From Eubacterium sp. (GTDB taxonomy: Bacteria > Bacillota > Clostridia > Lachnospirales > Lachnospiraceae), in contig JAFRGL010000020.1 in NCBI GenBank assembly GCA_017433825.1, forward strand, positions 36,803-100,802: a stretch of 64,000 nucleotides of DNA. The letters run 5' to 3'. The notes beneath the pieces are model-generated. The model was given only the letters and a program-made list of their open reading frames with translations. It searched no databases and was not told where the DNA came from. Shown piece by piece: positions 1 to 64,000 of this stretch. Each line of letters begins with the position of its first letter. Within the stretch, counting starts at the first letter, position 1. Both the position numbers and the translations under genes were made by a program.

Positions 1-1
1 T

Positions 2-283
2 TTCCCGATGCATAAAATCCGGGAAGAATACTACATTGACGGGATGTATCACGACAATCTTCCGATTGAACTGGCCGTATCGATGGGCGCTACGGAGCTG
101 ATTGTGGTGGATCTGCATCAGAAGCCGCAGCATGCGGAATATGCGGGAAGGGCCAACGTCATCTATCTTACGCCTTCCGAGGATCTGGGCGGAATCCTGG
201 CTTTCGACAGGAAAAAGATAGATGCCAATATCGAAATGGGATATCAGGACACCATCTGCAAATTCTCGGTGGGAAGAACATAA
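2..283 (+). CDS. Patatin-like phospholipase, C-terminal end (5' partial)
   Basis: The reading frame is already open at the left edge, so only the last 93 residues are seen and the N-terminal half with the nucleophile GxSxG lies outside. The visible part carries the typical patatin ending: a catalytic-Asp region of the form IDGMYHDNLPIELA (family pattern DGGxxDNxP), followed by MGATELIVVDL. Patatin-like proteins are serine/aspartate dyad acyl hydrolases acting on membrane lipids. The last part (about 45 residues) is a short tail of the type seen in bacterial cytosolic members. A strong hairpin terminator follows at 299. The assignment rests on this motif region alone. Confidence 0.75.
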   Translation, partial: FPMHKIREEYYIDGMYHDNLPIELAVSMGATELIVVDLHQKPQHAEYAGRANVIYLTPSEDLGGILAFDRKKIDANIEMGYQDTICKFSVGRT

Positions 284-298
284 ATCCGAACGTTACAA

Positions 299-334
299 AG
301 GCAGGTCTGCATCTTTAGCAGGCCTGCCTTTTGT
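299..334 (+). terminator. Rho-independent terminator after the patatin gene
   Basis: Arms AGGCAGGTCTGC and GCAGGCCTGCCT (one mismatch) enclose a 7-nt loop and are followed by TTTTG on the plus strand, 16 bases after the stop codon. Confidence 0.85.
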
Positions 335-349
335 ATATCCGTGTTTTTG

Positions 350-745
350 TTACTGCATGAACTCCAGAAGGTTTCCGGTATTGTCCCTGATATAGCACAG
401 CAGGGAAGTGCCTAAAGCTATGGGGCCCATGGCAATGTCCACGCCGCATTCCTTAAAATGCGCGATCATTTCATCCAGGTTTTCACAGTCAAAACAGACA
501 TGCTTCATTCCCTGGACCTGCGGGTCCGTATCGGGACTGGTGCGTTCAGGCGGAATCGGGATGGTCTCGTCATGCCGGAAAACCTCAATCTCCAGGCTTC
601 CGTTGGAAAGCGTGGCCATCTCACAATGCGGTCCTTCCAGGTATGTGCGGGAAACAGGCTGAAACCCCAGCACTCTCCCGTACCATCCGATTGTCTCATC
701 CATATCTGCCACACTGATGGCAAAATGCTTAATCCGGTAATTCAT
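350..745 (-). CDS. VOC (glyoxalase/bleomycin-resistance) family protein
   Basis: This 131-residue protein has the two beta-alpha-beta-beta-beta modules of the vicinal oxygen chelate fold. Module one starts with IKHFAISVADMDETIGWY and the second with GMKHVCFDCENLDEM. The usual metal ligands are in place: His near residue 7, Glu in LEIEVF, His in KHVCF, and Glu in LLEFMQ at the end. The ATG at 745 is preferred over the GTG one codon earlier, because AAGGGA lies at normal distance. It is the last gene of a three-gene run (nitroreductase, URO-D-like, this) with gaps of about 40 bases. The substrate cannot be told; lactoylglutathione lyase or methylmalonyl-CoA epimerase-like activity are family possibilities. 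Confidence 0.8.
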   Translation of the reverse strand: MNYRIKHFAISVADMDETIGWYGRVLGFQPVSRTYLEGPHCEMATLSNGSLEIEVFRHDETIPIPPERTSPDTDPQVQGMKHVCFDCENLDEMIAHFKECGVDIAMGPIALGTSLLCYIRDNTGNLLEFMQ

Positions 746-783
746 CACATCTGTCCCTTTCCTTGTGTTAATGCAGTATAACT

Positions 784-1824
784 TCAGTCCCCCGTATAGC
801 CGTAGACCTTCCTGCCGTACCAGTGGGCTTCATCCCGTACGATGCGTTTGATTTCATCGCAGGTTTTATCCCCGAAGTAGCTGACCAGGCCTGAATGATA
901 GAAGGCATAGGCGCCGCCCGGGGCGTATTTGTCAATGGTTTCCCGCACGCCCGCGCGAATCTCCTCCTCGTCATAGTTCGGGTAATCCGCAGGCATATGA
1001 AGCGCCCATTCCCAGCCGCCCATGAAGGACAGTTTTCCTTTGTATTTTTCCTTGTCCGCCATAAGGTCATTGGCTGCCTGCATGGGATCCAGCATCTGTA
1101 CCCCGAAATCCACCATGAAATCCATGAAGGGCTCGCAGTGGCCGCAGTTGTGGAACATCACGGGGATGCCTCTTTTTACCGCCGGATCGCACAGCCTGTG
1201 GTAAATGGGAAGGAAGATATCCTCATATACCGCCGGTGAGAAAAACGGCGTTTCCTTCGCGCAGGTATCGTCCGCCACCGACCACAAATCCGGCTTGTAG
1301 GCATCCAGGATTTTCTCAAAGGTGGGTTCGATGTGATCCACCATGGCGTTGAGCATGGCTTTTACTTCTTCCGGTTCCGCCGCCAGCGCCATAAGTCCGC
1401 CGGTAAAGCCCATGATAGCCACCAGCTGCTGGAAGGGTGAGAAGCCCGGGCCGCATTTTAAAGCAGACCTGGTGCGGTCGATGTGGAAATCCGCCAGCTG
1501 CTTCTCATACATTTTTTCGTAGTCAAACTCATGGGCTTCCGGGAATCTGATTACGCTGCTCCAGTCTTCGATATCCTCCAGCATGACGATGCTGGTATCC
1601 GGCATGGTCGCCCGGTTGGTGCCTTCCGCGCCGACATAACGTACGCCCCACATGTCATAGCCGCCGTCCACAAACTGGTTCTGGTCATAGATCGGGGGCA
1701 TCAGCATCACGTCCGCCACTTCACCCAGATAGGGAACCCCTATCATGGTATAAACCGGAACATACTCCGGATGGCCGCCGTGAGCCAGCATTAAAAAGTT
1801 CTCTTTTGGTGTTATTCCTGCCAT
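784..1824 (-). CDS. URO-D superfamily methyltransferase-like protein
   Basis: At 346 residues this matches the uroporphyrinogen decarboxylase fold used by MtaA/MtbA/CmuA-type corrinoid methyltransferases. The start MAGITPKENF follows AAAGGACA. The central HNCGHCEPFMDF carries the HxC pair that binds zinc in the methyltransferase branch, and GVQMLDPMQAAND is the usual strand after it. True HemE has a different N-terminal arginine-rich substrate site, which is not seen here, and no haem genes are near. In anaerobes such proteins move methyl groups between a corrinoid protein and a thiol such as CoM or homocysteine, or act on O-methyl groups. No corrinoid protein lies in the window, so the partner is unknown. 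Confidence 0.75.
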   Translation of the reverse strand: MAGITPKENFLMLAHGGHPEYVPVYTMIGVPYLGEVADVMLMPPIYDQNQFVDGGYDMWGVRYVGAEGTNRATMPDTSIVMLEDIEDWSSVIRFPEAHEFDYEKMYEKQLADFHIDRTRSALKCGPGFSPFQQLVAIMGFTGGLMALAAEPEEVKAMLNAMVDHIEPTFEKILDAYKPDLWSVADDTCAKETPFFSPAVYEDIFLPIYHRLCDPAVKRGIPVMFHNCGHCEPFMDFMVDFGVQMLDPMQAANDLMADKEKYKGKLSFMGGWEWALHMPADYPNYDEEEIRAGVRETIDKYAPGGAYAFYHSGLVSYFGDKTCDEIKRIVRDEAHWYGRKVYGYTGD

Positions 1825-1865
1825 GTATTGTCCTTTCTTACCGCAAAATGCGGCAGCGGAAGGTA

Positions 1866-2384
1866 TCAGACGTAGATGACCTCTATCCGCTGCTCATCCG
1901 CTTTCAGTTTGCGGAACTCCTGCGCTTCATAGCCAAGGGCCATGGTGCCCACACAGGTAAAGCCTTCCGGGAAGCCCAGTTTTGCCACCAGATCCGGGGA
2001 CCCGTTGATGCCGTACATGGCCATCCACAGATAAATGCTGTCAATTCCCAGGTCGGCCGCCGCTATCATCATGTTCTCGATAACGCAGCCGGCATTCGTA
2101 AATTCGATATTTTCCAGAATGCTCTTGCTGGAAGCCAGGACCACAAGTGTCGGGGCGTTGTACAGAGGATTCGTCCCGGGACGGGCCTTGGCGGAAGTGT
2201 CATTGATTTCCTTTAAAAGAGCCGGATCCTGTACAACGTACAGCTTCATGCTCTTGAAGTCCGCTCCGCCGACAGCTGCCTGTCCGCCTGCGAAAAGGAT
2301 GGCATCCAGGTCTTCTTTGCTGACCTGCCTGTCCGAAAATCCCCGGGTGGAATGTCTTTTGTTAATCGCTTCCAAAGTGTTCAT
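1866..2384 (-). CDS. Nitroreductase family FMN protein
   Basis: This 172-residue protein begins MNTLEAINKRHSTRGF, the common opening of nitroreductases in which R and S contact FMN phosphate. The conserved region NAGCVIENMMIAAADLGIDS and the ending VGTMALGYEA are both present. These proteins are dimeric flavoenzymes that take hydride from NAD(P)H or ferredoxin; the substrate is unknown. AGGAGG precedes the ATG at ideal distance. It is the first gene of a run with the URO-D-like and VOC genes and has its own promoter region at 2410-2494. Confidence 0.85.
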   Translation of the reverse strand: MNTLEAINKRHSTRGFSDRQVSKEDLDAILFAGGQAAVGGADFKSMKLYVVQDPALLKEINDTSAKARPGTNPLYNAPTLVVLASSKSILENIEFTNAGCVIENMMIAAADLGIDSIYLWMAMYGINGSPDLVAKLGFPEGFTCVGTMALGYEAQEFRKLKADEQRIEVIYV

Positions 2385-2409
2385 AATCTTACCTCCTGAT
2401 TATGGTTTA

Positions 2410-2494
2410 CAGGTGCCGGAATACTGCCCGGCACTGTTCATTAGAGTTGGCATGTCACTAATTAAGATATATGCCATTCTGCCGTTTCTGTCAA
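2410..2494 (-). promoter_or_regulatory. Promoter and possible operator of the nitroreductase operon
   Basis: On the minus strand TTGACA (2494-2489) and TATATC (2471-2466) are 17 bp apart. Just downstream, 2440-2462 has ATTAG and CTAAT arms around a partly symmetric centre, which could be an operator. A GTGCCGG/CCGGCAC hairpin at 2412-2433 follows in the leader, 28 bases before the start codon. Confidence 0.55.
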
Positions 2495-2505
2495 CATTAT
2501 AGCAG

Positions 2506-2532
2506 AAAAGCCGCCCTTTCGGACGGCTTTTT
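2506..2532 (-). terminator. Terminator after the DUF6440-like gene
   Basis: On the minus strand the arms AAAAAGCCGTCC and GGGCGGCTTTT, with a GAAA loop, lie 10 bases after the stop codon at 2542 and end in a T run. Confidence 0.7.
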
Positions 2533-2541
2533 CCTTTTAAG

Positions 2542-2736
2542 TTATTCTTCTATATATCCGGTAACAACCGGCTGGCCGTCAGCGCCTAAAAGCGGCGTTA
2601 CCGCCATGCCGTATCCGCAGTAAACACAAAGGTAGTTCATGCCTGTCTGCGTATCTGTGATAACCACGCATTTTCCCGGATAGCTTAAGGAATTTCCTTC
2701 TTTATGAGTGATTAAAAACCTCTTTCCGGTTCTCAT
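2542..2736 (-). CDS. Small DUF6440-like protein
   Basis: The true start is the ATG at 2736, giving 64 residues from MRTGKRF, because AGGAGGTGA sits just upstream; a longer open frame to 2940 has no comparable start. The protein has a TGMNYLCVYCGYGMAVTPLL core followed by DGQPV. That arrangement (ligand-like TGVNYL, glycine-rich YGxxxTPLLDxDGxPV) is the short family I know as DUF6440 in Firmicutes. No function is established. It stands alone between two terminator-like palindromes. Confidence 0.7.
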   Translation of the reverse strand: MRTGKRFLITHKEGNSLSYPGKCVVITDTQTGMNYLCVYCGYGMAVTPLLGADGQPVVTGYIEE

Positions 2737-2834
2737 TATACTCACCTCCTGAAGATAATAATATAAGTATCCTGCATGGGGGTACATGATAATCCGGGAA
2801 AAATACCGTTGTTTATTTCCCCTGCAGAGGAAAA

Positions 2835-2881
2835 TTTTAGGGAACTTTCTGCGCAGATTATCTATTGAAAGTTCCCTAAAA
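2835..2881. repeat. 15-bp perfect inverted repeat
   Basis: TTTTAGGGAACTTTC at 2835-2849 is matched by its exact complement at 2867-2881, with 17 bases between. It lies about 100 bases upstream of the small gene at 2736. It lacks a convincing T run on either strand, so it is less likely to be a simple terminator than an operator or an RNA hairpin. Confidence 0.7.
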
Positions 2882-2935
2882 TATTTCATGGAATATAAGC
2901 TTAAGCCTTGCGCATGCAGAACACATACAGAAAGA

Positions 2936-2967
2936 AGCACCTCCCGGTGAATTCACCGGGAGGTGCT
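2936..2967 (-). terminator. 32-bp perfect palindrome, terminator of the DUF169 gene
   Basis: AGCACCTCCCGGTGAA and its complement meet at a central GAATTC. On the minus strand it begins 27 bases after the stop codon of the DUF169 gene and is followed by TTCTTTCT. It could terminate in both directions. Confidence 0.75.
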
Positions 2968-2993
2968 GCTCGCAGATAAACAATAAATCTTTT

Positions 2994-3821
2994 TTAACCC
3001 TTCGAATGATCCCAGTCTTTGCCGGTATCGAGGCCCCACATCTCGTAAAGGGTGTTGTAGAAGGGCGGACGGGCGAAGTCGTATTTCATTTCCAGCTTAT
3101 AGCCCTTGTAGCCGCCGCCGTACTTCTCCATGCGCATCAGGCCTTCATGAAGCTCGGGCAGCTTCTCAATGGGAACGGTCAGGATGATTTCACCCTTGTC
3201 TGCCAGTGCTCTCTCCTGGTCGCCGGGATCCGGCAGGGTGATGCGGTAATTCCGGTTCAGGATCGGAGTTACGATGGAATGAATGCAGGAATCAATCGCG
3301 TCAAACGAGCTCTCCAGCATGGTGCCGGTCATGTTCTTGATGCCCCAGATGGCGGTGCGCAGCTGGAAATTGTTGTCGCAGGAGAAAAGGATGACGTCCG
3401 GCTCAAAGGCCGCGGTCTGCGCGGGCGCAATCAGCATGCCGGCGTATTTGCCGTATTCCAGACGCGGGAATTTCGCGAAGAATTCCCTGGCTTTATCCAT
3501 ATCTGCGATGCCTAAGAATTTCGCCACTGTTTCGAAGGATTCCGTACCGGGCTCGCAGGGAACATGACCCAGGCCGATAAGCGGGTTCCAGCACCAGTGG
3601 TCGTCCTTGGTGAAGAATATCGTCTTCTTGTCTCTCTTGGTCAGTGCCAGGGCCTGGCACAGAGCCATGTGCTCACCGTACTCCTTAATGGGCCGGATGG
3701 CGTTTTCCGGAACGTCCTCTTCCTTTTCCACCATCTTGATTGCCTGGGGGTTCAGCGTCAGTACCAGGGCATTCATAATATCCTGCACCTGTTTGTTCAT
3801 CAATTCAGTGTCAAATGCCAT
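2994..3821 (-). CDS. DUF169 family protein
   Basis: This 275-residue protein resembles the DUF169 family common in methanogens and anaerobic Firmicutes. It has an N-terminal block ending in LCQALALTKRDKKTIFFT (family: C near the start of an alpha/beta domain). A middle LEYGKYAGMLIAPAQTAAFEPDVILF block matches the family pattern of 'P..pDVi.'. A C-terminal DPGDQERALADKGEIILTVP block follows. It starts at ATG after AGGAGGAGAAG. It is 65 bases after the C_GCAxxG_C_C gene and probably co-transcribed with it. The biochemical role of DUF169 is not established; iron-sulfur or corrinoid links are guesses from context. Confidence 0.75.
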   Translation of the reverse strand: MAFDTELMNKQVQDIMNALVLTLNPQAIKMVEKEEDVPENAIRPIKEYGEHMALCQALALTKRDKKTIFFTKDDHWCWNPLIGLGHVPCEPGTESFETVAKFLGIADMDKAREFFAKFPRLEYGKYAGMLIAPAQTAAFEPDVILFSCDNNFQLRTAIWGIKNMTGTMLESSFDAIDSCIHSIVTPILNRNYRITLPDPGDQERALADKGEIILTVPIEKLPELHEGLMRMEKYGGGYKGYKLEMKYDFARPPFYNTLYEMWGLDTGKDWDHSKG

Positions 3822-3886
3822 AATTTCTTCTCCTCCTGATATTCATATATAATAATCTTTTATTGTTTACTGTCTGATTTGGCGGC

Positions 3887-4396
3887 TTACTCTTCCATTC
3901 CTTCCACCAGCATTTCCGCCGCGATACGGGCTGCCACGCCTACCACCTCACCGCATTTCTCGCGATGGCCGGGCATAGTTAAAAATGCTTCCTGATCGGC
4001 CGGGTTGTCCAGCTGGTAGGCCCTGCCGTACACCTTCTCGTGAATCTTCGGACACATAATGGTGCCCATTTCCGCTTTGAACCGCTCACGGTACTCCGTA
4101 AATGCCGCGGCGCAGCGTTCAAATACCGCCGGGTTCTCCAGTTCTTCCTCAATGGTGGCGTTTCTCTGCAGGCCCAGTGCCAGAAGGCCCGCGCAATACG
4201 CGCCGCAGCTGCCGGATGCGGAACCGCAGCCTCCCGCCAAAGATGCGGAAGCGGTTACCATTTCCTTCGGTATGAAGTCGAACTGGGTTGCCAGGCCGGC
4301 CATGCAGCTTCTGGCGCAGACATCATCCCGTACCTGAAACTTAATGGCTGCTTCTGTCGCCTTTTCGATAATTGCTTTCTTCTCTTCCGGTGTCAT
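3887..4396 (-). CDS. C_GCAxxG_C_C family redox-type protein
   Basis: The 169 residues contain VCARSCMAGLATQF near residue 25, then GGCGSASGSCGAYCAGLLALGL near residue 55. This is the cysteine/glycine pattern that names the family, but the first motif reads CARSC rather than GCA. A later cysteine falls in MCPKIHE and one in EKCGEV. Such proteins are small and cytosolic, thought to bind metal or act in redox, and often sit next to DUF169 or flavoproteins, as here. The gene has an unusually long leader with a stable long-range helix (4457-4543). Confidence 0.75.
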   Translation of the reverse strand: MTPEEKKAIIEKATEAAIKFQVRDDVCARSCMAGLATQFDFIPKEMVTASASLAGGCGSASGSCGAYCAGLLALGLQRNATIEEELENPAVFERCAAAFTEYRERFKAEMGTIMCPKIHEKVYGRAYQLDNPADQEAFLTMPGHREKCGEVVGVAARIAAEMLVEGMEE

Positions 4397-4456
4397 CTTA
4401 TCCTTCTCCTGATATTTGTTGTTTTCCTTGCAAAAAAGGATTTCCGGCTGCCGCGT

Positions 4457-4543
4457 GTTCCTCCGGGATATGTCGTATTAGTTGCTCCGAGACACCGGCA
4501 ATACACTTTCCCGCTTAAGCGGTCCGCGCACTCCTCCCGGAAC
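4457..4543 (-). other. Structured 5' leader of the C_GCAxxG_C_C gene
   Basis: In the minus-strand transcript GTTCCGGGA (4543-4535) can pair with TCCCGGAGGAAC (4468-4457) through a two-base bulge. The enclosed 66 nt include a perfect CCGCTTAAGCGG palindrome (4511-4522). I looked for cobalamin, THF, guanidine and Moco riboswitch cores and could not match any. The rest of 4397-4560 shows nothing else. Confidence 0.4.
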
Positions 4544-4633
4544 CGGATACCCTTAAATCCAGTTTATCATATTTCACAGTAAAGTAACAGCGTGACTTCG
4601 CTTTTTTGAACATTTTTTCCTAGGTGTGTGCGC

Positions 4634-4662
4634 TTGCATTTCCTTAAATGCGGGAATATAAT
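4634..4662 (+). promoter_or_regulatory. Sigma-A promoter of yraN
   Basis: TTGCAT at 4634 and TATAAT at 4657 are separated by exactly 17 bp. The predicted start of transcription is about 62 bases before the yraN ATG. Confidence 0.75.
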
Positions 4663-4730
4663 TGTATTAAATATTATAAACCACTCTTTTTAATCACATT
4701 TTAACATTCTGTTTTTCTGTCTTAAACCCC

Positions 4731-5093
4731 ATGTCCGAAAATAAACGTTCCCTGGGCTCCGTCTATGAAGACCTGGCCTGCAAAAGCCTTGCCGAAAAAG
4801 GATACACCATCATCGAAAGAAATTACCGCTGCAAATACGGGGAAATCGACATCATTGCCGCCGACGGTGCAGCTCTCGTATTCATCGAGGTCAAATACCG
4901 TCATTCGAAAATCTCCGGCTTCGCGGTGGAAGCCGTCTCCTTCCCCAAACAGCGCACCATCTCCAAAGTCGCTGCCTTTTTCTGCATGAAAAACCGCATC
5001 CCGGAAACTGCCCCCTGCCGTTTCGACGTCATTGCCTTCGACGGCTGGCATCTGAAGCACTATGTAAATGCTTTTGATTACATTTCTTCGTGA
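4731..5093 (+). CDS. yraN: YraN/UPF0102 family endonuclease-like protein
   Basis: The 120-residue protein has the complete YraN core: GSVYEDLACKSLAEKGY, then ERNYRCKYGEIDIIA, then VFIEVKYR, which reads as the D-ExK site of the PD-(D/E)XK nuclease fold. The C-terminal half holds the usual hydrophobic VDVI/FDVI strand (RFDVIAFDGW). No good ribosome-binding site is seen before this ATG, but it is the only start that leaves the family N-terminus whole. In related Clostridia yraN follows rnhB near the rplS-lepB-rbgA block. Here it stands before rnhB, on the opposite strand to that block. Confidence 0.85.
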   Translation: MSENKRSLGSVYEDLACKSLAEKGYTIIERNYRCKYGEIDIIAADGAALVFIEVKYRHSKISGFAVEAVSFPKQRTISKVAAFFCMKNRIPETAPCRFDVIAFDGWHLKHYVNAFDYISS

Positions 5094-5117
5094 GCAACCG
5101 AATCCTTTTTATAATTT

Positions 5118-5411
5118 TTCTCACTCACTCCTGGATTTTTCACAATTGGATACAATTCTTAATTCTCTCAGGCCCATGTATTTCTACCCATGACTGATTA
5201 TTTAAAGAAAAAGGTAGAATCTCACAGCCAGTCAGGACTTGATATTTCTACTCCGGACTTCAGTTTTAAAGAAAAGGATAGAATCATACGGTCGCTGCAG
5301 CCTCTGTTTTTCTACCCCTGACCAAAATTCTACGGTTAAGGGCAGAATCCCCGGCCCAGCCGGGCCTTGATTCTTCTGTCCTCAAACGTTATATTAAGTA
5401 TATGGATAGAA
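5118..5411. repeat. 64-bp-period array of paired TTCTACC/GGTAGAA half-sites
   Basis: Four clear units start at 5182, 5246, 5310 and 5374, and a fifth degenerate one at 5118, all exactly 64 bp apart. Each unit is 38 bp with a left arm TTCTACCC-like and a right arm GGATAGAA-like at the same places; 26 bp separate the units. The arms therefore alternate in direction every 30-34 bp. Unit interiors and spacers are weakly conserved (AAAGAAAA, and CAG..AGG-like spacers). The array fills the gap between yraN and rnhB, and its last arm ends 10 bases before an in-frame ATG of rnhB. Confidence 0.85.
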
Positions 5412-5463
5412 AACGACCGAAATGAAATGGCTGTTTACGAAGATAAAGAGGTCTCAATTAACC

Positions 5464-6120
5464 ATGACCAAGAAAGAAGAAGCCGAGCTTAGGCGGGCGG
5501 AGAAACTGCAGAAGGAAACCGAGCGGGTGGAGTCCTTATGCGAATATGAAAAGAAATATGCCGCTGCGGGCTTTATCTGCGGCATCGATGAAGTGGGCCG
5601 CGGTCCTCTGGCAGGCCCGGTGGTGGCCGGAGCGGTGATACTGCCGGCGGACTGCAGGATTCTTTACATTAATGACTCAAAAAAGCTCTCGGAGAAAAAG
5701 CGCGAACTGCTTTGCGAAGAGATTAAGGAGAAGGCGGTCTCCTGGGCTGTGGGCATCGTGTCCTGGGAAGTGATCGATGAAATCAATATCCTGCAGGCCA
5801 CCTACGAGGCCATGCGGCAGGCCATCGCAAAGCTTGACCCCGCACCTGCCCTGCTTTTAAATGACGCCGTGAAAATCCCCGGTATCGACATTCCGCAGGT
5901 GCCGATTATCAAGGGCGACGCCAAATCCCAGTCCATCGCGGCTGCCAGCATCATCGCCAAGGTGACCAGGGACCATATGATGGAGGAATACGACAAGCTC
6001 TATCCCGGCTATGATTTCGCCGGCAACAAGGGCTACGGCACCGCCGCTCACATCGCCGCCATAAAAGAAAAAGGTCCCTGCCCGATTCATCGGAGGACCT
6101 TTATCAAAAACTTTGTATAA
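5464..6120 (+). CDS. rnhB: Ribonuclease HII
   Basis: Ribonuclease HII cuts RNA in RNA/DNA hybrids and removes single ribonucleotides from DNA. The site is visible: GIDEVGRGPLAGPVVAG carries the first Asp and Glu, LLNDAVKIPG the third acid, and KGDAKSQSIAAASIIAKVTRD the fourth. I place the start at the ATG at 5464 (218 residues), since AGAGGT lies 10 bases upstream; the ATG at 5422 has no such site. A charged helical stretch of about 40 residues (KKEEAELRRAEKLQKE) precedes the catalytic domain, longer than in Bacillus. It follows the 64-bp array and is followed by REP-like palindromes. Confidence 0.95.
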   Translation: MTKKEEAELRRAEKLQKETERVESLCEYEKKYAAAGFICGIDEVGRGPLAGPVVAGAVILPADCRILYINDSKKLSEKKRELLCEEIKEKAVSWAVGIVSWEVIDEINILQATYEAMRQAIAKLDPAPALLLNDAVKIPGIDIPQVPIIKGDAKSQSIAAASIIAKVTRDHMMEEYDKLYPGYDFAGNKGYGTAAHIAAIKEKGPCPIHRRTFIKNFV

Positions 6121-6275
6121 GCCTTCCCCTTCAGGAAGGTTTTCCTCACCCGCCGGCTAAAGCCGGCACCCTCTCCACAGGAGAGGGCTTTCCTCACCCG
6201 CCGGCTAAAGCCGGCACCCTCCCCTCAGGGGAGGGCTTTTTACTGTCTCGACCTCTCACAAGGTGGAGAGGGCTT
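6121..6275. repeat. REP-like palindromes, two tandem copies plus a third arm
   Basis: CCTCACCCGCCGGCTAAAGC, CGGCACCCTC and GGAGAGGGCTTT occur twice in tandem (about 6147-6190 and 6193-6240), followed by a degenerate third hairpin. The region lies between the convergent ends of rnhB and the response regulator and probably also terminates transcription. It belongs to the same family as copies at 42.7, 51.0-52.6, 56.0, 57.4 and 60.4 kb. Confidence 0.8.
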
Positions 6276-6276
6276 T

Positions 6277-6978
6277 TTATTCCACTTTCAGCATACGGTA
6301 GCCGATGCCGATGTGTGTCTGGATGTACTGCGGGGAATCCGGTGCAGCCTCCAGCTTTTTACGCAGGGTAGCCATAAACACGCGCAGGGAAGCCACGTCA
6401 TTGTCCCAGCTGCTGCCCCAGACGCTTCTGGTGATAAATGTGTGGGTCAGCACCTTGCCCACATTCCTGGCCAGCAGGCATAAGAGCTTATACTCAATGG
6501 GCGTAAGCTTCATTTCCTCGCCGTTCAGGTATGCGCACCCCGCGGGAAAATCAATCTTCAGCTGACCGTTTACGAAGATGGCATTGGAAGCCGTATCCGG
6601 ATTCTGCAGCAGGGAAAGCCGCCTTACCGTTACCCTTAAGCGGGCCAGCAGCTCCTCCACGGAGAAGGGCTTGGTCAGGTAATCGTCCGCGCCAGCGTCC
6701 AGGGCCTCTATCTTGTCTTCATCCTCGCTTCTGGCGCTGATGACGATGATGGGCATGTTGGACCAGCTGCGGATTCTTTTTATGACCTCTACGCCGTCCA
6801 TATCCGGCAGTCCTAAATCCAGGAATACCACATCCGGGTTGTAGGTTGCCGCCTGCATGACGCCGTCTTCGCCGTTTGCCGCTGTTATGAATTTGTAATC
6901 GTGGGTTTTTAAGGTGGTGCTGATAAGGTTCCTGACCGGCTGGTCATCCTCTACAATCAGAACCGTGATTTTATTCAT
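6277..6978 (-). CDS. kdpE: KdpE-like OmpR/PhoB-family response regulator
   Basis: The 233-residue protein has a receiver domain with phospho-acceptor Asp in VVFLDLGLPDMDG (about residue 53), the switch Thr/Ser in IIVISARSED and Lys in YLTKPFS. A winged-helix output domain follows, with LTPIEYKLLCLLARNVGKVLTH and the recognition-helix region SLRVFMATLRKKLE. Both blocks match KdpE better than PhoP. It overlaps the kinase gene by 8 bases. Its likely target is the 11-bp direct-repeat array upstream of the ktrB-like gene, which would make the operon autoregulated. Confidence 0.85.
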   Translation of the reverse strand: MNKITVLIVEDDQPVRNLISTTLKTHDYKFITAANGEDGVMQAATYNPDVVFLDLGLPDMDGVEVIKRIRSWSNMPIIVISARSEDEDKIEALDAGADDYLTKPFSVEELLARLRVTVRRLSLLQNPDTASNAIFVNGQLKIDFPAGCAYLNGEEMKLTPIEYKLLCLLARNVGKVLTHTFITRSVWGSSWDNDVASLRVFMATLRKKLEAAPDSPQYIQTHIGIGYRMLKVE

Positions 6979-8992
6979 GTATAGCTACCTCCCCTTCCGG
7001 CAAAATAAAGGTAAAGATACACCCGGAAGGCTCATTATCTGACAGGGAGATGCTGCCGCCGTGGGCTTCCACGATGGACTTGCACAAAGCCAGGCCAAGA
7101 CCTAGGCTCTTCCTGCTGTCCCTGCCCGCATTCTGTCCGGTGAAGAACATATCAAATACATGCCCCTGCTCTTCCTTTGGGATGCCGGGCCCGTTGTCCG
7201 CCACGTGCACAGCCACAAAGCCGTCTTTCCTCTCATAGGAAATCTGTATGACTGACCCTGCTTCCGTATATTTTACTGCATTATTGATGAGATTGACAAG
7301 CACCTGTACGATAAGCTTCGCATCCATTTTCGCAAAAAGCAGATCATTGTTCCTTTCCACGAAAATCCGGTGTGCCGTGCTGGTGCGGGACACGTGCTTC
7401 AAGGCCTCGTCCACCACGTCCTCCACCAGCTCGCTGGCCAGGTTCATGGTCATCCTGCCGTCCTCAATCCGGGTAACGGACAGGAGGTTTTCCACCAGGT
7501 TGATAAGCCATTCGGAATCATCGTAAATATCCGTGAATATCTGCTGCCTGGTATCCTCGTCCAGCTGCTCATAATGCGACAGCAGGTTGCTGGCATTGCC
7601 GGAAATAGACGTAAGCGGCGTACGCAGGTCGTGGGAAATGGACCTTAACAGGTTCGCCCGCAGCTGTTCGTTCTGGGCCTTTAAGGCCGCCTGTTCCTTC
7701 TCCGAAGCATTCCTTAAGTTTTCCATGGCCAGCGCGCATTCGCCTAAAATAGACATCAGCACGCTGTACTCGAAAGATTCCGGCTGGCGTTCCCGCAGAT
7801 CGATGCCGACCACGCCGTAGACTTTGTCGCTGATGAGTACCGCAAGATACATGGCGTTTGCCTCCGGGAAGCGGTCCGTGCCCGCGCCGGCCCTTCTTTT
7901 GTTATCCAGCACCCACTGGGCCGTATCGTATTCCTTCGTCCCGAAAAACGCAGGGCTTTTCTCCCCGTCATTGACCGGGAAAACATAGCCTTTACCCAGC
8001 GTATTTCCTTCTACGGCATAAAATACCACGTCTGTATTCAAAAGCAGGATAACCTGGTTTGCGGTAATCCTTATGACTTCATTTTCATCCTTCGCCTTCT
8101 GCAGCATCTGGTTGGTATCCAGAAGAACCTTCGTACGGAAGGCCGCGCGGGAGGACTGTCTGGCGTTGTCCTGCAGACGGTTGGCCAGGGTACCGGTGAT
8201 CAGTGACGCCACCAGCATGACCGCAAAGGTGACAGCGTATTCCGTTTCATAGGTGTGGAAGCTGTATTTTGGTTCGATGAAGAAATAGTTGAACAAAAGC
8301 ACGCCCGCCAGGGATCCGATAAAGCTGACCGACAGGCTGGTGGTAAGGGTGGCCGAAATCAGCACGCCCAGGATGTACAGTGTGATAATATTCGCTTCGG
8401 AAAAGCCCAGGTTGGAAAACAGCAGCCCCAGGCAGGTCATGCCTGCCAGCAGCAGCGCCGTTACGAGAAGCTCCCTGCCGGAGGGCAGGATATTCCGGAT
8501 CGGTCCGAAACTCTGGGTCCGGCTTCTCAAGTCAGCCGAGGAATCCGGGATAATGTAGATTTCAATATCCGGAGCGTTGACGATAAGCTGCTCCGTCAGG
8601 TTCGAGCCGCCTCGGAAAGGCTTTTTCTTCTGCGTACTGCGGCCGATAACGATTCTCGTTACGCCGGAGGCTCGGGCAAACTCCGCTATCTGGTAGGGAA
8701 TGTTGTCCCCGATTACCGTGGTAATCGAGGCCCCTTTTCTTTCCGCCAGGCGGATATTTCCGGCAAGCCTGGCCTTGTCTTCCGCAGACATGCTTTCCCT
8801 GTCGGAAGCCTGGACATATACAGCGGTAAATACAGCATGAAAAGCAACCGCAAGTTTTGCGGCTGCTTCTATAATCTTTGCGTTGGAAGGCGAGGAGGAC
8901 AGGCAGACCAGGATATGCTCCTGGTTTTTCTGCCCGATAAGTTCCTCCGTTATCGTCCCGTGCGTATTTTCAGTTAACAATTCATCTGTCAT
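6971..8992 (-). CDS. kdpD: KdpD-like sensor histidine kinase lacking the N-terminal KdpD domain
   Basis: At 673 residues it is about 220 shorter than E. coli KdpD. It starts directly with a UspA-like domain (EHILVCLSSSPSNAKIIE, then GVTRIVIGRS). Four membrane segments of the DUF4118 type follow (about 175-270), then a GAF-like linker, HisKA (LLRSISHDLRTPLTSISG, phospho-His) and an HATPase with VNLINNAVKY and GLGLALCKSI. The P-loop-bearing PF02702 domain is missing and the start MTDELLTEN has a fair ribosome-binding site, so this looks natural rather than truncated. It would sense potassium or cyclic-di-AMP-type signals by its USP and membrane parts; this is inferred from the family. Confidence 0.85.
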   Translation of the reverse strand: MTDELLTENTHGTITEELIGQKNQEHILVCLSSSPSNAKIIEAAAKLAVAFHAVFTAVYVQASDRESMSAEDKARLAGNIRLAERKGASITTVIGDNIPYQIAEFARASGVTRIVIGRSTQKKKPFRGGSNLTEQLIVNAPDIEIYIIPDSSADLRSRTQSFGPIRNILPSGRELLVTALLLAGMTCLGLLFSNLGFSEANIITLYILGVLISATLTTSLSVSFIGSLAGVLLFNYFFIEPKYSFHTYETEYAVTFAVMLVASLITGTLANRLQDNARQSSRAAFRTKVLLDTNQMLQKAKDENEVIRITANQVILLLNTDVVFYAVEGNTLGKGYVFPVNDGEKSPAFFGTKEYDTAQWVLDNKRRAGAGTDRFPEANAMYLAVLISDKVYGVVGIDLRERQPESFEYSVLMSILGECALAMENLRNASEKEQAALKAQNEQLRANLLRSISHDLRTPLTSISGNASNLLSHYEQLDEDTRQQIFTDIYDDSEWLINLVENLLSVTRIEDGRMTMNLASELVEDVVDEALKHVSRTSTAHRIFVERNNDLLFAKMDAKLIVQVLVNLINNAVKYTEAGSVIQISYERKDGFVAVHVADNGPGIPKEEQGHVFDMFFTGQNAGRDSRKSLGLGLALCKSIVEAHGGSISLSDNEPSGCIFTFILPEGEVAIHE

Positions 8993-9012
8993 AATCCATC
9001 ACCGGATTTATT

Positions 9013-9297
9013 TTACAGCTTTCCCGTGCCGGTGGCAACCCTGACGGATACCTGCTGCACATCCTTTCCTCTGGATATTATAACATAAGCCGGCTTTTTT
9101 ATCCTGTTTTCCGGAAGTTTTACCGGTTCTTTTTCTTCTTCCTCTTCTTCATCCGTCTCGACAAGCAGAGGCTCGTCATATTCCTTCAGCACGGCCTTCT
9201 GGTAAGAAGCGATGTAAGGCGTTGCCTTTTTCATTACTATAAAACCTGCAATAAAAAATGCGGCAACCGCGACCAGCAGCAGAATATCTCTTAACAT
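9013..9297 (-). CDS. Small single-pass membrane protein of the potassium operon
   Basis: The frame could start at GTG 9306, but GAGGTG is better placed for the ATG at 9297, giving 94 residues. Residues 4-22 (ILLLVAVAAFFIAGFIV) form one membrane segment. It is followed by an acidic run (TDEEEEEEKEP) and a C-terminal beta-like part ending VSVRVATGTGKL. I do not recognise a family. It lies between the channel gene (73-base gap) and kdpD (20-base gap), all in one direction, so it may modulate the channel or the kinase. Confidence 0.65.
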   Translation of the reverse strand: MLRDILLLVAVAAFFIAGFIVMKKATPYIASYQKAVLKEYDEPLLVETDEEEEEEKEPVKLPENRIKKPAYVIISRGKDVQQVSVRVATGTGKL

Positions 9298-9370
9298 TTC
9301 CTTCACCTCGTATTACTTAAATGCAGCTTCTGCAATTGATAAGTTCTTTGTATATGCAAAATGTCTTTTG

Positions 9371-10708
9371 TTATCCTACGGTAATCTTTTCTGTCGGGCA
9401 GATAAGGGTTTCCTTCTTTTTCTTGGAGACTGCCGCAAAAAGGAGCGTCAGTCCGCCTACCCTGCCGAAATACATCAGGCATATCAGCACCAGCCGGGAA
9501 GCCAGTCCCAGGGAAGGCGTCATGCCCAGGCTTAATCCTACCGTACCGATGGCCGAAGCGGTTTCAAAGAAGCATTCCCCGAAGGGAAGCACCTCTGCCG
9601 CGCTGATGATAAGCGCCCCCAGCACTGAAAAGAAAAGATACATCGTCATGATGGTGGAAGCCTTCTTGACCACGTCGTCCTCTATCCGTCTGCCGAAATA
9701 GGTGGCGTTCTTTTTCTGGTTGAAGGCTGCGGCAATGTTCGCGAAAAGAACCGCTGCCGTGGTGGTCTTCATACCGCCTGCCGTGGACCCCGGCGCGCCG
9801 CCTATCAGCATCAGCACCACCAGTACCGCCCTTCCGGCCCCGCTCATAGCGGAAAGGTTTGCGGTGTTAAAGCCAGCCGTCCTTGGCGTTATGGCCTGGA
9901 AGACGGATTTCATCACCCGTTCCGCCGCGGGCATTCCCGCAAAGTCCCGGAGGAAAAACAGGAGGAAGGGGATGGCTATCAGTATCACCGTGATTGTGAG
10001 AATCACCTTGCTCTGCATACGGTATTTCCGGAACCGGAAACCGTGGGTCCTGACATCATCCCAGGTTAAGAATCCGATACCGCCTACGACAATCAGTACG
10101 CAGATGACGGTAACCACCAGCGGATTATCCGCAAATGAGGTCAGTGAGGAGAATGCACCGGTTTCACTGCCCATGACGTCGAAGCCTGCATTGCAGAAGG
10201 CGGACACCGAATGGAAGACGGACATCCATATGCCTTTCATGCCGAACCGGCTGCAGAAGGCCGGCATCATCACGGCCGCCCCGCCGAATTCCAGTATCAG
10301 GGAAACCTTCAGGATAAAGCCTGTCATCTTGACGATACCGCCCAGCTGCGGCGCTGACAGGGCATCCTGCAGGGTACTTCTCTGCATCAGGCCTATTTTT
10401 TTGCCCGATGCCATGACCAGCAGTATTCCGACGGAGATTACCCCCAGGCCGCCTATCTGTATCAGCACCAGGATGACCGCCTGTCCGAAATACGTCCAGG
10501 TGACGGCGGTATCCCTTACCACGAGCCCGGTCACGCAGACCGCCGACGTGGCGGTAAACAGGGAATCGGAGAATGAAACGCGGGTACCGTCTGCCGAGGC
10601 CGCCGGAAGCATCAAAAGAAGGGCTCCGACAAGGATAACCCCTGCGAAACCGAAGATGATGATCTGGAACGTGCTCAGTTTTCTGGTAAACAGCCTGATC
10701 CGCGACAT
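9371..10708 (-). CDS. ktrB: KtrB/TrkH-type potassium channel subunit
   Basis: The 445-residue protein follows the KtrB plan of four M1-P-M2 repeats. Filter-like loops include SAVCVTGLVV, SAFCNAGFDVMG, GGAPGSTAGGMKTTT and TASAIGTVGLS. It begins MSRIRLFTRKLSTFQ; the ATG at 10708 has AAAGGTGG at good distance, whereas the in-frame GTG at 10717 does not. It forms a dimeric membrane channel for K+ (or Na+-coupled K+) that normally needs a cytosolic KtrA/TrkA ring. No ktrA follows it; the only TrkA gene in the window sits with another TrkH at 25.7-28.5 kb. Instead it heads an operon with a KdpDE-like pair. Confidence 0.9.
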   Translation of the reverse strand: MSRIRLFTRKLSTFQIIIFGFAGVILVGALLLMLPAASADGTRVSFSDSLFTATSAVCVTGLVVRDTAVTWTYFGQAVILVLIQIGGLGVISVGILLVMASGKKIGLMQRSTLQDALSAPQLGGIVKMTGFILKVSLILEFGGAAVMMPAFCSRFGMKGIWMSVFHSVSAFCNAGFDVMGSETGAFSSLTSFADNPLVVTVICVLIVVGGIGFLTWDDVRTHGFRFRKYRMQSKVILTITVILIAIPFLLFFLRDFAGMPAAERVMKSVFQAITPRTAGFNTANLSAMSGAGRAVLVVLMLIGGAPGSTAGGMKTTTAAVLFANIAAAFNQKKNATYFGRRIEDDVVKKASTIMTMYLFFSVLGALIISAAEVLPFGECFFETASAIGTVGLSLGMTPSLGLASRLVLICLMYFGRVGGLTLLFAAVSKKKKETLICPTEKITVG

Positions 10709-10736
10709 TGCATCCACCTTTCCTTTCTATGGTTAA

Positions 10737-10846
10737 ATTGTAAAACAGCAGGAAAAAAAACGGTGTTAAGGTTTGGACTGCCTGTGTTAAGAAGGCATAA
10801 AGCCCGCATTAAGGCCGCATAAAATCCGCATTAAGATTGTATAAAG
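10737..10846 (-). promoter_or_regulatory. KdpE/PhoB-type operator array and ktrB promoter
   Basis: Six heptamers start exactly 11 bp apart at 10785, 10796, 10807, 10818, 10829 and 10840 (plus strand TGTTAAG, CATAAAG, CATTAAG, CATAAAA, CATTAAG, TATAAAG). A further TGTTAAG lies at 10764. On the coding strand they read CTTAATG/CTTTATG. A TACAAT -10 box lies at 10742-10737 with no good -35, so the 10764 copy (CTTAACA) may take its place, as in activator-dependent Pho-type promoters. Confidence 0.75.
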
Positions 10847-10880
10847 AAAAAACGCACAGACATTCACATCCGTGCGTTTT
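10847..10880 (-). terminator. Terminator of rbgA
   Basis: On the minus strand AAAACGCAC and GTGCGTTTT arms enclose the loop, 18 bases after the rbgA stop, followed by TTCTTTATAC. It abuts the operator array. Confidence 0.75.
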
Positions 10881-10898
10881 CGTCAAACACATATATTC

Positions 10899-11747
10899 TT
10901 AATTGTCTTCCGGAAGCTCCAGGGTAATCCTGCCCAACTTCCCGCTGCGGAAATCATCCAGCACCGCATTGGCAGCCTTTTCATAGGAAATCTCCCCGTT
11001 TTTGCCCAGGCAGCCCCTTTTTTCACCAATGGCATAAAGCATCTCATGGGCGGGGAGGCTTTCGTCTGTGCCGTACCGTTCGTAAAGCTTTGCGGGATAG
11101 TTCTTCACACAAAAATCCAGGAACAGAAGACTTAATTCCTCCGTGTTCAGCACCTCATCCTTCACCGATCCGATGAAAGCCAGATTTCTGCCTACGGTTT
11201 CGTCCTCGAATTTCGGCCAGAGGATGCCGGGGGTATCCAGAAGCTCCAGCATTTTGCCCACCTTTATCCACTGCTTTCCCTTGGTTACGCCGGGCTTGTT
11301 GCCGGTTTTGGCGCTGGCCCTTCCGGCGAAGGAATTGATGAAGGTGGATTTGCCTACGTTGGGGATGCCGGCCACCATGGCCCGGATGGGCCGGTTTTTA
11401 ATGCCCCGCTTTTTATCCCGCTCCAGTTTTTCCCTGCAGGCGTCCAGGATAATGCCGTTAATCTGTTTAACAAAAGAACGGCTTCTGGAATCCGCGGCCA
11501 GCACTTTCACATTTCCGGCGGAAAATTTCTCCGCCCACAGCTTGTTGGCCTTCTCGTCTGCCAGGTCCGCTTTATTTAAAAGAACAAGCCGGGCTTTATT
11601 CCTGCCCAGCTCATCAATGTCCGGATTTCTGGAGGAAAGGGGCGCCCGCGCATCCACCAGCTCAATGATGAGGTCAATGAGCTTTATATCTTCGGCCATC
11701 TGCCGCTTGGCCTTCGTCATATGACCCGGATACCATTGAATGTCCAT
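10899..11747 (-). CDS. rbgA: Ribosome biogenesis GTPase RbgA (YlqF)
   Basis: The protein shows the circularly permuted GTPase order. Box G4 (NKADLAD, about residue 58) comes before G1 (GIPNVGKSTFINSF, about 127) and G3 (DTPGILWP, about 172). The start MDIQWYPGHMTKAKR is diagnostic of YlqF and holds the His implicated in catalysis. The C-terminal RNA-binding helical part is complete (282 residues). RbgA helps the late assembly of the 50S subunit, together with proteins such as L16. It follows lepB by 11 bases with an AAGGAGG site. Confidence 0.95.
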   Translation of the reverse strand: MDIQWYPGHMTKAKRQMAEDIKLIDLIIELVDARAPLSSRNPDIDELGRNKARLVLLNKADLADEKANKLWAEKFSAGNVKVLAADSRSRSFVKQINGIILDACREKLERDKKRGIKNRPIRAMVAGIPNVGKSTFINSFAGRASAKTGNKPGVTKGKQWIKVGKMLELLDTPGILWPKFEDETVGRNLAFIGSVKDEVLNTEELSLLFLDFCVKNYPAKLYERYGTDESLPAHEMLYAIGEKRGCLGKNGEISYEKAANAVLDDFRSGKLGRITLELPEDN

Positions 11748-11758
11748 GCCGGCCCTCC

Positions 11759-12346
11759 TTAATGAATCAGTCCGAAATCCGAAAACGGCTTAATCCGAAG
11801 CCAGACCTTGCCCCTGACGGCGGACTTGGAGACCAGTCCGATGCCGGGATGCCGGCTGTCCTCGGAATTGTTCCGGTTGTCCCCCAGCACGAAATACTGG
11901 TTGCCGGAAAGCGTGATGGGCTCCTCCGCCAGGCCGGGGTTTACGATAGTATCATAGCTGCCGTATTCCTCATACGGTTCGCCGTTGATGTAGATGCTTC
12001 CGTCTTTAATCTGGACGGTTTCCCGGGGAAGCCCGATGACCCGGCGGAAAATCACGGCTGCATTGCCGTCCTCCGCTGTGGTAAAGGCGATAATATCCCC
12101 GCGCTTCGGCTCGCCTAAAATGTAGGAGCCGCTGTTTAGGAGCACCTTGTCGCCGTTCATCAGGGTACCTTCCATGGCGGAATCCGGGATGGATTCCATA
12201 TGGCAGAAATAATAGGCGCAGAAAAAAGCCAGGGCAACCACCACTATCAGCTCGATGATAAGGCGGGAGACCTTCCTTGCTTTCTGCTGCCAGACATATT
12301 CCTTCAGATATCCGGGATAACGTTTTTCCGTGCTCCTGGCTGCCAT
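11759..12346 (-). CDS. lepB: Signal peptidase I-like protein with replaced catalytic residues
   Basis: The 195-residue protein has one membrane segment (about 28-48) and the LepB fold: RVIGLPRETV, NQYFVLGDNR and NNSEDSR (box E intact). The two catalytic positions are changed, however. The box B serine, normally directly before M in GSMxPTL, is Ala57 in IPDSAMEGTL (a serine stands one residue earlier). The general-base lysine, normally K in VKRVIGLP, is Arg101 in IFRRVIGLP. Codons at both sites were read from the DNA. It sits in the usual place between rplS and rbgA. It may be inactive or use shifted residues. Confidence 0.8.
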   Translation of the reverse strand: MAARSTEKRYPGYLKEYVWQQKARKVSRLIIELIVVVALAFFCAYYFCHMESIPDSAMEGTLMNGDKVLLNSGSYILGEPKRGDIIAFTTAEDGNAAVIFRRVIGLPRETVQIKDGSIYINGEPYEEYGSYDTIVNPGLAEEPITLSGNQYFVLGDNRNNSEDSRHPGIGLVSKSAVRGKVWLRIKPFSDFGLIH

Positions 12347-12365
12347 TCGTAAGCTTCTCCTTTGA

Positions 12366-12409
12366 CAAAAAATAGAAACAGGCTCCGGGCATTTGCATGT
12401 CGGAGCCTG
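12366..12409 (-). terminator. Terminator between rplS and lepB
   Basis: On the minus strand CAGGCTCCG and CGGAGCCTG arms begin 12 bases after the rplS stop and are followed by TTTCTATTTTTTG. The lepB start lies 33 bases beyond the stem, so lepB is reached by read-through or an internal promoter. Confidence 0.75.
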
Positions 12410-12420
12410 GCAGAATTTGA

Positions 12421-12765
12421 TTATCTGGCTTCTTTAACCTTCGCGGCCTTACCTACTCTCTCTCTTAAGTAGTTCAGTTTCGCGCGTCTTACTTTACCGC
12501 GGCGTACAACTTCCACGTCCACTACGTTGGGGGAATGGATGGGCCAGGTCTTTTCAACGCCGATGCCGTTGGAGGTTTTACGCACCGTAAAGGTTTCACG
12601 GGAGCTTCCGCCCTGCCTCTTGATTACGATGCCTTCGAAAATCTGTACACGTTCCTTCTCGCCTTCTTTGATACGGTTGTGCACTCTTACGGTGTCGCCC
12701 ACGTTGAATTTCGGGGTCTCTGCCTTCAGCTGGGCAGCCTCGATGCTCTTGATAATGTCGTTCAT
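12421..12765 (-). CDS. rplS: Ribosomal protein bL19
   Basis: The 114 residues match bL19: [14 protein letters not shown], then [26 protein letters not shown] and the ending [22 protein letters not shown]. It lies at the 30S-50S interface, contacting 16S rRNA. It has its own promoter at 12852-12880 and a terminator close behind, so its output is insulated from trmD and lepB. Confidence 0.97.
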
Positions 12766-12851
12766 CTTTAATCTCTCCTTAATCTATATTTGGATGTTCA
12801 TACCACCGATAAACGTGGAAGCGGACCATCTTTTAAACATAAGCGAATGAT

Positions 12852-12880
12852 ATATTACTACGAAAATGTATGGATTGCAA
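12852..12880 (-). promoter_or_regulatory. Promoter of rplS
   Basis: On the minus strand TTGCAA (12880-12875) and TAATAT (12857-12852) are 17 bp apart. A leader of about 80 nt follows and contains a small CCAC...GTGG hairpin, in the place where some Firmicutes carry an L19 leader. Confidence 0.65.
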
Positions 12881-12911
12881 GGGTTTTTCTTAAGTTTTTT
12901 GAATCTGCACT

Positions 12912-13979
12912 TTACAGACTGTCCATCTGCCGGCGGATTTCCAGGCAGATGCGGCTTACTTCCCCTTCGAAATCCTCTTCTGCGGTATTTTCCGTATAAA
13001 GGACGGCAAAGCCCTTCTTCTCCAGAAAATGCAGGAATGCCTCCCCCGGCTTTTCCGTACCTGAAAGGATCACTGCCGCGGGCGTATCCGTGCCGGAAAT
13101 ATTGCGGAACGCGGTCATGGCACCCGCTTCGTCTTCGATGACGAAAACTGCGAAATCCCGCGCCGTAAATACCCGTTTTGCGCGGATAAGCTTATTCCTG
13201 TTGTAATTTAAAAGCATGCCGTATCTGGAAAGCTTTTCATTTAAGGTTTCCGCAAAAAGCGCCGCGTTTTCCGGACCGTTGAAAACCACATAGGTACTGC
13301 AGATCTTCTCATAAAGATCCGGCCTTCTTTCCCGGGTCCTCTGCACGGACTGCGCGTGGCGCCACTCGGTAATCTTCTTATGATCCCCGGTCAGCAGCAC
13401 GGGCGGTACGGCCTTTTCATGCCAGACCTCAGGCCTTGTATACTGGGGGTACTCCAGAAGATTATCCTGCAGGGATTCGAACTGGGAGGATTCCTCGTTG
13501 TGCAGCACGCCCGGCACAAACCGGGATACCGCATCCATCAGCACCAGGGCTGCCAGTTCGCCGCCGGTGAGCACATAATCCCCGATGGAGATATATTCGT
13601 CCGCAACTTCGGCAAGCACCCTCTCGTCGATGCCTTCATAATGACCGCATAAGAGCACCAGCTCTTCTTCCGCCGCCAGCTCCTCCACCTTTGTCTGGGT
13701 AAGGACCGGGGCTTGCGGCGTCAGATAGATAACCTTCGGACGCCTGCCTTCTTTCATTACGCTTTGCACCGCCCGGTAGACCGGCTCGGCCTCCATGACC
13801 ATGCCCGCGCCGCCGCCGTATGGGTAGTCATCCACCCGGTTATATTTGTTTGCGGAGAAATCCCGGATATTCACCGTATGGACGGTAATATGCCCGGCCT
13901 TAATACCCCTGCCGAAAATACTGGCGGAGGCGGCAGACTGTATCATATCCGGAAACAGTGTGAGCACGTGAAATATCAT
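12912..13979 (-). CDS. trmD: tRNA (guanine37-N1)-methyltransferase TrmD with extra C-terminal domain
   Basis: The first 235 residues are a normal TrmD: MIFHVLTLFPDM, DDYPYGGGAGMV, YLTPQAPVLTQ, LLCGHYEGIDERV, and the knot region YVLTGGELAALVLMDAVSRFVPGVL with the catalytic Asp. The usual end ERRPDLYEKI is followed by about 120 more residues (from STYVVFNGPENAALF to the end). These have alternating beta and alpha character (RDFAVFVIEDEAGAMTAF, PAAVILSGTEKPGEAF) and match no domain I know. TrmD forms m1G37 next to the anticodon and prevents frameshifting. The gene lies between the zinc-ribbon gene and rplS. Confidence 0.92.
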   Translation of the reverse strand: MIFHVLTLFPDMIQSAASASIFGRGIKAGHITVHTVNIRDFSANKYNRVDDYPYGGGAGMVMEAEPVYRAVQSVMKEGRRPKVIYLTPQAPVLTQTKVEELAAEEELVLLCGHYEGIDERVLAEVADEYISIGDYVLTGGELAALVLMDAVSRFVPGVLHNEESSQFESLQDNLLEYPQYTRPEVWHEKAVPPVLLTGDHKKITEWRHAQSVQRTRERRPDLYEKICSTYVVFNGPENAALFAETLNEKLSRYGMLLNYNRNKLIRAKRVFTARDFAVFVIEDEAGAMTAFRNISGTDTPAAVILSGTEKPGEAFLHFLEKKGFAVLYTENTAEEDFEGEVSRICLEIRRQMDSL

Positions 13980-13998
13980 GCGGCCTCTTCCCCTTGTC

Positions 13999-14436
13999 TT
14001 ACTCTTCTTCCTTTTTCTCCTCAGAAGCTGTGGCGCCGCCTCTCATGGCTGCCATAGCGGCCTGTGCCGCTTCCGCAATCTGCTTCCTGCGGTTCATCAG
14101 AATCGGTTTGGTCTGAATCGGGATACCGGCGAATTCTTCCTCGGCAAAGCCTTCAGGCATCTCCAGTGTAATGCCTTTCGGGCCCTTGTATTCCTTCTCC
14201 ACTTCCGGGTCAAGGGAATCGGCCAGCTCCAGGGTGATGCCTTTCGGGCCCTTGTATTCCTTTTCCACCTCCGGGTCGAGGGAATCAGCCAGCTTCAGAT
14301 CATAGTCGATATCGGTATCCGGCTTAATCTTCTCGTTGAATTCCTCAAATTCATAAACGGGAAACTTCGTGCCGCAGGCCGGGCAGAACCGGGCTTCGTC
14401 CACCGTCGCTTTCCCGCATTTACCGCACTTTTTCAT
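13999..14436 (-). CDS. Zinc-ribbon protein with a duplicated 22-residue segment
   Basis: The 145-residue protein starts with a zinc ribbon, CGKCGKATVDEARFCPACG, giving two CxxC pairs. An acidic region follows in which a 22-residue block beginning LADSLDPEVEKEYKGP occurs twice in direct tandem. The C-terminal part is Ala/Met-rich and ends in a run of charged residues. The start overlaps the rimM stop by four bases (ATGA), so it is translationally coupled to rimM. It is not part of the usual rimM-trmD block and I do not recognise a function. Confidence 0.75.
   Translation of the reverse strand: MKKCGKCGKATVDEARFCPACGTKFPVYEFEEFNEKIKPDTDIDYDLKLADSLDPEVEKEYKGPKGITLELADSLDPEVEKEYKGPKGITLEMPEGFAEEEFAGIPIQTKPILMNRRKQIAEAAQAAMAAMRGGATASEEKKEEE
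14161..14292 (-). repeat. Two tandem copies of a 66-bp in-frame repeat
   Basis: Copies at 14161-14226 and 14227-14292 differ at only a few positions, mostly in third codon positions, so the duplication has been kept under protein-level selection for some time. Confidence 0.9.
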
Positions 14437-14963
14437 GATTCTCCTTTTTGCAGGTCCTTTTTATCAGGCAGAAGCCCCGGCAGAAGCTCCACCTGCATGA
14501 TGCCCTGTTCCACATCAACCTGCCTGATGCACTGCCTGATGGCGGGGATCATAAATTCGCCGTAATCGGCGGAATCCACGATGTACACGTCATTGGCGCC
14601 GGTTTCCAGCACGTCTCTGATCTGCCCCAGGACAGTGCCGTTTTCCACCACCTGCATGCCGATAAGGTCTGCGATATAGTATTCGTTTTCCCCCAAGGGC
14701 ACCGCGTCCGCGTGCTCCACATACAGGTTTTTCCCTTTTACCGCCTCCGCGTCCTCCACGGTATCGAAGCCTTCGAATTTCGCGATGACGAACTGCTTGA
14801 AGAACCGCACGCCCATAATCTTACGCGGCATGTATTCTTCCCCCAGGTAAACCTTCGACAGCTTTTTAAACCGTTTCGCGTCGTCGGTGGTGGGATAAAT
14901 CTTGAACTCACCCTTCAGTCCGTGGGTGGAGGTAATGACGCCCACCTTCAGATATTTTTCCAT
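14433..14963 (-). CDS. rimM: Ribosome maturation factor RimM
   Basis: The 176-residue protein begins MEKYLKVGVITSTHGLKGEFKIYPTTD, the RimM N-terminal barrel. The linker NEYYIADLIGMQVV and the PRC-barrel with LGQIRDVLETGANDVYIV, then EFMIPAIRQCIRQVD, follow. RimM binds uS19 and helps mature the 30S head. It is coupled downstream to the zinc-ribbon gene and follows khpA by 86 bases. Confidence 0.95.
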   Translation of the reverse strand: MEKYLKVGVITSTHGLKGEFKIYPTTDDAKRFKKLSKVYLGEEYMPRKIMGVRFFKQFVIAKFEGFDTVEDAEAVKGKNLYVEHADAVPLGENEYYIADLIGMQVVENGTVLGQIRDVLETGANDVYIVDSADYGEFMIPAIRQCIRQVDVEQGIMQVELLPGLLPDKKDLQKGES

Positions 14964-15049
14964 CCTGCCTCTTTCCTTTAAGACGAAAGAAACTTCTTCC
15001 CAACACGGTTAACAGCCAGAAAAGCGTATGCCCCTCTGGCTGATAACAA

Positions 15050-15277
15050 TCAAATGATTTCCACTACTACCTTCTTGTCGCTTTTTGATGAGGCGGCCTT
15101 AACTACGGCACGGATTGCCTTGGCTATGCGTCCCTGTCGTCCAATAACCTTTCCCATGTCGCCGGGTGCGACTCTAAGCTCAATTAAAATTTCCTCGCCG
15201 GTTTCGGTTTCGGTAACCACAACTTCATCTGGATTTTCGACAAGAGATTTCGCGATCACTTCAACTAACTCTCTCAT
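15050..15277 (-). CDS. khpA: KH-domain RNA-binding protein KhpA (YlqC)
   Basis: These 75 residues form a single KH domain with the loop GKVIGRQGRIAKAIRAVVKA (GxxG as GRQG). It begins MRELVEVIAKSLVENPDEV as in YlqC. KhpA works with KhpB as an RNA chaperone that affects cell elongation and sRNA levels in Gram-positive bacteria. Its place between rpsP and rimM is the conserved one. Confidence 0.93.
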   Translation of the reverse strand: MRELVEVIAKSLVENPDEVVVTETETGEEILIELRVAPGDMGKVIGRQGRIAKAIRAVVKAASSKSDKKVVVEII

Positions 15278-15322
15278 TTTATCTCCATTCTTCGCCGCTT
15301 AAAGCTCGCAAGATAAGGTATA

Positions 15323-15568
15323 TTATTTTGTAATGCCTGCCAGTTTGAAAATCTTACCTACGGTTTCGGTAGGCTGGGCGCCGGTAGCAAGCCACTTCTT
15401 CGCAGCTTCCTCGTCTACGGAAAAGGCACTGGGCTCCTGGTTGGGATCATAGGTGCCGATCTCTTCGATGAATCTGCCGTCTCTGGGTGAACGGGCATCC
15501 GCCACGATAATTCTGTACACAGGTGCTTTCTTCTTGCCCATTCTTCTTAAACGAATCTTTACTGCCAT
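15323..15568 (-). CDS. rpsP: Ribosomal protein bS16
   Basis: The 81-residue product starts [19 protein letters not shown] and continues with [19 protein letters not shown] and YDPN, which is complete bS16. It lies 42 bases after ffh in the SRP/ribosome operon and binds 16S rRNA early in assembly. Confidence 0.97.
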
Positions 15569-15610
15569 TTTGTTATTCCTCCATTTGAATAGTTTTCTTT
15601 TTTGTTTTAT

Positions 15611-16951
15611 TTATCCGAAAAGTCCGCCGAAGGGTCCCCTCTTGCTCTTCATGAGGCCCGGCATCTTTTTCATCATTTTCTTGGATTCATTGAACTGCTT
15701 GATGAAACGGTTCACTTCATTTAACGGAATGCCGCTTCCCTTGGAAATACGCAGCTTCCGCGAGGGATTAAGAAGGTCCGGATTGGCCCGCTCTTTGGCG
15801 GTCATGGACAGGATGATGGCTTCCCTTTTCTTCAGCTCCTTCTCATCCGCCATGCCTTCCAGATCCTGCTTTTTAAGGCCCATGCCCGGAAGCATGCCTA
15901 AAAGGCTGGAGAAACCGCCCATCTTGTTGAGCTGTTTCATGCTGTCCAGGTAGTCGTTGAAGTCGATGTTGGCCTTCTTCATCTTCTCCATCATCCTGCC
16001 GGCCTGGCCTTCGTCGATGGAGGCCTGTGCTTTCTCGATGAGGGAGAGGACGTCGCCCATTCCCAGAATCCGGGACGCCATACGGTCCGGATAAAACTGC
16101 TCCAGATCCTCCGGCTTTTCGCCCATGCCGGTATAAAGGATAGGCTTTCCGGTCACCGCCTTGATGGAAAGGGCCGCACCGCCTCTGGTATCGCCGTCCA
16201 GCTTGGTAAGGATAACGCCGTCGATGCCCACCTTTTCATTGAAGGTTTCCGCCACGTTCACAGCGTCCTGGCCGGTCATGGCGTCCACCACCAGGATGGC
16301 TGCCGATACGTCCACGGCGCTCCTGATATCGATAAGCTCCTGCATCATCTCTTCGTCAATGTGCAGACGGCCCGCGGTATCCAGGATAACCAGGTTGCGG
16401 CCTGTGGCCTTCGCATGCTCCACAGCCGCTTTGGCGATATCCACCGGTTTCGCCTTGTCTCCCATGGAGAACACAGGCACGCCTACCTTCTCGCCGTTTT
16501 TCTCCAGCTGGGCGATGGCGGCAGGCCGGTATACGTCGCAGGCAGCCAGCATGGGCTTTCTCTTGCTGTTGGCCATCTTCACCGCCAGCTTTGCGGCTGT
16601 GGTGGTTTTGCCGGCGCCCTGCAGGCCCGTCATCATGATGACGGAGACTTCATTGGCGGGTTTTAAGGCAATCTCGGTGGTTTCGGAGCCCATAAGGGCG
16701 GTAAGCTCGTCGTTAACCAGCTTGATAACCGTCTGTCCCGGGTTCAGGCCGTTCATGACATCGCTGCCCACAGCCTTCTCCTGGACGGATTTGGTGAACT
16801 GCTTTACGACCTTGAAGCTGACGTCCGCTTCCAGAAGGGCCATTTTGACTTCCTTTAAGGCAGACTTCACGTCTTCCTCGGTCAGCCTTCCCTTGCTCCG
16901 AAGCTTCCTGAAAACATTCTGCAGTTTCTCGGTTAAGCTTTCAAATGCCAT
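15611..16951 (-). CDS. ffh: Signal recognition particle protein Ffh
   Basis: The 446-residue protein has the N domain (FESLTEKLQNVFRKLR) and a GTPase G domain with GLQGAGKTTTAAKLA (about residue 107), LDTAGR and TKLDGD. The M domain carries methionine-rich helices (LLGMLPGMG, then KKMMKKMPG) that hold 4.5S RNA and signal peptides. Length is normal. It targets nascent membrane and secreted proteins with the FtsY receptor. It follows ylxM with no gap (stop at 16952), so the two are translationally coupled. Confidence 0.97.
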   Translation of the reverse strand: MAFESLTEKLQNVFRKLRSKGRLTEEDVKSALKEVKMALLEADVSFKVVKQFTKSVQEKAVGSDVMNGLNPGQTVIKLVNDELTALMGSETTEIALKPANEVSVIMMTGLQGAGKTTTAAKLAVKMANSKRKPMLAACDVYRPAAIAQLEKNGEKVGVPVFSMGDKAKPVDIAKAAVEHAKATGRNLVILDTAGRLHIDEEMMQELIDIRSAVDVSAAILVVDAMTGQDAVNVAETFNEKVGIDGVILTKLDGDTRGGAALSIKAVTGKPILYTGMGEKPEDLEQFYPDRMASRILGMGDVLSLIEKAQASIDEGQAGRMMEKMKKANIDFNDYLDSMKQLNKMGGFSSLLGMLPGMGLKKQDLEGMADEKELKKREAIILSMTAKERANPDLLNPSRKLRISKGSGIPLNEVNRFIKQFNESKKMMKKMPGLMKSKRGPFGGLFG

Positions 16952-17308
16952 TTACAACTCCTCTACAATTGCCGAAGCCAGCGCGGAAATCTTCTCCAGG
17001 CTTTTCTTCGTCTCTTCCGGCCGGAAATCCTCTTCCGATGCTTCCGTCAGCGCCAGAATCTCCTTGACCTGGGTCCTTATCTTCAGGAAACGCTCCACCA
17101 GGTGCAGCCTGGATTCGTATTCCTCAAGGGCAGCCTGGCATCTTTTAATCAGATCATGGACGCCCTGGCGGCTTATGCCCTCGTCCCTGGCCACTTCGCT
17201 GATGGAATAGTCCTCAAAGACCACTTCCTCGTATATCCGCTGCTGGTGGGGATTCAGCAGTTCCCCGTAAAAATCATATAGGTATGTTTTCTCTACAAAC
17301 TTCTCCAT
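16952..17308 (-). CDS. ylxM: YlxM/p13-like SRP-associated HTH protein
   Basis: The true start is the ATG at 17308 (118 residues, MEKFVEKTYLYDFYGELL), preceded by AAGGTGAT; a longer open frame reaches into the terminator. The HTH segment reads DYSISEVARDEGISRQGVHDLIKR, a sigma70 region-4-like fold. YlxM is thought to modulate the SRP GTPase or act on the operon. It is the first gene of the ffh operon and has a clear promoter 17-45 bases upstream. Confidence 0.93.
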   Translation of the reverse strand: MEKFVEKTYLYDFYGELLNPHQQRIYEEVVFEDYSISEVARDEGISRQGVHDLIKRCQAALEEYESRLHLVERFLKIRTQVKEILALTEASEEDFRPEETKKSLEKISALASAIVEEL

Positions 17309-17324
17309 ACAATCACCTTCGCGT

Positions 17325-17353
17325 ATATTACAGCAAATGAAAAAGGCTGTCAA
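17325..17353 (-). promoter_or_regulatory. Promoter of the ylxM-ffh operon
   Basis: On the minus strand TTGACA (17353-17348) and TAATAT (17330-17325) are 17 bp apart, both close to consensus. The -35 box is part of the stem of the pepP terminator (17341-17377). Confidence 0.8.
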
Positions 17354-17377
17354 GTATTTTTTCTTGACAGCCTTTGA
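17341..17377 (-). terminator. Terminator of the aminopeptidase gene
   Basis: Arms AAAGGCTGTCAAG and CTTGACAGCCTTT enclose a T-rich loop, 38 bases after the stop at 17415. On the minus strand a TTTTTC run follows. Confidence 0.8.
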
Positions 17378-17414
17378 TTATTTTTTGTCTTTTCAAATTA
17401 CTTCTTCCGGCGCC

Positions 17415-18470
17415 TTACAGCTCGATCAGTTCCTTTTCGAAGCAGTTGAAGTTGCGGTATCCGTCCTCGGTAATGAGGATCATGTCCTCAATCCTGACGC
17501 CGCCGAAACCGGGCACGTAGATGCCGGGCTCCACCGTCTCGATCATGCCGGGAAGGATAACGTCTTCCTCCGCGGGTGAGAAACGGGGATTTTCGTGGAT
17601 GAACAGGCCGACGGAATGTCCCAGGCCGTGGCCGAAGTAATCGCCGTAGCCGGCTTCCTTAATGATATTTCTGGAAACCGCGTCCACCTCCTTGCCTTTT
17701 ACACCGGGGCGCACCGCTGCAAGGCCTGCAAGCTGGGCTTTGAGGACGAGGTTATAGATTTCCTTCTGGCGGTCATTTGCCTTGCCCACCACGATGGTCC
17801 TGGTCATATCCGAGCAGTAGCCGTTCACGGAGCTTCCGAAATCGATGGTGATGAAATCGCCGTTTTCGATTTTCTTCTCCGAAGGAATGGCATGGGGCAT
17901 GGAGGAATGGATGCCGGAGGCAACGATGGTGGAAAATGCCAGTCCGTTCGCGCCGCGCTTCTTCATCTGGTATTCCAGTTCGGCCGCAACTTCCAGCTCC
18001 GTAACGCCGGGTTTGATGAAATCCAGCACAGCCTTTAAGCCGGCTTCGGAAATCTGAGCGGCTTTCGCCATGATTTCCACCTCTTCGGGCGTCTTAATCC
18101 GGCGGATGAAATCCACCTTGCCGCCTAAAGGCACCCAGCTTTTCACCTGGGGAAGGGCTTCCTTTAACGCATTGAACTCATTTACGCGCATGTTCTGGTC
18201 TTCAAAGCCCAGAACCTCCGCCTTGTCGGCGTTAATGCACTCAGCCAGAATGACCGCCCTTTTGTGGCCGGCATTTTCCTCGATTACGGTGAAATCGCTT
18301 TCTTTGCCCGCCTGCTCGGTATACCGGGAATCGGTCACCAGCACCTTCCGGTTCGCAGAAATGTAAAGGACGCCTTCACCGCCGCGGAAGCGGGAAATAT
18401 ACCGCATATTCATCGGATCGGTAACCAGATACGCGTCAACCTTCGCCTGCTCGATAATCTGTCTGTACAT
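17415..18470 (-). CDS. Xaa-Pro aminopeptidase (M24B)
   Basis: The 351-residue protein has a creatinase-like N domain (to about 125) and a pita-bread M24 domain. The metal ligands are visible: [20 protein letters not shown] (two Asp), [18 protein letters not shown] (His), [15 protein letters not shown] (Glu) and [11 protein letters not shown] (Glu). The ATG at 18470 has AGAGGT eight bases upstream and is preferred to the TTG two codons earlier. The enzyme removes N-terminal residues before proline. It follows the foldase lipoprotein gene by 15 bases. Confidence 0.92.
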
Positions 18471-18485
18471 GTTCAAATACCTCTT

Positions 18486-19667
18486 TTACTGTAATTCCAC
18501 CGTAACATCGGCGTTGTCGATAATAAAGTTCATGATCCGCATGGTCATGCAGTATTCATCCACTGCCCGCTCGCCGTACAGCCCTTTCAGGGCCGCGGTG
18601 TCCATGCCGTACTCGCTTTCCATCTGCGCGACGATATCCTTGTACTCCTTGTCGTCAAAGGTAAAGCCTTCGTTCTGCCATACAGCTTCGACAAGCGTCG
18701 AGCTTTTGGCCACTTCCTTGCCGTAGGACAGCTTATATCCGTCATACTCTTCCCGGGTTACCTGAATATCTTCCAGGTATTCGTCTATTGTCTCAAATCC
18801 GCTGGAATTGGCCACGGAGAGGACGTTGTTCTCAAAGGTTTCCATTCCGGCATTGACAAATTTCTCCGGAAGCTGGATAAACTCCGCCTCCTCGTACAGG
18901 ACGCCCCAGGCGTCGGACTGCATCTGGGAAGCGGCGGTTTCCTCCGCGGATTTTACCATCATATCCTTGATATAAGCCTTGAAATCCGCAACGGTGGTAT
19001 ATCCGCCCAGGGTATAATGCTCCACCCAGTCGTCATTCAGTTCCGGCATGCGGCGGATTTCGAAAACGGTTACGGTAAAGACAACCGGCTGGCCGGCCAT
19101 CTCACTGTTCCAGTAGTCGTCCGGGAACTGCAGATGCAGCTCGGTGCTGTCGCCTGCCTTCATGCCGACAAGCCCTTCTTCAAAGCCCGCGATAAAACGG
19201 CCGGAGCCGATTTCCAGGTCATAGCTGTCGGAATTCAGGGCATCCTGGGTTTCGCCGTTTACCGTTCCGTAGAAGGAAATATTGACGGTATCCCCCTGTT
19301 CCACCACGGCGTTCGGGTCATCCACGGCCGCTACGCCTGCCAGGTTCCTGAAATATTTGTCCACCTTCTCCTCGGTGATATCTTCCACATATTTGGTAAG
19401 CTTGATGCCCTTGTATTCGCCAAGCTTCACGCAGTCTTTAATATCCACGTCCCCTTTTGCAACCGGGACGTCTTCCTCTTCTGATGTAACGCTGATCTCC
19501 GCAGCGTCCTTGGAGTCAGCCGAGGTTTCCGCAGCGGAACTTTCCGATACCGCCGATGCGGCGGAAGATGAAACGGAAGCGTTTTCGGAACCGCCGCCGT
19601 TTCCGCAGGCGGATGCTGTCAGTACAAAGGCTGCCGCAAGGGCGGCCGCCAGTATTCTCTTTCTCAA
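18486..19667 (-). CDS. Trigger-factor-like FKBP lipoprotein
   Basis: The 393-residue product starts at a TTG with AAAGGAG eight bases upstream. It opens with MRKRILAAALAAAFVLTASAC, a lipoprotein signal with cleavage before Cys21, then a Ser/Ala/Glu-rich linker to about residue 70. A FKBP-type PPIase domain follows (QGDTVNISFYGTVNG, then AGFEEGLVGMKAGDS, about 120-210). A helical C-terminal part resembles the trigger-factor chaperone arm (YTTVADFKAYIKDMM, then SKSSTLVEAVWQNEGF-like). It likely folds exported proteins on the outer face of the membrane. No ribosome-binding domain is present, which fits the extracellular site. Confidence 0.85.
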   Translation of the reverse strand: MRKRILAAALAAAFVLTASACGNGGGSENASVSSSAASAVSESSAAETSADSKDAAEISVTSEEEDVPVAKGDVDIKDCVKLGEYKGIKLTKYVEDITEEKVDKYFRNLAGVAAVDDPNAVVEQGDTVNISFYGTVNGETQDALNSDSYDLEIGSGRFIAGFEEGLVGMKAGDSTELHLQFPDDYWNSEMAGQPVVFTVTVFEIRRMPELNDDWVEHYTLGGYTTVADFKAYIKDMMVKSAEETAASQMQSDAWGVLYEEAEFIQLPEKFVNAGMETFENNVLSVANSSGFETIDEYLEDIQVTREEYDGYKLSYGKEVAKSSTLVEAVWQNEGFTFDDKEYKDIVAQMESEYGMDTAALKGLYGERAVDEYCMTMRIMNFIIDNADVTVELQ

Positions 19668-19695
19668 ATGTCATACTCCTTTCCCACTTTGGCCC

Positions 19696-20967
19696 CTAGC
19701 CTCTGGCACGGGCCGCGGTATAATCGCTGTAAGAGTTGATTTCGTAAATGCCTTCACGGATATAGGTGTCGGTTCTCTGGAAAATTCCCGGCGTATCCGA
19801 TTTCGCAAAGAAGGCGGCAAAGCCCAGGTCCTTGAGAGCCGTATACTTCGGATTGGAATCATCATAGACGGCCCAGCTGTCGATGTCGGACTGGTTCGGA
19901 TAAATCAGGAAGGGGCATTCGCCCACAATCGAACCGACTTCCGCCGACCATAATTCCGCATCCGCCTGCACCACCGCCGCTTCGGAACTGTAGGTGATAT
20001 CCGAAGCAAATCCGCAGCAGGCAAACCGCCAGTTCTTCATCTTCAGTGCCCGGACCACGGAAGAGGCCTTGGAGGTCTCCGTGGAGGGATCAAAGGTGCC
20101 GTTCATCTCGGCGTAGGGATTGTTCTCCGTACTTCCAAGATAAGTTGTGGTGCGGTATCCCAGGATGCCGTTGTAGCCGGTAAGGCCGATAAGTCCCCTG
20201 GCATTATTATAGGAAAAATCAGGATGTGACCGGATAAAGCTTTCCACAATGGGAACGAAATCATACTCGCCGTAGGAAACATTGCCGGTCCGGTCCTCAA
20301 ACTGGCAGGTGACATTGCCTTGGGTATCCATCACCAGCTTCTGGGCGTAGGAAGCGCCCTGGCGGCTGAAGGGATAGCTCACATCCCGCTGGGAAATAAT
20401 AAGCGGCTTTTTGCCCTCGGGCACCTTCACGGCGGAAGCGCCGTATGCAACGGTAATGCAGTCAGGGTCAATCAGCACATAGCCGTCAGCGTACAGTTCC
20501 TTTAAGATATCCAGGAACTGGGCAATCGTCAGCGTACGCCCGGATTCATCCACGGACAGGGGTCCGAAGGAGAAATGGCGCACTTCGGAGAAAGGCACCT
20601 CCACAACCGCGGTTTCCTCAAGCTCTGCGGAAACGCTGCTTTCCTCGGAAGCGGTCTCTTCCTTCCTGCCCTTGGGTATTGCAACGGCCAGGATGATAAC
20701 GATGACAATAATAGCGGCTATTATGATAATCTTGGCAAGCTTTTCCCGCTGCTCTTTGATTTCTCTTTCTCTTTTGGCCTGGGCGGCTGCACGCCGCTCT
20801 TCCGCGCTCCGGCCCGTCGTTTTCTTCTTCGCCGTGCCGTTTTTGCTGCCGGAAGAAGTGCCGGCTGCGGTCTTCTTCTTTGCCGTCCCCGTGCGGTCAG
20901 TGCCTGTCTGTGGTTTCTTCTGATTCTTTCCGGCCGGTGTATTCGGTTTTCTGTTCGAATCTGCCAT
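19696..20967 (-). CDS. Membrane-anchored polysaccharide deacetylase-like protein
   Basis: The 423-residue protein has a basic Lys/Thr/Gly-rich N-terminal tail of about 80 residues and one membrane segment (IIIIAAIIVIVIILAVAI, about 82-100). An outer domain begins after an acidic linker. That domain has features I associate with a Lachnospiraceae deacetylase-like family: HFSFGPLSVDES, FLDILKELYADGYVLIDP, KKPLIISQRDVSY and a C-terminal LKMKNWRFACCGFASD. The classical NodB metal-binding DD...HxxxH is not evident, so catalysis is doubtful. It begins with GGAGGTATC before the ATG and heads the run with the foldase and aminopeptidase genes. Confidence 0.6.
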   Translation of the reverse strand: MADSNRKPNTPAGKNQKKPQTGTDRTGTAKKKTAAGTSSGSKNGTAKKKTTGRSAEERRAAAQAKREREIKEQREKLAKIIIIAAIIVIVIILAVAIPKGRKEETASEESSVSAELEETAVVEVPFSEVRHFSFGPLSVDESGRTLTIAQFLDILKELYADGYVLIDPDCITVAYGASAVKVPEGKKPLIISQRDVSYPFSRQGASYAQKLVMDTQGNVTCQFEDRTGNVSYGEYDFVPIVESFIRSHPDFSYNNARGLIGLTGYNGILGYRTTTYLGSTENNPYAEMNGTFDPSTETSKASSVVRALKMKNWRFACCGFASDITYSSEAAVVQADAELWSAEVGSIVGECPFLIYPNQSDIDSWAVYDDSNPKYTALKDLGFAAFFAKSDTPGIFQRTDTYIREGIYEINSYSDYTAARARG

Positions 20968-21063
20968 TTATGATACCTCCGAAAATCTGAAATATCATTA
21001 TAGCACAACAAATCTGCACTGGCAATCCGGATATTTTGGCGCTTTCGACACCTATATTTATGC

Positions 21064-21092
21064 TTGCCTTTTATTCCTGCTGATGTTAGAAT
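21064..21092 (+). promoter_or_regulatory. Promoter of the 151-residue membrane protein gene
   Basis: TTGCCT at 21064 and TAGAAT at 21087 are 17 bp apart, 31 bases before the start codon. Confidence 0.6.
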
Positions 21093-21122
21093 GTATCCGA
21101 CAATAACGGAGGTATTTGTATC

Positions 21123-21578
21123 ATGCCGAGATGGTTACCAGCTGTCATCGTTGCCGGCGCGGCGGTTATCGTTCTGATAATGCTCTACCGCTGGTCAAAG
21201 AAGCAGGAGAAAAAGAATAACGAAGCGCAGGAGAAGATGGATGCCGTCAAGCAGTCCGTCACACTGCTGATTATCGACAAGAAAATGATGAAACTTCGGG
21301 ATACGGACCTGCCCAAAGAGATGGAAAAGGAACTGCCCTTCATCTTCCGGCGCAGAAAGTTCCCGATTGTAAAGGCCAAGGTCGGCCCGAGAATCATGAC
21401 CATGATTACCGACAAGGAAATCTACGCGCTCATTCCTCTGAAGAAGGAAGTAAAAGCCACCATCAGCGGCCTTTACATCACATCTGTCAAAGGCATCCGC
21501 GGCCCGCTGGCCAAGCCCGAAAAGAAGAAAGAAAGCAAGCTGTCAATGCTCTTCAAGAAAGGCAGAGGCGAAGCGTAA
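21123..21578 (+). CDS. Single-pass membrane protein of unknown function
   Basis: The 151 residues start with a membrane segment (WLPAVIVAGAAVIVLIMLYRW, given as positions 4-24). A basic coiled part follows (KKQEKKNNEAQEKMDAVKQS). The middle is a compact beta-like domain with LLIIDKKMMKLRDTDLP, KFPIVKAKVGPRIMTMI and YALIPLKKEVKATISGLYI; the tail is Lys-rich. I recall similar short proteins in Lachnospiraceae without assigned role. GGAGGT is well placed before the ATG and a bidirectional terminator follows directly. Confidence 0.7.
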   Translation: MPRWLPAVIVAGAAVIVLIMLYRWSKKQEKKNNEAQEKMDAVKQSVTLLIIDKKMMKLRDTDLPKEMEKELPFIFRRRKFPIVKAKVGPRIMTMITDKEIYALIPLKKEVKATISGLYITSVKGIRGPLAKPEKKKESKLSMLFKKGRGEA

Positions 21579-21611
21579 AAAAAGAACCGGAACATCTCCG
21601 GTTCTTTTTTT
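21577..21611. terminator. Bidirectional terminator between convergent genes
   Basis: GAACCGGA and TCCGGTTC surround a 5-nt loop with A7 before and T7 after, so it works for both the 151-residue gene and ispE. Confidence 0.9.
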
Positions 21612-21647
21612 GTACCAGAACATACGGTAAATACAGGCATATATTCC

Positions 21648-22508
21648 TTAATAATCCTCCTGCATCCTCCCCGTCCAGGTCCAGAACCTGTCCGAAAGCG
21701 ACAAGGCCGCATCCTTCGCTTTTTCCTCTGTGCCGAAAAAGCCGAATACACAGCTGCCGCTGCCGGTCATGGCCGCGTACTGTGCGCCGTTTTCCACCAG
21801 TTCCTTTCTGATAAGCGCAATTTCCGGGACAAAATCCACCGCGCTTTCCTCCAGGGCATTGCCAAGGTTCGAAAAAAGAGCCGGATAATCACCGCGCATC
21901 AGGTTTTCCACCGCTTCCGCCATCCGGACGGGCCGGTGTTCTTCAAGCTCATCCCAGTGCCGGTACACTTTGCCGGTATCACAGCCGGCTTTGGGCCTTG
22001 CAAGGACCAGAAAGAACCCGGAAAGGGAAGGAAGCGTGCTTACAGCCTCCCCTTTTCCCTTTACCAGCATGCAGCCGCCGGTCAGGAAGAAGGGCACGTC
22101 CGCGCCTAAAGCGGCAGCCGTCTCCTTCATGGCTTCTTTTGTCATGCTCTCCGGCATGAAAAGGGCCTTCATCCCCCTTATAACCGCCGCGGCGTCAGAA
22201 CTGCCTCCGCCTAAGCCCGCCTGCATGGGGATGTTTTTTTCCAGGAAGACGGACAGGCCGGATTTTTCTCCCGGAAGGAAACGTTCATATACCAGTTTCG
22301 CGGCCCTGTAACACAGGTTGTCCTCCCCGCAGGAAAGAGCCGGGTCGCTGCAGGAAAGGCGGATGCCGGGCGTGTCTGTTTTCTGCAAGGTAAGCCGGTC
22401 GCTTAAGGGTATCTCATGGAAAATGCTGAAAAGGCTGTGATAGCCGTCCGGCAGTATTTCCGTAATCTCAAGCCCCAGGTTTATTTTCGCTTTTGCTGTC
22501 AGTTCCAT
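21648..22508 (-). CDS. ispE: 4-diphosphocytidyl-2-C-methyl-D-erythritol kinase
   Basis: The GHMP kinase motifs are present: MELTAKAKINLGLEI at the start, MQAGLGGGSSDAAAVIRG (ATP loop, about 95) and YAAMTGSGSCVFG near the end. IspE phosphorylates CDP-ME in the MEP isoprenoid pathway. I take the ATG at 22508 (286 residues), which aligns with the family start; an ATG four codons upstream (22520) is possible. Upstream lies plsC in the opposite direction, with a shared 100-bp control region. Confidence 0.93.
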   Translation of the reverse strand: MELTAKAKINLGLEITEILPDGYHSLFSIFHEIPLSDRLTLQKTDTPGIRLSCSDPALSCGEDNLCYRAAKLVYERFLPGEKSGLSVFLEKNIPMQAGLGGGSSDAAAVIRGMKALFMPESMTKEAMKETAAALGADVPFFLTGGCMLVKGKGEAVSTLPSLSGFFLVLARPKAGCDTGKVYRHWDELEEHRPVRMAEAVENLMRGDYPALFSNLGNALEESAVDFVPEIALIRKELVENGAQYAAMTGSGSCVFGFFGTEEKAKDAALSLSDRFWTWTGRMQEDY

Positions 22509-22536
22509 AAACAAACTCATTTCTTTCACACGCGTT

Positions 22537-22565
22537 TTGACTGTTCGCGTCATTTGTGGTATAAA
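22537..22565 (+). promoter_or_regulatory. Promoter of plsC
   Basis: TTGACT at 22537 and TATAAA at 22560 are 17 bp apart, and the ATG lies 43 bases beyond the -10 box. Confidence 0.65.
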
Positions 22566-22608
22566 GGAAAGGTATCCGATAACTGATTAAAAAGGAAGGA
22601 GCCGTTTC

Positions 22609-23334
22609 ATGCGTACCATCCTTATTATTCTTTATCTGGCAGTGTACATCATCGTGCATCTGCCGCTTCTGGCTTATTTCAAGTCGGAGAAGAAAAAAGA
22701 CCCGGCCAAAGTCCAGCAGATGGCCCAGGTGCGGGTGGCAAAGGTATTCCGTGTCATGTGCGCCATCGCGGGGGTAAAAGCCTCGGTAACCGGCCTGGAA
22801 AACATACCGGAAGATACGCCGGTGCTGTTTATCGGCAACCACCGCAGTTTTTTCGACATTTTCATCACCTACCCCTTATGCCCGCCGAAAACCTCCTACG
22901 TCGCCCAGGACGGCTTGCGGAAAATCCCCTTCATCGGCACCTGGGGAGATGCCATGGGCATCCTGTTCTTCAACAGGGATGACATGAAACAGGCGCTGAA
23001 AATGATACAGGCCGGCATCGCCTGCCTGAAAGCCGACACCTCCGTGTTCGTCTTTCCGGAGGGCACCCGCAGCAAAAACAAATCCGAGCTGCCTTTAAAC
23101 GAGTTCAAGGAAGGCACCTTCCGGCTGGCCACCAAAAGCGGCCGTCCGATTATCCCGGTGGCGCTTACCGGCACCCGGGACATCTGGGAGGCTCATTATC
23201 CATGGGCCCGTCCCGCATACGTCACCGTAAAATACGGAAAGCCCATTTATTTAAATGAGCTTCCCGAAAACGACCGGAAGCATCCGGCCGGCTATGTCCA
23301 GCACGTCATAGAAGAAATGCTGAAAGAGGGCTGA
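22609..23334 (+). CDS. plsC: 1-acyl-sn-glycerol-3-phosphate acyltransferase
   Basis: The 241-residue protein has an N-terminal membrane helix (LIILYLAVYIIVHLPLL) and the acyltransferase blocks: NHRSFFDIF (H-x4-D, about residue 83), GILFFNRDD, FVFPEGTRSKN (block III) and RPIIPVALTG (block IV). It adds the second acyl chain in phosphatidic acid synthesis at the inner membrane. AAGGAAGGAG precedes the ATG. Confidence 0.93.
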   Translation: MRTILIILYLAVYIIVHLPLLAYFKSEKKKDPAKVQQMAQVRVAKVFRVMCAIAGVKASVTGLENIPEDTPVLFIGNHRSFFDIFITYPLCPPKTSYVAQDGLRKIPFIGTWGDAMGILFFNRDDMKQALKMIQAGIACLKADTSVFVFPEGTRSKNKSELPLNEFKEGTFRLATKSGRPIIPVALTGTRDIWEAHYPWARPAYVTVKYGKPIYLNELPENDRKHPAGYVQHVIEEMLKEG

Positions 23335-23352
23335 ATGAGCCCTCTTTTTTTT
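23323..23352 (+). terminator. Terminator of plsC
   Basis: AGAGGGCT and AGCCCTCT flank a five-base loop, with the stop codon starting at the end of the left arm, followed by eight T. It also overlaps the end of the convergent DUF1934 gene. Confidence 0.85.
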
Positions 23353-23794
23353 AAAACCGGATGTCGCTGCCCTTGGACCGGGCGCTCACATGCACCACGC
23401 AGTCGCCTATGAAGGTGCCGTTTACGTCCAGGGCATACTCCGCCTTGATTTCCAGGAAATTCTCATCTTCCGTAAGCGCCACGTCCGTAGTGGAAACGCC
23501 TACGTCCATGCTCCCGAAAGGAGTGGTATAGCAGGAGATAGTCCTCCTGTCTTTCTCTATAAGCATCTGGGTTTCCGTAGAGCCGGTCTTTAAAATCTCC
23601 AGGCTGTTCTGGTCGAACTTCAGCCTCGTATGGATGGGCTCCTCAAATTCGTCCGTCAGCTGGTCGAACACCAGGCAGTGGAAACCGTCTTCCATGTAAT
23701 GCTCTCCCGGTGCGAAAAGCTCCACGGGCTCGGTGAAATCTTCGCCTTCCGCGAACTGCAGTCCGTTGATGCTGATAATGACGTCTCTGTTCAT
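23351..23794 (-). CDS. DUF1934 (YwiB-like) protein
   Basis: The 147-residue protein is a lipocalin-like beta barrel of the DUF1934 family: MNRDVIISINGLQ, then HYMEDGFHCLVFDQ, LKTGSTETQMLIEKDRRT, SCYTTPFGSMDVGVST and LEIKAEYALDVNG. Function is not known. It is the last gene of the operon that starts at 29382, 12 bases after murI. The pattern of DUF1934 next to cell-wall or arginyl-tRNA genes is common in Firmicutes. Confidence 0.85.
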   Translation of the reverse strand: MNRDVIISINGLQFAEGEDFTEPVELFAPGEHYMEDGFHCLVFDQLTDEFEEPIHTRLKFDQNSLEILKTGSTETQMLIEKDRRTISCYTTPFGSMDVGVSTTDVALTEDENFLEIKAEYALDVNGTFIGDCVVHVSARSKGSDIRF

Positions 23795-23806
23795 TTTATC
23801 CTCTCT

Positions 23807-24622
23807 TTAATACTCTTCAATCGATACGGCCTGCACGGAGAAGTCCATGCAGTCAGGCAGGATTCGTTCCGCAATCCTGCGGATACCGTCTGTGGAGTCG
23901 CTGGCGTAAAACCGGTAAACCGGTTCCGCGGCCGAAGGATTCTTCAAATCCAGCTCGTCCAGCATCCGCTCCAGGGTCCTTGCGGTTTCGTAGGCCGGGT
24001 TGACCAGGCTTACGGAATCCCCCAGGTATTTCCGGATAAGCCCCCGAAGCAGCGGGTAATGCGTACAGCCCAGGATCAGGGTATCGATATCCTTTTCCAG
24101 AAGCCCGCCCAAGTACCGCTTGATCACCTCCAGGGTAATCGGATCCTCCGTCCAGCCCTCTTCCACCAGGGGCACCAGCAGCGGGCAGGCCTTGCTGTAC
24201 ACCGTGTCAGCCGGGTCAATGCCCCTGATAAGCCGCTCGTAAAGCCCGCTTTTCACCGTGCTTTCGGTGGCAATCAGGCCGATTTTCCTGTTCTTTGTCA
24301 TTTCACAGGCCACTGCCGCGCCGGGTTTGACAACGCCGAGCACCGGCAGGTCGACCTCCTGCTCCAGCACGTCCAGCGCCAGGGCAGAAGCGGTATTGCA
24401 GGCCACCACGATGGCCTTCACCCCGCAGGTTTTCAGAAAATGCACTATCTGCCGGGAATACCGCAGTACCGTTTCCGGGGATTTGCTGCCGTAGGGCACC
24501 CGGGCGGTATCCCCGAAATATACGATATTTTCGTTGGGCAGGTTCCGGTAAACTTCCCGGAAAACGGTCAGTCCGCCGATACCTGAGTCAAATATTCCGA
24601 TGGGTGCTTCTTTGCCCGTCAT
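23807..24622 (-). CDS. murI: Glutamate racemase
   Basis: The 271-residue enzyme shows IGIFDSGIGGLTVFREV with the first acid, VVACNTASALAL with the first catalytic Cys, and LILGCTHYPLL with the second Cys and its neighbouring His. It makes D-glutamate for peptidoglycan. The start overlaps the hisC stop by four bases (ATGA), so translation is coupled. Confidence 0.96.
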   Translation of the reverse strand: MTGKEAPIGIFDSGIGGLTVFREVYRNLPNENIVYFGDTARVPYGSKSPETVLRYSRQIVHFLKTCGVKAIVVACNTASALALDVLEQEVDLPVLGVVKPGAAVACEMTKNRKIGLIATESTVKSGLYERLIRGIDPADTVYSKACPLLVPLVEEGWTEDPITLEVIKRYLGGLLEKDIDTLILGCTHYPLLRGLIRKYLGDSVSLVNPAYETARTLERMLDELDLKNPSAAEPVYRFYASDSTDGIRRIAERILPDCMDFSVQAVSIEEY

Positions 24623-25692
24623 TTGGAAACAGTCCTTTCTTTCAGGTATTTCTCCAGAAACGCAAACAGCACATCCATCTGTTCATCCGTCCCGATGGTC
24701 ACCCTTAAATATTCGGAAATCCGCTCCTTGTTCCAGTGGCGGACAAAGATATGCTCTTCCCGCAGGGCCGTAAAAAGCTCATCCGCGGAAACATCCGGAT
24801 GGGTGACAAAAAGGAAATTCGCCTTGGAATCCGGCACGGTAAAGCCCAGCGCCTTAAAACGCTCCACGGCTTTTTCGCGGGTTTTGATGATTTTCCCGGT
24901 GATTTCCTGAAAATATTCTTCATCCTCCACCGCGGCCACGCCGCAGGTTAAGGTCAGCCGGTTCATGGTGTAGGAATTGAAGGAATTCCGCACATTGTAA
25001 AGGTAGCCTGTCATTTCCGCGCTTCCGATGGCATAGCCGATGCGGATGCCGGCCATGGCCCGGGATTTGGAGAAGGTCTGCACCACCAGGAGGTTGTCGT
25101 ATTTCTCCAGAAGCGGCAGCGCGGAGGTGCCGCCGAAGTCCACATACGCCTCATCCACGATAACCACGCTGTCCGGGTTTGCCGCAAGGATGACTTCAAT
25201 CTTGGAAAGGGGAAGCTCTTCGCCGGTCGGCGCGTTCGGATTGGCGATGACGATGCCGCCGTTCTCCCTTAAATAATCCTGCTCGTTGATGGTAAAATCA
25301 TCCATCAGCGGAATCCGGATATAGGGAATCCGGTAAAGCTCCGCCCAGACGTCGTAGAAGGAATAGGTAATGTCCGGGAAAAGGACCGGCTTGTACGAAT
25401 TAAAATATGTCATGAAAGCCATGGCCAGCACGTCGTCGCTGCCCACACCCACAAACACCTGCTCCGGCGCCACGCGGTAACGCTTCGCGATGGCTTCGGT
25501 TAAGCTTCTGCAGTTCGGGTCCGGATAAAGACGCAGGCTGTCTTCGTTAAACACTGCCACTGCTTCCGCCACCTTCGGCGAGGGCGGATACGGGCATTCG
25601 TTGGTATTCAGCTTGATCATATCCGTGAAATCCGGCTGCTCGCCGGGAACATAGGGTGTTACGTAACGTACGTTGGACTGCCAGGTATTCAT
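24619..25692 (-). CDS. hisC: Histidinol-phosphate aminotransferase
   Basis: This 357-residue PLP enzyme of fold type I shows IKLNTNECPYPPSPKV near the start, the GVGSDDVLAM loop, IVDEAYVDFGG and the PLP lysine in QTFSKSRAMAGIRIGYAIG. It converts imidazole-acetol phosphate and glutamate to histidinol phosphate. Lone hisC copies outside a his operon may also serve other amino acids. It follows trkH by 21 bases and is coupled to murI. Confidence 0.92.
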   Translation of the reverse strand: MNTWQSNVRYVTPYVPGEQPDFTDMIKLNTNECPYPPSPKVAEAVAVFNEDSLRLYPDPNCRSLTEAIAKRYRVAPEQVFVGVGSDDVLAMAFMTYFNSYKPVLFPDITYSFYDVWAELYRIPYIRIPLMDDFTINEQDYLRENGGIVIANPNAPTGEELPLSKIEVILAANPDSVVIVDEAYVDFGGTSALPLLEKYDNLLVVQTFSKSRAMAGIRIGYAIGSAEMTGYLYNVRNSFNSYTMNRLTLTCGVAAVEDEEYFQEITGKIIKTREKAVERFKALGFTVPDSKANFLFVTHPDVSADELFTALREEHIFVRHWNKERISEYLRVTIGTDEQMDVLFAFLEKYLKERTVSK

Positions 25693-25713
25693 TTAAACAT
25701 TTCCTTTCCGGAA

Positions 25714-27159
25714 TCAGTCCTTCCGCTTCCAGGTAGAAGGCAGAAGCATCAGTAAAATGGGGAGAATTTCCAGCCTGCCCGCCAGCATGTCGATGATCAG
25801 CACGACCTTCGAGACGGCGTTGTAGGCAAAGTAATTCATGGTAGGCCCGACGGCGTCAAGGCCGGGGCCGATATTGTTGAAGGTTGCGGTCACTGCGGTG
25901 AAATTCGTCTCAAAGGAAAACCCGCTCGCACTGACGATGAGCAGCGACACAAAGAAAAGAATCACATACATGCACAGGTAAACCTGCACGGAACGCACCA
26001 TCTCGTCGCTGATGGAATGTCCGTCCATCTTTACCTTGGAAATGGTCCTGGGATGGGCCACATTCCTGAGTTCGCGCCTGGCGGATTTCCAGATAATGAT
26101 AACCCTGGAAATCTTGATGCCGCCGCCGGTACTGCCGGCGCAGGGCCCTAAAAACATCAGCATGACCAGTATCATCTTCGAAAGCGACGGCCACAGGTTG
26201 AAGTCTGTTGTCGAATAGCCGGTGGTCGTCATGATACTGCCTATCTGGAAAGCCGCCTGCCGTATGGTCTCCGAAGCGGTGCTGAAAATGCCGCTGATAT
26301 TGACGGAAATCACCGCAATGGACACCAGGACGATGATCAGGTAGACCCGCACCTCTTCCATCTTTACAGCTGCGCGGTAATTCCTGCACAGTATGTAATA
26401 ATAGAAGGTGAAGTTCACGCCGAAGGCGATCATGAAAATAGTGATAATCCACTGCTGCGCGGCCGTATAGGTGGCGATGCCGGAATTTAAGACCGCGAAG
26501 CCGCCGGTGCCCGCCGTGCCGAAGGTCAGGCACAGGGCGTCGAACACAGGCATCCGGGATATCAGAAGGGTGATAACCTCCGCCGCGGTGATGAACAGGT
26601 ACAGCTTGTACAGGATGACGGCGGTGCTCTGCAGCCTGGGCACGAATTTGGATACGTCCGGGCCCGGGCTTTCCGCCTTCATCAGGAACATGTGGGAACC
26701 GTCCCGCATGGGAATCAGCATCAGGATGAATACCAGCACGCCCATGCCGCCGATCCAGTGGGAGAAGCTGCGCCAGAACAGGCTGGCGTGGCTTAACGCC
26801 TCCACATTGGAAAGGATGGAAGCACCGGTGGTGGTAAAGCCCGATACGGTTTCAAAAACCGCGTTCAGGTAGTTCGGGATTTCATGCGTCAGCACGAAAG
26901 GCACTGCGCCAACCAGTGAAAGCAGGACCCAGCACAGGGATACGGTGACAAAGCCGTCCTTCTGGTAGAAAACGGCATTTTTCGGTCTCCTCGCCGTACC
27001 CAGAAAGCCGACTACAAGACAGACAACGATACATATCAGATAAACAACGGCAGGCTGGTTTTCCCGGTATAAAAGCGCCACGATGAGCGGCAGCACCATC
27101 AGGAAGCCCTCTAGCTTAAGGACCATGGCCAGCACATAGCCAATCATCTTAAAATTCAT
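25714..27159 (-). CDS. trkH: TrkH/KtrB family potassium transporter
   Basis: The 481-residue protein is nearer TrkH than the copy at 9371. It starts MNFKMIGYVLAMVLKLEG and has filter loops TVSGFTTTGASIL, FGTAGTGGFAV, IMTTTGYST and FLGPCAGSTGGG(I)K. The last repeat has FNNIGPGLDAVGP. It forms the K+ pore and needs TrkA, encoded 11 bases upstream, for gating. The pair lies in a six-gene operon with hisC and murI. Confidence 0.93.
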   Translation of the reverse strand: MNFKMIGYVLAMVLKLEGFLMVLPLIVALLYRENQPAVVYLICIVVCLVVGFLGTARRPKNAVFYQKDGFVTVSLCWVLLSLVGAVPFVLTHEIPNYLNAVFETVSGFTTTGASILSNVEALSHASLFWRSFSHWIGGMGVLVFILMLIPMRDGSHMFLMKAESPGPDVSKFVPRLQSTAVILYKLYLFITAAEVITLLISRMPVFDALCLTFGTAGTGGFAVLNSGIATYTAAQQWIITIFMIAFGVNFTFYYYILCRNYRAAVKMEEVRVYLIIVLVSIAVISVNISGIFSTASETIRQAAFQIGSIMTTTGYSTTDFNLWPSLSKMILVMLMFLGPCAGSTGGGIKISRVIIIWKSARRELRNVAHPRTISKVKMDGHSISDEMVRSVQVYLCMYVILFFVSLLIVSASGFSFETNFTAVTATFNNIGPGLDAVGPTMNYFAYNAVSKVVLIIDMLAGRLEILPILLMLLPSTWKRKD

Positions 27160-27170
27160 AGCAGTGTCAG

Positions 27171-28526
27171 TTACCTCTCCAGTATGTCGTCAAGGGTCAG
27201 GAACCCCTTATTGGTGGTCACGATGATGACCGAATCCCCGGGACTGATATAGTCCGCACCCCTGGGAATGAAGAAAGATCCGTTTCTGGTGATGCCGGCA
27301 ATGATAATGTTGCTCTTGATGGACAGTTCGGACAGCGGCACGCCTATACCGGAGAACTGGTCTTTCGCGACAAACTCCAGGGCTTCCGCCCGGCCGCCGC
27401 GCAGCATGTAAAGGGCTTCTATCTCACTGCCCATGCTGTCGTTCATGGCCCTGGCGTACCGCACGATGGTTTCCGCGCAGATTTCCATGGGGCTTACCAC
27501 GCTGTCCAGGTCCATGACGCTGACAACGTCATTCAGTTCGCTGTGGCTTATTTTGGTGATAACCTTGGCCGATGCCTTATTGATGGCGTAGATGGACAGG
27601 ACGATATTTTCCTCGTCCAGGTTCGTGGCTGCCACGAAAGCGTCCGTCAAATCCAGGCGCTCCTCCTTCAGAAGGTCCATCTCGGTGCCGTCGCCGTTGA
27701 TGATAACCGCGTCGGGCAGAAGCTCGCACAGCTCTTCGCAGCGTTCCCTGTCTATCTCTATGATTTTCACCCGGATGCCGGATTTGATAAGCCGGTCCGC
27801 CAGGTAGTAGCCGATTTCGCCGCCGCCGACTATCATCGCGCTGCGCACATAACCGTAGGGCAGTCCAACCTTCTTAAAGAAATCCCGGCCCGCCATCTGG
27901 GGGGTGATAACCGATACCAGGTCGCCTTCCTGCACCGTAAAGTTTCCGTCGGGGATCACGACTTCGTTTTCCCGTTCAGCCACACACATCAGCATGGCGG
28001 AGGAAACGGAGGACGGCAGGTCTTTTAATTTTTTGCCGATGAGCATGGAATTATCCGGTACGCGGAAGCTTAAAAGCTCAATCCGGCCCTTGTTGAAGGT
28101 ATCAATCTCCACGGCGGAGGGAAGCCGGATAAGCGCCGCCATCTCCCTGGCCACCGCCCGTTCCGGGTTAATGACCATGGAAATGCCCAGTTCCCTGAAA
28201 AACTGCTGTTCGCTGAGATAGATCGGATCCCTTACCCTGGCAATGGTGCGGCATTTGCGGCCGCTCCTGGCCATGATACAGCAAAGAATATTTACCTCGT
28301 CGCTCTGGGTGACCGCAATGACCAGGTCCGCGTCCTGCACGCCTGCGTCATTTAATACCCTGATACTGGTGCCGTTGCCGGCAACGCCCATAATATCGTA
28401 GATTTCTGTGACCTTCTTCAGCACGGTGCTGTCGGTGTCGACAACGGTGATGGAATGCCCTTCTTTCGCGAGCTGCATCACCAGATGCCGGCCGACCTTA
28501 CCGCAGCCTACAACGATTATCTGCAT
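27171..28526 (-). CDS. trkA: TrkA, potassium channel gating protein
   Basis: The 451-residue protein has two RCK repeats. The first Rossmann motif is VVGCGKVGRHLVMQLA (about residue 5) and the second is IVGGGEIGYYLADRL (about 232). Each is followed by a TrkA-C domain (SMLIGKKLKDLPSS; SGIGVPLSEL). RCK rings bind NAD(H) or ATP/ADP and open or close the TrkH dimer. Full length and all glycines are intact. It follows the GDPD-like gene by 25 bases. Confidence 0.95.
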   Translation of the reverse strand: MQIIVVGCGKVGRHLVMQLAKEGHSITVVDTDSTVLKKVTEIYDIMGVAGNGTSIRVLNDAGVQDADLVIAVTQSDEVNILCCIMARSGRKCRTIARVRDPIYLSEQQFFRELGISMVINPERAVAREMAALIRLPSAVEIDTFNKGRIELLSFRVPDNSMLIGKKLKDLPSSVSSAMLMCVAERENEVVIPDGNFTVQEGDLVSVITPQMAGRDFFKKVGLPYGYVRSAMIVGGGEIGYYLADRLIKSGIRVKIIEIDRERCEELCELLPDAVIINGDGTEMDLLKEERLDLTDAFVAATNLDEENIVLSIYAINKASAKVITKISHSELNDVVSVMDLDSVVSPMEICAETIVRYARAMNDSMGSEIEALYMLRGGRAEALEFVAKDQFSGIGVPLSELSIKSNIIIAGITRNGSFFIPRGADYISPGDSVIIVTTNKGFLTLDDILER

Positions 28527-28551
28527 GCTAAAAGCCTCGTGTTCTTATTTT

Positions 28552-29382
28552 TTACGGTTCGATATCCTCGAAAATAACGCAGGCGTCTTCCACCCTCGAG
28601 CTTTCGTACTCGTCCATGGTCCTGATGACCCAGTGGAATACCGGAACGAAAAACAGGAATTTGCACAGTTTCAGGGAAATGTTCTTCCTGTCCGGATAAT
28701 GTACGGAAATGAAATCCGGCCTGGTGAAAACATTGGTCAGCAGGCTGTCCTGGATAAAGTTCACGGCTGCCTCAACTACGCCCGTGCTTTTCTGCACCGT
28801 CTTCTCAATCATCTGGCCGCGGATAAAGCCCTCACGGTAGTGCTTAAACCACCGTATAGCCTTCCAGTCGGAGGACTGTACGGCAAAGACGCCGTCATAG
28901 TCGTCCAGCGCTTCCGCCACCGCGCTGCAAAGGGAGCCGTAGTTGTCAAGCCAGGTATTGATCCGGATGATAACCGGAACCTGTCCGTCGATAAGGTCCA
29001 GCACCTCTTTGATGGTGGGAATCTTCTCTTCCGTATCCAGAAGGCAGAACTCTTTTAAGGCCGCCAGCTTCGTCTTCTCCACGGTGCCTTCCGTGCCGCA
29101 CATGCGCCACAGTTCCCTGTCCGCAAAGGCCACAGCCTCGCCGTCCCTGGTAAGCCGCGCGTCAACGACCACGCCGTATCCTTTCAGCATGGCGTCCTCG
29201 ATGGCGGCCAGGGAGTTCTCAGGCCGTTTCGCCTTGAAGTTGTGGCACCCTCCGTTCGCAAAATCATAATTAAGTATAACCGACATATCGGGTTTGTTCT
29301 TGGTACGGGGTTTGATCGCGTAAGCCCATGCCGCTGCCGTGCCTATGGCAAACGCAAAAAATTTCGCTGCTTTTTTTCCCAT
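28552..29382 (-). CDS. GDPD-like protein with degenerate active site
   Basis: The 276-residue protein has an N-terminal hydrophobic segment (FFAFAIGTAAAWAYAI, about 8-23) and then the glycerophosphodiester phosphodiesterase fold, seen in RPENSLAAIEDAMLKGYG, LTRDGEAVAFADREL and IPTIKEVLDLI. Key catalytic positions are lost. Where enzymes have AHRG it reads ANGG (His to Asn43, Arg to Gly44). The metal-binding ExD reads VVD (72-74), and the HD pair reads AD (Ala87). It is probably not a working phosphodiesterase, and may be a lipid-binding or regulatory relative. It is the first gene of the trk/hisC/murI operon. Confidence 0.75.
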   Translation of the reverse strand: MGKKAAKFFAFAIGTAAAWAYAIKPRTKNKPDMSVILNYDFANGGCHNFKAKRPENSLAAIEDAMLKGYGVVVDARLTRDGEAVAFADRELWRMCGTEGTVEKTKLAALKEFCLLDTEEKIPTIKEVLDLIDGQVPVIIRINTWLDNYGSLCSAVAEALDDYDGVFAVQSSDWKAIRWFKHYREGFIRGQMIEKTVQKSTGVVEAAVNFIQDSLLTNVFTRPDFISVHYPDRKNISLKLCKFLFFVPVFHWVIRTMDEYESSRVEDACVIFEDIEP

Positions 29383-29424
29383 AATGTTTACTCCTTTCCT
29401 TCAGCGTATAACAAGGGTTTATAA

Positions 29425-29453
29425 ATTATATACCATTTCCGTGCAACTTTCAA
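29425..29453 (-). promoter_or_regulatory. Promoter of the GDPD-trkA-trkH-hisC-murI-DUF1934 operon
   Basis: On the minus strand TTGAAA (29453-29448) and a perfect TATAAT (29430-29425) are 17 bp apart, with a leader of about 35 nt. Confidence 0.75.
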
Positions 29454-29489
29454 GCAGAGGAATATACAGGCCGGAAACGTGTAAAAACC

Positions 29490-29586
29490 GTTCATTTCCG
29501 CCCTGCGCGAATGCGGCGTTATAAAAATGAACTTTCCGTGTTCGGGTCATTTACATCTTGACCTTTTTACCATAAACCATCATAAT
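29490..29586 (+). promoter_or_regulatory. Promoter of the ABC exporter gene with upstream inverted repeat
   Basis: TTGACC at 29558 and CATAAT at 29581 are 17 bp apart. An inverted repeat GTTCATTT (29490-29497) and AAATGAAC (29525-29532), with a GC-rich palindromic interior, lies between the two divergent promoters. The transcript leader is about 80 nt; the start codon at 29673 has only a weak ribosome-binding site. Confidence 0.6.
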
Positions 29587-29672
29587 AAAATATTGTTTCT
29601 ATTAATAATTGTATAAAACATTTGAGTCATAGACATGCGGAATCCGCCAAACGTCCCGCATAAACGAACCCT

Positions 29673-32600
29673 ATGCTTCAGTTAAAAAACATCTGTAAAA
29701 CCTATAAAACCAACAACCTGACCCAGAAGGCGCTGGACGACGTGAGCCTGAACCTTCGGGATCACGAATTCGTCATGATCCTGGGTCCTTCCGGCTCCGG
29801 CAAGACCACCCTTTTAAATATCATCGGCGGCCTGGACCGGTATGATTCCGGGGAAATGATCATCAACGGCGTATCCACCACAAAATACAACGACCGCAGC
29901 TGGGATACCTACCGGAACCACTCCGTAGGCTTTGTGTTCCAGAGCTACAACCTGATCCCCCACCAGACCGTCCTCGCCAATGTGGAAATCGCCATGACCA
30001 TCAGCGGCGTCTCCGTAAGCGAACGGAGGAGGAAGGCGGAGGAAGCCCTGGCAAAGGTAGGGCTTTCCGATCACATCCACAAGAAACCAAGCCAGTTATC
30101 CGGCGGACAGATGCAGCGGGTAGCCATTGCCCGTGCCCTGGTAAACGACCCGGACATCGTCCTTGCGGACGAGCCCACCGGTGCTTTGGATACGGAAACC
30201 AGCATCCAGGTCATGGATATCCTGTCCGAAGTTGCACGGGAAAGGCTTGTGGTGATGGTAACGCACAACAACGAGCTGGCGGAGAAATACGCCACCCGTA
30301 TCGTGCGCATCCGCGACGGTAAGCTTCTGGACGATACCGACCCCTTTATTATAGGAGAAGACACACCTGCGCCGCCTGCCAAAAGCTACGGCCGCAAGGC
30401 TTACATGTCATTTCTGACCGCCCTCTCCTTAAGCTTCAACAACCTGAGGACGAAGCTGGGCCGCACCATCCTGGTGGCGCTGGCCGGGTCCATCGGCATT
30501 ATCGGCATCGCCATGATTCTGTCCATGAGCAACGGCGCGAACCGCTATATCCAGAACATCGAGGAGACCACGGTGCTGCAGTACCCGATTACCATCAACC
30601 GGACGGGCATCAGCATCCTTAACATCATGACGGGCGGCAACGCGACGCTGGAGGACGGCGCGGAAACGGAAAACATGGCCATCGAGCGTCTGGCCACCAG
30701 GCGTTATGCCGCAGGCCTTACCTCCAACGACCTGGCCTCCTTAAAAGCATACCTGGAAAGCAACGAATGCGAGGTTTACGATTACGCCCATACGGTGGAA
30801 TACACCTACAGCCTGACGCCGCTCATCTACCGGATGGACAGGGAAAGCATGCGGCAGGTGCATCCTGAGCAGTGCCTGAACGACCTGGGGATGAGCTTCC
30901 AGGAAATATCCGCCATCAACCTGGTGAGCTTCTTCGAAATGCCTGCCAAGGATACGCTGTACAAGGACCAGTATGCCGTAATGGCGGGCCGCTGGCCTGA
31001 AAACCGCAATGAAGCCGTGGTCGTCCTTTCCGCGTACGGCGGCATTCCCGACACGGCCCTTTACGCCCTGAACATGAAGCCGAATGAAGAGCTGGATGAA
31101 ATCGTACACGATCTGGTAACCGGCGTCAACGTGGAGATTGAAGGCTACAAGCTGCAGACCTTTGCCTACGACGAATTCCTCGGCCGGGCCTTCAAAGTGG
31201 TAAACCGCCACCTTTTCTTCGAATATGACAGGGATGCCGGCATCTGGGTCGACAAAAACATGAACGAGGACTACAAGGAAGACCTGGTGAAAAACAGCGA
31301 AGACCTGGTTGTGGTCGGCGTGGTAAAGCCGAAGGACGCGGATGCCCAGACCACTTTAAGCTCAGGCATCAACTACACCCATGACCTGGTGGTATATCTC
31401 GCGGAAGAAGCCGCAGGCAGCGAAATCGTAAAGCAGCAGCTTGCCGATCCGGAAACCAACGTATTTACCGGCAAGCCCTTCGGCGAGGACCGGGGCGTGG
31501 ACGAGCTGGAATTCAAGAGTATTTTCGAGGTGGATGAGGACGCGTTTGCCGACCTTTTCACCATTGACGAATCCGCTGCGGAATTCCCGGCCATCAATTT
31601 CGGCGGCATTGACCTCTCCCCGTTTGCCGGCATGATGGATTTAAGCGGGCTGGACGCTTCCGTCGCCCCTGAGGATATCTTAAATATCATCCGGTCCATT
31701 TCGCCGGAAATTGCCTTAAACAGCACGGGCGAGCTGGTAAACAGCCTTTCCTCCGATTTCGGGAAATACCTGGGCGAAGACGTGCTTACAAGCCCTGAGC
31801 AGATTTCAAACCTTCTGAATGAATACCTGGCCGGCGACGAAGCCCGGGAGCTTTTCCGGCAGACGGCTGCCGCCGTTATCGCAAGGGCCGTGGACGAAGA
31901 AGGCGTATATGACCCTGAAAAGCTGAACTTTACCGAGGAAGACCTGGCATCTTTAAGCGCTTCCCTAAGCGCCGGTTTCGCGAATTACATCAGTCCGCAG
32001 ACAGTGCTTACGCCTGAAGAGCTGGCGGAAAAATTCCGCGCCTTCATGGATACGGACGCCGCAGACGCCGACCTGCAGCAGTTTATTCGGGCATTTACGG
32101 AAAGCCCCGCCCTAAAAGCGGCATTTGCAAACCTTCTGAACAATACCATGTCGAAGATATCCTCGCAGATGCAGTCGAAGCTTTCCGGCACGTTTGCTTC
32201 CATCATGTCCGCGGTCGGCACGCAGATAGGAAATACCATCACGGATGCCATGAAGGAATATATGGAAAACCTGACGGAGGCCTTTACCTTCAACCAGGAT
32301 GCCCTGGCGGAAGCCTTCCAGTTCAATCTTTCCGAAGAAGAGATCAAGGAAATGATCGCCTCCTTTATCTCCGGCTCCGCAGACGCATATACCAGCAACC
32401 TTTCGGCCATGGGCTATGCGGACATGGACAATCCTTCAAGCATCAGCATTTACCCGAAGGATTTCGAAAGCAAGGCCTGGGTTACCGGCATGCTTTCGGA
32501 TTACAACACGCGGATGAAGGATGAAGGCAAAGACGCCCAGGTCATCAGCTACACGGACTTCGCGGGAACGATGATGTCGTCCGTCAGTGAAATTGTAGGC

Positions 32601-33008
32601 GCGGTAAGCACCGTGCTTATCGGGCTGGTGGCGATTTCCCTGGTGGTATCCTCCATCATGATCAGCGTCATCACCCACATCAGCGTACTGGAGCGGCAGA
32701 AGGAAATCGGCATCTTACGCGCCATCGGCGCATCAAAAAAGAACATTTCCGACGTATTCAACGCGGAAACGTTCATTATTGGCCTGTTCGCCGGCACTTT
32801 GGGCATCGGCATAACGTCGCTGCTCATCATAGCCGCAAACTACGTCATTCACAACATTATCAACCAGCCCGGCATTACGGCCTTCATCAAGCCGTGGCAC
32901 GCCATCGTGCTGATAGCCCTAAGCGTGGGCTTAAATGTATTCTCCGGCCTGATTCCGGCCTATAAAGCCTCAAAAAGCGACCCGGTTATCGCGCTGCGGG
33001 GAGAATAA
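29673..33008 (+). CDS. MacB/FtsX-type ABC protein, ATPase fused to permease with large outer domain
   Basis: The 1111-residue protein joins an ATPase (1-235) to a MacB-like permease. The ATPase has Walker A GPSGSGKT at 38-45, signature LSGGQ at 142-146 and Walker B VLADEP near 163. The first membrane helix is at about 263-283 ([20 protein letters not shown]). A very large outer region of about 650 residues follows, rich in acidic and helical segments. Three FtsX helices close the chain (about 965-1105), with [21 protein letters not shown] and [17 protein letters not shown]. Such proteins work by mechanotransmission rather than classical transport, often with peptides, lipoproteins or cell-wall enzymes. 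The gene stands alone, without a two-component system. Confidence 0.88.
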
Positions 33009-33039
33009 TACATTTTGCGGCATCTTAACCGCAATACGC

Positions 33040-33069
33040 AAAGGGGACGGCGGTTCTGCCGTCCCCTTT
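33040..33069. terminator. Bidirectional terminator
   Basis: AAAGGGGACGGC and GCCGTCCCCTTT enclose a six-base loop between the convergent ABC and TadZ-like genes, 32 bases after the ABC stop. Confidence 0.85.
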
Positions 33070-33093
33070 ATTCTGTCTTTCTTTCTTATCCCG

Positions 33094-34161
33094 TCATTCT
33101 TCCTTCATGGAAATCTCCAGTGCGAGGGAATATAAAAGCGGGTCGTCCAAAGCCTCGGCCTGGGTCGGATAATCGGCGATACTGCCGAACAGGTAGTCCG
33201 AATCCAGCCGCATATGGTCTGAATGATGCTGGTTGCCCACGATATAATCCGGGTTGTAGTCCATCATCTGCCGGTTCATGAATACCTTCTCCAGCTTCCG
33301 GCAGGAGGTGATGACCGGTTCCGTCACGCAGATATTTACGTCCGCCCGTTTCATCAGCTTGAAGGTCTCGTCATTGAAGGCGCTCCCCAGATCCAGGATC
33401 ACATAAGAGAAATCCCTCTTCTTTTCCAGGATATTCAGCATGGTGATAAATTCGTCCGCGCCTACGCCCAGCGTGTACAGCGGCTGTTCGAAAGGCATCA
33501 GGCAGGAAACGCCCTCCATGCAGATATTCTTTAAAATCGTCCAGTAGGTTTCCTCGGATGGTTCCTTTAAGGAGACAGCCAGCTCGTCATCCGCGTTCTC
33601 CCGGGATTCCAGCAAAGCGCCGATGCTCTGCATGTCGTCGCAGCCCACCACCAGGACCTTCTCTTCCAGTCTTGCAAGCTTCCTCCCCAGTCCTAAGGCC
33701 GTGGTGCTTACGCCGCAGCCGCCGATGGGGGAAAATACCGCGACCACCGTCAGCTGGTCCGCGTTTGCCGCCGGGGCATCCGGGCCCTCCCCGCTCTCCT
33801 CGCAGGAGACAAGGGCTTTCTCCACCACCTCCAGGAACTCCTCCTCGGAGACGTATTTCATCATATTGATGTGGGTGGTGTTTTCATTTTCCGACTCGAA
33901 GGCCAGCGGGATTTCGTCATTTAAGACGATCATGTGGTTGATATTCTGGGCCTCCAGATAGGGCTCATAGAATGACCGGTCGATGATCAGCACATCGACG
34001 CTGCCCATCTCGCTGAAATATTCGATAAAATAATGCTTGTCCGTGATAACCCGCAAATCCGCCCGGCCGTCAATCAGCTGCAAAAGCTTTTCTTCCCTGG
34101 TCTTGATGAAATCCGTGTTCGGACAGGCTATCAGCAGTAATTTTCTCTCATTTTCCGCCAT
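33094..34161 (-). CDS. TadZ/CpaE-like MinD-family ATPase
   Basis: Starting at the ATG at 34161 with TAGGAGG upstream (355 residues), the protein has an atypical receiver-like N domain (LLLIACPNTDFIKTREEK, VDVLIIDRSFYEPY). After a linker comes a MinD-type domain with VVAVFSPIGGCGVSTTALGLG near residue 142. The Walker A lysines are missing (PIGG for KGG, GVSTT for GKTT), a common trait of TadZ/CpaE. FSYVILDLGSAFNDETFKLMK is the Walker B region. TadZ places Tad/Flp pilus machines at the pole, but no cpaF or flp gene is near. It is 10 bases after the FHA gene. Confidence 0.75.
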   Translation of the reverse strand: MAENERKLLLIACPNTDFIKTREEKLLQLIDGRADLRVITDKHYFIEYFSEMGSVDVLIIDRSFYEPYLEAQNINHMIVLNDEIPLAFESENENTTHINMMKYVSEEEFLEVVEKALVSCEESGEGPDAPAANADQLTVVAVFSPIGGCGVSTTALGLGRKLARLEEKVLVVGCDDMQSIGALLESRENADDELAVSLKEPSEETYWTILKNICMEGVSCLMPFEQPLYTLGVGADEFITMLNILEKKRDFSYVILDLGSAFNDETFKLMKRADVNICVTEPVITSCRKLEKVFMNRQMMDYNPDYIVGNQHHSDHMRLDSDYLFGSIADYPTQAEALDDPLLYSLALEISMKEE

Positions 34162-34171
34162 ATGCTGCCTC

Positions 34172-34990
34172 CTACTCCACACTGAACGTACATTCCGCGA
34201 ACTTCAGCACGCTGCCCTTGCCGAAGGGCACGCTGGTGGAAGGTGTTAAGCGCACATCGTTAAGGTAAGTGCCTTCCCGGCTGTTTAAGTCCTGCACATA
34301 GAAGCTTACGTCATTCCAGCCGATAAGCGCATGCACGGGGCTTACGGAAGCGGAAGAAGGAATGCAGCCTTCCACCTGCTCCGGGTCCGAACCGATGCGG
34401 AACACCTCATGGCCGATGGTAAATTCCAGCGGCACGGAAGTATTGATGCCCTTTAAGGTGATGGTCTCCGACTCCGCCGGGGCTTTGCGCATCAGCGCAT
34501 CCTTGAAATCATCCCAGTTCCCGAAGGATTTGTTCTGCTGGAACTCAATCTGGCGCACCACCTCGCCGCCGCCCTCCCGCATCTGCAGCATTTCCTCGAT
34601 GACCGAGTAGACACGGCGCTTGTAAATCTCGCCGTTTTTGATCTCGTCCGGAAGCACGGCCGGAAGCAGGGTCAGAAGCACATTTCCCTCTTCATCCAGG
34701 TAAATGCTTTCCATATCGATGACCAGGTTCTCGCAGCAGAGATCCGGATTGTCCTCCGCCTTTTTGACAATGTCAACGATCTCACACCCGGTCTCGCGGA
34801 TGTCATCCAGGGTGAAGCTGTCAAGCCTGGCGTTCAGGTTTTCCAGTCCGGTGGTGAAATACACCAGCTGGATTCTGTCATTCCACGCCACCTTGCGGCA
34901 GGAAAGAATACCCGGAACACTGCCGTTAACAAGCGCCTCGTAGGCTTTTGCGTCAAACAGGTTCTCGGAATTCAACATAAATTCTCTCAT
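34172..34990 (-). CDS. FHA-domain protein with DUF6382-like N-terminal domain
   Basis: The 272-residue protein has an N-terminal region of about 170 residues typical of DUF6382 (GILSCRKVAWNDRIQLVYFTTGLENL). The C-terminal FHA domain begins EVFRIGSDPEQVEGCIPSS; the phosphothreonine-binding RIGSD, SVSPVHALI and NSREGTYLNDVRL are seen. FHA domains read phosphothreonine, implying a Ser/Thr kinase elsewhere. Its ATG overlaps the stop of the FeoB-associated gene by four bases and is followed closely by the TadZ-like gene, so iron uptake and these two genes are joined in one operon. Confidence 0.8.
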   Translation of the reverse strand: MREFMLNSENLFDAKAYEALVNGSVPGILSCRKVAWNDRIQLVYFTTGLENLNARLDSFTLDDIRETGCEIVDIVKKAEDNPDLCCENLVIDMESIYLDEEGNVLLTLLPAVLPDEIKNGEIYKRRVYSVIEEMLQMREGGGEVVRQIEFQQNKSFGNWDDFKDALMRKAPAESETITLKGINTSVPLEFTIGHEVFRIGSDPEQVEGCIPSSASVSPVHALIGWNDVSFYVQDLNSREGTYLNDVRLTPSTSVPFGKGSVLKFAECTFSVE

Positions 34991-35172
34991 GTCTTGCTAC
35001 TTCCTTTCACGTTGCTGCTGCAGGAAACGCAGTTTTTGGAAACACAGTCCTTGCCCCGGCCGCAGCCGCAGTCGCCGATCCGGCCGTTTCGGAATCTTTT
35101 CACATAACGGACAATCAGCACAACCGCCGCAGCCGCAATCGCGGCAAGAATAATCATATCAGGCACATTCAT
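34987..35172 (-). CDS. FeoB-associated Cys-rich membrane protein
   Basis: The 61-residue protein starts at the ATG at 35172, which overlaps the feoB stop (ATGA). It has a membrane segment (MIILAAIAAAAVVLIVRYV) and a Cys/Gly tail DCGCGRGKDCVSKNCVSCSS with five cysteines. This is the standard FeoB-associated Cys-rich family that replaces FeoC in many Clostridia, and may bind iron or a cluster near the channel. Confidence 0.9.
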   Translation of the reverse strand: MNVPDMIILAAIAAAAVVLIVRYVKRFRNGRIGDCGCGRGKDCVSKNCVSCSSNVKGSSKT

Positions 35173-37229
35173 CTGAAAAACAATCCTCCAATCCGGAAAA
35201 CCAGGAATGATACCACCCAGGCAACCGCTATCTGGAATACCACACAAAGAGCCGTAAACTTTCCGCTTCCGGACTCCCTCTTAATGGTGGCAAGCGCTGC
35301 GATGCAGGGCACGTACAGCAGGCAGAACGTCATCATGCTGAAAGCGTTTAAGGCGGTAAAGCCCATGGAACCCAGGGTCCCGCTTAATGCCGCCATTCCG
35401 GCTTCCGAGGTAATGTTGCCGATGCCGAACAGCACCGAACAGCTGGAAACCACCACTTCTTTGGCGGAAATACCCGCAATCAGCGCCACCACTATCTGCC
35501 AGTAGCCAAGGCCGATGGGCTTGAAGAAGGGCACAATCACCCGGCCCGCTATCGATCCGAAGCTTGCCGATATATCCGTCGTATAGCCGTGGGGGCCGAA
35601 ATTTAAGATAAACCACATGATGATAGATGCCAGGAAGATAATCGTACCTGCCCGGGTCAGGTAGTCTTTCACCTTCTCCCAGACGTAAATCGCCACCGTC
35701 CGGCCGCTGGGCGCCTTGTATTCCGGAAGCTCGATAAGCAGGCTGTAGGTGGATTCCCCCTTATTCCTTCTGTGGATCATCCAGGCCGAGAAGATGGCCA
35801 CAAACAGGCCGATAACATACATCGAATAGGCTGCCAGCATGGAGTATTTCCCGAAGAAGCACTGGGAAAGCATCACATAGATGGGAAGCCTTGCCGAACA
35901 GCTCATGAAAGGGGTAACCATCATGACACGCAGTCGGTCGTTTTTATCTTCCAGGGTACGGCTTGCCATCACCGCGGGCACGGTGCAGCCGAAGCCTAAA
36001 ATCATCGGTATAAAAGCCTTGCCGGACAGGCCTACCCGGCCCATGATGCCGTCCATGACGTAAGCAGCCCGGGACATGTAGCCGGAATCCTCCAGAAGCG
36101 CCAGGGATACGAAGAGCACCACGATATTCGGCAGGAAGGTCAGGATGCCGCCTACGCCGGCAATAATGCCGTCCACCAGCAGGGATACCACGCCGGCGGA
36201 TGCGCCTGCGCCTGTAAGCCCGGCGCGCACGCCTTCGGACGCCCATTCCAGAAAGACGGACATGTAGTCTTTAAGCCAGTCGCCGAAGGTAAACGTCAGA
36301 AGGAATACCAGGGCCATAATGCCTAAGAAGATCGGAAAGCCTAAATACCTGTGGGTCAAAAGCCTGTCCGCCTTGTCGGTGGCCGCTTCCTTTTCCTCAC
36401 GGTTTAAGACCACTTCATCCAGTATTTCCAGGATGAAATCGTATTTCTGGCGGATGATTTCATCCTCCAGGTTGCAGACAAGGTCTTTGGGAAGGTCGAC
36501 CGGATACTGCTCCGTCACCACCGGGTCTCCCTCCAGAATCTTCATCGCATGCCATCTGTGGTTGTAAAGGTCCGGGTATTTCTCTTCCAGCAGGTCTTTT
36601 ACAATATCGATTTTATCCTCCACGTCATCACTGTACACCATGGCGAATTCCTCATGGTGGTGATGCCTGTGGCGGCTTTTCTTCTCTATTTCCTCATGAT
36701 GGTGGACCACGGCGGTTTTCTCCGACCGGTCCGCGTGGTGCACCACTGCGTGCATCAGCTGCGGAAGGCCGCGCCGCGCCCGGGCCTTCACCGGGATAAC
36801 CGGAATGCCCAGCATCTCCGGCAGACGGTGCAGGTCGATTTCAAGGCCCCGCTTTTCCACGATGTCCATCATGTTCAGGGCCATGACCACGGGCCGGCCC
36901 AGTTCGATAAGCTGCAGCGTCAGGTAGAGGTTCCTCTCCAAAGCGGAGGCGTCCACCACGTCAATGATGACGTCCGTCTCCTCGTTCAGGATGCAGTTCC
37001 TTGCCACCTGCTCTTCCATCGTATAGCTTGTCAGGGAATAGGTGCCCGGAAGATCGATAAGCCGGATATCCTGCCCCTTGTAATTGAAGCTGCCTTCTAT
37101 CCTTTCCACGGTAACCCCGGGCCAGTTGGCTACTTTCAGGTTCGCGCCTGTGAAGGCATTGAACAGGGTGGTTTTGCCGCAGTTCGGGTTTCCGATGAAA
37201 CCTACGCGGATGGTCTTGTCCGTGCTCAT
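35169..37229 (-). CDS. feoB: Ferrous iron transporter FeoB
   Basis: The 686-residue protein begins with a GTPase domain (GNPNCGKTTLFNAFTG, LIDLPGTYSLTSY, NMMDI). A His-rich linker of about residues 165-200 (HHEEIEKKSRHRHHHHEE and flanking) may gather metal. Core and gate membrane domains follow, with RAAYVMDGIMGRVGLSGKAF and the conserved CSARLPIY. It imports Fe(II) under anaerobic conditions. It is coupled to feoA (4-base overlap) and to the Cys-rich gene. Confidence 0.96.
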   Translation of the reverse strand: MSTDKTIRVGFIGNPNCGKTTLFNAFTGANLKVANWPGVTVERIEGSFNYKGQDIRLIDLPGTYSLTSYTMEEQVARNCILNEETDVIIDVVDASALERNLYLTLQLIELGRPVVMALNMMDIVEKRGLEIDLHRLPEMLGIPVIPVKARARRGLPQLMHAVVHHADRSEKTAVVHHHEEIEKKSRHRHHHHEEFAMVYSDDVEDKIDIVKDLLEEKYPDLYNHRWHAMKILEGDPVVTEQYPVDLPKDLVCNLEDEIIRQKYDFILEILDEVVLNREEKEAATDKADRLLTHRYLGFPIFLGIMALVFLLTFTFGDWLKDYMSVFLEWASEGVRAGLTGAGASAGVVSLLVDGIIAGVGGILTFLPNIVVLFVSLALLEDSGYMSRAAYVMDGIMGRVGLSGKAFIPMILGFGCTVPAVMASRTLEDKNDRLRVMMVTPFMSCSARLPIYVMLSQCFFGKYSMLAAYSMYVIGLFVAIFSAWMIHRRNKGESTYSLLIELPEYKAPSGRTVAIYVWEKVKDYLTRAGTIIFLASIIMWFILNFGPHGYTTDISASFGSIAGRVIVPFFKPIGLGYWQIVVALIAGISAKEVVVSSCSVLFGIGNITSEAGMAALSGTLGSMGFTALNAFSMMTFCLLYVPCIAALATIKRESGSGKFTALCVVFQIAVAWVVSFLVFRIGGLFFR

Positions 37230-37453
37230 GCCGCCGCCTCCTTTACCAGGATACCGGAGGCAATTCTTTTGCCCATGGCAAACCTGGTGCCGCGCACCTT
37301 TACGATTACCGCACCGTAAGCTTTCCTGTTCATCACTTCTATATTGGTTCTGCCCGTAAATCCCAAGGCTTCCAGCCTTCGTTTCGTATCCACAGGCAGG
37401 TTAATCTCTTCTATTTCGTATATGCCGCCTATTTCAGCCTTTGAAAGAAGCAT
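37226..37453 (-). CDS. feoA: FeoA SH3-like protein
   Basis: The 75 residues (MLLSKAEIGGIYEIEEINL, LEALGFTGRTNIEVMNRKAYGAVIVKVRGTRFA in parts) form the FeoA SH3-like fold. It is thought to interact with the FeoB G domain. It leads the feo operon. Its promoter contains AT-rich repeats like a Fur box. Confidence 0.93.
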   Translation of the reverse strand: MLLSKAEIGGIYEIEEINLPVDTKRRLEALGFTGRTNIEVMNRKAYGAVIVKVRGTRFAMGKRIASGILVKEAAA

Positions 37454-37481
37454 ACAGCTCTCCCCTTCCGTACGACTTCTG

Positions 37482-37519
37482 TATCTTTATCATTTTATCA
37501 TTTTTATGCACGTTTGCAA
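37482..37519 (-). promoter_or_regulatory. feoA promoter with Fur-box-like repeats
   Basis: On the minus strand TTGCAA (37519-37514) and TAAAAT (37497-37492) are 16 bp apart. AATGATAAAATGATAAAGAT over and after the -10 box resembles iterated GATAAT hexamers of Fur sites, so iron repression is likely. Confidence 0.55.
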
Positions 37520-37529
37520 GAAAAACATA

Positions 37530-37558
37530 TTGCTTTTAGATGCCGTCTATGGGATAAT
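37530..37558 (+). promoter_or_regulatory. Promoter of the flavodiiron gene
   Basis: TTGCTT at 37530 and GATAAT at 37553 are 17 bp apart. The -35 boxes of this promoter and the feoA promoter stand back to back only 10 bp apart. Confidence 0.65.
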
Positions 37559-37646
37559 CAGACTATAGTAATTATTCTTATTTTTCAAAAGAAATGCGGA
37601 ATACCGTTTCCGCTTTCAGTAAAGAACAAATAAAGGAGATCTGCTT

Positions 37647-39434
37647 ATGAACGTTACAAAAGACATTTTCTATGTAGGCGTAAACGATTACGATATCGAC
37701 CTTTTCGAAGGACAGTACGAAGTGCCCAATGGCATGTGCTACAATTCCTACGTTATCGTCGATGAGAAATGCGCGGTTATCGATACCGTGGACGAGCGCT
37801 TCAGCCACGAATGGCTGGACAATGTGCAGAATGCCCTGGCAGGCCGCAGGCCGGACTACCTGGTTATCCACCACATGGAGCCCGACCACTCCGGCAATAT
37901 CGACAACTTCATGAAGGCTTTCCCGGAAACCACCATCGTTTCCTCCCAGATGGCCTTCGGCATGATGAAGAATTTCTTCGGCACCGATTATGAGGACCGC
38001 CGCATCGTCGTCAAGGAAGGCAGCACCCTTGAACTGGGCACCCACACCCTTACCTTCGTGGCCGCCCCGATGGTGCACTGGCCGGAGGTTATCGTATCCT
38101 ACGATTCCGCCGACAAGGTGCTCTTCTCCGCCGACGGCTTCGGCAAATTCGGCGCGATGGATGCTGATGAAGACTGGGCATGCGAAGCCAGAAGATATTT
38201 CATCGGTATCGTCGGCAAATTCGGCCCCCAGGTACAGGCCCTCTTAAAGAAGGCTGCCACCCTGGATATCGCCGTTATCTGCCCGACCCACGGACCGATC
38301 CTTACGGAAAATCTGGGCTATTACCTGAACCTGTATGATATCTGGTCCTCCTACCGTCCGGAAGACGAAGGCATCGTGATTGCCTACACCTCCGTCTACG
38401 GCCACACCAGGAAGGCCGTGGAACTGCTTGAGCAGAAGCTTATTGCCAAGGGCTGCCCGTCCGTATCCGTGTTCGACCTGGCCAGGGAGGACATGGCGGA
38501 AGCCATCGAGGACGCCTTCCGTTACAGCAAGCTGGTTCTGGCAACCACCACCTACAACACCAGCATTTATCCCTTCATGAACGATTTCATCACCAGGCTT
38601 GAAGAGCACAATTTCCAGAACCGCACCGTAGCGCTTATCGAGAACGGCTCCTGGGCTCCCACTGCAGCCAAGATCATGAAGGAAAAGCTTTCCGCCTGCA
38701 AGGACATCACCTTCGCGGAAAACACCGTACGCATCACCTCAGCTTTAAGCGACGTAAGCCGCAAAGCCCTGGAAGACCTGGCTGAAGAGCTGTGCAAAGA
38801 TTATGAGAAGCCGGCAAATCCGAATGATATGTCCGCCCTCTTTAAGATTGGCTACGGCCTGTATGTGGTAACCTCCAACGACGGCAAAAAGGACAACGGC
38901 CTTATCGTTAACTCCGTAACCCAGCTGACCGACGCCCCGAACCGGGTGGCGGTGGCCATCAACCGCCGGAACTATTCCAGCCATATCGTGGCGAATTCCG
39001 GCATCCTGAACGTGAACTGCTTAAGCGAGGAAGCGCCTTTTGCCATCTTCCAGCGTTTCGGTTTCCAGTCCGGCCGCACCAATGACAAGTTCGAGGGCTT
39101 CCCGGATGTGGCACGCAGCGAAAACGGCCTGCTGTACCTGACCAAATACACGAACAGTTTCATGAGCCTCAAGGTTGAGCAGATGATGGAGTTCGAAAGC
39201 CATCTGCTGTTTATCTGCGAAATCACCGAGGCGAAGGTGTTCAATAATGTACAGACGATGACGTACAATTATTATCAGGCAAATGTTAAGCCGGCCCCGC
39301 CCAAGAAGGAAGAAACCAAGAAGGGCTGGGTCTGCAAGGTCTGCGGTTATGTCTATGAGGGCGAAGAGCTGCCCGAAGACTTCATCTGCCCGGTCTGCAA
39401 GCATCCCGCGTCAGATTTCGAACCGCTGAAGTAA
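37647..39434 (+). CDS. Flavodiiron protein fused to flavin reductase and rubredoxin
   Basis: The 595-residue protein has four parts. A metallo-beta-lactamase-like diiron domain (1-245) has HHMEPDHSGN (HxExDH at 76-81), MVHWPEVIV and CPTHGPI. A flavodoxin domain (about 250-395) has AYTSVYGHTRKAVE. A flavin-reductase-like domain (about 400-545) has VAVAINRRNYSS. A short rubredoxin ends the chain (VCKVCGYVYEGEELPED, CPVCKHPASDF). It reduces O2 to water or NO to N2O, with electrons passing internally from the reductase and rubredoxin. AAAGGAG precedes the ATG. It is divergent from feoA. Confidence 0.93.
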   Translation: MNVTKDIFYVGVNDYDIDLFEGQYEVPNGMCYNSYVIVDEKCAVIDTVDERFSHEWLDNVQNALAGRRPDYLVIHHMEPDHSGNIDNFMKAFPETTIVSSQMAFGMMKNFFGTDYEDRRIVVKEGSTLELGTHTLTFVAAPMVHWPEVIVSYDSADKVLFSADGFGKFGAMDADEDWACEARRYFIGIVGKFGPQVQALLKKAATLDIAVICPTHGPILTENLGYYLNLYDIWSSYRPEDEGIVIAYTSVYGHTRKAVELLEQKLIAKGCPSVSVFDLAREDMAEAIEDAFRYSKLVLATTTYNTSIYPFMNDFITRLEEHNFQNRTVALIENGSWAPTAAKIMKEKLSACKDITFAENTVRITSALSDVSRKALEDLAEELCKDYEKPANPNDMSALFKIGYGLYVVTSNDGKKDNGLIVNSVTQLTDAPNRVAVAINRRNYSSHIVANSGILNVNCLSEEAPFAIFQRFGFQSGRTNDKFEGFPDVARSENGLLYLTKYTNSFMSLKVEQMMEFESHLLFICEITEAKVFNNVQTMTYNYYQANVKPAPPKKEETKKGWVCKVCGYVYEGEELPEDFICPVCKHPASDFEPLK

Positions 39435-39447
39435 ACTAAAACTATAA

Positions 39448-39662
39448 TTATAAACAGAAGGTCTGTTGCAGAACCTGAATGGTAAGTGCATGTATATTCT
39501 CTGAAGGGAACATCCGCAGCCCCGGCACTTTGCGATTCGTGAACGAATGTGAGCGAGCGCATTAGTGCCGCTGGAGCGAGGACTAAGCGAGAGCGGTTCC
39601 CGGAAGAAATATACATGCACTTACTAAACTGTAATTCAACGGCAATGACCTTCTGTTTATAA
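39448..39662. repeat. 215-bp nested palindromic element
   Basis: Terminal 16-bp perfect inverted repeats (TTATAAACAGAAGGTC at 39448 and its complement at 39647) enclose a second 17-bp perfect pair (39482-39498 and 39608-39624). Inside these lie GGGAAC/GTTCCC, GGCACT/AGTGCC, TGCG/CGCA and a central ATTCGT-GA-ACGAAT hairpin. The element ends 13 bases before the TIR gene. It looks like a MITE-type intergenic element or a folded RNA. Confidence 0.8.
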
Positions 39663-39675
39663 ATAAGGACGGAAT

Positions 39676-42600
39676 ATGCAAGACTATCGCTATAAAGCGT
39701 TCATCTCCTACCGCCACCAGTCCCCGGACGATAAAATCGCGGAAAAACTGCATACACTGATTGAAAACTACAGCATTCCTCTGTCCATCAGGCAGGCAAA
39801 AGGCACCGGCAGCAGAATGGGCCGGGTCTTCCGGGATAAGGAAGAGCTGCCGCTTTCCGCCAACCTGGGCGATGATATTCATAAAGCCCTGGAAGAAAGT
39901 GAGTGGCTCATCTGCATCTGCTCTCCCAGGTACCTGGAATCCAGATGGTGCATGGAAGAGGTGGATTATTTCCTGTCTCTCGGAAGAGGCGACAAGGTTC
40001 TGACCATCCTTACGGAAGGTGAGCCGGAGAAAGCTTTTCCGCCGCAGCTTATGGTGGAGGAAAAAGACGGCAGGGAGAAGGACAAGGAGCCGCTGGCGGC
40101 AGACGTGCGCGCCGCGGATGTATCCGGAGCGCTGAAAAAACTGAATACCGAAAAGCTTCGTATCTTCGCGCCGATGCTGGAAGTCCGCTACGACGACCTG
40201 ATGCAGCGGACGAGGAAAAGGCGGCTGCGCGCAGCGATTGCCGTTACCGCGGCGGTCTTTGCATTGCTGGCAGGCTTTCTGGTGTATTCCTGGCAGAAAA
40301 TCGCCCAGATTACGGCAGAACGAAACGCGGCACTGATTTCCGAATCCAAATGGCTGGCCAAAGCCGCCGATGACGCCGGCGACGAAACCACCAAACTGCA
40401 GCTTTACCTGGAGGCGCTGCCTTCCGACCTTGACAATCCCGAACGGCCGATCGTGGAAAGCGCATCCACCGGCATTATCAATACAGTCATCAAGGGCGTA
40501 GGCACGGCTTCTTACCGTGAAGTGGCGTACATCAAGACAGACAGAAGTGCCATAGAAATCAAAAGCTCCCCGGAGGACATCTTTATCACCACCAGGAAAG
40601 GCATTGAGCGGTATGACATCAATACCGGCAGCCGGCTGGATGACCTTCTGACGAAGGAATCCGATATCTACGGTTCGTTTATTGAACCAGGCCGGGGATA
40701 TTACGTTTTCTATCAGGACGGCTACCAGAAGGTTTCCTTCGAGCGGGAATATGTGAATGACCTGGAATACAAAACCCCGGCGGGCGAATATTCCGAAAGG
40801 AATTACTACTACGGCGTCACAGCCGGGAAAAATGTAATGGAATACGCTTTCCGCGGCAATGAAAAGGATTTATGCATCAGCAGCTGGAAGACTATGGACA
40901 ACGCAGTCGCAAGCCTGCACGGGACTGCCGAAGAAGGGTTTATTTACACGCTGAATATGATAAACGAGCCTGCAGAGCCGACGCCCGGCATTTTCCTTAC
41001 AGGGCACGAATACACCATTCCCGTCCCGGAACGTGATTATTATTACTGCAAGCCGCACGATGCCTGGCTTTCCCCGGACAAGAAAACAGTGATGGGCGTT
41101 TCCCTGAATTATCTTTATTTCTGGCAGAAAGATTCCGAAGACCTGATTCTTACGGTGGGCAAGGAACGGTTTGACGACACCTACATTACAACTGCCGTAT
41201 TTCCTTCCGACGAGCGCATGCACCTTGTTGCCGTCTTAACCGGCGGCGGAAACGTCTATCTGTATGATTACATCAGGGACTATGTCCCGGTCAAACTGCA
41301 GAACGGCTTAATTCCCCTGCAGAGTGTGTGCTGGAATTATGACGACAGCAGGCTTCTGTGCGCGGCCGGGGATTACGGCGCGTACCTGTACAGCAGCGAA
41401 GACGGCAGAATGCTCGACAATCTGCCCGGCAGTTTCTTTACACAGGAAGCGGTCTACGGGGATACGAATTACCTGGGCAACGCCGCCGCTGACAACAACA
41501 TCCTCCTGATAAGGAAAGGATCCAGCACCCAGATATCCATTTACACCATGAACGCCTCTGTGGAAGCAGGCAAATACAAAACCTTCATACCGGTCGCCAG
41601 CCAGTACGGCGAGACCGTTTTCTCCGAAGACGCCTCCACGGTCTGGGTTGCCAACAACGGCGGTTCCCTGGTGGATGATTACAATCCTTTATGTGTCTTT
41701 GATGCCGTAAGCGGCACCCCGCTGGAAATCAGGGAAGAGTACGGAACAAGGCTTTTCCGTCTGAAGGATAAGATAGCCGTGGTAAAAAAGAGGGATGACG
41801 TTGAAACCTATGTGCGCATCTACAATGCGGCGGACCGCTCGGAAATCGTCACGCTGCACGCCAGCTACCCCCACCTTCTGCACGATTCCGAAGGCACCTA
41901 TGATTATTCGACGCGGACGACGGTGGAGAGTGTCTCCTTAACCCCGGACGGCAGCTGCATCCTGATTCAGAGCAAGCCGGGAACCGCAATCGGGACGCCG
42001 GTTTACGCCGAAAGCTATATCTTTGTCTATGATGCGGAAACTCTGGAAGAACTGTGGAACGAGACCTGGTACGACCCGAAAGACATGACGGATGAAGGCA
42101 TCAGGAACCTGTTCCCGCAGGCCGGAACAGACGATGAAACAAAGCGGGTGCTGCTCCTGTATGCTTACCCTGCAGGCGAAGACGAACTGCTCCTGCAGTA
42201 CATCTGGTGCGAATCCGTAAGCTGGCCGGAATACTCTTACAACAACTATTACCGGTTCGAGCGCCGGGATTTAAAGACCGGGGAACTAAAAGAAGCCTTG
42301 GTCCCGGAAGGCACGTATAAATGTGTCTGTCAGGAAGACAAAGGCGTCATGAAGCTGTATCCCGACAGGGAAAACAACGAAGAAGCGGATATCGTCTTCC
42401 GGTTTACTTCCTTTGACAATATCCGCGATGAATACTATGAGGAACTGCACAGCAGTTCCGAAAAGAAAATGAATGAATCGGCGGAAGAAGGGCCGGTTTA
42501 CGATTTCGGCGGTTCGATACTGGCCGAAGCAAATGAGCATTATCTCATCAAGGGCCGGGACGGCTCGGTATACGTCTTACGGGTACCCACCCTTGCCGAA

Positions 42601-42708
42601 GCCATGGAATCGGCGAAAATCATCTTAAACGGCAAGGAATTATCCGATGACATGCGGGCGAAATACTTCCTGGCACCGAAGGAACTGCCGGCACTGCAGC
42701 CGGATTAA
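39676..42708 (+). CDS. TIR-domain membrane protein with beta-propeller-like outer region
   Basis: The 1010-residue protein begins with a TIR domain (1-135): YKAFISYRHQSPDDK, FRDKEELP and the catalytic Glu95 in SRWCMEEVDYF. A basic stretch and one membrane helix follow at about 180-205 (AAIAVTAAVFALLAGFLVY), then a short helical linker (ISESKWLAKAADDAGDETTKLQLYLEALP in parts). The rest, about 750 residues, has repeated strand patterns with Trp/Asp and phrases such as SPDKKTVMGVSL and WNYDDSRLLCAAGDYGAYLY, as in WD40-type propellers. TIR enzymes cleave NAD+ or make cyclic ADP-ribose signals. Membrane-bound TIR-propeller proteins occur in Firmicutes; a defence or sensing role is inferred. AAGGACGG precedes the ATG. 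Confidence 0.8.
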   Translation: MQDYRYKAFISYRHQSPDDKIAEKLHTLIENYSIPLSIRQAKGTGSRMGRVFRDKEELPLSANLGDDIHKALEESEWLICICSPRYLESRWCMEEVDYFLSLGRGDKVLTILTEGEPEKAFPPQLMVEEKDGREKDKEPLAADVRAADVSGALKKLNTEKLRIFAPMLEVRYDDLMQRTRKRRLRAAIAVTAAVFALLAGFLVYSWQKIAQITAERNAALISESKWLAKAADDAGDETTKLQLYLEALPSDLDNPERPIVESASTGIINTVIKGVGTASYREVAYIKTDRSAIEIKSSPEDIFITTRKGIERYDINTGSRLDDLLTKESDIYGSFIEPGRGYYVFYQDGYQKVSFEREYVNDLEYKTPAGEYSERNYYYGVTAGKNVMEYAFRGNEKDLCISSWKTMDNAVASLHGTAEEGFIYTLNMINEPAEPTPGIFLTGHEYTIPVPERDYYYCKPHDAWLSPDKKTVMGVSLNYLYFWQKDSEDLILTVGKERFDDTYITTAVFPSDERMHLVAVLTGGGNVYLYDYIRDYVPVKLQNGLIPLQSVCWNYDDSRLLCAAGDYGAYLYSSEDGRMLDNLPGSFFTQEAVYGDTNYLGNAAADNNILLIRKGSSTQISIYTMNASVEAGKYKTFIPVASQYGETVFSEDASTVWVANNGGSLVDDYNPLCVFDAVSGTPLEIREEYGTRLFRLKDKIAVVKKRDDVETYVRIYNAADRSEIVTLHASYPHLLHDSEGTYDYSTRTTVESVSLTPDGSCILIQSKPGTAIGTPVYAESYIFVYDAETLEELWNETWYDPKDMTDEGIRNLFPQAGTDDETKRVLLLYAYPAGEDELLLQYIWCESVSWPEYSYNNYYRFERRDLKTGELKEALVPEGTYKCVCQEDKGVMKLYPDRENNEEADIVFRFTSFDNIRDEYYEELHSSSEKKMNESAEEGPVYDFGGSILAEANEHYLIKGRDGSVYVLRVPTLAEAMESAKIILNGKELSDDMRAKYFLAPKELPALQPD

Positions 42709-42710
42709 AG

Positions 42711-42752
42711 CCTTCTCCTTCAGGAGAAGGCGGCAGCGTCAGCTGCCGGATA
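42711..42752. repeat. REP-like palindrome
   Basis: CCTTCTCCTTCAGGAGAAGG followed by CGGCAGCGTCAGCTGCCGGAT and AAGGG. It lies between the convergent TIR and phosphopantetheinyl transferase genes. Confidence 0.7.
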
Positions 42753-42759
42753 AGGGACC

Positions 42760-43344
42760 TTACTCCTCCCTGCACACAGATAACACATAATCATCGAAGG
42801 TGAAGCTTTCGGGATAGAAGGCTTTGCCTTCGATTTTTATATTCTCGCCCTCCAGGGCAGGCATTACGGAAAAGCTTCTGGGATCCAGGTTCAATCCCCG
42901 CCCGGTGGCCTTCATGACGCTTTCCTTCATGGTCCACAGGGTGTAGAACCGCTCGGAAGGATTCTCCCCCTCCTGAAGCCAGCCAAACTCTGCTTCCGGG
43001 AAAGATCTGGCCAGTTTTTTCACGTTCCGGTTTCCGATGCGCTCGATATCGATGCCCACCGGCACGTCGGAAACCGCCAGCACAACCCAGTCACCGGAGT
43101 GCGCCAGGTTGAATTCCGGGCCATCCGCAAGGTATGGTTTGCCAAACTGGCCGTAGAGGATTTTGCCTTCATCCTGTATATCCAGATGCCGGATAAGCAG
43201 AAGGCCTGCCGCAAGGCATCTTTTCCTGTCATCTTCATGGGCAAATTTCAAAGCCCTTTCATAACGGGCCGGAAGGATGGTTTTTACCTGTTCTTCCCCC
43301 TGTTCGTTCAGTTCATGTATATTCATGCGAATCAAATCGTTCAT
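42760..43344 (-). CDS. 4'-phosphopantetheinyl transferase, Sfp type
   Basis: From the ATG at 43344 with CCGGAGG upstream (194 residues), it has PVGIDIERIG (Mg-binding DxE) and LWTMKESVMKATGRGL (WxxKEA/S), the two Sfp motifs. It moves phosphopantetheine from CoA to carrier proteins, either of fatty-acid synthesis or of secondary metabolism. No carrier-protein or synthetase gene is in the window, so it probably serves the whole cell. Confidence 0.9.
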   Translation of the reverse strand: MNDLIRMNIHELNEQGEEQVKTILPARYERALKFAHEDDRKRCLAAGLLLIRHLDIQDEGKILYGQFGKPYLADGPEFNLAHSGDWVVLAVSDVPVGIDIERIGNRNVKKLARSFPEAEFGWLQEGENPSERFYTLWTMKESVMKATGRGLNLDPRSFSVMPALEGENIKIEGKAFYPESFTFDDYVLSVCREE

Positions 43345-43474
43345 TATCTGTCCCTCCGGTTTAAGCACATTTCAGCTGAAGCATTCAAGACAATACTGTT
43401 TGGTCAGTATTCTTACTGATTATAGCATAAATCCGCCGGTATGTATGCACTGATTTTGCATACAGCGGATAATG

Positions 43475-43502
43475 AAAAAAGGACTTCCCTTCCGGGAAGT
43501 CC
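43475..43502 (-). terminator. Terminator of the 182-residue exported protein gene
   Basis: GGACTTCCC and GGGAAGTCC close a TTCC loop. The minus-strand transcript ends in six T, 26 bases after the stop. Confidence 0.9.
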
Positions 43503-43527
43503 TTCAATGTTCTGATTCGGTTTTTGC

Positions 43528-44076
43528 TTAAGCAGCAACTCTTCTCTTGCGGCTTACTACAACTGCGGCTCCGCAAATCGCAAGAGCGGCAATCAGGATA
43601 CCCCAGGTACCTGCGGTAACAGATGTGTCGGTCTTGGCAGCTTCAACATCAAACTCGAGAGTACCAATCTTAACGCCGTCTTTGTAAATCTCAGCAGACT
43701 GGTCACCTTTATGCAGCGCATTCGGATTGGAAACGAGCTTGTAGGTCAGACCAAGCGCATCACATGCGGCTTTGAACTTGCCAAGTAGATAATTCTGCTC
43801 TTCAGCGGAGTACTCATGCAGGGACATGCCTTTGGGGGAAACGGTGGCAACTACGTCATCAATAATGCCCTTAACGGCATTGTACTGGTCTTCCGTAACA
43901 TCCAGCTGATTGACGATCTTCTCTACCTGAGGATAAGCAACTTCCTGATATGCAGCAGGCAGTTTCTCCTTGACGTAGCTAAGCAGGTCATCCTTGGGAG
44001 CAGCAGCAACAGATACTGCACACAGCGCACAAACGGCTGCAGCACAAACGGCAAGTAATTTCTTAATCTTTCTCAT
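43528..44076 (-). CDS. Exported protein with C-terminal membrane anchor
   Basis: From the ATG at 44076 (AAGGAGAGG upstream) the 182-residue protein has a signal peptide (KLLAVCAAAVCALCAVSVAAA), then a helical domain (LLSYVKEKLPAAYQEVAYP, VTEDQYNAVKGIIDDVVA). It ends in a sorting-like tail: a spacer with DTSVTAGTWG, a membrane helix (ILIAALAICGAAVVV) and RKRR. No LPXTG is present, so anchoring would be by the helix. I recall similar short proteins in clostridia without assigned function. Confidence 0.75.
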   Translation of the reverse strand: MRKIKKLLAVCAAAVCALCAVSVAAAPKDDLLSYVKEKLPAAYQEVAYPQVEKIVNQLDVTEDQYNAVKGIIDDVVATVSPKGMSLHEYSAEEQNYLLGKFKAACDALGLTYKLVSNPNALHKGDQSAEIYKDGVKIGTLEFDVEAAKTDTSVTAGTWGILIAALAICGAAVVVSRKRRVAA

Positions 44077-44128
44077 ATCTATCCTCTCCTTAATAATGAG
44101 ATATTTACATATTTTTTTAGTTACTACT

Positions 44129-44156
44129 ATTATAAACATCTCGTGGTGAAAATCAA
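44129..44156 (-). promoter_or_regulatory. Promoter of the exported protein gene
   Basis: On the minus strand TTGATT (44156-44151) and a perfect TATAAT (44134-44129) are 16 bp apart, in an AT-rich region about 52 bases before the ATG. Confidence 0.7.
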
Positions 44157-44256
44157 GTAAAAAATTCTCTATATTTATGCTTATTTTTTACATGATTTTG
44201 ACAATACTGCACAGTAATAAAGGCGCAGGTCTGCAGACGCACACTCTCCAGTCCGG

Positions 44257-44619
44257 TCAGTCCATCTGGTAAAACGGGGATTCGTCCAAAGTACGGACTT
44301 CATGCTTCTCATAGTAGCCCAGCAGATTCTTCTCCTCATCCCTTAAGGCCACGATGTACACGTCTGCATTGTCCCTGGGACTGAAATACGCGTGCACGCG
44401 GTTGTGTTCCGCATCAGCGGCAAACCAGTCCAATATCTTCTGCAGGATGCCCCTGGTATTCTCATTGTGGCAGTCCAGGATGCTTTTGCCGGTCAGATCC
44501 CTTCTGTAACGGGCCCGTGCCGCGTCATTCATGTAGACAATCATGTGCGCACAGTCGCAGAAAACCACGGCATCGTTATCGCCGTCGGCAAATGCCTTAA
44601 AGAATTTGTTCAAATCCAT
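44257..44619 (-). CDS. PAS-domain protein
   Basis: The 120-residue protein is a single PAS-like domain: FADGDNDAVVFCDCAHMIVYMNDAARARY, GKSILDCHNENTRG and VYIVALRDEEKNLLGYYEKHEVRT, resembling the PAS part of DUF438-type proteins. Ligand (haem, flavin or small molecule) is unknown. The ATG at 44619 has GGAGGT at normal distance and is preferred to the GTG before it. It is the last gene of a four-gene run with the Ser-rich, short-peptide and transglutaminase genes. Confidence 0.75.
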   Translation of the reverse strand: MDLNKFFKAFADGDNDAVVFCDCAHMIVYMNDAARARYRRDLTGKSILDCHNENTRGILQKILDWFAADAEHNRVHAYFSPRDNADVYIVALRDEEKNLLGYYEKHEVRTLDESPFYQMD

Positions 44620-44644
44620 CACGTACCTCCTTTGGATTCAAATC

Positions 44645-45160
44645 TCAGTCCGGATCAATAATGATCGGCGTCTCATAAGGGTCCCCGCCGTTATCTGCCG
44701 GCTCAGGCTCTTCCGTGGGCTGGGGTTCCTGCGGCGCAGGTGTGGGCGTTGCAGGGGTGGTCGGCTGCTGTCCGTCGTCATCCCTGATAATTTCGGTGGT
44801 GTTTCCTTCCTGCACCGGAGTCTGGCTGTCACCAGCCTGGTTTGCGGGTGCATCAGTGCCGGCCGGCTGGTTCTGCTCTGTACTCTCCGTATCGGCCGAA
44901 GTACTGCTTACTGCTTCCGCCTCTGCAGAGGAACTGCTTACTGATTCCGAAGCCGCGCTTTTATCCGATGTCTCCGCTTCCGCCTCCATGCTCTTCGAAC
45001 CGGTTTCCTTCTTCTCTTCGGATTCCGCAGAAACTGACGTCTCCGTTTCCTTTTGCACGGATTCTTTTTTTCCGCCGGCATTCATATTCACGACTAGCGC
45101 GATAATAATGACCACCACCGCGATGCAACCGAGGATGAGGGCGGTGAGTTTTTTCTTCAT
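44645..45160 (-). CDS. Membrane-anchored Ser/Glu/Pro-rich protein
   Basis: The 171-residue protein has an N-terminal membrane segment (ALILGCIAVVVIIIALVV) followed by low-complexity sequence rich in Ser, Glu, Ala, Thr and Pro (KSMEAEAETSDKSAASESVS, TTPATPTPAPQEPQPT). No folded domain is seen. It could be a cell-surface spacer or stalk. It lies 42 bases after the short-peptide gene. Confidence 0.65.
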   Translation of the reverse strand: MKKKLTALILGCIAVVVIIIALVVNMNAGGKKESVQKETETSVSAESEEKKETGSKSMEAEAETSDKSAASESVSSSSAEAEAVSSTSADTESTEQNQPAGTDAPANQAGDSQTPVQEGNTTEIIRDDDGQQPTTPATPTPAPQEPQPTEEPEPADNGGDPYETPIIIDPD

Positions 45161-45202
45161 TTACAATCTCCGACAATTATTGAAATACAATCTAAAACAG
45201 TA

Positions 45203-45319
45203 TTATGTATTCGGATCAACAGGTGTTTCGTTACCCCCCTGATCCAGTGAATCGGTAATAATATCATCATTTGTAAAATAAAGGATTTCGATATCTGTAC
45301 CAGTATAGTTCTCTTTCAT
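45203..45319 (-). CDS. 38-residue peptide of the I-I-T-x-S type
   Basis: Translation gives MKENYTGTDIEILYFTNDDI, then ITDSLDQGGNETPVDPNT, with AGAGGAAG seven bases before the ATG. Short peptides with a hydrophobic xIEILxF stretch, DDIITxS and a Gly/Asn/Pro tail are common in Lachnospiraceae, often near secreted proteins. I do not know an assigned role. It might be a signal, a modified peptide or a leader. It lies 66 bases after the transglutaminase-type gene and 42 before the Ser-rich gene. Confidence 0.65.
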   Translation of the reverse strand: MKENYTGTDIEILYFTNDDIITDSLDQGGNETPVDPNT

Positions 45320-45385
45320 TTTCTTCCTCTTTCAATCTGATAAATGATAAATCTTCAAGGCACTATTGATTGCACTCCATTGTAT

Positions 45386-47710
45386 TTATGATGTGAAGAG
45401 TCCCTTCGCCTTCTGATGATATACATAAAGTGCTTTGCACAGATTCCCCAAGTTCTCGTTGACCGTTTCTTTACTTAACGTCGAGTAGACGTAAGACATA
45501 CCGCTGTACTGTATTGTATAGGTACTGTTTTCTCCTGATAATCCGACCTCTGTAGTTGTATAAGTTCCTAATTCAGCGGCTGGAATACCCTCTAATGTTA
45601 CCCGATAATAATTGCTTCCCGCCGATACCGGTGTCAGATCTTTTCCTACGGCAGTAAAGCTGTATTCATCAATATTATGCCCGGATTCTACCGTAAAATA
45701 ATGATTAATAAGGGTTTCCGCTTCAAGTGTCAGACTCGTACCATAATAAGCAAGTCCCTCCGGCAGTATACCGGTTTTCACTTTATTATAATTTGAAACA
45801 TTCTCAGCCACAGTCTCGGCAGTTATATTGTTGATAGCTGTACTGTCAGGCACCACGCCGCTGCTGTTATAACCGAAATAAACCTGCGCATACTCCCCGT
45901 AATTGTCCATTGCCTCTGCTAACGCAACCAACTTCTCATCTGTACTCTCTTTTGCCAGTTCCAGATATCTGGCAATAGAATACTCATACCCGTCTGTATA
46001 ATCTGTCGCCAGAGAATTGCTCAGCAAGGTAATAGGATTTCCTTCAGTATCCTTCACTGTTATGGTAATAACATCCCGCATTTCCTTGGCCACCATGTTA
46101 ACCGTAAATTTGTAGGACCCGGTATTTTCATCTACCGTCAGGCCATCACCTAAAGATACCGTACCATCGCCGCCATTCGGTGTGGAGTAATGTATAACCG
46201 CCCGGTTTGCAACAGATGCCTTCATATCCATGTAAAAATTCACACCAATATCTCCATGTAAGGAAAGGGAATTTCCGCTAAGCTGGATGGCATCTATGTC
46301 CAGGTCAGCTGCAGTACTTACTGTTTTAATCGTACATGTTGCAGATACCTCCGGGTCAGACACAGACGAAATCTTTACCACTATCGTACCAGTTCTTCCA
46401 TCCGATGGCGCTGTGGGTGTGATTTCAATCCATCCGCCCTGATTGCTTTTACTACTGCTATATCCAACTGTACGTTCAATAATATCAAAATTGACCGAAG
46501 TATCAAAAGCATCTGCCGGTTCAACCGTTGCCTGGACCCTGTAAGGCTGACCGTACAGTACGTACCCGGATGTGGAATCCAGCACGATTCCTGTAACGGG
46601 GACCTTTGCGGAGTCCGGATAGGCAAGGCTTGCTGATGCCATAGGATAAGCCACGTTAAATGCCTCGGAAGCATATTCACTATTCCTGGAATGGTCGCTA
46701 AATTCAGATTCGCATTTCAGGAAATAGGTATATTGAGAAGGTGCTTTTCCGGTATCCCAGGTAGCATCTGTATCATAGTATTGACCATTTATCCCCACAA
46801 TAACCCATGCATGCGCTTCTTGTCTGCCGGTACCGGAAATGATTCTTGCACTGATGCCTGCCTGCCGAAGCATTCTGTAAAACAGGCAGGTATAACCCTG
46901 ACATACAGCAGTACCGTTAATCAATGCTGCATATGCCGTATACTTCAGTTTATACGATGAATTATTCAGATTTGTATAATCATATACGACATGGGAAGTT
47001 ATATAATCATAAATTTTCGCAATCTTATAATCATCAGCCTTGTTGGCCAAATCCAACTCCGCCAAAACAGAAGCAACCTGTGAATCCACGGCAGCTTCCT
47101 GTGCAGAAGTCATAAAGTAATTGACATTGTAAGTAACAGTGAAAACAGACTCATTGTAACCAATGGGACTTTCATCAATCGCTGTCTGAAATCTAAGATA
47201 ATCTCCTGCTTTAGGATTGTCGCATTCTTTATAAGCCTCTTCCAGCAGATCGAAGAACAGCTTGTTTATATCTGAATCCGAATCCGTGTAACCGGAAAAA
47301 TTGGGAGCAGTTCTGTCTACCGAAATCTCGATTGCAGCTGTCTTTGCAATCATCTGATCCCGCAGATACGCTCCGGCTTCTGCCAGGGTAGTATATCCCG
47401 ACGAATCCCCCGAAAGATCAGGAATGACTACTCCACCGGGATCGATTAACGGGGAACCAGGATTATCGGGATCGACAGGGCCGGGATCGATTACCGGGGA
47501 ACCGGGATTATCAGGATCGATTACCGGGGAACCGGGATTATCGGGATCAATTACCGGGGAACCGGGTTCTGAAGGATCGGGCGTATCCGGTACAACTACT
47601 ACCGTTCTGACCGGTTCAGTCGGTTCTAACGGTTCATCCGCAATAACCGCACCAGCTACCGAAAACACCATTACTGCCGCCAATAAGACTGCTAAAAATC
47701 TCTTTTTCAT
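45386..47710 (-). CDS. Secreted transglutaminase-like protein with Ig-like and Pro-rich repeats
   Basis: From the ATG at 47710 (774 residues) it has a signal peptide (FLAVLLAAVMVFSVAGAVIA). A proline-rich region follows with several copies of a DPDNPGSPVI decapeptide. The transglutaminase core (about 200-340) has Cys in GTAVCQGYTCLFY, His in GRQEAHAWVIV and Asp in YYDTDATWD, a full Cys-His-Asp triad. Next comes a bacterial Ig-like domain (GIVLDSTSGYVLYGQPYRV) and about 300 residues of unknown beta-rich sequence. It is likely a cell-surface protease or crosslinking enzyme. Codon use is more AT-rich than in its neighbours, hinting at transfer. Confidence 0.85.
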   Translation of the reverse strand: MKKRFLAVLLAAVMVFSVAGAVIADEPLEPTEPVRTVVVVPDTPDPSEPGSPVIDPDNPGSPVIDPDNPGSPVIDPGPVDPDNPGSPLIDPGGVVIPDLSGDSSGYTTLAEAGAYLRDQMIAKTAAIEISVDRTAPNFSGYTDSDSDINKLFFDLLEEAYKECDNPKAGDYLRFQTAIDESPIGYNESVFTVTYNVNYFMTSAQEAAVDSQVASVLAELDLANKADDYKIAKIYDYITSHVVYDYTNLNNSSYKLKYTAYAALINGTAVCQGYTCLFYRMLRQAGISARIISGTGRQEAHAWVIVGINGQYYDTDATWDTGKAPSQYTYFLKCESEFSDHSRNSEYASEAFNVAYPMASASLAYPDSAKVPVTGIVLDSTSGYVLYGQPYRVQATVEPADAFDTSVNFDIIERTVGYSSSKSNQGGWIEITPTAPSDGRTGTIVVKISSVSDPEVSATCTIKTVSTAADLDIDAIQLSGNSLSLHGDIGVNFYMDMKASVANRAVIHYSTPNGGDGTVSLGDGLTVDENTGSYKFTVNMVAKEMRDVITITVKDTEGNPITLLSNSLATDYTDGYEYSIARYLELAKESTDEKLVALAEAMDNYGEYAQVYFGYNSSGVVPDSTAINNITAETVAENVSNYNKVKTGILPEGLAYYGTSLTLEAETLINHYFTVESGHNIDEYSFTAVGKDLTPVSAGSNYYRVTLEGIPAAELGTYTTTEVGLSGENSTYTIQYSGMSYVYSTLSKETVNENLGNLCKALYVYHQKAKGLFTS
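47440..47570 (-). repeat. 30-bp tandem repeats coding DPDNPGSPVI
   Basis: Three near-identical 30-bp units, ending in a fourth with a 15-bp shorter copy, encode the decapeptide. The DNA copies are close to identical, so length may vary between strains. Confidence 0.85.
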
Positions 47711-47781
47711 CAGGCAAGCCTCTCTTCTTATCAGTCTGCGCACCCCCGTGCGCTGTCTGGATCATATAATTAGACTAGTAT

Positions 47782-47810
47782 ATTATAATCTGAAATCTGC
47801 CAGCGGTCAA
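47782..47810 (-). promoter_or_regulatory. Promoter of the transglutaminase operon
   Basis: On the minus strand TTGACC (47810-47805) and a perfect TATAAT (47787-47782) are 17 bp apart. The leader carries a GCGCAC/GTGCGC hairpin near 47735-47751. Confidence 0.75.
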
Positions 47811-47825
47811 TGAATTCCAATAGAA

Positions 47826-47849
47826 AAAGCCCGGCGCACGCCAGGCTTT
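47826..47849 (-). terminator. Terminator of the glmU-like/nagB/glmM operon
   Basis: On the minus strand AAAGCCTGGCG and CGCCGGGCTTT arms fold tightly, with TTTTTC after them, 57 bases beyond the glmM stop. Confidence 0.7.
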
Positions 47850-47906
47850 ATAGACATTCGGTATTCTTAATTTAAGTATAAAGTGCTTTGCCAAGATTTT
47901 GCGGCC

Positions 47907-49256
47907 TTACTCCACAATATACCCCTTCTCCCGAATCACACTGATGATGTAATCCACGTATTTCTCGCAGAGGTCTGCTTCTTCGGCTTCCGCCATTACG
48001 CGGATGACAGGCTCGGTGCCGGATTCACGCACAACGGTGCGGCCGACGCCTTTGAGCTCTTCGTCTGCCTTCTTGATGGCAGCCTTCACATCAGGATCGT
48101 TTAAGGTGGCGGGCTTGGAGGTGACGCGCACGTTCTTCAGTACCTGCGGTACGAAGACAACCGGTGCCGCCAGCTCGCTCATGGGCTTCTTCTTCGCCAG
48201 CATAACTTCCATCATCTTCAAGGATGTCAGGATGCCGTCGCCCGTGGTGGCGTATTTGCTGAAAATGGTGTGGCCGCTCTGCTCACCGCCGATACGGTGG
48301 CCGAACTTCACCATGTTTTCATAAACGTATTTGTCGCCTACGGCTGTCTGCTCATACTCAATGCCCACCTTTTCCAGGGCTTTGTACAGGCCGAAATTGG
48401 ACATGATGGTGGTAACCACCTTATTATTCAGGAGCTTGCCTCTTTCCTTCATGTAGAGGCCGTAGATGTACAGTGTGTGGTCGCCTGTTACCAGGTTGCC
48501 CTTCTCATCCACGGTAAGGCAGCGGTCCGCGTCGCCGTCATAGGCAAAGCCGATATCCAGCTGGTTTGCCACCACGTACTCCTGCAGATGCTCGATGTGG
48601 GTGGAGCCGCAGTCGGTATTGATGTTGTAGCCGTTCGGCTGGTTGTTGATGACGTATGTCTTGGCGCCTAAAGCGTCAAATACGGATTTTGCGATGCTCC
48701 AGGCTGCTCCGTTGGCCACGTCAAGGCCCACCTTAACGCCGCGGAAGCTGTATTTTGACATGGAAATCAGGTAGCCGATATAACGGTTTCTGCCTTCCTC
48801 ATAGTCCACGGTCCGGCCGATATCGTGACGGCCCGCCACCGGGACGTCAATCTCACCGTCGATGTATTTTTCAACCTCCAGGATGGTTTCCTCTTCCATC
48901 TTCTCCCCGTTGCCGTTCAGAAGCTTGATGCCATTGTCGTAATAGGGGTTGTGGGAGGCGGAAATCATGATGCCGCAGTCGAAATCATCCACGTGGGTGA
49001 TGTAGGCCACGGAAGGCGTGGTGGTTACGTGCATGATATACGCGTCCGCACCGGAAGCCATAAGGCCCGTGCAGAGGGCGTATTCAAACATATAAGACGA
49101 ACGTCTGGTGTCCTTGCCGATGACGATTTTCGCCTTTTTATTCTGCCGCGCGCCGTAATACCAGCCCAGGAAACGGCCGATTTTCACCGCATGGTCAAAC
49201 GTCAGGTCTTTATTGGCTTCGCCGCGGAAGCCGTCGGTTCCGAAATACTTACCCAT
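47907..49256 (-). CDS. glmM: Phosphoglucosamine mutase
   Basis: The 449-residue enzyme begins MGKYFGTDGFRGEAN, the GlmM hallmark. It has the phosphoserine loop MISASHNPYYDNGIK (Ser about residue 98), the metal loop AYDGDADRCL and the sugar-binding EQSGHTIF. It changes GlcN-6-P to GlcN-1-P for UDP-GlcNAc. It follows nagB with no gap at all (47907-49256 against 49257-50048), so it is translationally coupled. Confidence 0.95.
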   Translation of the reverse strand: MGKYFGTDGFRGEANKDLTFDHAVKIGRFLGWYYGARQNKKAKIVIGKDTRRSSYMFEYALCTGLMASGADAYIMHVTTTPSVAYITHVDDFDCGIMISASHNPYYDNGIKLLNGNGEKMEEETILEVEKYIDGEIDVPVAGRHDIGRTVDYEEGRNRYIGYLISMSKYSFRGVKVGLDVANGAAWSIAKSVFDALGAKTYVINNQPNGYNINTDCGSTHIEHLQEYVVANQLDIGFAYDGDADRCLTVDEKGNLVTGDHTLYIYGLYMKERGKLLNNKVVTTIMSNFGLYKALEKVGIEYEQTAVGDKYVYENMVKFGHRIGGEQSGHTIFSKYATTGDGILTSLKMMEVMLAKKKPMSELAAPVVFVPQVLKNVRVTSKPATLNDPDVKAAIKKADEELKGVGRTVVRESGTEPVIRVMAEAEEADLCEKYVDYIISVIREKGYIVE

Positions 49257-50048
49257 TTACAGCCTCTCTTTCCTCTCAATATCCAGGAAATATTTGTACG
49301 TATCCACCATAAGCTCGCCGCAGGCTTCCTCATCGCAGGCAATAATCGCGCCGTTGTGCATCTGCAGCGCGGAGCAGGTCCATCTCTGGCTTACGCCGCC
49401 TTCCACAACAGCCGCCATGGCGCGGGCCTTGTTGTGGCCGGAAATCAGCACCAGGACTTCCTTCGCGTCCATAACCGTACCGATACCTACGGACAGGGCC
49501 TGGGAGGGCACCTTCTCCGGGTCATTTCCGAAGAAACGGCTGTTCACGATGCGGGTGTCGGTGGTGAGGTCACGAAGGCCTGTACGGCTTGTAAGTGAAG
49601 TGTAGGGCTCATTGAAAGCCAGATGGCCGTCTACGCCGATGCCGCCCATAAAGAGGTCAATGCCGCCGTAGGAGGCGATTTTCTCCTCATATGCCGCGCA
49701 TTCGCCTTCCGGATCATCCGTCATGCCGTTTAAAATGTTGATATTTTCCGGTTTCATATCCACCAGGTGGTTGAAGAAATTATCATGCATGAAATACCAG
49801 TAGCTCTGGTCATGCTCGTGAGGCAGACCCAGATACTCGTCCATGTTGAAGGTTACCACATTTGCGAAAGACAGCTCGCCGGCCTGGTTCATACGTGCCA
49901 GCTCCTTGTAAACGCCGATGGGGGAAGAACCGGTGGGAAGTCCCAGCACGAACGGCCGGTCTTCCTTATGGGCCTTTATTTTGCCTGCAATGTAGTCCGC
50001 AGCCCATTTGCACATCTTGTCATAATTGTCCTGAATAACAACTCTCAT
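49257..50048 (-). CDS. nagB: Glucosamine-6-phosphate deaminase
   Basis: The 263-residue enzyme has [36 protein letters not shown] and [18 protein letters not shown], which carry the catalytic Asp and His. It converts GlcN-6-P to fructose-6-P and ammonia, reversibly. Being placed between a GlmU-like acyltransferase and glmM under a glmS ribozyme, it may run in the synthetic direction here, with ammonia in place of glutamine. This is inference from context. Confidence 0.95.
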
Positions 50049-50058
50049 TTCTAACCCC

Positions 50059-50721
50059 TCATCTTTCTTCTTTGGTAATAACCACGCCGTTGTCGCGGTA
50101 AATGCTGTTCTCCGGCACTACACCGCGGACACAGCTGGTGGGATAAACATTGGAATGACGTCCGATGACCGTGCCGGGATTGCAGACCGCGTTGCAGCCT
50201 ACTTCCACGTAATCGCCCAGCATGGCGCCAATCTTCTTGATACCGGTTTCGATCTGCTCGGAACCGTTGTGGATAACCACGAGTTTCTTGTCGCTTTTCA
50301 CATTGGAAGTGATGGAACCCGCGCCCATATGGCTGTAGTAGCCCAGGATGGAATCGCCCACGTAGTTGTAATGCGGTGTCTGGACGTGGTCAAAGAGAAT
50401 GACGTTCTTAAGCTCGACGGAGTTTCCGACCACACAGTTCGCGCCTACAAGGGCTGAACCGCGGATAAACGCGCAGTGACGGACTTCCGTTTCCGGACCG
50501 ATGATGCAGGGCGCGCCGAGATACGCCGACGGAAAAACAGTTGCTGTCTTGTGCACCCACACATGCTCCTGAACTTCCTCGTAATCATCTCCCAGGGTCG
50601 GGCCGAGCTGCAGGATGAATTCCTTGATGCCCTTCAGGGCTTCCCAGGGATAGGTGAACTGTGAAAGGTAATCCTTCGCCAGCGTGTGGTCAAGATCATA
50701 TAAATCTGTGATTGTATACAT
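50059..50721 (-). CDS. GlmU-C-like left-handed beta-helix acyltransferase
   Basis: The 220-residue protein is a left-handed beta-helix protein: [42 protein letters not shown] and the end [21 protein letters not shown]. It resembles the C-terminal acetyltransferase half of GlmU, with VEVGCNAV before the hexapeptide end, but has no uridylyltransferase domain. It may acetylate GlcN-1-P, with a separate uridylyltransferase elsewhere. It is the first gene after the ribozyme. Confidence 0.8.
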
Positions 50722-50789
50722 ATGTTTTATTTCCTTAAATTTCAGATTTCAGCATCGGAAACCAGGTCTGAACCGGCATTTCCGTATGC

Positions 50790-50940
50790 GCTTTCAGACT
50801 GCGGAAGAACCTCTGTTACAGTTTTTATTCTGCTTTTTGCTTTCTTCCTTACGAACAGCCTTAAATCCGTGGCAGCATCCGCCGAGTCTTTCGATAACTG
50901 CCATACCTCGTCAACCAAATATTACGGTCCTGGCGCTAAT
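50790..50940 (-). ncRNA. glmS ribozyme/riboswitch
   Basis: The minus-strand leader holds the conserved core: AGCGCC at the cleavage site (A at 50937), GGTTGACGAGG (50916-50906), TTATCGAAAGACTCGGCGG and ATG (to 50876), flanked by the P2 stem GGCAG/CTGCC, then GTTCGTAAGGAAGAA pairing with TTCTTCC (50809-50803). These match the known self-cleaving glmS ribozyme, which uses GlcN-6-P as a cofactor and lowers expression when it is abundant. It lies about 70 bases before the GlmU-like start, not before glmS. Confidence 0.9.
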
Positions 50941-51003
50941 ACCCGCCCCTTCCTCCTGGCAGAAAGGCCGGTATTTTATTGAATTATAAATTTTCAATCG
51001 TAG

Positions 51004-51032
51004 ATTTTACCACATATTGTGCCGCATAGCAA
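51004..51032 (-). promoter_or_regulatory. Promoter of the ribozyme-controlled operon
   Basis: On the minus strand TTGCTA (51032-51027) and TAAAAT (51009-51004) are 17 bp apart, about 60 bases upstream of the cleavage site. Confidence 0.6.
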
Positions 51033-51038
51033 CAAAAA

Positions 51039-51112
51039 AAGCCTTCCCCGTTTGGAAAAGGCTTGCCTTCCCCTAAAGGGGAAGGTGCCGGCTTCAGCCG
51101 GCGGATGAGGGT
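51039..51112. repeat. REP-like palindromes left of the Phd/RelE pair
   Basis: CCTTCCCCTAAAGGGGAAGG, then TGCCGGCTTCAGCCGGCGGA and TGAGGG, preceded by a degenerate GCCTTCCCCGTTTGGAAAAG copy. Together with the copy at 51887 it brackets the toxin-antitoxin genes. Confidence 0.8.
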
Positions 51113-51140
51113 AATATCAGTATATTTATCGATATATTTA

Positions 51141-51169
51141 TTGACATAAATGTCAGGCAATGCTAAATT
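51141..51169 (+). promoter_or_regulatory. Autoregulated promoter of the phd-relE operon
   Basis: TTGACA at 51141 and TAAATT at 51164 are 17 bp apart. A perfect 14-bp palindrome TGACATAAATGTCA (51142-51155) covers the -35 box, as expected for binding by the Phd-type antitoxin. Confidence 0.75.
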
Positions 51170-51192
51170 GATCGCATGGAGGTGAGAAAACC

Positions 51193-51516
51193 ATGTCATC
51201 TGTTGCGGATGCGATAACCAAAACAATACCGATTTCCCAGTTTAACCGGGGTCTCGCCGGAAAGATTTTGTCGGATGTGAAAAAGGAAGGCGCCAAGGTC
51301 GTAATGAAAAACAACACCGCGGAAGCTGTTCTGCTTTCACCGGATGAATACATCGAAATGATGGATGATTTAAATGACTACTATCTTCTGACGCTGGCTC
51401 TGGAAAGAATGACTGCCTTCAATCCGGACGAACTGATCTCTCTGGAAGAACTGGAGAAAGAAATGCATATTACACCGGAAGAACTGGACAAGACCGGTGA
51501 GGTTGAATTCGAATGA
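51193..51516 (+). CDS. Phd/YefM-family antitoxin
   Basis: The 107-residue protein has a Phd-type DNA-binding N domain (TKTIPISQFNRGLAGKIL, GAKVVMKNNTAEAVLLSPDEY) and an acidic helical tail that should wrap the toxin (LEELEKEMHITPEEL). It binds its own promoter and neutralises the RelE-like partner. GGAGGTGAG precedes the ATG. Its stop overlaps the toxin start (ATGA). Confidence 0.88.
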   Translation: MSSVADAITKTIPISQFNRGLAGKILSDVKKEGAKVVMKNNTAEAVLLSPDEYIEMMDDLNDYYLLTLALERMTAFNPDELISLEELEKEMHITPEELDKTGEVEFE

Positions 51517-51866
51517 CCTGGGATGTAAAATTTCTTGCGGAAGCCGTAAAAGACTACCGTTCTCTCTCCCGCAGTCAGCAGCTTACCGTAGATAAAGCCA
51601 TACGGAAAGTCCGGGAGAATCCGCTTCCCCAGTCAGAAGGCGGATACGGCAAGCCCCTCGGTCATAAACTGGGCACCAATTTTACCGGTTTTCTGAAAAT
51701 AAAACTAAGAGGTGAAGGCTTACGCATCGTGTACCGTCTCATCCGGACAAAGACGCAAATGCTCATTGTCGTCATCGGCGTTCGTGAGGATGCAGAAGTG
51801 TATATTTCCGCACAGAAACGCCTTCAGAAATACCATAAAGCACTGGACAGCCTGAATATCACCTGA
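51513..51866 (+). CDS. RelE/ParE-superfamily toxin
   Basis: The 117-residue protein has the RelE fold: VKFLAEAVKDYRSLSRSQQLT, a central LGHKLGTNFTGFLKIKLRGEGLRIVYRLI, and IVVIGVREDAEVY. Arg and Lys positions in GLRIVYR would suit mRNA cutting in the ribosome. It is coupled to the antitoxin by a four-base overlap. RelE is likelier than ParE, but the target cannot be read. Confidence 0.85.
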   Translation: MTWDVKFLAEAVKDYRSLSRSQQLTVDKAIRKVRENPLPQSEGGYGKPLGHKLGTNFTGFLKIKLRGEGLRIVYRLIRTKTQMLIVVIGVREDAEVYISAQKRLQKYHKALDSLNIT

Positions 51867-51886
51867 GAAAGCCTCGATAACCGTAC

Positions 51887-52018
51887 GAAAAAAGCCTTCC
51901 CCGTTCTTTGGAGAAGGCTTGTCTTCCCCTAAAGGGGAAGGTGGCTGAACGTAAGTGAAGCCGGATGAGGTCCATCCTCACCCGGTCCTCCGGACCGACC
52001 TCTCCTTTGGAGAGGTCC
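51887..52018. repeat. REP-like palindromes right of the Phd/RelE pair
   Basis: It includes GCCTTCCCCGTTCTTTGGAG, then CTTCCCCTAAAGGGGAAGG, GTGGCTGAACGTAAGTGAAG, CCGGATGAGG and finally CCTCACCCGG with TCCTCCGGA, ending in GGAGAGGTCCTT. Its start is nearly identical to that of the copy at 51039. Confidence 0.8.
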
Positions 52019-52309
52019 TTACAGCACTTCTTTATACACTTCCATCCTGCTGGGTTCGGCCATGCATTTGGCCAGCTGCGGCAGAATCCGGGTGAAATGC
52101 TCACTGCTCAGGTGGGCCTTCATCGCCTCGTCATCCTTCCAGATCTCCATCATCGCGAAATAGTCCGGATCCTTCAAATCCTGGCAATACTGGTAAGCAA
52201 TATTGCCGGGTTCTTTTCTGGTGGCTGCAATCAGCTCTTCCAGCAGCTTGAAAGCCTCTTCCTTGCACTCCGGTTTCATATGATCTCTTGCAACAATACG
52301 AATCGCCAT
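52019..52309 (-). CDS. Antibiotic biosynthesis monooxygenase (ABM) domain protein
   Basis: The 96-residue protein is a small ferredoxin-like ABM/YgiN-type domain: RIVARDHMKPECKEEAFKLLEEL, ATRKEPGNIAYQYCQDLKDPDYFAMMEIWKDDEAM in parts, and HLSSEHFTRILPQL with the conserved His. Such dimeric proteins oxidise quinols or other aromatics or act in haem metabolism; here the substrate is unknown. It is followed directly by REP-like repeats. Confidence 0.85.
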   Translation of the reverse strand: MAIRIVARDHMKPECKEEAFKLLEELIAATRKEPGNIAYQYCQDLKDPDYFAMMEIWKDDEAMKAHLSSEHFTRILPQLAKCMAEPSRMEVYKEVL

Positions 52310-52427
52310 TTGTCTTCCTCCTCAAAAATGCTCTTTTACTGTCTTTTCATGAAAGCATCTTACCGAACTGCGTTCGGACTTTGATTCTTATATGAGTCAT
52401 GCTATCACAGCCTCCCGTGAATGTAAA

Positions 52428-52588
52428 GCCGGATGAGGCTATGTCTTCCCCCTTGGGGAAGGTGCCGGCTTCGGCCGGCGGATGAGGTTCTGCCTTCCCC
52501 TTAAGGGGAAGGTGCCGGCTTCGGCCGGCGGATGAGGTTCTGCCTTCCCCTCTGGGGAAGGTGCCGGCTTCGGCCGGCGGATGAGGTT
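52428..52588. repeat. Three tandem REP-like units
   Basis: The unit of about 59 bp (GGATGAGGTTCTGCCTTCCCC, then GGGGAAGGTGCCGGCTTCGG and CCGGC) repeats three times, beginning with a partial unit. It codes a spurious frame with PPAEAGTFP repeats. It lies between two minus-strand genes. Confidence 0.9.
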
Positions 52589-53173
52589 TTATGCCCACGT
52601 CACCGGATTCCCGGTTCTGGCCAGCTCGCTGCGGACAGGCGCGCCGTCCGCGCCGTAGCCCAGGATCAGACCGCCGGTTACCGTCTCCTCCGGCAGAAGG
52701 CCCAGTTTGTACAGGCACTCTCTCACCGCCTCGTCCTCATCCAGCCAATGCAGCTGGTTAATCCAGCAGCTCCCCAAATCAAGGGCATTTGCCGCAATCA
52801 TCATATTTTCCAGCGCGCAGGCGCTGTCCGCCATGGCGTTGCCATAACCCTTTCTGTTTGCCACAACGATGAGCACCGGGGCATTGTAATGAAAAACATA
52901 GCCGCCTTTCTTCGCCGCCGCAACGGCATGCTTCAGGGAAGCATAGGCGTCCTCCGCAAGCTCCATTTTGGCAAATTCCGCCTCCACAAGCTTGGCCATT
53001 TCATCCAGGACGGCCTTGTCCGTGATGACGATGAAATGTGTGGTCTGGTTATTGCCGCCGCTGGGGGCATAACGGCCAGCCTCAATCACCTTCTCTATCA
53101 GTTCCCTCTCCGGCATATCCGGCTTCATAAGCCGTGTGCTGCGCCTTGTAAAAATCGCCTGTAATGCATCCAT
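52589..53173 (-). CDS. Nitroreductase family protein
   Basis: The ATG at 53173 (194 residues) has AAAGGAG upstream; an earlier in-frame codon has none. The start MDALQAIFTRRSTRLMKPD carries the FMN-phosphate-binding RRSTR. AEFAKME, then SACALENMMIAANALDLGSCWINQL and LILGYGADG complete the family pattern. It is a separate, more typical paralogue of the protein at 1866. The substrate is unknown. Confidence 0.88.
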   Translation of the reverse strand: MDALQAIFTRRSTRLMKPDMPERELIEKVIEAGRYAPSGGNNQTTHFIVITDKAVLDEMAKLVEAEFAKMELAEDAYASLKHAVAAAKKGGYVFHYNAPVLIVVANRKGYGNAMADSACALENMMIAANALDLGSCWINQLHWLDEDEAVRECLYKLGLLPEETVTGGLILGYGADGAPVRSELARTGNPVTWA

Positions 53174-53355
53174 GGTAAATACTCCTTTCATGGAAATAAT
53201 CCTTACGGTCTCTTAAAACATTATATGCGAACATGGAAAATAACACAAAGGATTTCGAAATAATAAATACCATATAGCATTCCGCATTCCGGTGCTTTAT
53301 AATAAATACACAGCACAATCCAACACAGAAACACTGCACAGCTAACGGAGGATTA

Positions 53356-53745
53356 ATGATGGCCACTTATGTATTTCCGTATTTTTACCCGGTAAACATG
53401 GCTGATGAGGAAGCAGCCGAGATCGAGATCGAACTGACCGATGACGAAGCATGGACAGTTCTGTCATCCGCTGAACATGCAGCCGGATTTGCTTTCGAAG
53501 ATGTGGATGATGAAGAAACAAAAGCGGTTTATGACAAGGTGCATGAGGCGGCAGCTGAAGCATTGAGAGAAATGATTTACGACGACCCCTCCATTATCGC
53601 GGAATGGTTGGACGAGTGGGGTTATCTGGACGCCGGGCTGCCGGTTGACGATGAACAAATTGAACATTATTTCGAAGAACTGTATCTGAGAGTCGAATAT
53701 CCCGAGCCGTGGTACCTGGAGCGGATGAGGGAAGGATTGGATTAA
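53356..53745 (+). CDS. Acidic protein of unknown function
   Basis: The 129-residue product is strongly acidic, rich in Glu and Asp with helical blocks (EEAAEIEIELTDDEAWTVLSS, KAVYDKVHEAAAEALREMIYDD). GGAGG stands before two adjacent ATGs (53356 and 53359); the second fits spacing better. No family is recognised. It could be a nucleic-acid mimic or a partner protein. A strong terminator follows. Confidence 0.65.
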   Translation: MMATYVFPYFYPVNMADEEAAEIEIELTDDEAWTVLSSAEHAAGFAFEDVDDEETKAVYDKVHEAAAEALREMIYDDPSIIAEWLDEWGYLDAGLPVDDEQIEHYFEELYLRVEYPEPWYLERMREGLD

Positions 53746-53750
53746 TGATA

Positions 53751-53786
53751 AAGTGGCTGACGTTTCTTCCAGAGCGTCAGCCACTT
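53751..53786 (+). terminator. Terminator of the acidic-protein gene
   Basis: AAGTGGCTGACG and CGTCAGCCACTT enclose a 12-base loop and are followed by TGTTTT, five bases after the stop codon. It also faces the end of the MATE gene. Confidence 0.85.
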
Positions 53787-53837
53787 GTTTTATCCGGCTT
53801 CTATACAGCCGTTTTTTCAAAAAAGGGAAAAGCATTA

Positions 53838-55220
53838 TCAGATTATCTTAAACCTCTTCCACTTCCCGCCCCGCCAGCGGTGCAGGTCGAGCGCGGCTTT
53901 GATGACCCAGTCGAAGACCATTGCCAGGGTGATGCCGATGACGCCCATGTTCATGCCGAGGCCGAAGATAAATGACATGGCGGTCCGGCAGACCACGGTG
54001 GCGAAAAGCGCGGCAAACATGGTAAATTTCACGTCTCCGGCAGCCCGCAGCCCCGCGGACAGCGGGAAAGCCATGGTATGGAAGGCGCAGGTGAAAATGC
54101 TGTGTATCAGGACCGCGATCCAGACCAGCCGCCGGGTTTCCGCGGTAATGCTGTACAGCGGGAGGATGAACGGCACTGCAAGCAGGAAGATAGCATTCCA
54201 GACGATGCACAGAAGGATGCTTAAGCGCGTCAGCCGGTGCATGTACCAGTCCGCGGCTTCCGTATCGCCTGCACCGATGCACTGTCCCACAACCGTGATG
54301 TACACCGGCCCCATAGAGACGCTCATCAGCGAAGAAAGGGCCCAGAGTGTCTGCGCGATGCCGTTTGCGGCAATCTGCGATGTGCCGAATGTGGAAACCA
54401 GGGAACCCAGCACCACCTTGGCCGCCTGAAACAGCACATTTTCTATGGCATTCGGGATGGCAATCCCCAGGATTCTGGCCGCCATCCTTTTGTCTATGTG
54501 AAATACACTCTTAATCCGCAGGGATACGGCATTGTTCTTATTCATGCACAGAAATGTCATTACCACGGCCGCGAAATACCAGGAAATCGTCGTCGGCCAG
54601 GCAACGCCCGCCGCGCCGGCACGCAGCACGAAAATGCCGATGGCATTTCCCGCCACGTTGATGAGGTTCATCATGGAGGAAACCATCATGGTGGTCTTCG
54701 TCCTGCCCATGGAACGGAAAAGCGCGGCACCCGCGTTGTAAATCGCATTTGCCGGGAAGGAAATCGTGACGATTCTAAGATACGTTCTGCAGGCGTCCAT
54801 GACCGCAGGGTCCACCTTCGGATACAGAAGGCCCAGAAGTGCCGGACCCGCCAGCAGCATCACGACCGTGCAGATTCCGGAAGCAAGCCCGGCAATCATA
54901 TAAATCTGGGAGGCCGCATGGTCCGCATTTTCGCGGTTCCTGCTTCCCAGATACTGGGATACGACCACCGCGCCGCCGGAAGCTACAGCCGTAAACAGAT
55001 AGATGAATATCATGTAAATCATCGTATCCAGGGAAACGCCGGAAACCGTCGCTTCGCCGGCATAGCTGACCATCAGTGTATCCGCAATTCCCACAATCAT
55101 CTGGAGCATCTGCTCGATGACCAGCGGAATAATCATTGCTTTCAGTGCGCGTCCGTCAAAAAGCTGTCTCTCCTTCGAAAGCTCCGGCTTCGGGGTGAGA
55201 ATTCGGGTAATAAAAGACAT
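53838..55220 (-). CDS. MATE-family efflux transporter
   Basis: From the ATG at 55220 (TTGGAGG upstream; the frame is open further but without support) it has 460 residues. The opening MSFITRILTPKPELSKERQLFDGRALKAMIIPLVIEQ (in parts) and later VISQYLGSRNRENADHAASQI-type loops match MATE proteins, with two six-helix halves. It exports drugs or metabolites using Na+ or H+. Confidence 0.93.
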   Translation of the reverse strand: MSFITRILTPKPELSKERQLFDGRALKAMIIPLVIEQMLQMIVGIADTLMVSYAGEATVSGVSLDTMIYMIFIYLFTAVASGGAVVVSQYLGSRNRENADHAASQIYMIAGLASGICTVVMLLAGPALLGLLYPKVDPAVMDACRTYLRIVTISFPANAIYNAGAALFRSMGRTKTTMMVSSMMNLINVAGNAIGIFVLRAGAAGVAWPTTISWYFAAVVMTFLCMNKNNAVSLRIKSVFHIDKRMAARILGIAIPNAIENVLFQAAKVVLGSLVSTFGTSQIAANGIAQTLWALSSLMSVSMGPVYITVVGQCIGAGDTEAADWYMHRLTRLSILLCIVWNAIFLLAVPFILPLYSITAETRRLVWIAVLIHSIFTCAFHTMAFPLSAGLRAAGDVKFTMFAALFATVVCRTAMSFIFGLGMNMGVIGITLAMVFDWVIKAALDLHRWRGGKWKRFKII

Positions 55221-55281
55221 GCTGCCGCCTCCAATGATGTTATCCTTGTGAAAGAGTCTTTCATTTTCACAAAACTCTGCA

Positions 55282-55310
55282 ATTGTAGCACAACAGAAAA
55301 CAGAATACAA
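55282..55310 (-). promoter_or_regulatory. Promoter of the MATE gene
   Basis: On the minus strand TTGTAT (55310-55305) and TACAAT (55287-55282) are 17 bp apart. A GTGAAA/TTTCAC pair lies in the leader. On the plus strand, 55353-55369 holds a GTGATA/TATCAC near-palindrome before rubrerythrin. Confidence 0.55.
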
Positions 55311-55438
55311 CAGCAAAGAAAGGCAAATACCCCTACATTTTCCACTATCATTGTGATATACTGTATCACGCCTGCGGAAATACGCCGCAGAAACTGTATC
55401 CGTATCAACCAAAACATTTACCTACAGGAGGAAGAATA

Positions 55439-55978
55439 ATGGCAAACAAATATGCAGGAACACAGACAGAGAAAAACCTCGAGGCAGCATTTGCCGGGGA
55501 ATCCCAGGCAAGAAATAAATACACTTACTTTGCTTCAAAGGCGAAAAAGGACGGATTCGAGCAGATTTCAGCGCTTTTCCTGAAAACCGCCGACAATGAA
55601 AAAGAACACGCAAAAATGTGGTTCAAAGAGCTGAACGGCATCGGCGATACCGCCGAAAATCTCGCTGCCGCAGCTGACGGTGAGAATTACGAATGGACTG
55701 ATATGTACGAAGGCTTCGCCAAAACCGCCGAAGAGGAAGGCTTCCCGGAGCTTGCGGAGAAATTCCGCCAGGTAGCCGCCATCGAAAAGCACCATGAAGA
55801 AAGGTATCGCGCGCTTCTTCGGAACGTCGAAGCGCAGGAAGTCTTCAAAAAGAGTGAAGTGAAGGTCTGGGAATGCAGGAACTGCGGCCATATCATCGTA
55901 GGCACCGAAGCGCCTGAGGTATGCCCGGTATGCGCACACCCGCAGAGCTATTTCGAGATTAATGCAGAGAATTATTGA
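55439..55978 (+). CDS. rbr: Rubrerythrin
   Basis: The 179-residue protein has a diiron four-helix bundle ([46 protein letters not shown]). A short rubredoxin domain follows ([30 protein letters not shown]). It reduces peroxide to water with electrons from NADH via rubredoxin-type carriers and protects anaerobes from oxygen stress. AGGAGGAAG precedes the ATG. Confidence 0.97.
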
Positions 55979-55982
55979 TTCG

Positions 55983-56127
55983 TACAAAACCGCCCTCCCC
56001 TCGGGGAGGGCGGTCTGCATGAATGGGTGAGGCCCTCATCCGGCCGCGGTGCCGCCACCGTCTCGCCTTCCGGCTCGGTCCGCGCTAAACGAGCGCCACC
56101 GGCGCTCAGCGCCCCCAAGGGGGAAGG
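55983..56127. repeat. REP-like palindrome region
   Basis: CCGCCCTCCCCTCGGGGAGG and GCGG form a strong hairpin (terminator-like for rubrerythrin). After it come CCCTCATCCGGCCGCGGTGC and further GC-rich inverted segments. This sequence is a longer, more diverged member of the family. Confidence 0.7.
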
Positions 56128-56128
56128 C

Positions 56129-57313
56129 TTACAGCAGTCCGTTTATCACTGCCCTTAATCTGTGGTGGTAGTATCTCCCGTCGGGCAGCATATCCTGAAT
56201 CATGAAAGAGGCGGAAAGCTTCTCCGAAGGATCTGCCATCATCCAGGGACCGGCGGCGCCTACCCAGCCGAATTCCCCGACCGAGCTGTTGGTCAGGCCG
56301 GATACCGGGTCGACCATCGTACGCACGCCGTAACCGTAGCCGTAGCCCTTCATGTCCGTCATCATCGTATGGAAGGTCTCCATCATTTCCTTCGTCTGCA
56401 GATTGTGCCGCATCATATCCAAAGTCTTCCGGCCGATGATGCGCTCGCCCTTCCAGATGCCGCCATTCGCCAGCATGCCGGCGAAAGCCTGCACATCCCT
56501 GAGATTGGAAATCAGCCCGGCATCTGCTGCCTCATAGACGGCTTCCTCCCTGTACATGCTGTCCAGGGGATCGCCCAGCACGTCATCACAGTGCTTCACA
56601 CCGCCATCGGGCAGCTGCTGCACGCATTCCGCCATCCGCTCGCGCCAGCCCGGACGGAAACGGAAGCCCGTATCCTTCATCCCCAGGGGTTCGAAAATAT
56701 TTTTCTTCATGAATTCACCAAGGCTCATGCCGCTGGATTCCTCGATCACCGAAGAGAGAATATTGAGTCCGTAATCATACTGCCAGCGTGTGCCCGGCTC
56801 AAACAGCATGGGAATCTCCGCCATGGCGCGGATTTCCTCCCTCTGGCTGTAGTTGGACTGCATTTTGCTGCCGCCCAGCCGCTCATGCACTTCTCTCATG
56901 CCGATGGCGGTGGGACTGTCATCGTAAGCATAATACCCCACATTCATATTGAACAAATGCCGTATGAGCAAGGTCTCCTTCGCATCCTCCACGGCCCAGG
57001 TGCCGTCATCTTTGCGCACGCTGATTTTAATATTCCTGTATTCCGGAAGATACTCATATACAGGATCATCCATCAGAAATACGCCGCGCTCGTACTGCAG
57101 CATACCGCACAGAGAAGTCATCGGCTTCGTCACGGAATGAATACGGAACAGCGTGTCCGTATCCATGGGCACAGTGCCGGCCATATCCCGGCTTCCGATG
57201 CAGTTCTCATAGAGAAGGTTTTCTCCCTGGCAGACGGAAAGCGAAGCGCCGGGAAGATGCTTCTCCCTTACGAAACGCTCCAGCAGGTTGTCGAGGTCTT
57301 TTACGGTTGACAT
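56129..57313 (-). CDS. Serine hydrolase of the beta-lactamase/penicillin-binding fold
   Basis: The 394-residue protein lacks a signal peptide. It has the SxxK motif in RIHSVTKPMTS (about residue 60), the YxN motif in WQYDYGLNIL, and a C-terminal GEFGWVGAAGPW that replaces the KTG box. It belongs to the class C-like esterase/EstB group and is probably a cytosolic esterase or peptidase rather than a real beta-lactamase. Confidence 0.88.
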   Translation of the reverse strand: MSTVKDLDNLLERFVREKHLPGASLSVCQGENLLYENCIGSRDMAGTVPMDTDTLFRIHSVTKPMTSLCGMLQYERGVFLMDDPVYEYLPEYRNIKISVRKDDGTWAVEDAKETLLIRHLFNMNVGYYAYDDSPTAIGMREVHERLGGSKMQSNYSQREEIRAMAEIPMLFEPGTRWQYDYGLNILSSVIEESSGMSLGEFMKKNIFEPLGMKDTGFRFRPGWRERMAECVQQLPDGGVKHCDDVLGDPLDSMYREEAVYEAADAGLISNLRDVQAFAGMLANGGIWKGERIIGRKTLDMMRHNLQTKEMMETFHTMMTDMKGYGYGYGVRTMVDPVSGLTNSSVGEFGWVGAAGPWMMADPSEKLSASFMIQDMLPDGRYYHHRLRAVINGLL

Positions 57314-57374
57314 AATGCGGTCCTCCTTATTTTTATACTGTAATTATAAACCAAAACCTTTCTGTCCGCAAAAG

Positions 57375-57478
57375 GAAAAGGCATGCCCTCCCCTTAAGGG
57401 GAGGGTGGTCCGCAGGACCGGGTGAGGGCCCTCATCCGGCCTCATTGCATTCGGCCACCTTCTCCAAAGGAGAAGGCT
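57375..57478. repeat. REP-like palindromes
   Basis: CCCTCCCCTTAAGGGGAGGG, TGGTCCGCAGGACCGGGTGA and GGG, then the opposite copy ending CACCTTCTCCAAAGGAGAAGG. It lies between two minus-strand genes. Confidence 0.8.
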
Positions 57479-58882
57479 TTACTCCTCCGTCATCCTCCAC
57501 ATCTCTTCTTTCCACTCCGGATGGCAGATTCCCGCTGCATCCAGCAGCCTTACCAATACCATGAAAGCGGCTTTTTTCTTCGCTTTTACCTTGGCCGGGG
57601 CCGTACCGTAGCCGTTCACGCCGCTGCAGACGCATTCACAATGCCATTTTCCGCCGCTTATTTCCTCGAATTCGTAGGAAGGCGAGTCGACATATTTCTT
57701 CTGGAAAAGCTCCTGCAGCTGGTTGATGCTGTCATCATATTTCGGGATGACGCCGGCATCCTTAAGATTCATCCACAGGCCGCTTGTTACCACAAAGCCA
57801 TAAGCGCGTTTTGCGGCTTCCTCACGGGCCTTGCTTCTCGTCTCCCCTTCCGCGTCGAAACGCTGATCCGGCTGGATCCGCAGGTCATTTTCAGGCACCT
57901 GAAAACGGATGGTGCAGGAATATGCCGGCCCTTCCTTGCTTCTCCAGGGCCTTATCCTGTTGATTTCATAAGCCGGCATGCAGCCGAACCGTCTCTGGTG
58001 CCAGGCATTGAAAATATCATAAATCGTCTGCTTGAGAAGCTCGTCCGGATTCATGATATGAATACCCAGCAGCCGGTCAATCACGCGTCCCGCCGCGTCC
58101 CAGTCCCAGCCGCTGTCCACCATGACCGCGCCGACAAGCGCTTCCAGCGCGTCTTCACCTGCCTTATCCGTATGCTCTTCACCGGAACCATACAGAATGA
58201 ACCGGTCCAGTCCCAGCTCCGCCGCCTTCGCGCTTAAATTTTCTCCCGAAACAAACCGGTTTCTCAAAGCAGTTAGGTCGCCTTCCGCATACCTGCACTG
58301 GAAAGGCGCCTCCGGCACCGTCGTCCACACGTCCGCCATCTGCTTCACAGCCGCCCTGGTCACCACCGTCTGCAGCACCGTATCGCCGATGAACTCCAGC
58401 TCTTCATTGCTGCCGTAAAGCGCGTATTCCTCGGCAAATGCCCTTCTGGTAAATGCCTGCCGCAGCAGATTTTCATTGATAAATTCATAACCGGTCATGT
58501 CCCGGAGAATATAAACCGGGTCATTTTCAGGCATCTGCGCCGGGATTTTCAGCATGTTGATGTGGGTGATCAAATCATCTTCCCAGATATCCTCTTCAAA
58601 GCCCTCAAACCAGTAATCCCAGCCCATGGCAGGAAACCAGTCTTCCTCTTCGTCGGTACCGTCGTCAGGCGTCCACTCGTCATTCAGGGTGTAATCCTCC
58701 TTCAGCCGGCCATCCTCCACCAGGGAATCATAATACTCCTTAATCTCCAGCAATTCTTCGCCTTCCTCATCCAGCTTCAGCATCTGCGCATCTTCAACTT
58801 CCCAGAAATCGCCCTCTCCTTCCGCCAGCGGTTCCGGCCATACACAGTTCTCCGGCCAAGGTTTACGTCTTTTTTTCTGCAT
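57479..58882 (-). CDS. RNase III-like protein with acidic N-terminal extension
   Basis: Starting at the ATG at 58882 with GGAGG upstream (467 residues), it has an acidic N-terminal region of about 130 residues. A RNase III domain follows, with signature NEELEFIGDTVL (159-170) and EDALEALVGAVMVDSG (Glu247), keeping both catalytic acids. Two regions resemble double-stranded-RNA-binding domains (EGETRSKAREEAAKRAYGFV about 335-375; SGGKWHCECVCSGVN with KAKKKAAFMVLVRLLD about 410-450). It is about twice the usual Rnc length and separate from the rpsP/ffh locus, so it is probably a second RNase III. The promoter and a 230-nt leader lie upstream. Confidence 0.82.
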   Translation of the reverse strand: MQKKRRKPWPENCVWPEPLAEGEGDFWEVEDAQMLKLDEEGEELLEIKEYYDSLVEDGRLKEDYTLNDEWTPDDGTDEEEDWFPAMGWDYWFEGFEEDIWEDDLITHINMLKIPAQMPENDPVYILRDMTGYEFINENLLRQAFTRRAFAEEYALYGSNEELEFIGDTVLQTVVTRAAVKQMADVWTTVPEAPFQCRYAEGDLTALRNRFVSGENLSAKAAELGLDRFILYGSGEEHTDKAGEDALEALVGAVMVDSGWDWDAAGRVIDRLLGIHIMNPDELLKQTIYDIFNAWHQRRFGCMPAYEINRIRPWRSKEGPAYSCTIRFQVPENDLRIQPDQRFDAEGETRSKAREEAAKRAYGFVVTSGLWMNLKDAGVIPKYDDSINQLQELFQKKYVDSPSYEFEEISGGKWHCECVCSGVNGYGTAPAKVKAKKKAAFMVLVRLLDAAGICHPEWKEEMWRMTEE

Positions 58883-58890
58883 AATAAAAA

Positions 58891-59151
58891 CCTCCATGAT
58901 TGAAATATTACATGGAGGCATACTGGTTTCTCTTCCGCCGTACGCTTATAAAGCATAACACCATATTTCCCATTGGAAATAAGCTGTCACGCTTACCGTA
59001 CGCGCATCGCTACCATCAAAACATTCTTCTAAATGCCGCCTCTCTGCCCGCCGGCCCTTTCAAGCCGCCAGCCAGGATGACAAACACTTGGCAAAACGCT
59101 TCATGCCATCCATGCTGGCAATATTATGCCTCGCGGGCAGGTAAATGTCAA
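58891..59151 (-). promoter_or_regulatory. Promoter and structured leader of the RNase III paralogue
   Basis: On the minus strand TTGACA (59151-59146) and CATAAT (59128-59123) are 17 bp apart, giving a leader of about 230 nt. Its end has CCTCCATG (58918-58911) exactly complementary to CATGGAGG (58898-58891), so the Shine-Dalgarno GGAGG is locked in an 8-bp hairpin. Farther up are a TATTTCC/GGGAAATA hairpin and two CGTACGG copies. The rest of the gap 58883-59245 holds the small ORF at 59158. Confidence 0.7.
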
Positions 59152-59157
59152 GAAAAC

Positions 59158-59259
59158 TTATAATTCCTCCACATACGCATCTCCTCTGCTCATGGCGATA
59201 GCCAGTAATTCTTCTGCAATCTCTTTGTTTTCCAGACGAATCAGATTACCCTGCCGCAT
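59158..59259 (-). CDS. Possible 33-residue overlapping ORF
   Basis: A short frame of 33 codons starts at an ATG inside the last codons of the HTH-GHKL gene and overlaps it by 14 bases. It reads MRQGNLIRLENKEIAEELLA, then IAMSRGDAYVEEL. It has an amphipathic helix and ends seven bases before the RNase III -35 box. No ribosome-binding site of its own is visible, so it would depend on coupling. It is possibly only the end of a frameshifted protein. Confidence 0.4.
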   Translation of the reverse strand: MRQGNLIRLENKEIAEELLAIAMSRGDAYVEEL

Positions 59260-60259
59260 GACGGAACATTTTGGCAACATCCGGATTCATATTCACCGGG
59301 AGCAGGTTTATAGCCGGATGCTCCTTTCGGAAAACACGGAACAACTGATCAGCAAATCCCTGGCCCATCCATTCGATTCCTTCAAAATCCAATATGACCT
59401 CTGAGAATTCGCCGAAACGATGCGTCAGACGTTTCGCCTGGGATCGGGAAACCGGCGAACGGTCGAAGATATTCTTTAACGGTATTCTGGTACGGATAAA
59501 ATTCCCCTCTTCATCCAAATATAAATCAAAAATCTCCTTCGTCTGTTTTGCGCTGTTATTGGAAAGCTTCATAAAAACACATGTCCCGGGCAACATCATT
59601 TCCTTCGAAAAAACCGCAATCTGTTCATCGTCATAATGATTGCAGGTAAACATCCTCCCGCCTGAAAAAATCGCGAACTCATCCATCAGCCGGGAACTGA
59701 AGAATATTCCCTCTCCGGAATGATTCTCCGTATCTGTGGTGAGCTTTCCTTTAAACAATTCTTCAATGGATTCATCTGCCGTAGAAAACCCGAAATGCTT
59801 TTTAATTTTCTCAAAAATACCAATGCCTTCATCAATGATATATACTGACGTATTCAGACAATCCTGACGGACGGATACAAAAGCAGTCTCCGATTCGGAA
59901 TGGTCCATTACGTTATTTATCATTTCTGAAAACACATAGCCCCAGATATGTATTACATTATCCGGCAAATGTTTGATATGCGGTTCAAGGTATTTTACAA
60001 AAACAGTAATGTCCGAATCCAAATCACCTTTTTTGCGCTCCAGAACATAGTCCCACCGCTGCTGCTGCAAAGTATACTGCCCGCGGCGGATTTTTTGAAT
60101 TTTTTCCTGTTCTGCCAGCCTGCCGATACACCGGAATGCCGTACTCCGGTCTACAGAAAACACTTCCACGATATGCTGTGCTATATTTTCATACCCTTTA
60201 TCAATGATTTCCAGGGTATATTGTTCCATTGCTTCCCGCTTTTCTTTACTGAGACGCAA
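59246..60259 (-). CDS. HTH-GHKL ATPase-STAS-like (DUF4325) regulator
   Basis: I place the start at a TTG (60259), with AAGAGGTGG at proper distance, for 337 residues. The N part is a winged helix (VEVFSVDRSTAFRCIGRLAEQ, then IRRGQYTL). The middle has GHKL ATPase boxes: SEMINNVMDHSES (N box), IIDEGIGIF (G1) and HSGEGIFFSSRL (G2), as in anti-sigma kinases. The C part is a STAS-like DUF4325 domain (VILDFEGIEWMGQGFADQLF). It thus joins DNA binding, ATP binding and a STAS switch in one chain. Three copies of a 15-bp motif just upstream suggest autoregulation. Confidence 0.82.
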   Translation of the reverse strand: MRLSKEKREAMEQYTLEIIDKGYENIAQHIVEVFSVDRSTAFRCIGRLAEQEKIQKIRRGQYTLQQQRWDYVLERKKGDLDSDITVFVKYLEPHIKHLPDNVIHIWGYVFSEMINNVMDHSESETAFVSVRQDCLNTSVYIIDEGIGIFEKIKKHFGFSTADESIEELFKGKLTTDTENHSGEGIFFSSRLMDEFAIFSGGRMFTCNHYDDEQIAVFSKEMMLPGTCVFMKLSNNSAKQTKEIFDLYLDEEGNFIRTRIPLKNIFDRSPVSRSQAKRLTHRFGEFSEVILDFEGIEWMGQGFADQLFRVFRKEHPAINLLPVNMNPDVAKMFRHAAG

Positions 60260-60328
60260 GCAGACCACCTCTTTTCCTGTTAAAAATGATATTAATACTT
60301 TACTATAAAGTGTTCTTAAATTCAACAG

Positions 60329-60392
60329 AAAGTCGCAATAAAAAAAAGAAAAGTTGCAATAAAACGTTCTGAATTCGTTTTATTGCAACTTT
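60329..60392 (-). promoter_or_regulatory. Iterated 15-bp operator upstream of the HTH-GHKL gene
   Basis: AAAGTCGCAATAAAA (60329), AAAGTTGCAATAAAA (60350, exactly 21 bp on) and its exact complement TTTTATTGCAACTTT (60378-60392). The last two form a 17-18-bp hairpin. Likely binding sites for the winged helix of the adjacent gene. Confidence 0.7.
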
Positions 60393-60401
60393 CTGATGGT
60401 T

Positions 60402-60525
60402 CCCTCCTGCCCTCTCCTCCGGGAAGGGTGCCGGCTTTAGCCGACATGTGAAACCCTCATCCGGCAGCTAGCGCTGCCACCTTCCCCCTTTGGGGAGGGT
60501 GCCGGCTTCAGCCGGCGGGTGAGGC
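60402..60525. repeat. REP-like palindromes
   Basis: CCCTCTCCTCCGGGAAGGGT with GCCGGCTTTAGCCGACATGT, then CCTCATCCGGCAGC and CACCTTCCCCCTTTGGGGAG, ending GGGTGAGG. It follows the VOC gene end at 60526. Confidence 0.75.
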
Positions 60526-60903
60526 TTACATCCACCTCTTCTTATATTCCTCCGTATGTTCAATCAGGCAAATGCGGACGCCGTCCGGGTCCTGGATAAA
60601 TGTCTGCCTTCCCACCGTTGTAGGTATAACCGGGCCAATCGGTTCGCAGCCTTTCTCCTTCAGAATCCGCAGCGTCTCGTCCAGGTCATCCACATCGGTA
60701 CCGATTGAATACATACCGACTTCAAACTGCGGGTGTTCGATCAGTTCCACGCAAGCCCCACCCGGACTCTTCATAATCGTAATCTGTCCGACAGGCAGAT
60801 CCACATGGTAACCTCTTTCAAATCCGAGAACATCCGCGTAAAATGCTTCTGATTCCTTCAGATTCTTCACAATAAGTGTGGTGTATTGGACGGTGATTTT
60901 CAT
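60526..60903 (-). CDS. VOC family protein
   Basis: The 125-residue protein is a VOC domain: VQYTTLIVKNLKESEAFY, HVDLPVGQITIMKSPGGACVELIEHP in parts, and GRQTFIQDPDGVRICLIEH. The metal ligands Glu in VELIEHP and Glu in CLIEH are present, and an expected first His is replaced by Gln (VQYTT). It is distantly related to the protein at 350. The substrate is unknown. Confidence 0.8.
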   Translation of the reverse strand: MKITVQYTTLIVKNLKESEAFYADVLGFERGYHVDLPVGQITIMKSPGGACVELIEHPQFEVGMYSIGTDVDDLDETLRILKEKGCEPIGPVIPTTVGRQTFIQDPDGVRICLIEHTEEYKKRWM

Positions 60904-60967
60904 GAAGGTGTCTCCTTTTTCTATATTTCAACAATTCTTCCAGTGATCAATAATCCACTAAATGGTA

Positions 60968-60996
60968 TTGACATTGTAAGTACGATATATTACATT
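60968..60996 (+). promoter_or_regulatory. Promoter of the relB-like gene
   Basis: TTGACA at 60968 and TACATT at 60991 are 17 bp apart. TGTAA and TTACA arms (60975-60994) lie between and over the -10 box and could be the antitoxin operator. Confidence 0.65.
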
Positions 60997-61018
60997 CGAT
61001 TTGAAAGGAGTAAATATC

Positions 61019-61297
61019 ATGTCTACAACGCCAACACAAATCCGTATAGATACTGCTGTAAAAGAACAGGCAACCATACTTTTCGCTGAACTCGGCATGG
61101 ATATGTCCAGCGCGGTAAATATCTTCCTCCGGCAATGTATCTTAAGGGGCGGTCTGCCATTCTCCGTAGAACTGCCGAACTACAGCCAGCAAACCTTAAA
61201 TGCCATAGTGGAAGCCAGAAAGATTTCCAGAGTTCCTGACGTCCCCGGATATAATAATATGGCTGAACTGAAGGAGGCGCTGGAAGGGGAGGAATGA
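61019..61297 (+). CDS. RelB/DinJ-family antitoxin without a visible toxin
   Basis: From the ATG at 61019 (AAAGGAG upstream; an earlier GTG/ATG frame is less likely) it has 92 residues. MSTTPTQIRIDTAVKEQATI and LFAELGMDMSSAVNIFLRQC are the ribbon-helix-helix of RelB/DinJ, followed by the toxin-binding tail. It normally pairs with a RelE/YafQ toxin that starts at the ATGA overlap, but the frame after it is cut short (see 61294). Confidence 0.85.
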   Translation: MSTTPTQIRIDTAVKEQATILFAELGMDMSSAVNIFLRQCILRGGLPFSVELPNYSQQTLNAIVEARKISRVPDVPGYNNMAELKEALEGEE

Positions 61298-61371
61298 TGT
61301 ACACAGTCCAACTGGAATTGTCAGAAACTAAAGTAGCGAAACCACAAACTGAAATAACTTCGTTTCAATAA
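61294..61371 (+). pseudogene. Truncated toxin-position ORF after relB
   Basis: A frame starting ATGATG at the end of relB codes 25 residues (MMYTVQLELSETKVAK...) and stops. Its place and start overlap are those of a toxin gene, but the residues do not resemble RelE, so it is most likely a broken remnant after a recombination at the border to AT-rich DNA. Confidence 0.4.
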
Positions 61372-61634
61372 ATGATTGTCAAGCTATTCGGTATTACTTG
61401 CTTCTGGCGGTTTCTGTAAGCAAAGATCGTGATACAAGGCACCCCAAAACAAGCCCTATAGAGTGAGGATTTGCTGCATGTATGCTTCATACCCATTGCA
61501 TCCCGGGGCAATGGAAGGCAGCGCAGAATACAGGAATCATCAATCTTTTTTTGTTTTCCTGCAAACAATAATGCAGAGTTCAGAGGAGTTGGCACTAATT
61601 ATGCCGAGTGTAACGAGACTTATAGCCGTATCGC
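61372..61634. other. No gene recognised
   Basis: AT-rich and without a convincing start, ribosome-binding site or conserved frame. It lies between the relB remnant and the end of the TIR gene. Only short spurious frames were seen. Confidence 0.6.
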
Positions 61635-62045
61635 CTATAATGCATATTTCCTAACAGCTTCAACAACAGAACTCGAATTCCAACCGACCATAATAACAGC
61701 ATTATTCTGAACCTTCGCGGGAATTCTCTCTTGACCCCAAGGCTTTACCCCAATAATAGGTTTTCCCATGGCTACAGCTGTGTCAATTTCAAAATCAATC
61801 CAATTACTATATGCAACATACATCCCGGAGAGAATAATGACACAACTGCACAAAGAGATACGGTCTTTGATTCTCTGTTTTAATTCATTAACGCCATTAA
61901 CATTTAGCGGATTGGTAATCGGAACAGAATAATCCGTCCACTGAAAATACGATGATGCATTAAGCCATCCTTTAATTGTCTCATAGTGTCTATTGTAATC
62001 CCAAGAATGGCTGATCAAAATGTGATAATTTCTTAAGCTTGGCAT
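61635..62045 (-). CDS. thsB: ThsB-type TIR-like protein (DUF1863)
   Basis: The 136-residue protein has YHILISHSWDYNRHYETIKGW, FQWTDYSVPITNPLN, VIILSGMYVAYSNWIDFEIDTA and KPIIGVKPWGQERIP. These match the MTH538/ThsB TIR fold of Thoeris systems. The putative catalytic Glu is residue 86 in NWIDFEI. Such proteins make a cyclic ADP-ribose-type signal from NAD+ when a phage infects. It is two bases after the caspase-like gene, with AAAGGACAAGAGG before its ATG, so the two are one operon. Confidence 0.9.
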   Translation of the reverse strand: MPSLRNYHILISHSWDYNRHYETIKGWLNASSYFQWTDYSVPITNPLNVNGVNELKQRIKDRISLCSCVIILSGMYVAYSNWIDFEIDTAVAMGKPIIGVKPWGQERIPAKVQNNAVIMVGWNSSSVVEAVRKYAL

Positions 62046-62047
62046 TT

Positions 62048-63016
62048 TTAAAACCTCTTGTCCTTTGATAGTTTCCAGTAGTGTAGGCCAAGTGCCGTTA
62101 GTCTACAAGATCTGCTCTCCATTGCAGCAAAATACATATGGTCAGTTCCTACAGGCTCTATTAGCCCAACACTCTCAAATAGTTGTAATTCTTTGAAAAT
62201 TGAAACCTTATCCTGGTTTGCATGGGGCTCCAAGACTTTATGTACTACTCTAGGATCATTGGTAAACTCATAAGATGGATCTAGTTTGTATTCGTCAGTA
62301 GGATTAATAAAATACTGGCTGATTTTTCTCAAAGTGGCTTTTGGCACTTTCGCAGAGATCGTTCTTACAGGAAGAAATTGAGAAATATTGGTTTTAAATA
62401 CCGGTCTCTGTTGCCACGCCCCCAAAGACTGATCAACAAAAGAATACAATGATGCAGGAGTAATGTTTCCACTTATATCTGCTGCCCCACCTTTTAATCC
62501 TTGAATAAGAAGATCAGTAAATAGTCCATGCTGTATCGTTAGATCTTCCATAGACGTTTCCCACGAACGACTTGCTGCCATAATAGTTACACCTTCGCCT
62601 AAAACAGAATTATTATTCATCAGAAGAGATTCTCCCATCTGACCTGAAAAGCAACAATCGAGAATGATAACCTTATTTCGACAGCGTGAATCATTTGCCA
62701 ATTGAAGAATATCCGTCATACGAACACCATAACAGGATTTGCTAAAGTCTGTAGACACCAGGTAACCACCGTCTTTGTCTGCTCCATGGCCGGAGAAATA
62801 AAGCAGGGCTATCTCGGCATCATCAGCAAAGAGTGCTTGAATATTTGACTGCAGATCCTCCTTACTACAAGAGTCTGTAACTAGCTTTACATCAAAATTT
62901 GGTGAGCCATCTCCGTTTGATTCAATTAGGTTAGCAATCGCTATAGCATCATTATCACACCATTTAAGTTCACAGTTGGGATATTGATTAAGTCCAACTA
63001 TAAGTGCTTTTTTCAT
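62048..63016 (-). CDS. Caspase-like (C14) protease of a Thoeris-type module
   Basis: The 322-residue protein has a caspase fold: LIVGLNQYPNCELKWCDNDAIAIANLI at the start, IALLYFSGHGADKDGGYLV with His77, and KVIILDCCFSGQMGES with Cys122, the dyad. After residue about 215 a C-terminal part follows, with a winged-helix-like end (IFKELQLFESVGLIEPVG, RLTALGLHYWKLS) that may hold the sensor. Caspase-like effectors next to ThsB-type TIR genes are known as type IV Thoeris, in which a TIR-made nucleotide activates the protease and the cell dies. AGAAAGGAATAGG precedes the ATG. It is more AT-rich than most of the window. Confidence 0.88.
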   Translation of the reverse strand: MKKALIVGLNQYPNCELKWCDNDAIAIANLIESNGDGSPNFDVKLVTDSCSKEDLQSNIQALFADDAEIALLYFSGHGADKDGGYLVSTDFSKSCYGVRMTDILQLANDSRCRNKVIILDCCFSGQMGESLLMNNNSVLGEGVTIMAASRSWETSMEDLTIQHGLFTDLLIQGLKGGAADISGNITPASLYSFVDQSLGAWQQRPVFKTNISQFLPVRTISAKVPKATLRKISQYFINPTDEYKLDPSYEFTNDPRVVHKVLEPHANQDKVSIFKELQLFESVGLIEPVGTDHMYFAAMESRSCRLTALGLHYWKLSKDKRF

Positions 63017-63115
63017 TTCCTATTCCTTTCTCAAATACTGCATGTATAATAAACCCACCTCGAAAGACGGATTGTTCCGGATTTGCCGTTACGTCATTAA
63101 TAAGATTTTCATGTA

Positions 63116-63190
63116 TTTGATAGCACAAAAAAGGGCTTTCAGGTCATATCAGAACGCCATCATGCGTCCGGCTTTCCGTGTGCTATCAAA
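63116..63190. repeat. 12-bp perfect inverted repeat spanning the PIN gene end
   Basis: TTTGATAGCACA at 63116-63127 and its complement at 63179-63190 are 51 bp apart. The right arm is inside the last codons of the PIN gene and the left in the gap before the caspase gene. It could be a large terminator or a boundary site of the inserted DNA. Confidence 0.6.
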
Positions 63191-63699
63191 AATTCTGAAA
63201 AAGTAGTGGTTGGTAACATACGCCTTTTTCGAATCATTTCTGCCCAGATTGTATTTCCATCAGCTTCTGTGATGATTCCAGCGTTCATTGCCTCAATCAG
63301 AATATCCCCGGTTGTAATATGAGAAATGCTATATTTCTCGACATAAAGGCGGACATCACGGAAATTGTTGCTAGCAAGCGTACCATCTCTGTGTTTTGCC
63401 ATTGCGATACCGGCAGCTTCTCCTCTGCCTATGATCCGCATTCCATCTTCAGGTGAAGCAGTCATCTGCAGATAATCGAGATATTCCGCCGTTCCAGTCT
63501 CCATACTTTCGACACTAAGATCTCCTTGGTTTTTCAGCGCATCTACTCTTGCCTGCAAATGGGGAACTCTTTGGAGCTCATTATATACCTGCGTAGGCAA
63601 AATTATTTTGCCAGCATACAACCTTACCAGAATGCTTTCCTCTCGAACCCAAAGGAAAGCAGAGAGGCAATCGGTATCAAAGAAATACTTCTTAGTCAA
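63160..63699 (-). CDS. PIN-domain-like nuclease
   Basis: The start is best placed at a TTG (63699) with AAGGAGAGG just before it, giving 179 residues and overlapping the upstream gene by eight bases. KKYFFDTDCLSAFLWV opens the fold with the first Asp. VYNELQRVP (Glu), IIGRGEAAGIAMAKHRDG (Glu) and ASNNFRDVRLYVEKY (Asp) supply the other acids. IIGRGEA and ASNNFRD fit a PIN RNase of the DUF3368-like group. It is probably the toxin or effector of a two-gene module with the ImmA-like gene. Confidence 0.7.
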   Translation of the reverse strand: MTKKYFFDTDCLSAFLWVREESILVRLYAGKIILPTQVYNELQRVPHLQARVDALKNQGDLSVESMETGTAEYLDYLQMTASPEDGMRIIGRGEAAGIAMAKHRDGTLASNNFRDVRLYVEKYSISHITTGDILIEAMNAGIITEADGNTIWAEMIRKRRMLPTTTFSEFLIAHGKPDA

Positions 63700-64000
63700 T
63701 TGCCTCTCCTTCCTGATCATCATCCAAGCCGAACGCAATATCATCGCGGAAAGCATCGAGTAACAGTTCATCAATCTTTCCGGATGAGACCAGGTCTTTT
63801 TGCCGTAATTCTTCAACCTGCTTTAAATAATGGCCATACGTTCTTCTTTGAAACTTGATTGGTGTCGGGTTGTACAGTTTATCATCATATCCAAGTGTTC
63901 TTGCTGCCGATATTACACCATAATTGTAATCATCAAGTTTTTCTTGGGATAGATATCCTTCCGAAACCAACCGCCAAAGCATCGCCAAATGACTCATCCC
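63692..64000 (-). CDS. ImmA/IrrE-like protein, C-terminal part (5' partial)
   Basis: Only the last 102 residues are in the window and the frame is open to the right edge. VSEGYLSQEKLDDYNYGVISA, preceded by MSHLAMLWRL, resembles the C-terminal part of ImmA/IrrE metallopeptidases, where 'VS-LAMLxRL' follows the zinc site. The zinc-binding HExxH would lie outside. Its stop codon overlaps the PIN start. ImmA/IrrE-PIN pairs occur in Firmicutes as toxin-antitoxin-like modules; this assignment is tentative. Confidence 0.5.
   Translation of the reverse strand, partial: GMSHLAMLWRLVSEGYLSQEKLDDYNYGVISAARTLGYDDKLYNPTPIKFQRRTYGHYLKQVEELRQKDLVSSGKIDELLLDAFRDDIAFGLDDDQEGEAID

Follow-up and report, generated by a model that had tools for sequence, protein, structure and literature searches.

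What does the gene pair near the end of a 64,000-nucleotide stretch of Eubacterium sp. DNA (the window) do, and is it as unusual as it first appeared? One gene encodes a caspase-like protease and the other a small TIR protein, a combination that recalls type IV Thoeris, a defence kind built from a TIR protein and a caspase-like protease whose founding paper is reportedly that of Rousset et al. 2025 (Science 387:510). We consider it very probable that the pair is a two-gene antiphage system, acting by abortive infection, of this TIR-caspase or type IV Thoeris kind. Judged by its architecture and catalytic residues, it appears to be an ordinary member of a known and widespread kind, and the reasons that had been given for its novelty fail. 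What is worth keeping from the locus is the association of one protease domain with TIR neighbours and the exchange of TIR partners within the family. The coordinates of the features are collected in Table 1.

Table 1. Features of the caspase-TIR gene pair in the window.
Feature	Position	Strand	Basis
Caspase-like protease (C14), 322 aa, ATG start	62048..63016	-	ORF list; Pfam C14 E 3.8e-18
His77 of protease	62786-62788	-	SGHG motif
Cys122 of protease	62651-62653	-	DCCFSG motif
C-terminal domain of protease, residues 219-322	62051..62362	-	alignment; goes with TIR neighbours
ThsB-type TIR, 136 aa, ATG start	61635..62045	-	ORF list; Pfam ThsB_TIR E 1.1e-17
Glu86 of TIR	61788-61790	-	invariant in 52 aligned relatives
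Probable RBS of TIR gene, AAGAGG, within the last codons of the caspase gene	62054..62059	-	read by eye

Both reading frames of the pair are intact. The caspase gene comes first and the TIR gene second, and 2 bases separate the stop codon of the former from the start codon of the latter. Judging from this gap the two genes are presumably co-transcribed, and the AAGAGG site ahead of the TIR start suggests translational coupling of the pair; within 61200-63400 nothing matched a consensus promoter or terminator. The preliminary description had proposed profile searches with the ThsB and C14 families, and both families were indeed matched well over the Pfam curated cut-offs. The protease matched Peptidase_C14 (PF00656) with 66.5 bits against a cut-off of 21.4 (E 3.8e-18), and the TIR matched ThsB_TIR (PF08937) with 64.7 bits against a cut-off of 21.2 (E 1.1e-17). 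PADLOC labelled the protease 'caspase' (E 5.5e-12) and the TIR ThsB (E 3e-13), and none of the NCBIfam cut-offs was reached, the top model for the window protease being caspase_w_EACC1 with 106.6 of 140 bits. H77 and C122 were invariant across 68 aligned caspases and E86 across 52 aligned TIRs. Moreover, a profile of the caspase family matched the solved metacaspase 4f6o (E 1.8e-9), with the dyad motifs placed opposite its SGHG and DSCHSG. As far as the sequences indicate, the His/Cys dyad and the TIR glutamate are in place. The preliminary description had claimed a caspase-family protease of 322 residues with this dyad, a ThsB-type TIR of 136 residues with its glutamate two bases later, and a likeness of the adjacent genes to type IV Thoeris, all of which was borne out at the sequence level. 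A search of the window's genome with the caspase returned a single copy, the window's own.

The closest relative among the matches listed was L009, in a Lachnospiraceae MAG from sheep ileum, at 96% identity and with most of the differences synonymous. For this one pair of sequences, dN was 0.016 and dS 0.205 for the caspase, and dN was 0.025 and dS 0.130 for the TIR (toward L010, dS was not computable). The low dN relative to dS points to purifying selection on the pair. A genome_contigs scan yielded 342 confirmed loci, the best 80 of which have identities of 40-96% and span Bacillota, Bacteroidota, Pseudomonadota, spirochaetes, cyanobacteria, Planctomycetota and others. Together with the window, L002, L003, L006 and L007, these best 80 make up a set of 85 caspases, in which L003 and L074 lie on the same contig. 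Dropped before this count were L001 (a copy of the window), L008 (truncated at the edge of its contig) and two remote caspases, L004 and L005, in which the match was confined to the caspase part and no TIR was found. The alignment of 68 caspases omits 17 of the 85, which are mostly near-copies, with L082 omitted for no special reason.

For 80 of the 85 caspases (the best 80 of 342 loci plus 5), a TIR ORF reading in the same direction and at least 90 aa long was found no more than 120 bases away, core and accessory TIRs being counted alike. It lay upstream in 35 of these, downstream in 23 and on both sides in 22. This frequency indicates that the pair is a common unit and that the window copy is typical. 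The five misses were L027, L042, L045, L076 and L052. The nearest TIR is on the opposite strand in L045 and L076, and in L052 the upstream TIR is in two pieces, with a further TIR 533 bases downstream. L027 (5001-5969) carries a caspase with the C-terminal domain and no TIR was found nearby; it may be an orphan whose partner is elsewhere in the genome. In L042, which was counted as a miss, the caspase adjoins a 365-aa protein (6014-7111) that looks TIR-like with a membrane segment by eye, possibly a membrane-bound sensor variant. The caspase also matched 93 plasmid records, 49 of which cover 80% or more of the query, as well as 2 phage records. All four of the plasmid records that were retrieved carried the domain and an adjacent TIR.

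The C-terminal part of the protease had been described as an extra of this locus. It is instead a family-wide feature: this part (about residues 219-322) is common to all 68 aligned relatives, with nine residues (F236, E250, L277, L285, A297, A298, L306, G310 and Y313) invariant in the 68 rows. When taken in isolation (37 rows), it matched no credible Pfam family and no relative of solved structure (top E 0.91). Homology to winged helices was unsupported by Pfam, TrmB being matched by 2 of the 37 members with a top E of 0.082. No description of the domain was met in the literature searched, part of which was available as partial text, and the founding paper of type IV Thoeris may well hold one.

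A search of 398 genomes of the window's phylum with the C-terminal part alone returned 8 strong matches, each lying within an open frame of 319-333 aa that the caspase profile recognizes as well. A ninth, weak match (18.6 bits) in the same genomes was taken for chance. The Pfam caspase family, searched as a control in 398 genomes of this phylum, gave 30 C14 matches, comprising the 8 with the domain and 22 without it. A TIR neighbour, which in the genome samples means one within about 1.5 kb, was present for 8 of 8 caspases with the domain (the window's own included) and for 0 of 22 without it. TIR profiles at E 0.05, which were built from TIRs beside the same caspase family and could miss remote ones, found none around the 22 domain-less caspases. 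Likewise, no TIR was among the 25 of 57 Pfam families listed for the 62 ORFs neighbouring them. The split of 8 of 8 versus 0 of 22 therefore marks the domain as the link to the TIR.

Two further samples gave a similar picture. In the phylum of L047 (a Pseudomonas), 398 genomes gave 7 matches to the domain. A TIR neighbour accompanies 6 of the 7, counting the match in the centre genome, which was picked for its pair; the remaining match is truncated where its contig stops. C14 matches occurred in 128 of these 398 genomes, and the best-scoring 30 loci examined included none with the domain and none with a TIR (0 of 30 in each case). In 19 genomes picked for having the pair, TIR neighbours stood beside 17 of 18 caspases with the domain and 0 of 12 without it (30 of 40 matches examined). 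The association between domain and TIR is near complete; related genomes are not independent draws, and we claim no probability for the split. Because the link to a TIR neighbour is so nearly complete, the simplest reading is that the domain receives the TIR product, and it is most probably the receptor for the TIR's nucleotide signal. The preliminary description had suggested a new sensor here. The sensor role is plausible in view of the TIR link, but its newness does not hold for a domain that is family-wide. A sensor unique to the window locus was likewise rejected, since the domain occurs throughout the aligned family and in 8 of the 398 sampled genomes. This short domain tells TIR-linked caspases from other bacterial caspases and could serve as a marker for finding such systems; it is also the place to look for a nucleotide-binding pocket.

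The TIR, too, had been singled out, as a small ThsB-type protein that departs from longer TIRs. It turned out to be the norm: every core TIR in the alignment (52 of 52) gives a PF08937 match with an E-value of at most 0.01, which rules out an unusual small TIR. The core TIR of L003, outside the 52, scored 19.2 bits, just under the Pfam cut-off of 21.2. Single-linkage clustering divided the core TIRs in two, c0 with 51 ORFs and c1 with 48, the window's among the latter; in a TIR tree of few columns, c0 was well supported (98/96) and c1 was not (75/35). TIRs of a TIR_2-type group form an accessory second TIR, with the glutamate kept in 21 of 21 aligned members. They accompany a core TIR at its locus, L052 excepted, and at L028, L060 and L085 one of the two TIRs is about 1 to 2.3 kb off. 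Such a second TIR stands beside the core TIR in L003, L011, L012, L019, L020, L031, L038 and Pseudomonas loci such as L047-L050, and none was found beside the window pair by TIR profile.

On a quick caspase tree of 64 rows with one core TIR lineage each, the partner lineage changed at least 11 times, at least 6 of these changes being forced by starred branches. Shuffled partner labels needed 20.8 changes, compared with 11 at fewest for the real ones, indicating that TIR partners are partly inherited and partly exchanged between lineages. The caspases of L011 and L012, for example, are 76 and 75% identical to that of the window, and their TIRs are 24 and 28% identical. Such exchange is compatible with a common messenger, and it makes the modularity of sensing and signalling directly testable.

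We propose that the TIR would sense infection and cleave NAD+ through Glu86, and that its product would be a cyclic ADP-ribose-type messenger. This messenger would bind the C-terminal domain of the protease, a receptor role that we infer from the present analysis, and binding would switch on the His77/Cys122 active site. The protease would then cut cellular proteins, so that the cell would stop or die before the phage matures. What we observed in this analysis is the pair, its catalytic residues, the signs of purifying selection, the linkage and the domain-TIR association. Messenger production, the identity of the messenger as N7-cADPR, protease activation and the antiphage effect are taken from published type IV Thoeris work (PMC12847820, in the part of its text available). 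The anatomy of the window pair fits this published mechanism. A broader reading, which we put forward tentatively and rate a little short of an even chance, is that the C-terminal domain (about 219-322) is an unclassified receptor for TIR-derived cyclic nucleotides that is diagnostic of TIR-linked caspases. The protease-receptor would then be a fixed output module into which TIR lineages, often with a second TIR that keeps its catalytic residue, have been plugged repeatedly as interchangeable sensors sharing one chemical language.

The same two-part logic could also run on another NAD+-derived messenger (3'cADPR, 2'cADPR or an ADPR adduct) in place of N7-cADPR, which would make the pair a sibling type and not strict type IV. 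The available part of PMC12847820 describes different products for the TIRs of other Thoeris types; the window TIR matches Pfam's ThsB family, and the partner TIRs fall into distinct lineages. However, one caspase family pairs with both core TIR lineages and changes its partner on the tree; because it has swapped the core TIR lineage at least 11 times, a signal shared across lineages is the easiest explanation, and we regard a different messenger as unlikely. A TIR that switches the protease on through physical contact, with no diffusible messenger involved, is less probable still. The tight coupling of two genes 2 bases apart would suit such contact, whereas a scaffold would not need the catalytic Glu that is invariant in the 52 aligned TIRs, and the L011 and L012 caspases closely resemble the window's even though their TIRs do so far less.

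The least probable alternative by far is that the pair is decaying or incidental and has no joint function. In its favour, the assembly is in fragments and the window stops where its contig stops, but this explanation is already contradicted by the intact frames, by dN that is low relative to dS and by the linkage in 80 of 85 caspases (best 80 of 342 loci plus 5). Taken together, a TIR-caspase defence pair of the type IV Thoeris kind is the reading that we prefer.

The region around the pair has features of its own. GC content in 61635-63816 is 40%, compared with 51.6% for the window, as for a mobile cassette. Comparison of the window with L009 gave one matching block, 61388-64000, which comprises the upstream genes and the pair. 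Around the pair, L010 matched over 61631-63032, the two genes only; away from the pair there are four short matching segments within 57692-59114. On the viral contig L006 (1018-6972), a TIR-caspase pair follows genes that look phage-tail-like by eye, as prophage cargo would. Upstream of the window pair, 63160-64000 (-) encodes a protein that looks PIN-like by eye (PADLOC PDC-S70 E 3.3e-8), beyond which lies the last part of an ImmA/IrrE-like protein, truncated where the contig stops; genes farther upstream are visible only in relatives. In L009 (3244-4856), XRE-like, ImmA/IrrE-like and PIN-like genes stand ahead of the pair, and on the Enterococcus faecalis plasmid L091 an annotated HTH, ImmA/IrrE and VapC trio precedes it. 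These upstream XRE/ImmA/PIN genes may form either a toxin-antitoxin or a repressor-protease switch. The upstream proteins of L009 were compared by phmmer with the ORFs of the loci collected by then. The PIN-like protein was found in the window and L009 only, ImmA-like proteins beyond these two in L091 (E 1.8e-7) and L086 (E 3.8e-5) only, and the XRE protein gave weak matches only (L014, L007); of the L091 trio, the XRE and VapC proteins were not recovered as counterparts of the L009 proteins. The XRE-ImmA/IrrE-PIN module was considered as a dedicated regulator and is retained as a side observation.

According to the available part of PMC13373217, capK-capS genes precede 12 type IV Thoeris loci. 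A protein of 359 aa encoded in the window at 59246-60325 (-) combines DUF4325 (STAS-like, E 1.2e-14) with an HATPase match just below the cut-off; it is alike in domains to the CapK regulator described there but lies downstream of the pair. CapK/CapS control of the window pair had been considered in view of that report, and it was set aside as far as this CapK-like protein is concerned. A RelB-type antitoxin gene (Pfam E 1.2e-10) lies on the opposite strand at 61001-61297 (+), immediately beyond the downstream end of the pair.

Among known systems, the caspase family NF047832 (EACC1-associated type) is the sole NCBIfam family matched, with 68 of 68 aligned caspases reaching E 0.001 or better; the window protease itself is below the cut-off at 106.6 of 140 bits, and the match covers its residues 3-198 only. 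The Canu caspase-nuclease loci (PMC12799240, as far as its available text goes) likewise place a bacterial caspase in phage defence. However, Canu combines a nuclease partner with an Ig-like fold, whereas the window caspase is paired with a TIR and carries a C-terminal domain for which no relatives are known. The window TIR belongs to the same Pfam family (PF08937) as ThsB of type I Thoeris, but type I effectors carry a SIR2 NADase in the account given in the available part of PMC12847820, and the partner in the window is a caspase. Type IV Thoeris, as described in the text available, shares with the window the adjacent genes, a TIR with a catalytic Glu and a caspase-family protease with a His/Cys dyad, a likeness set by architecture and catalytic residues. 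With this assignment, the pair would extend a widespread kind of defence to one more gut bacterium.
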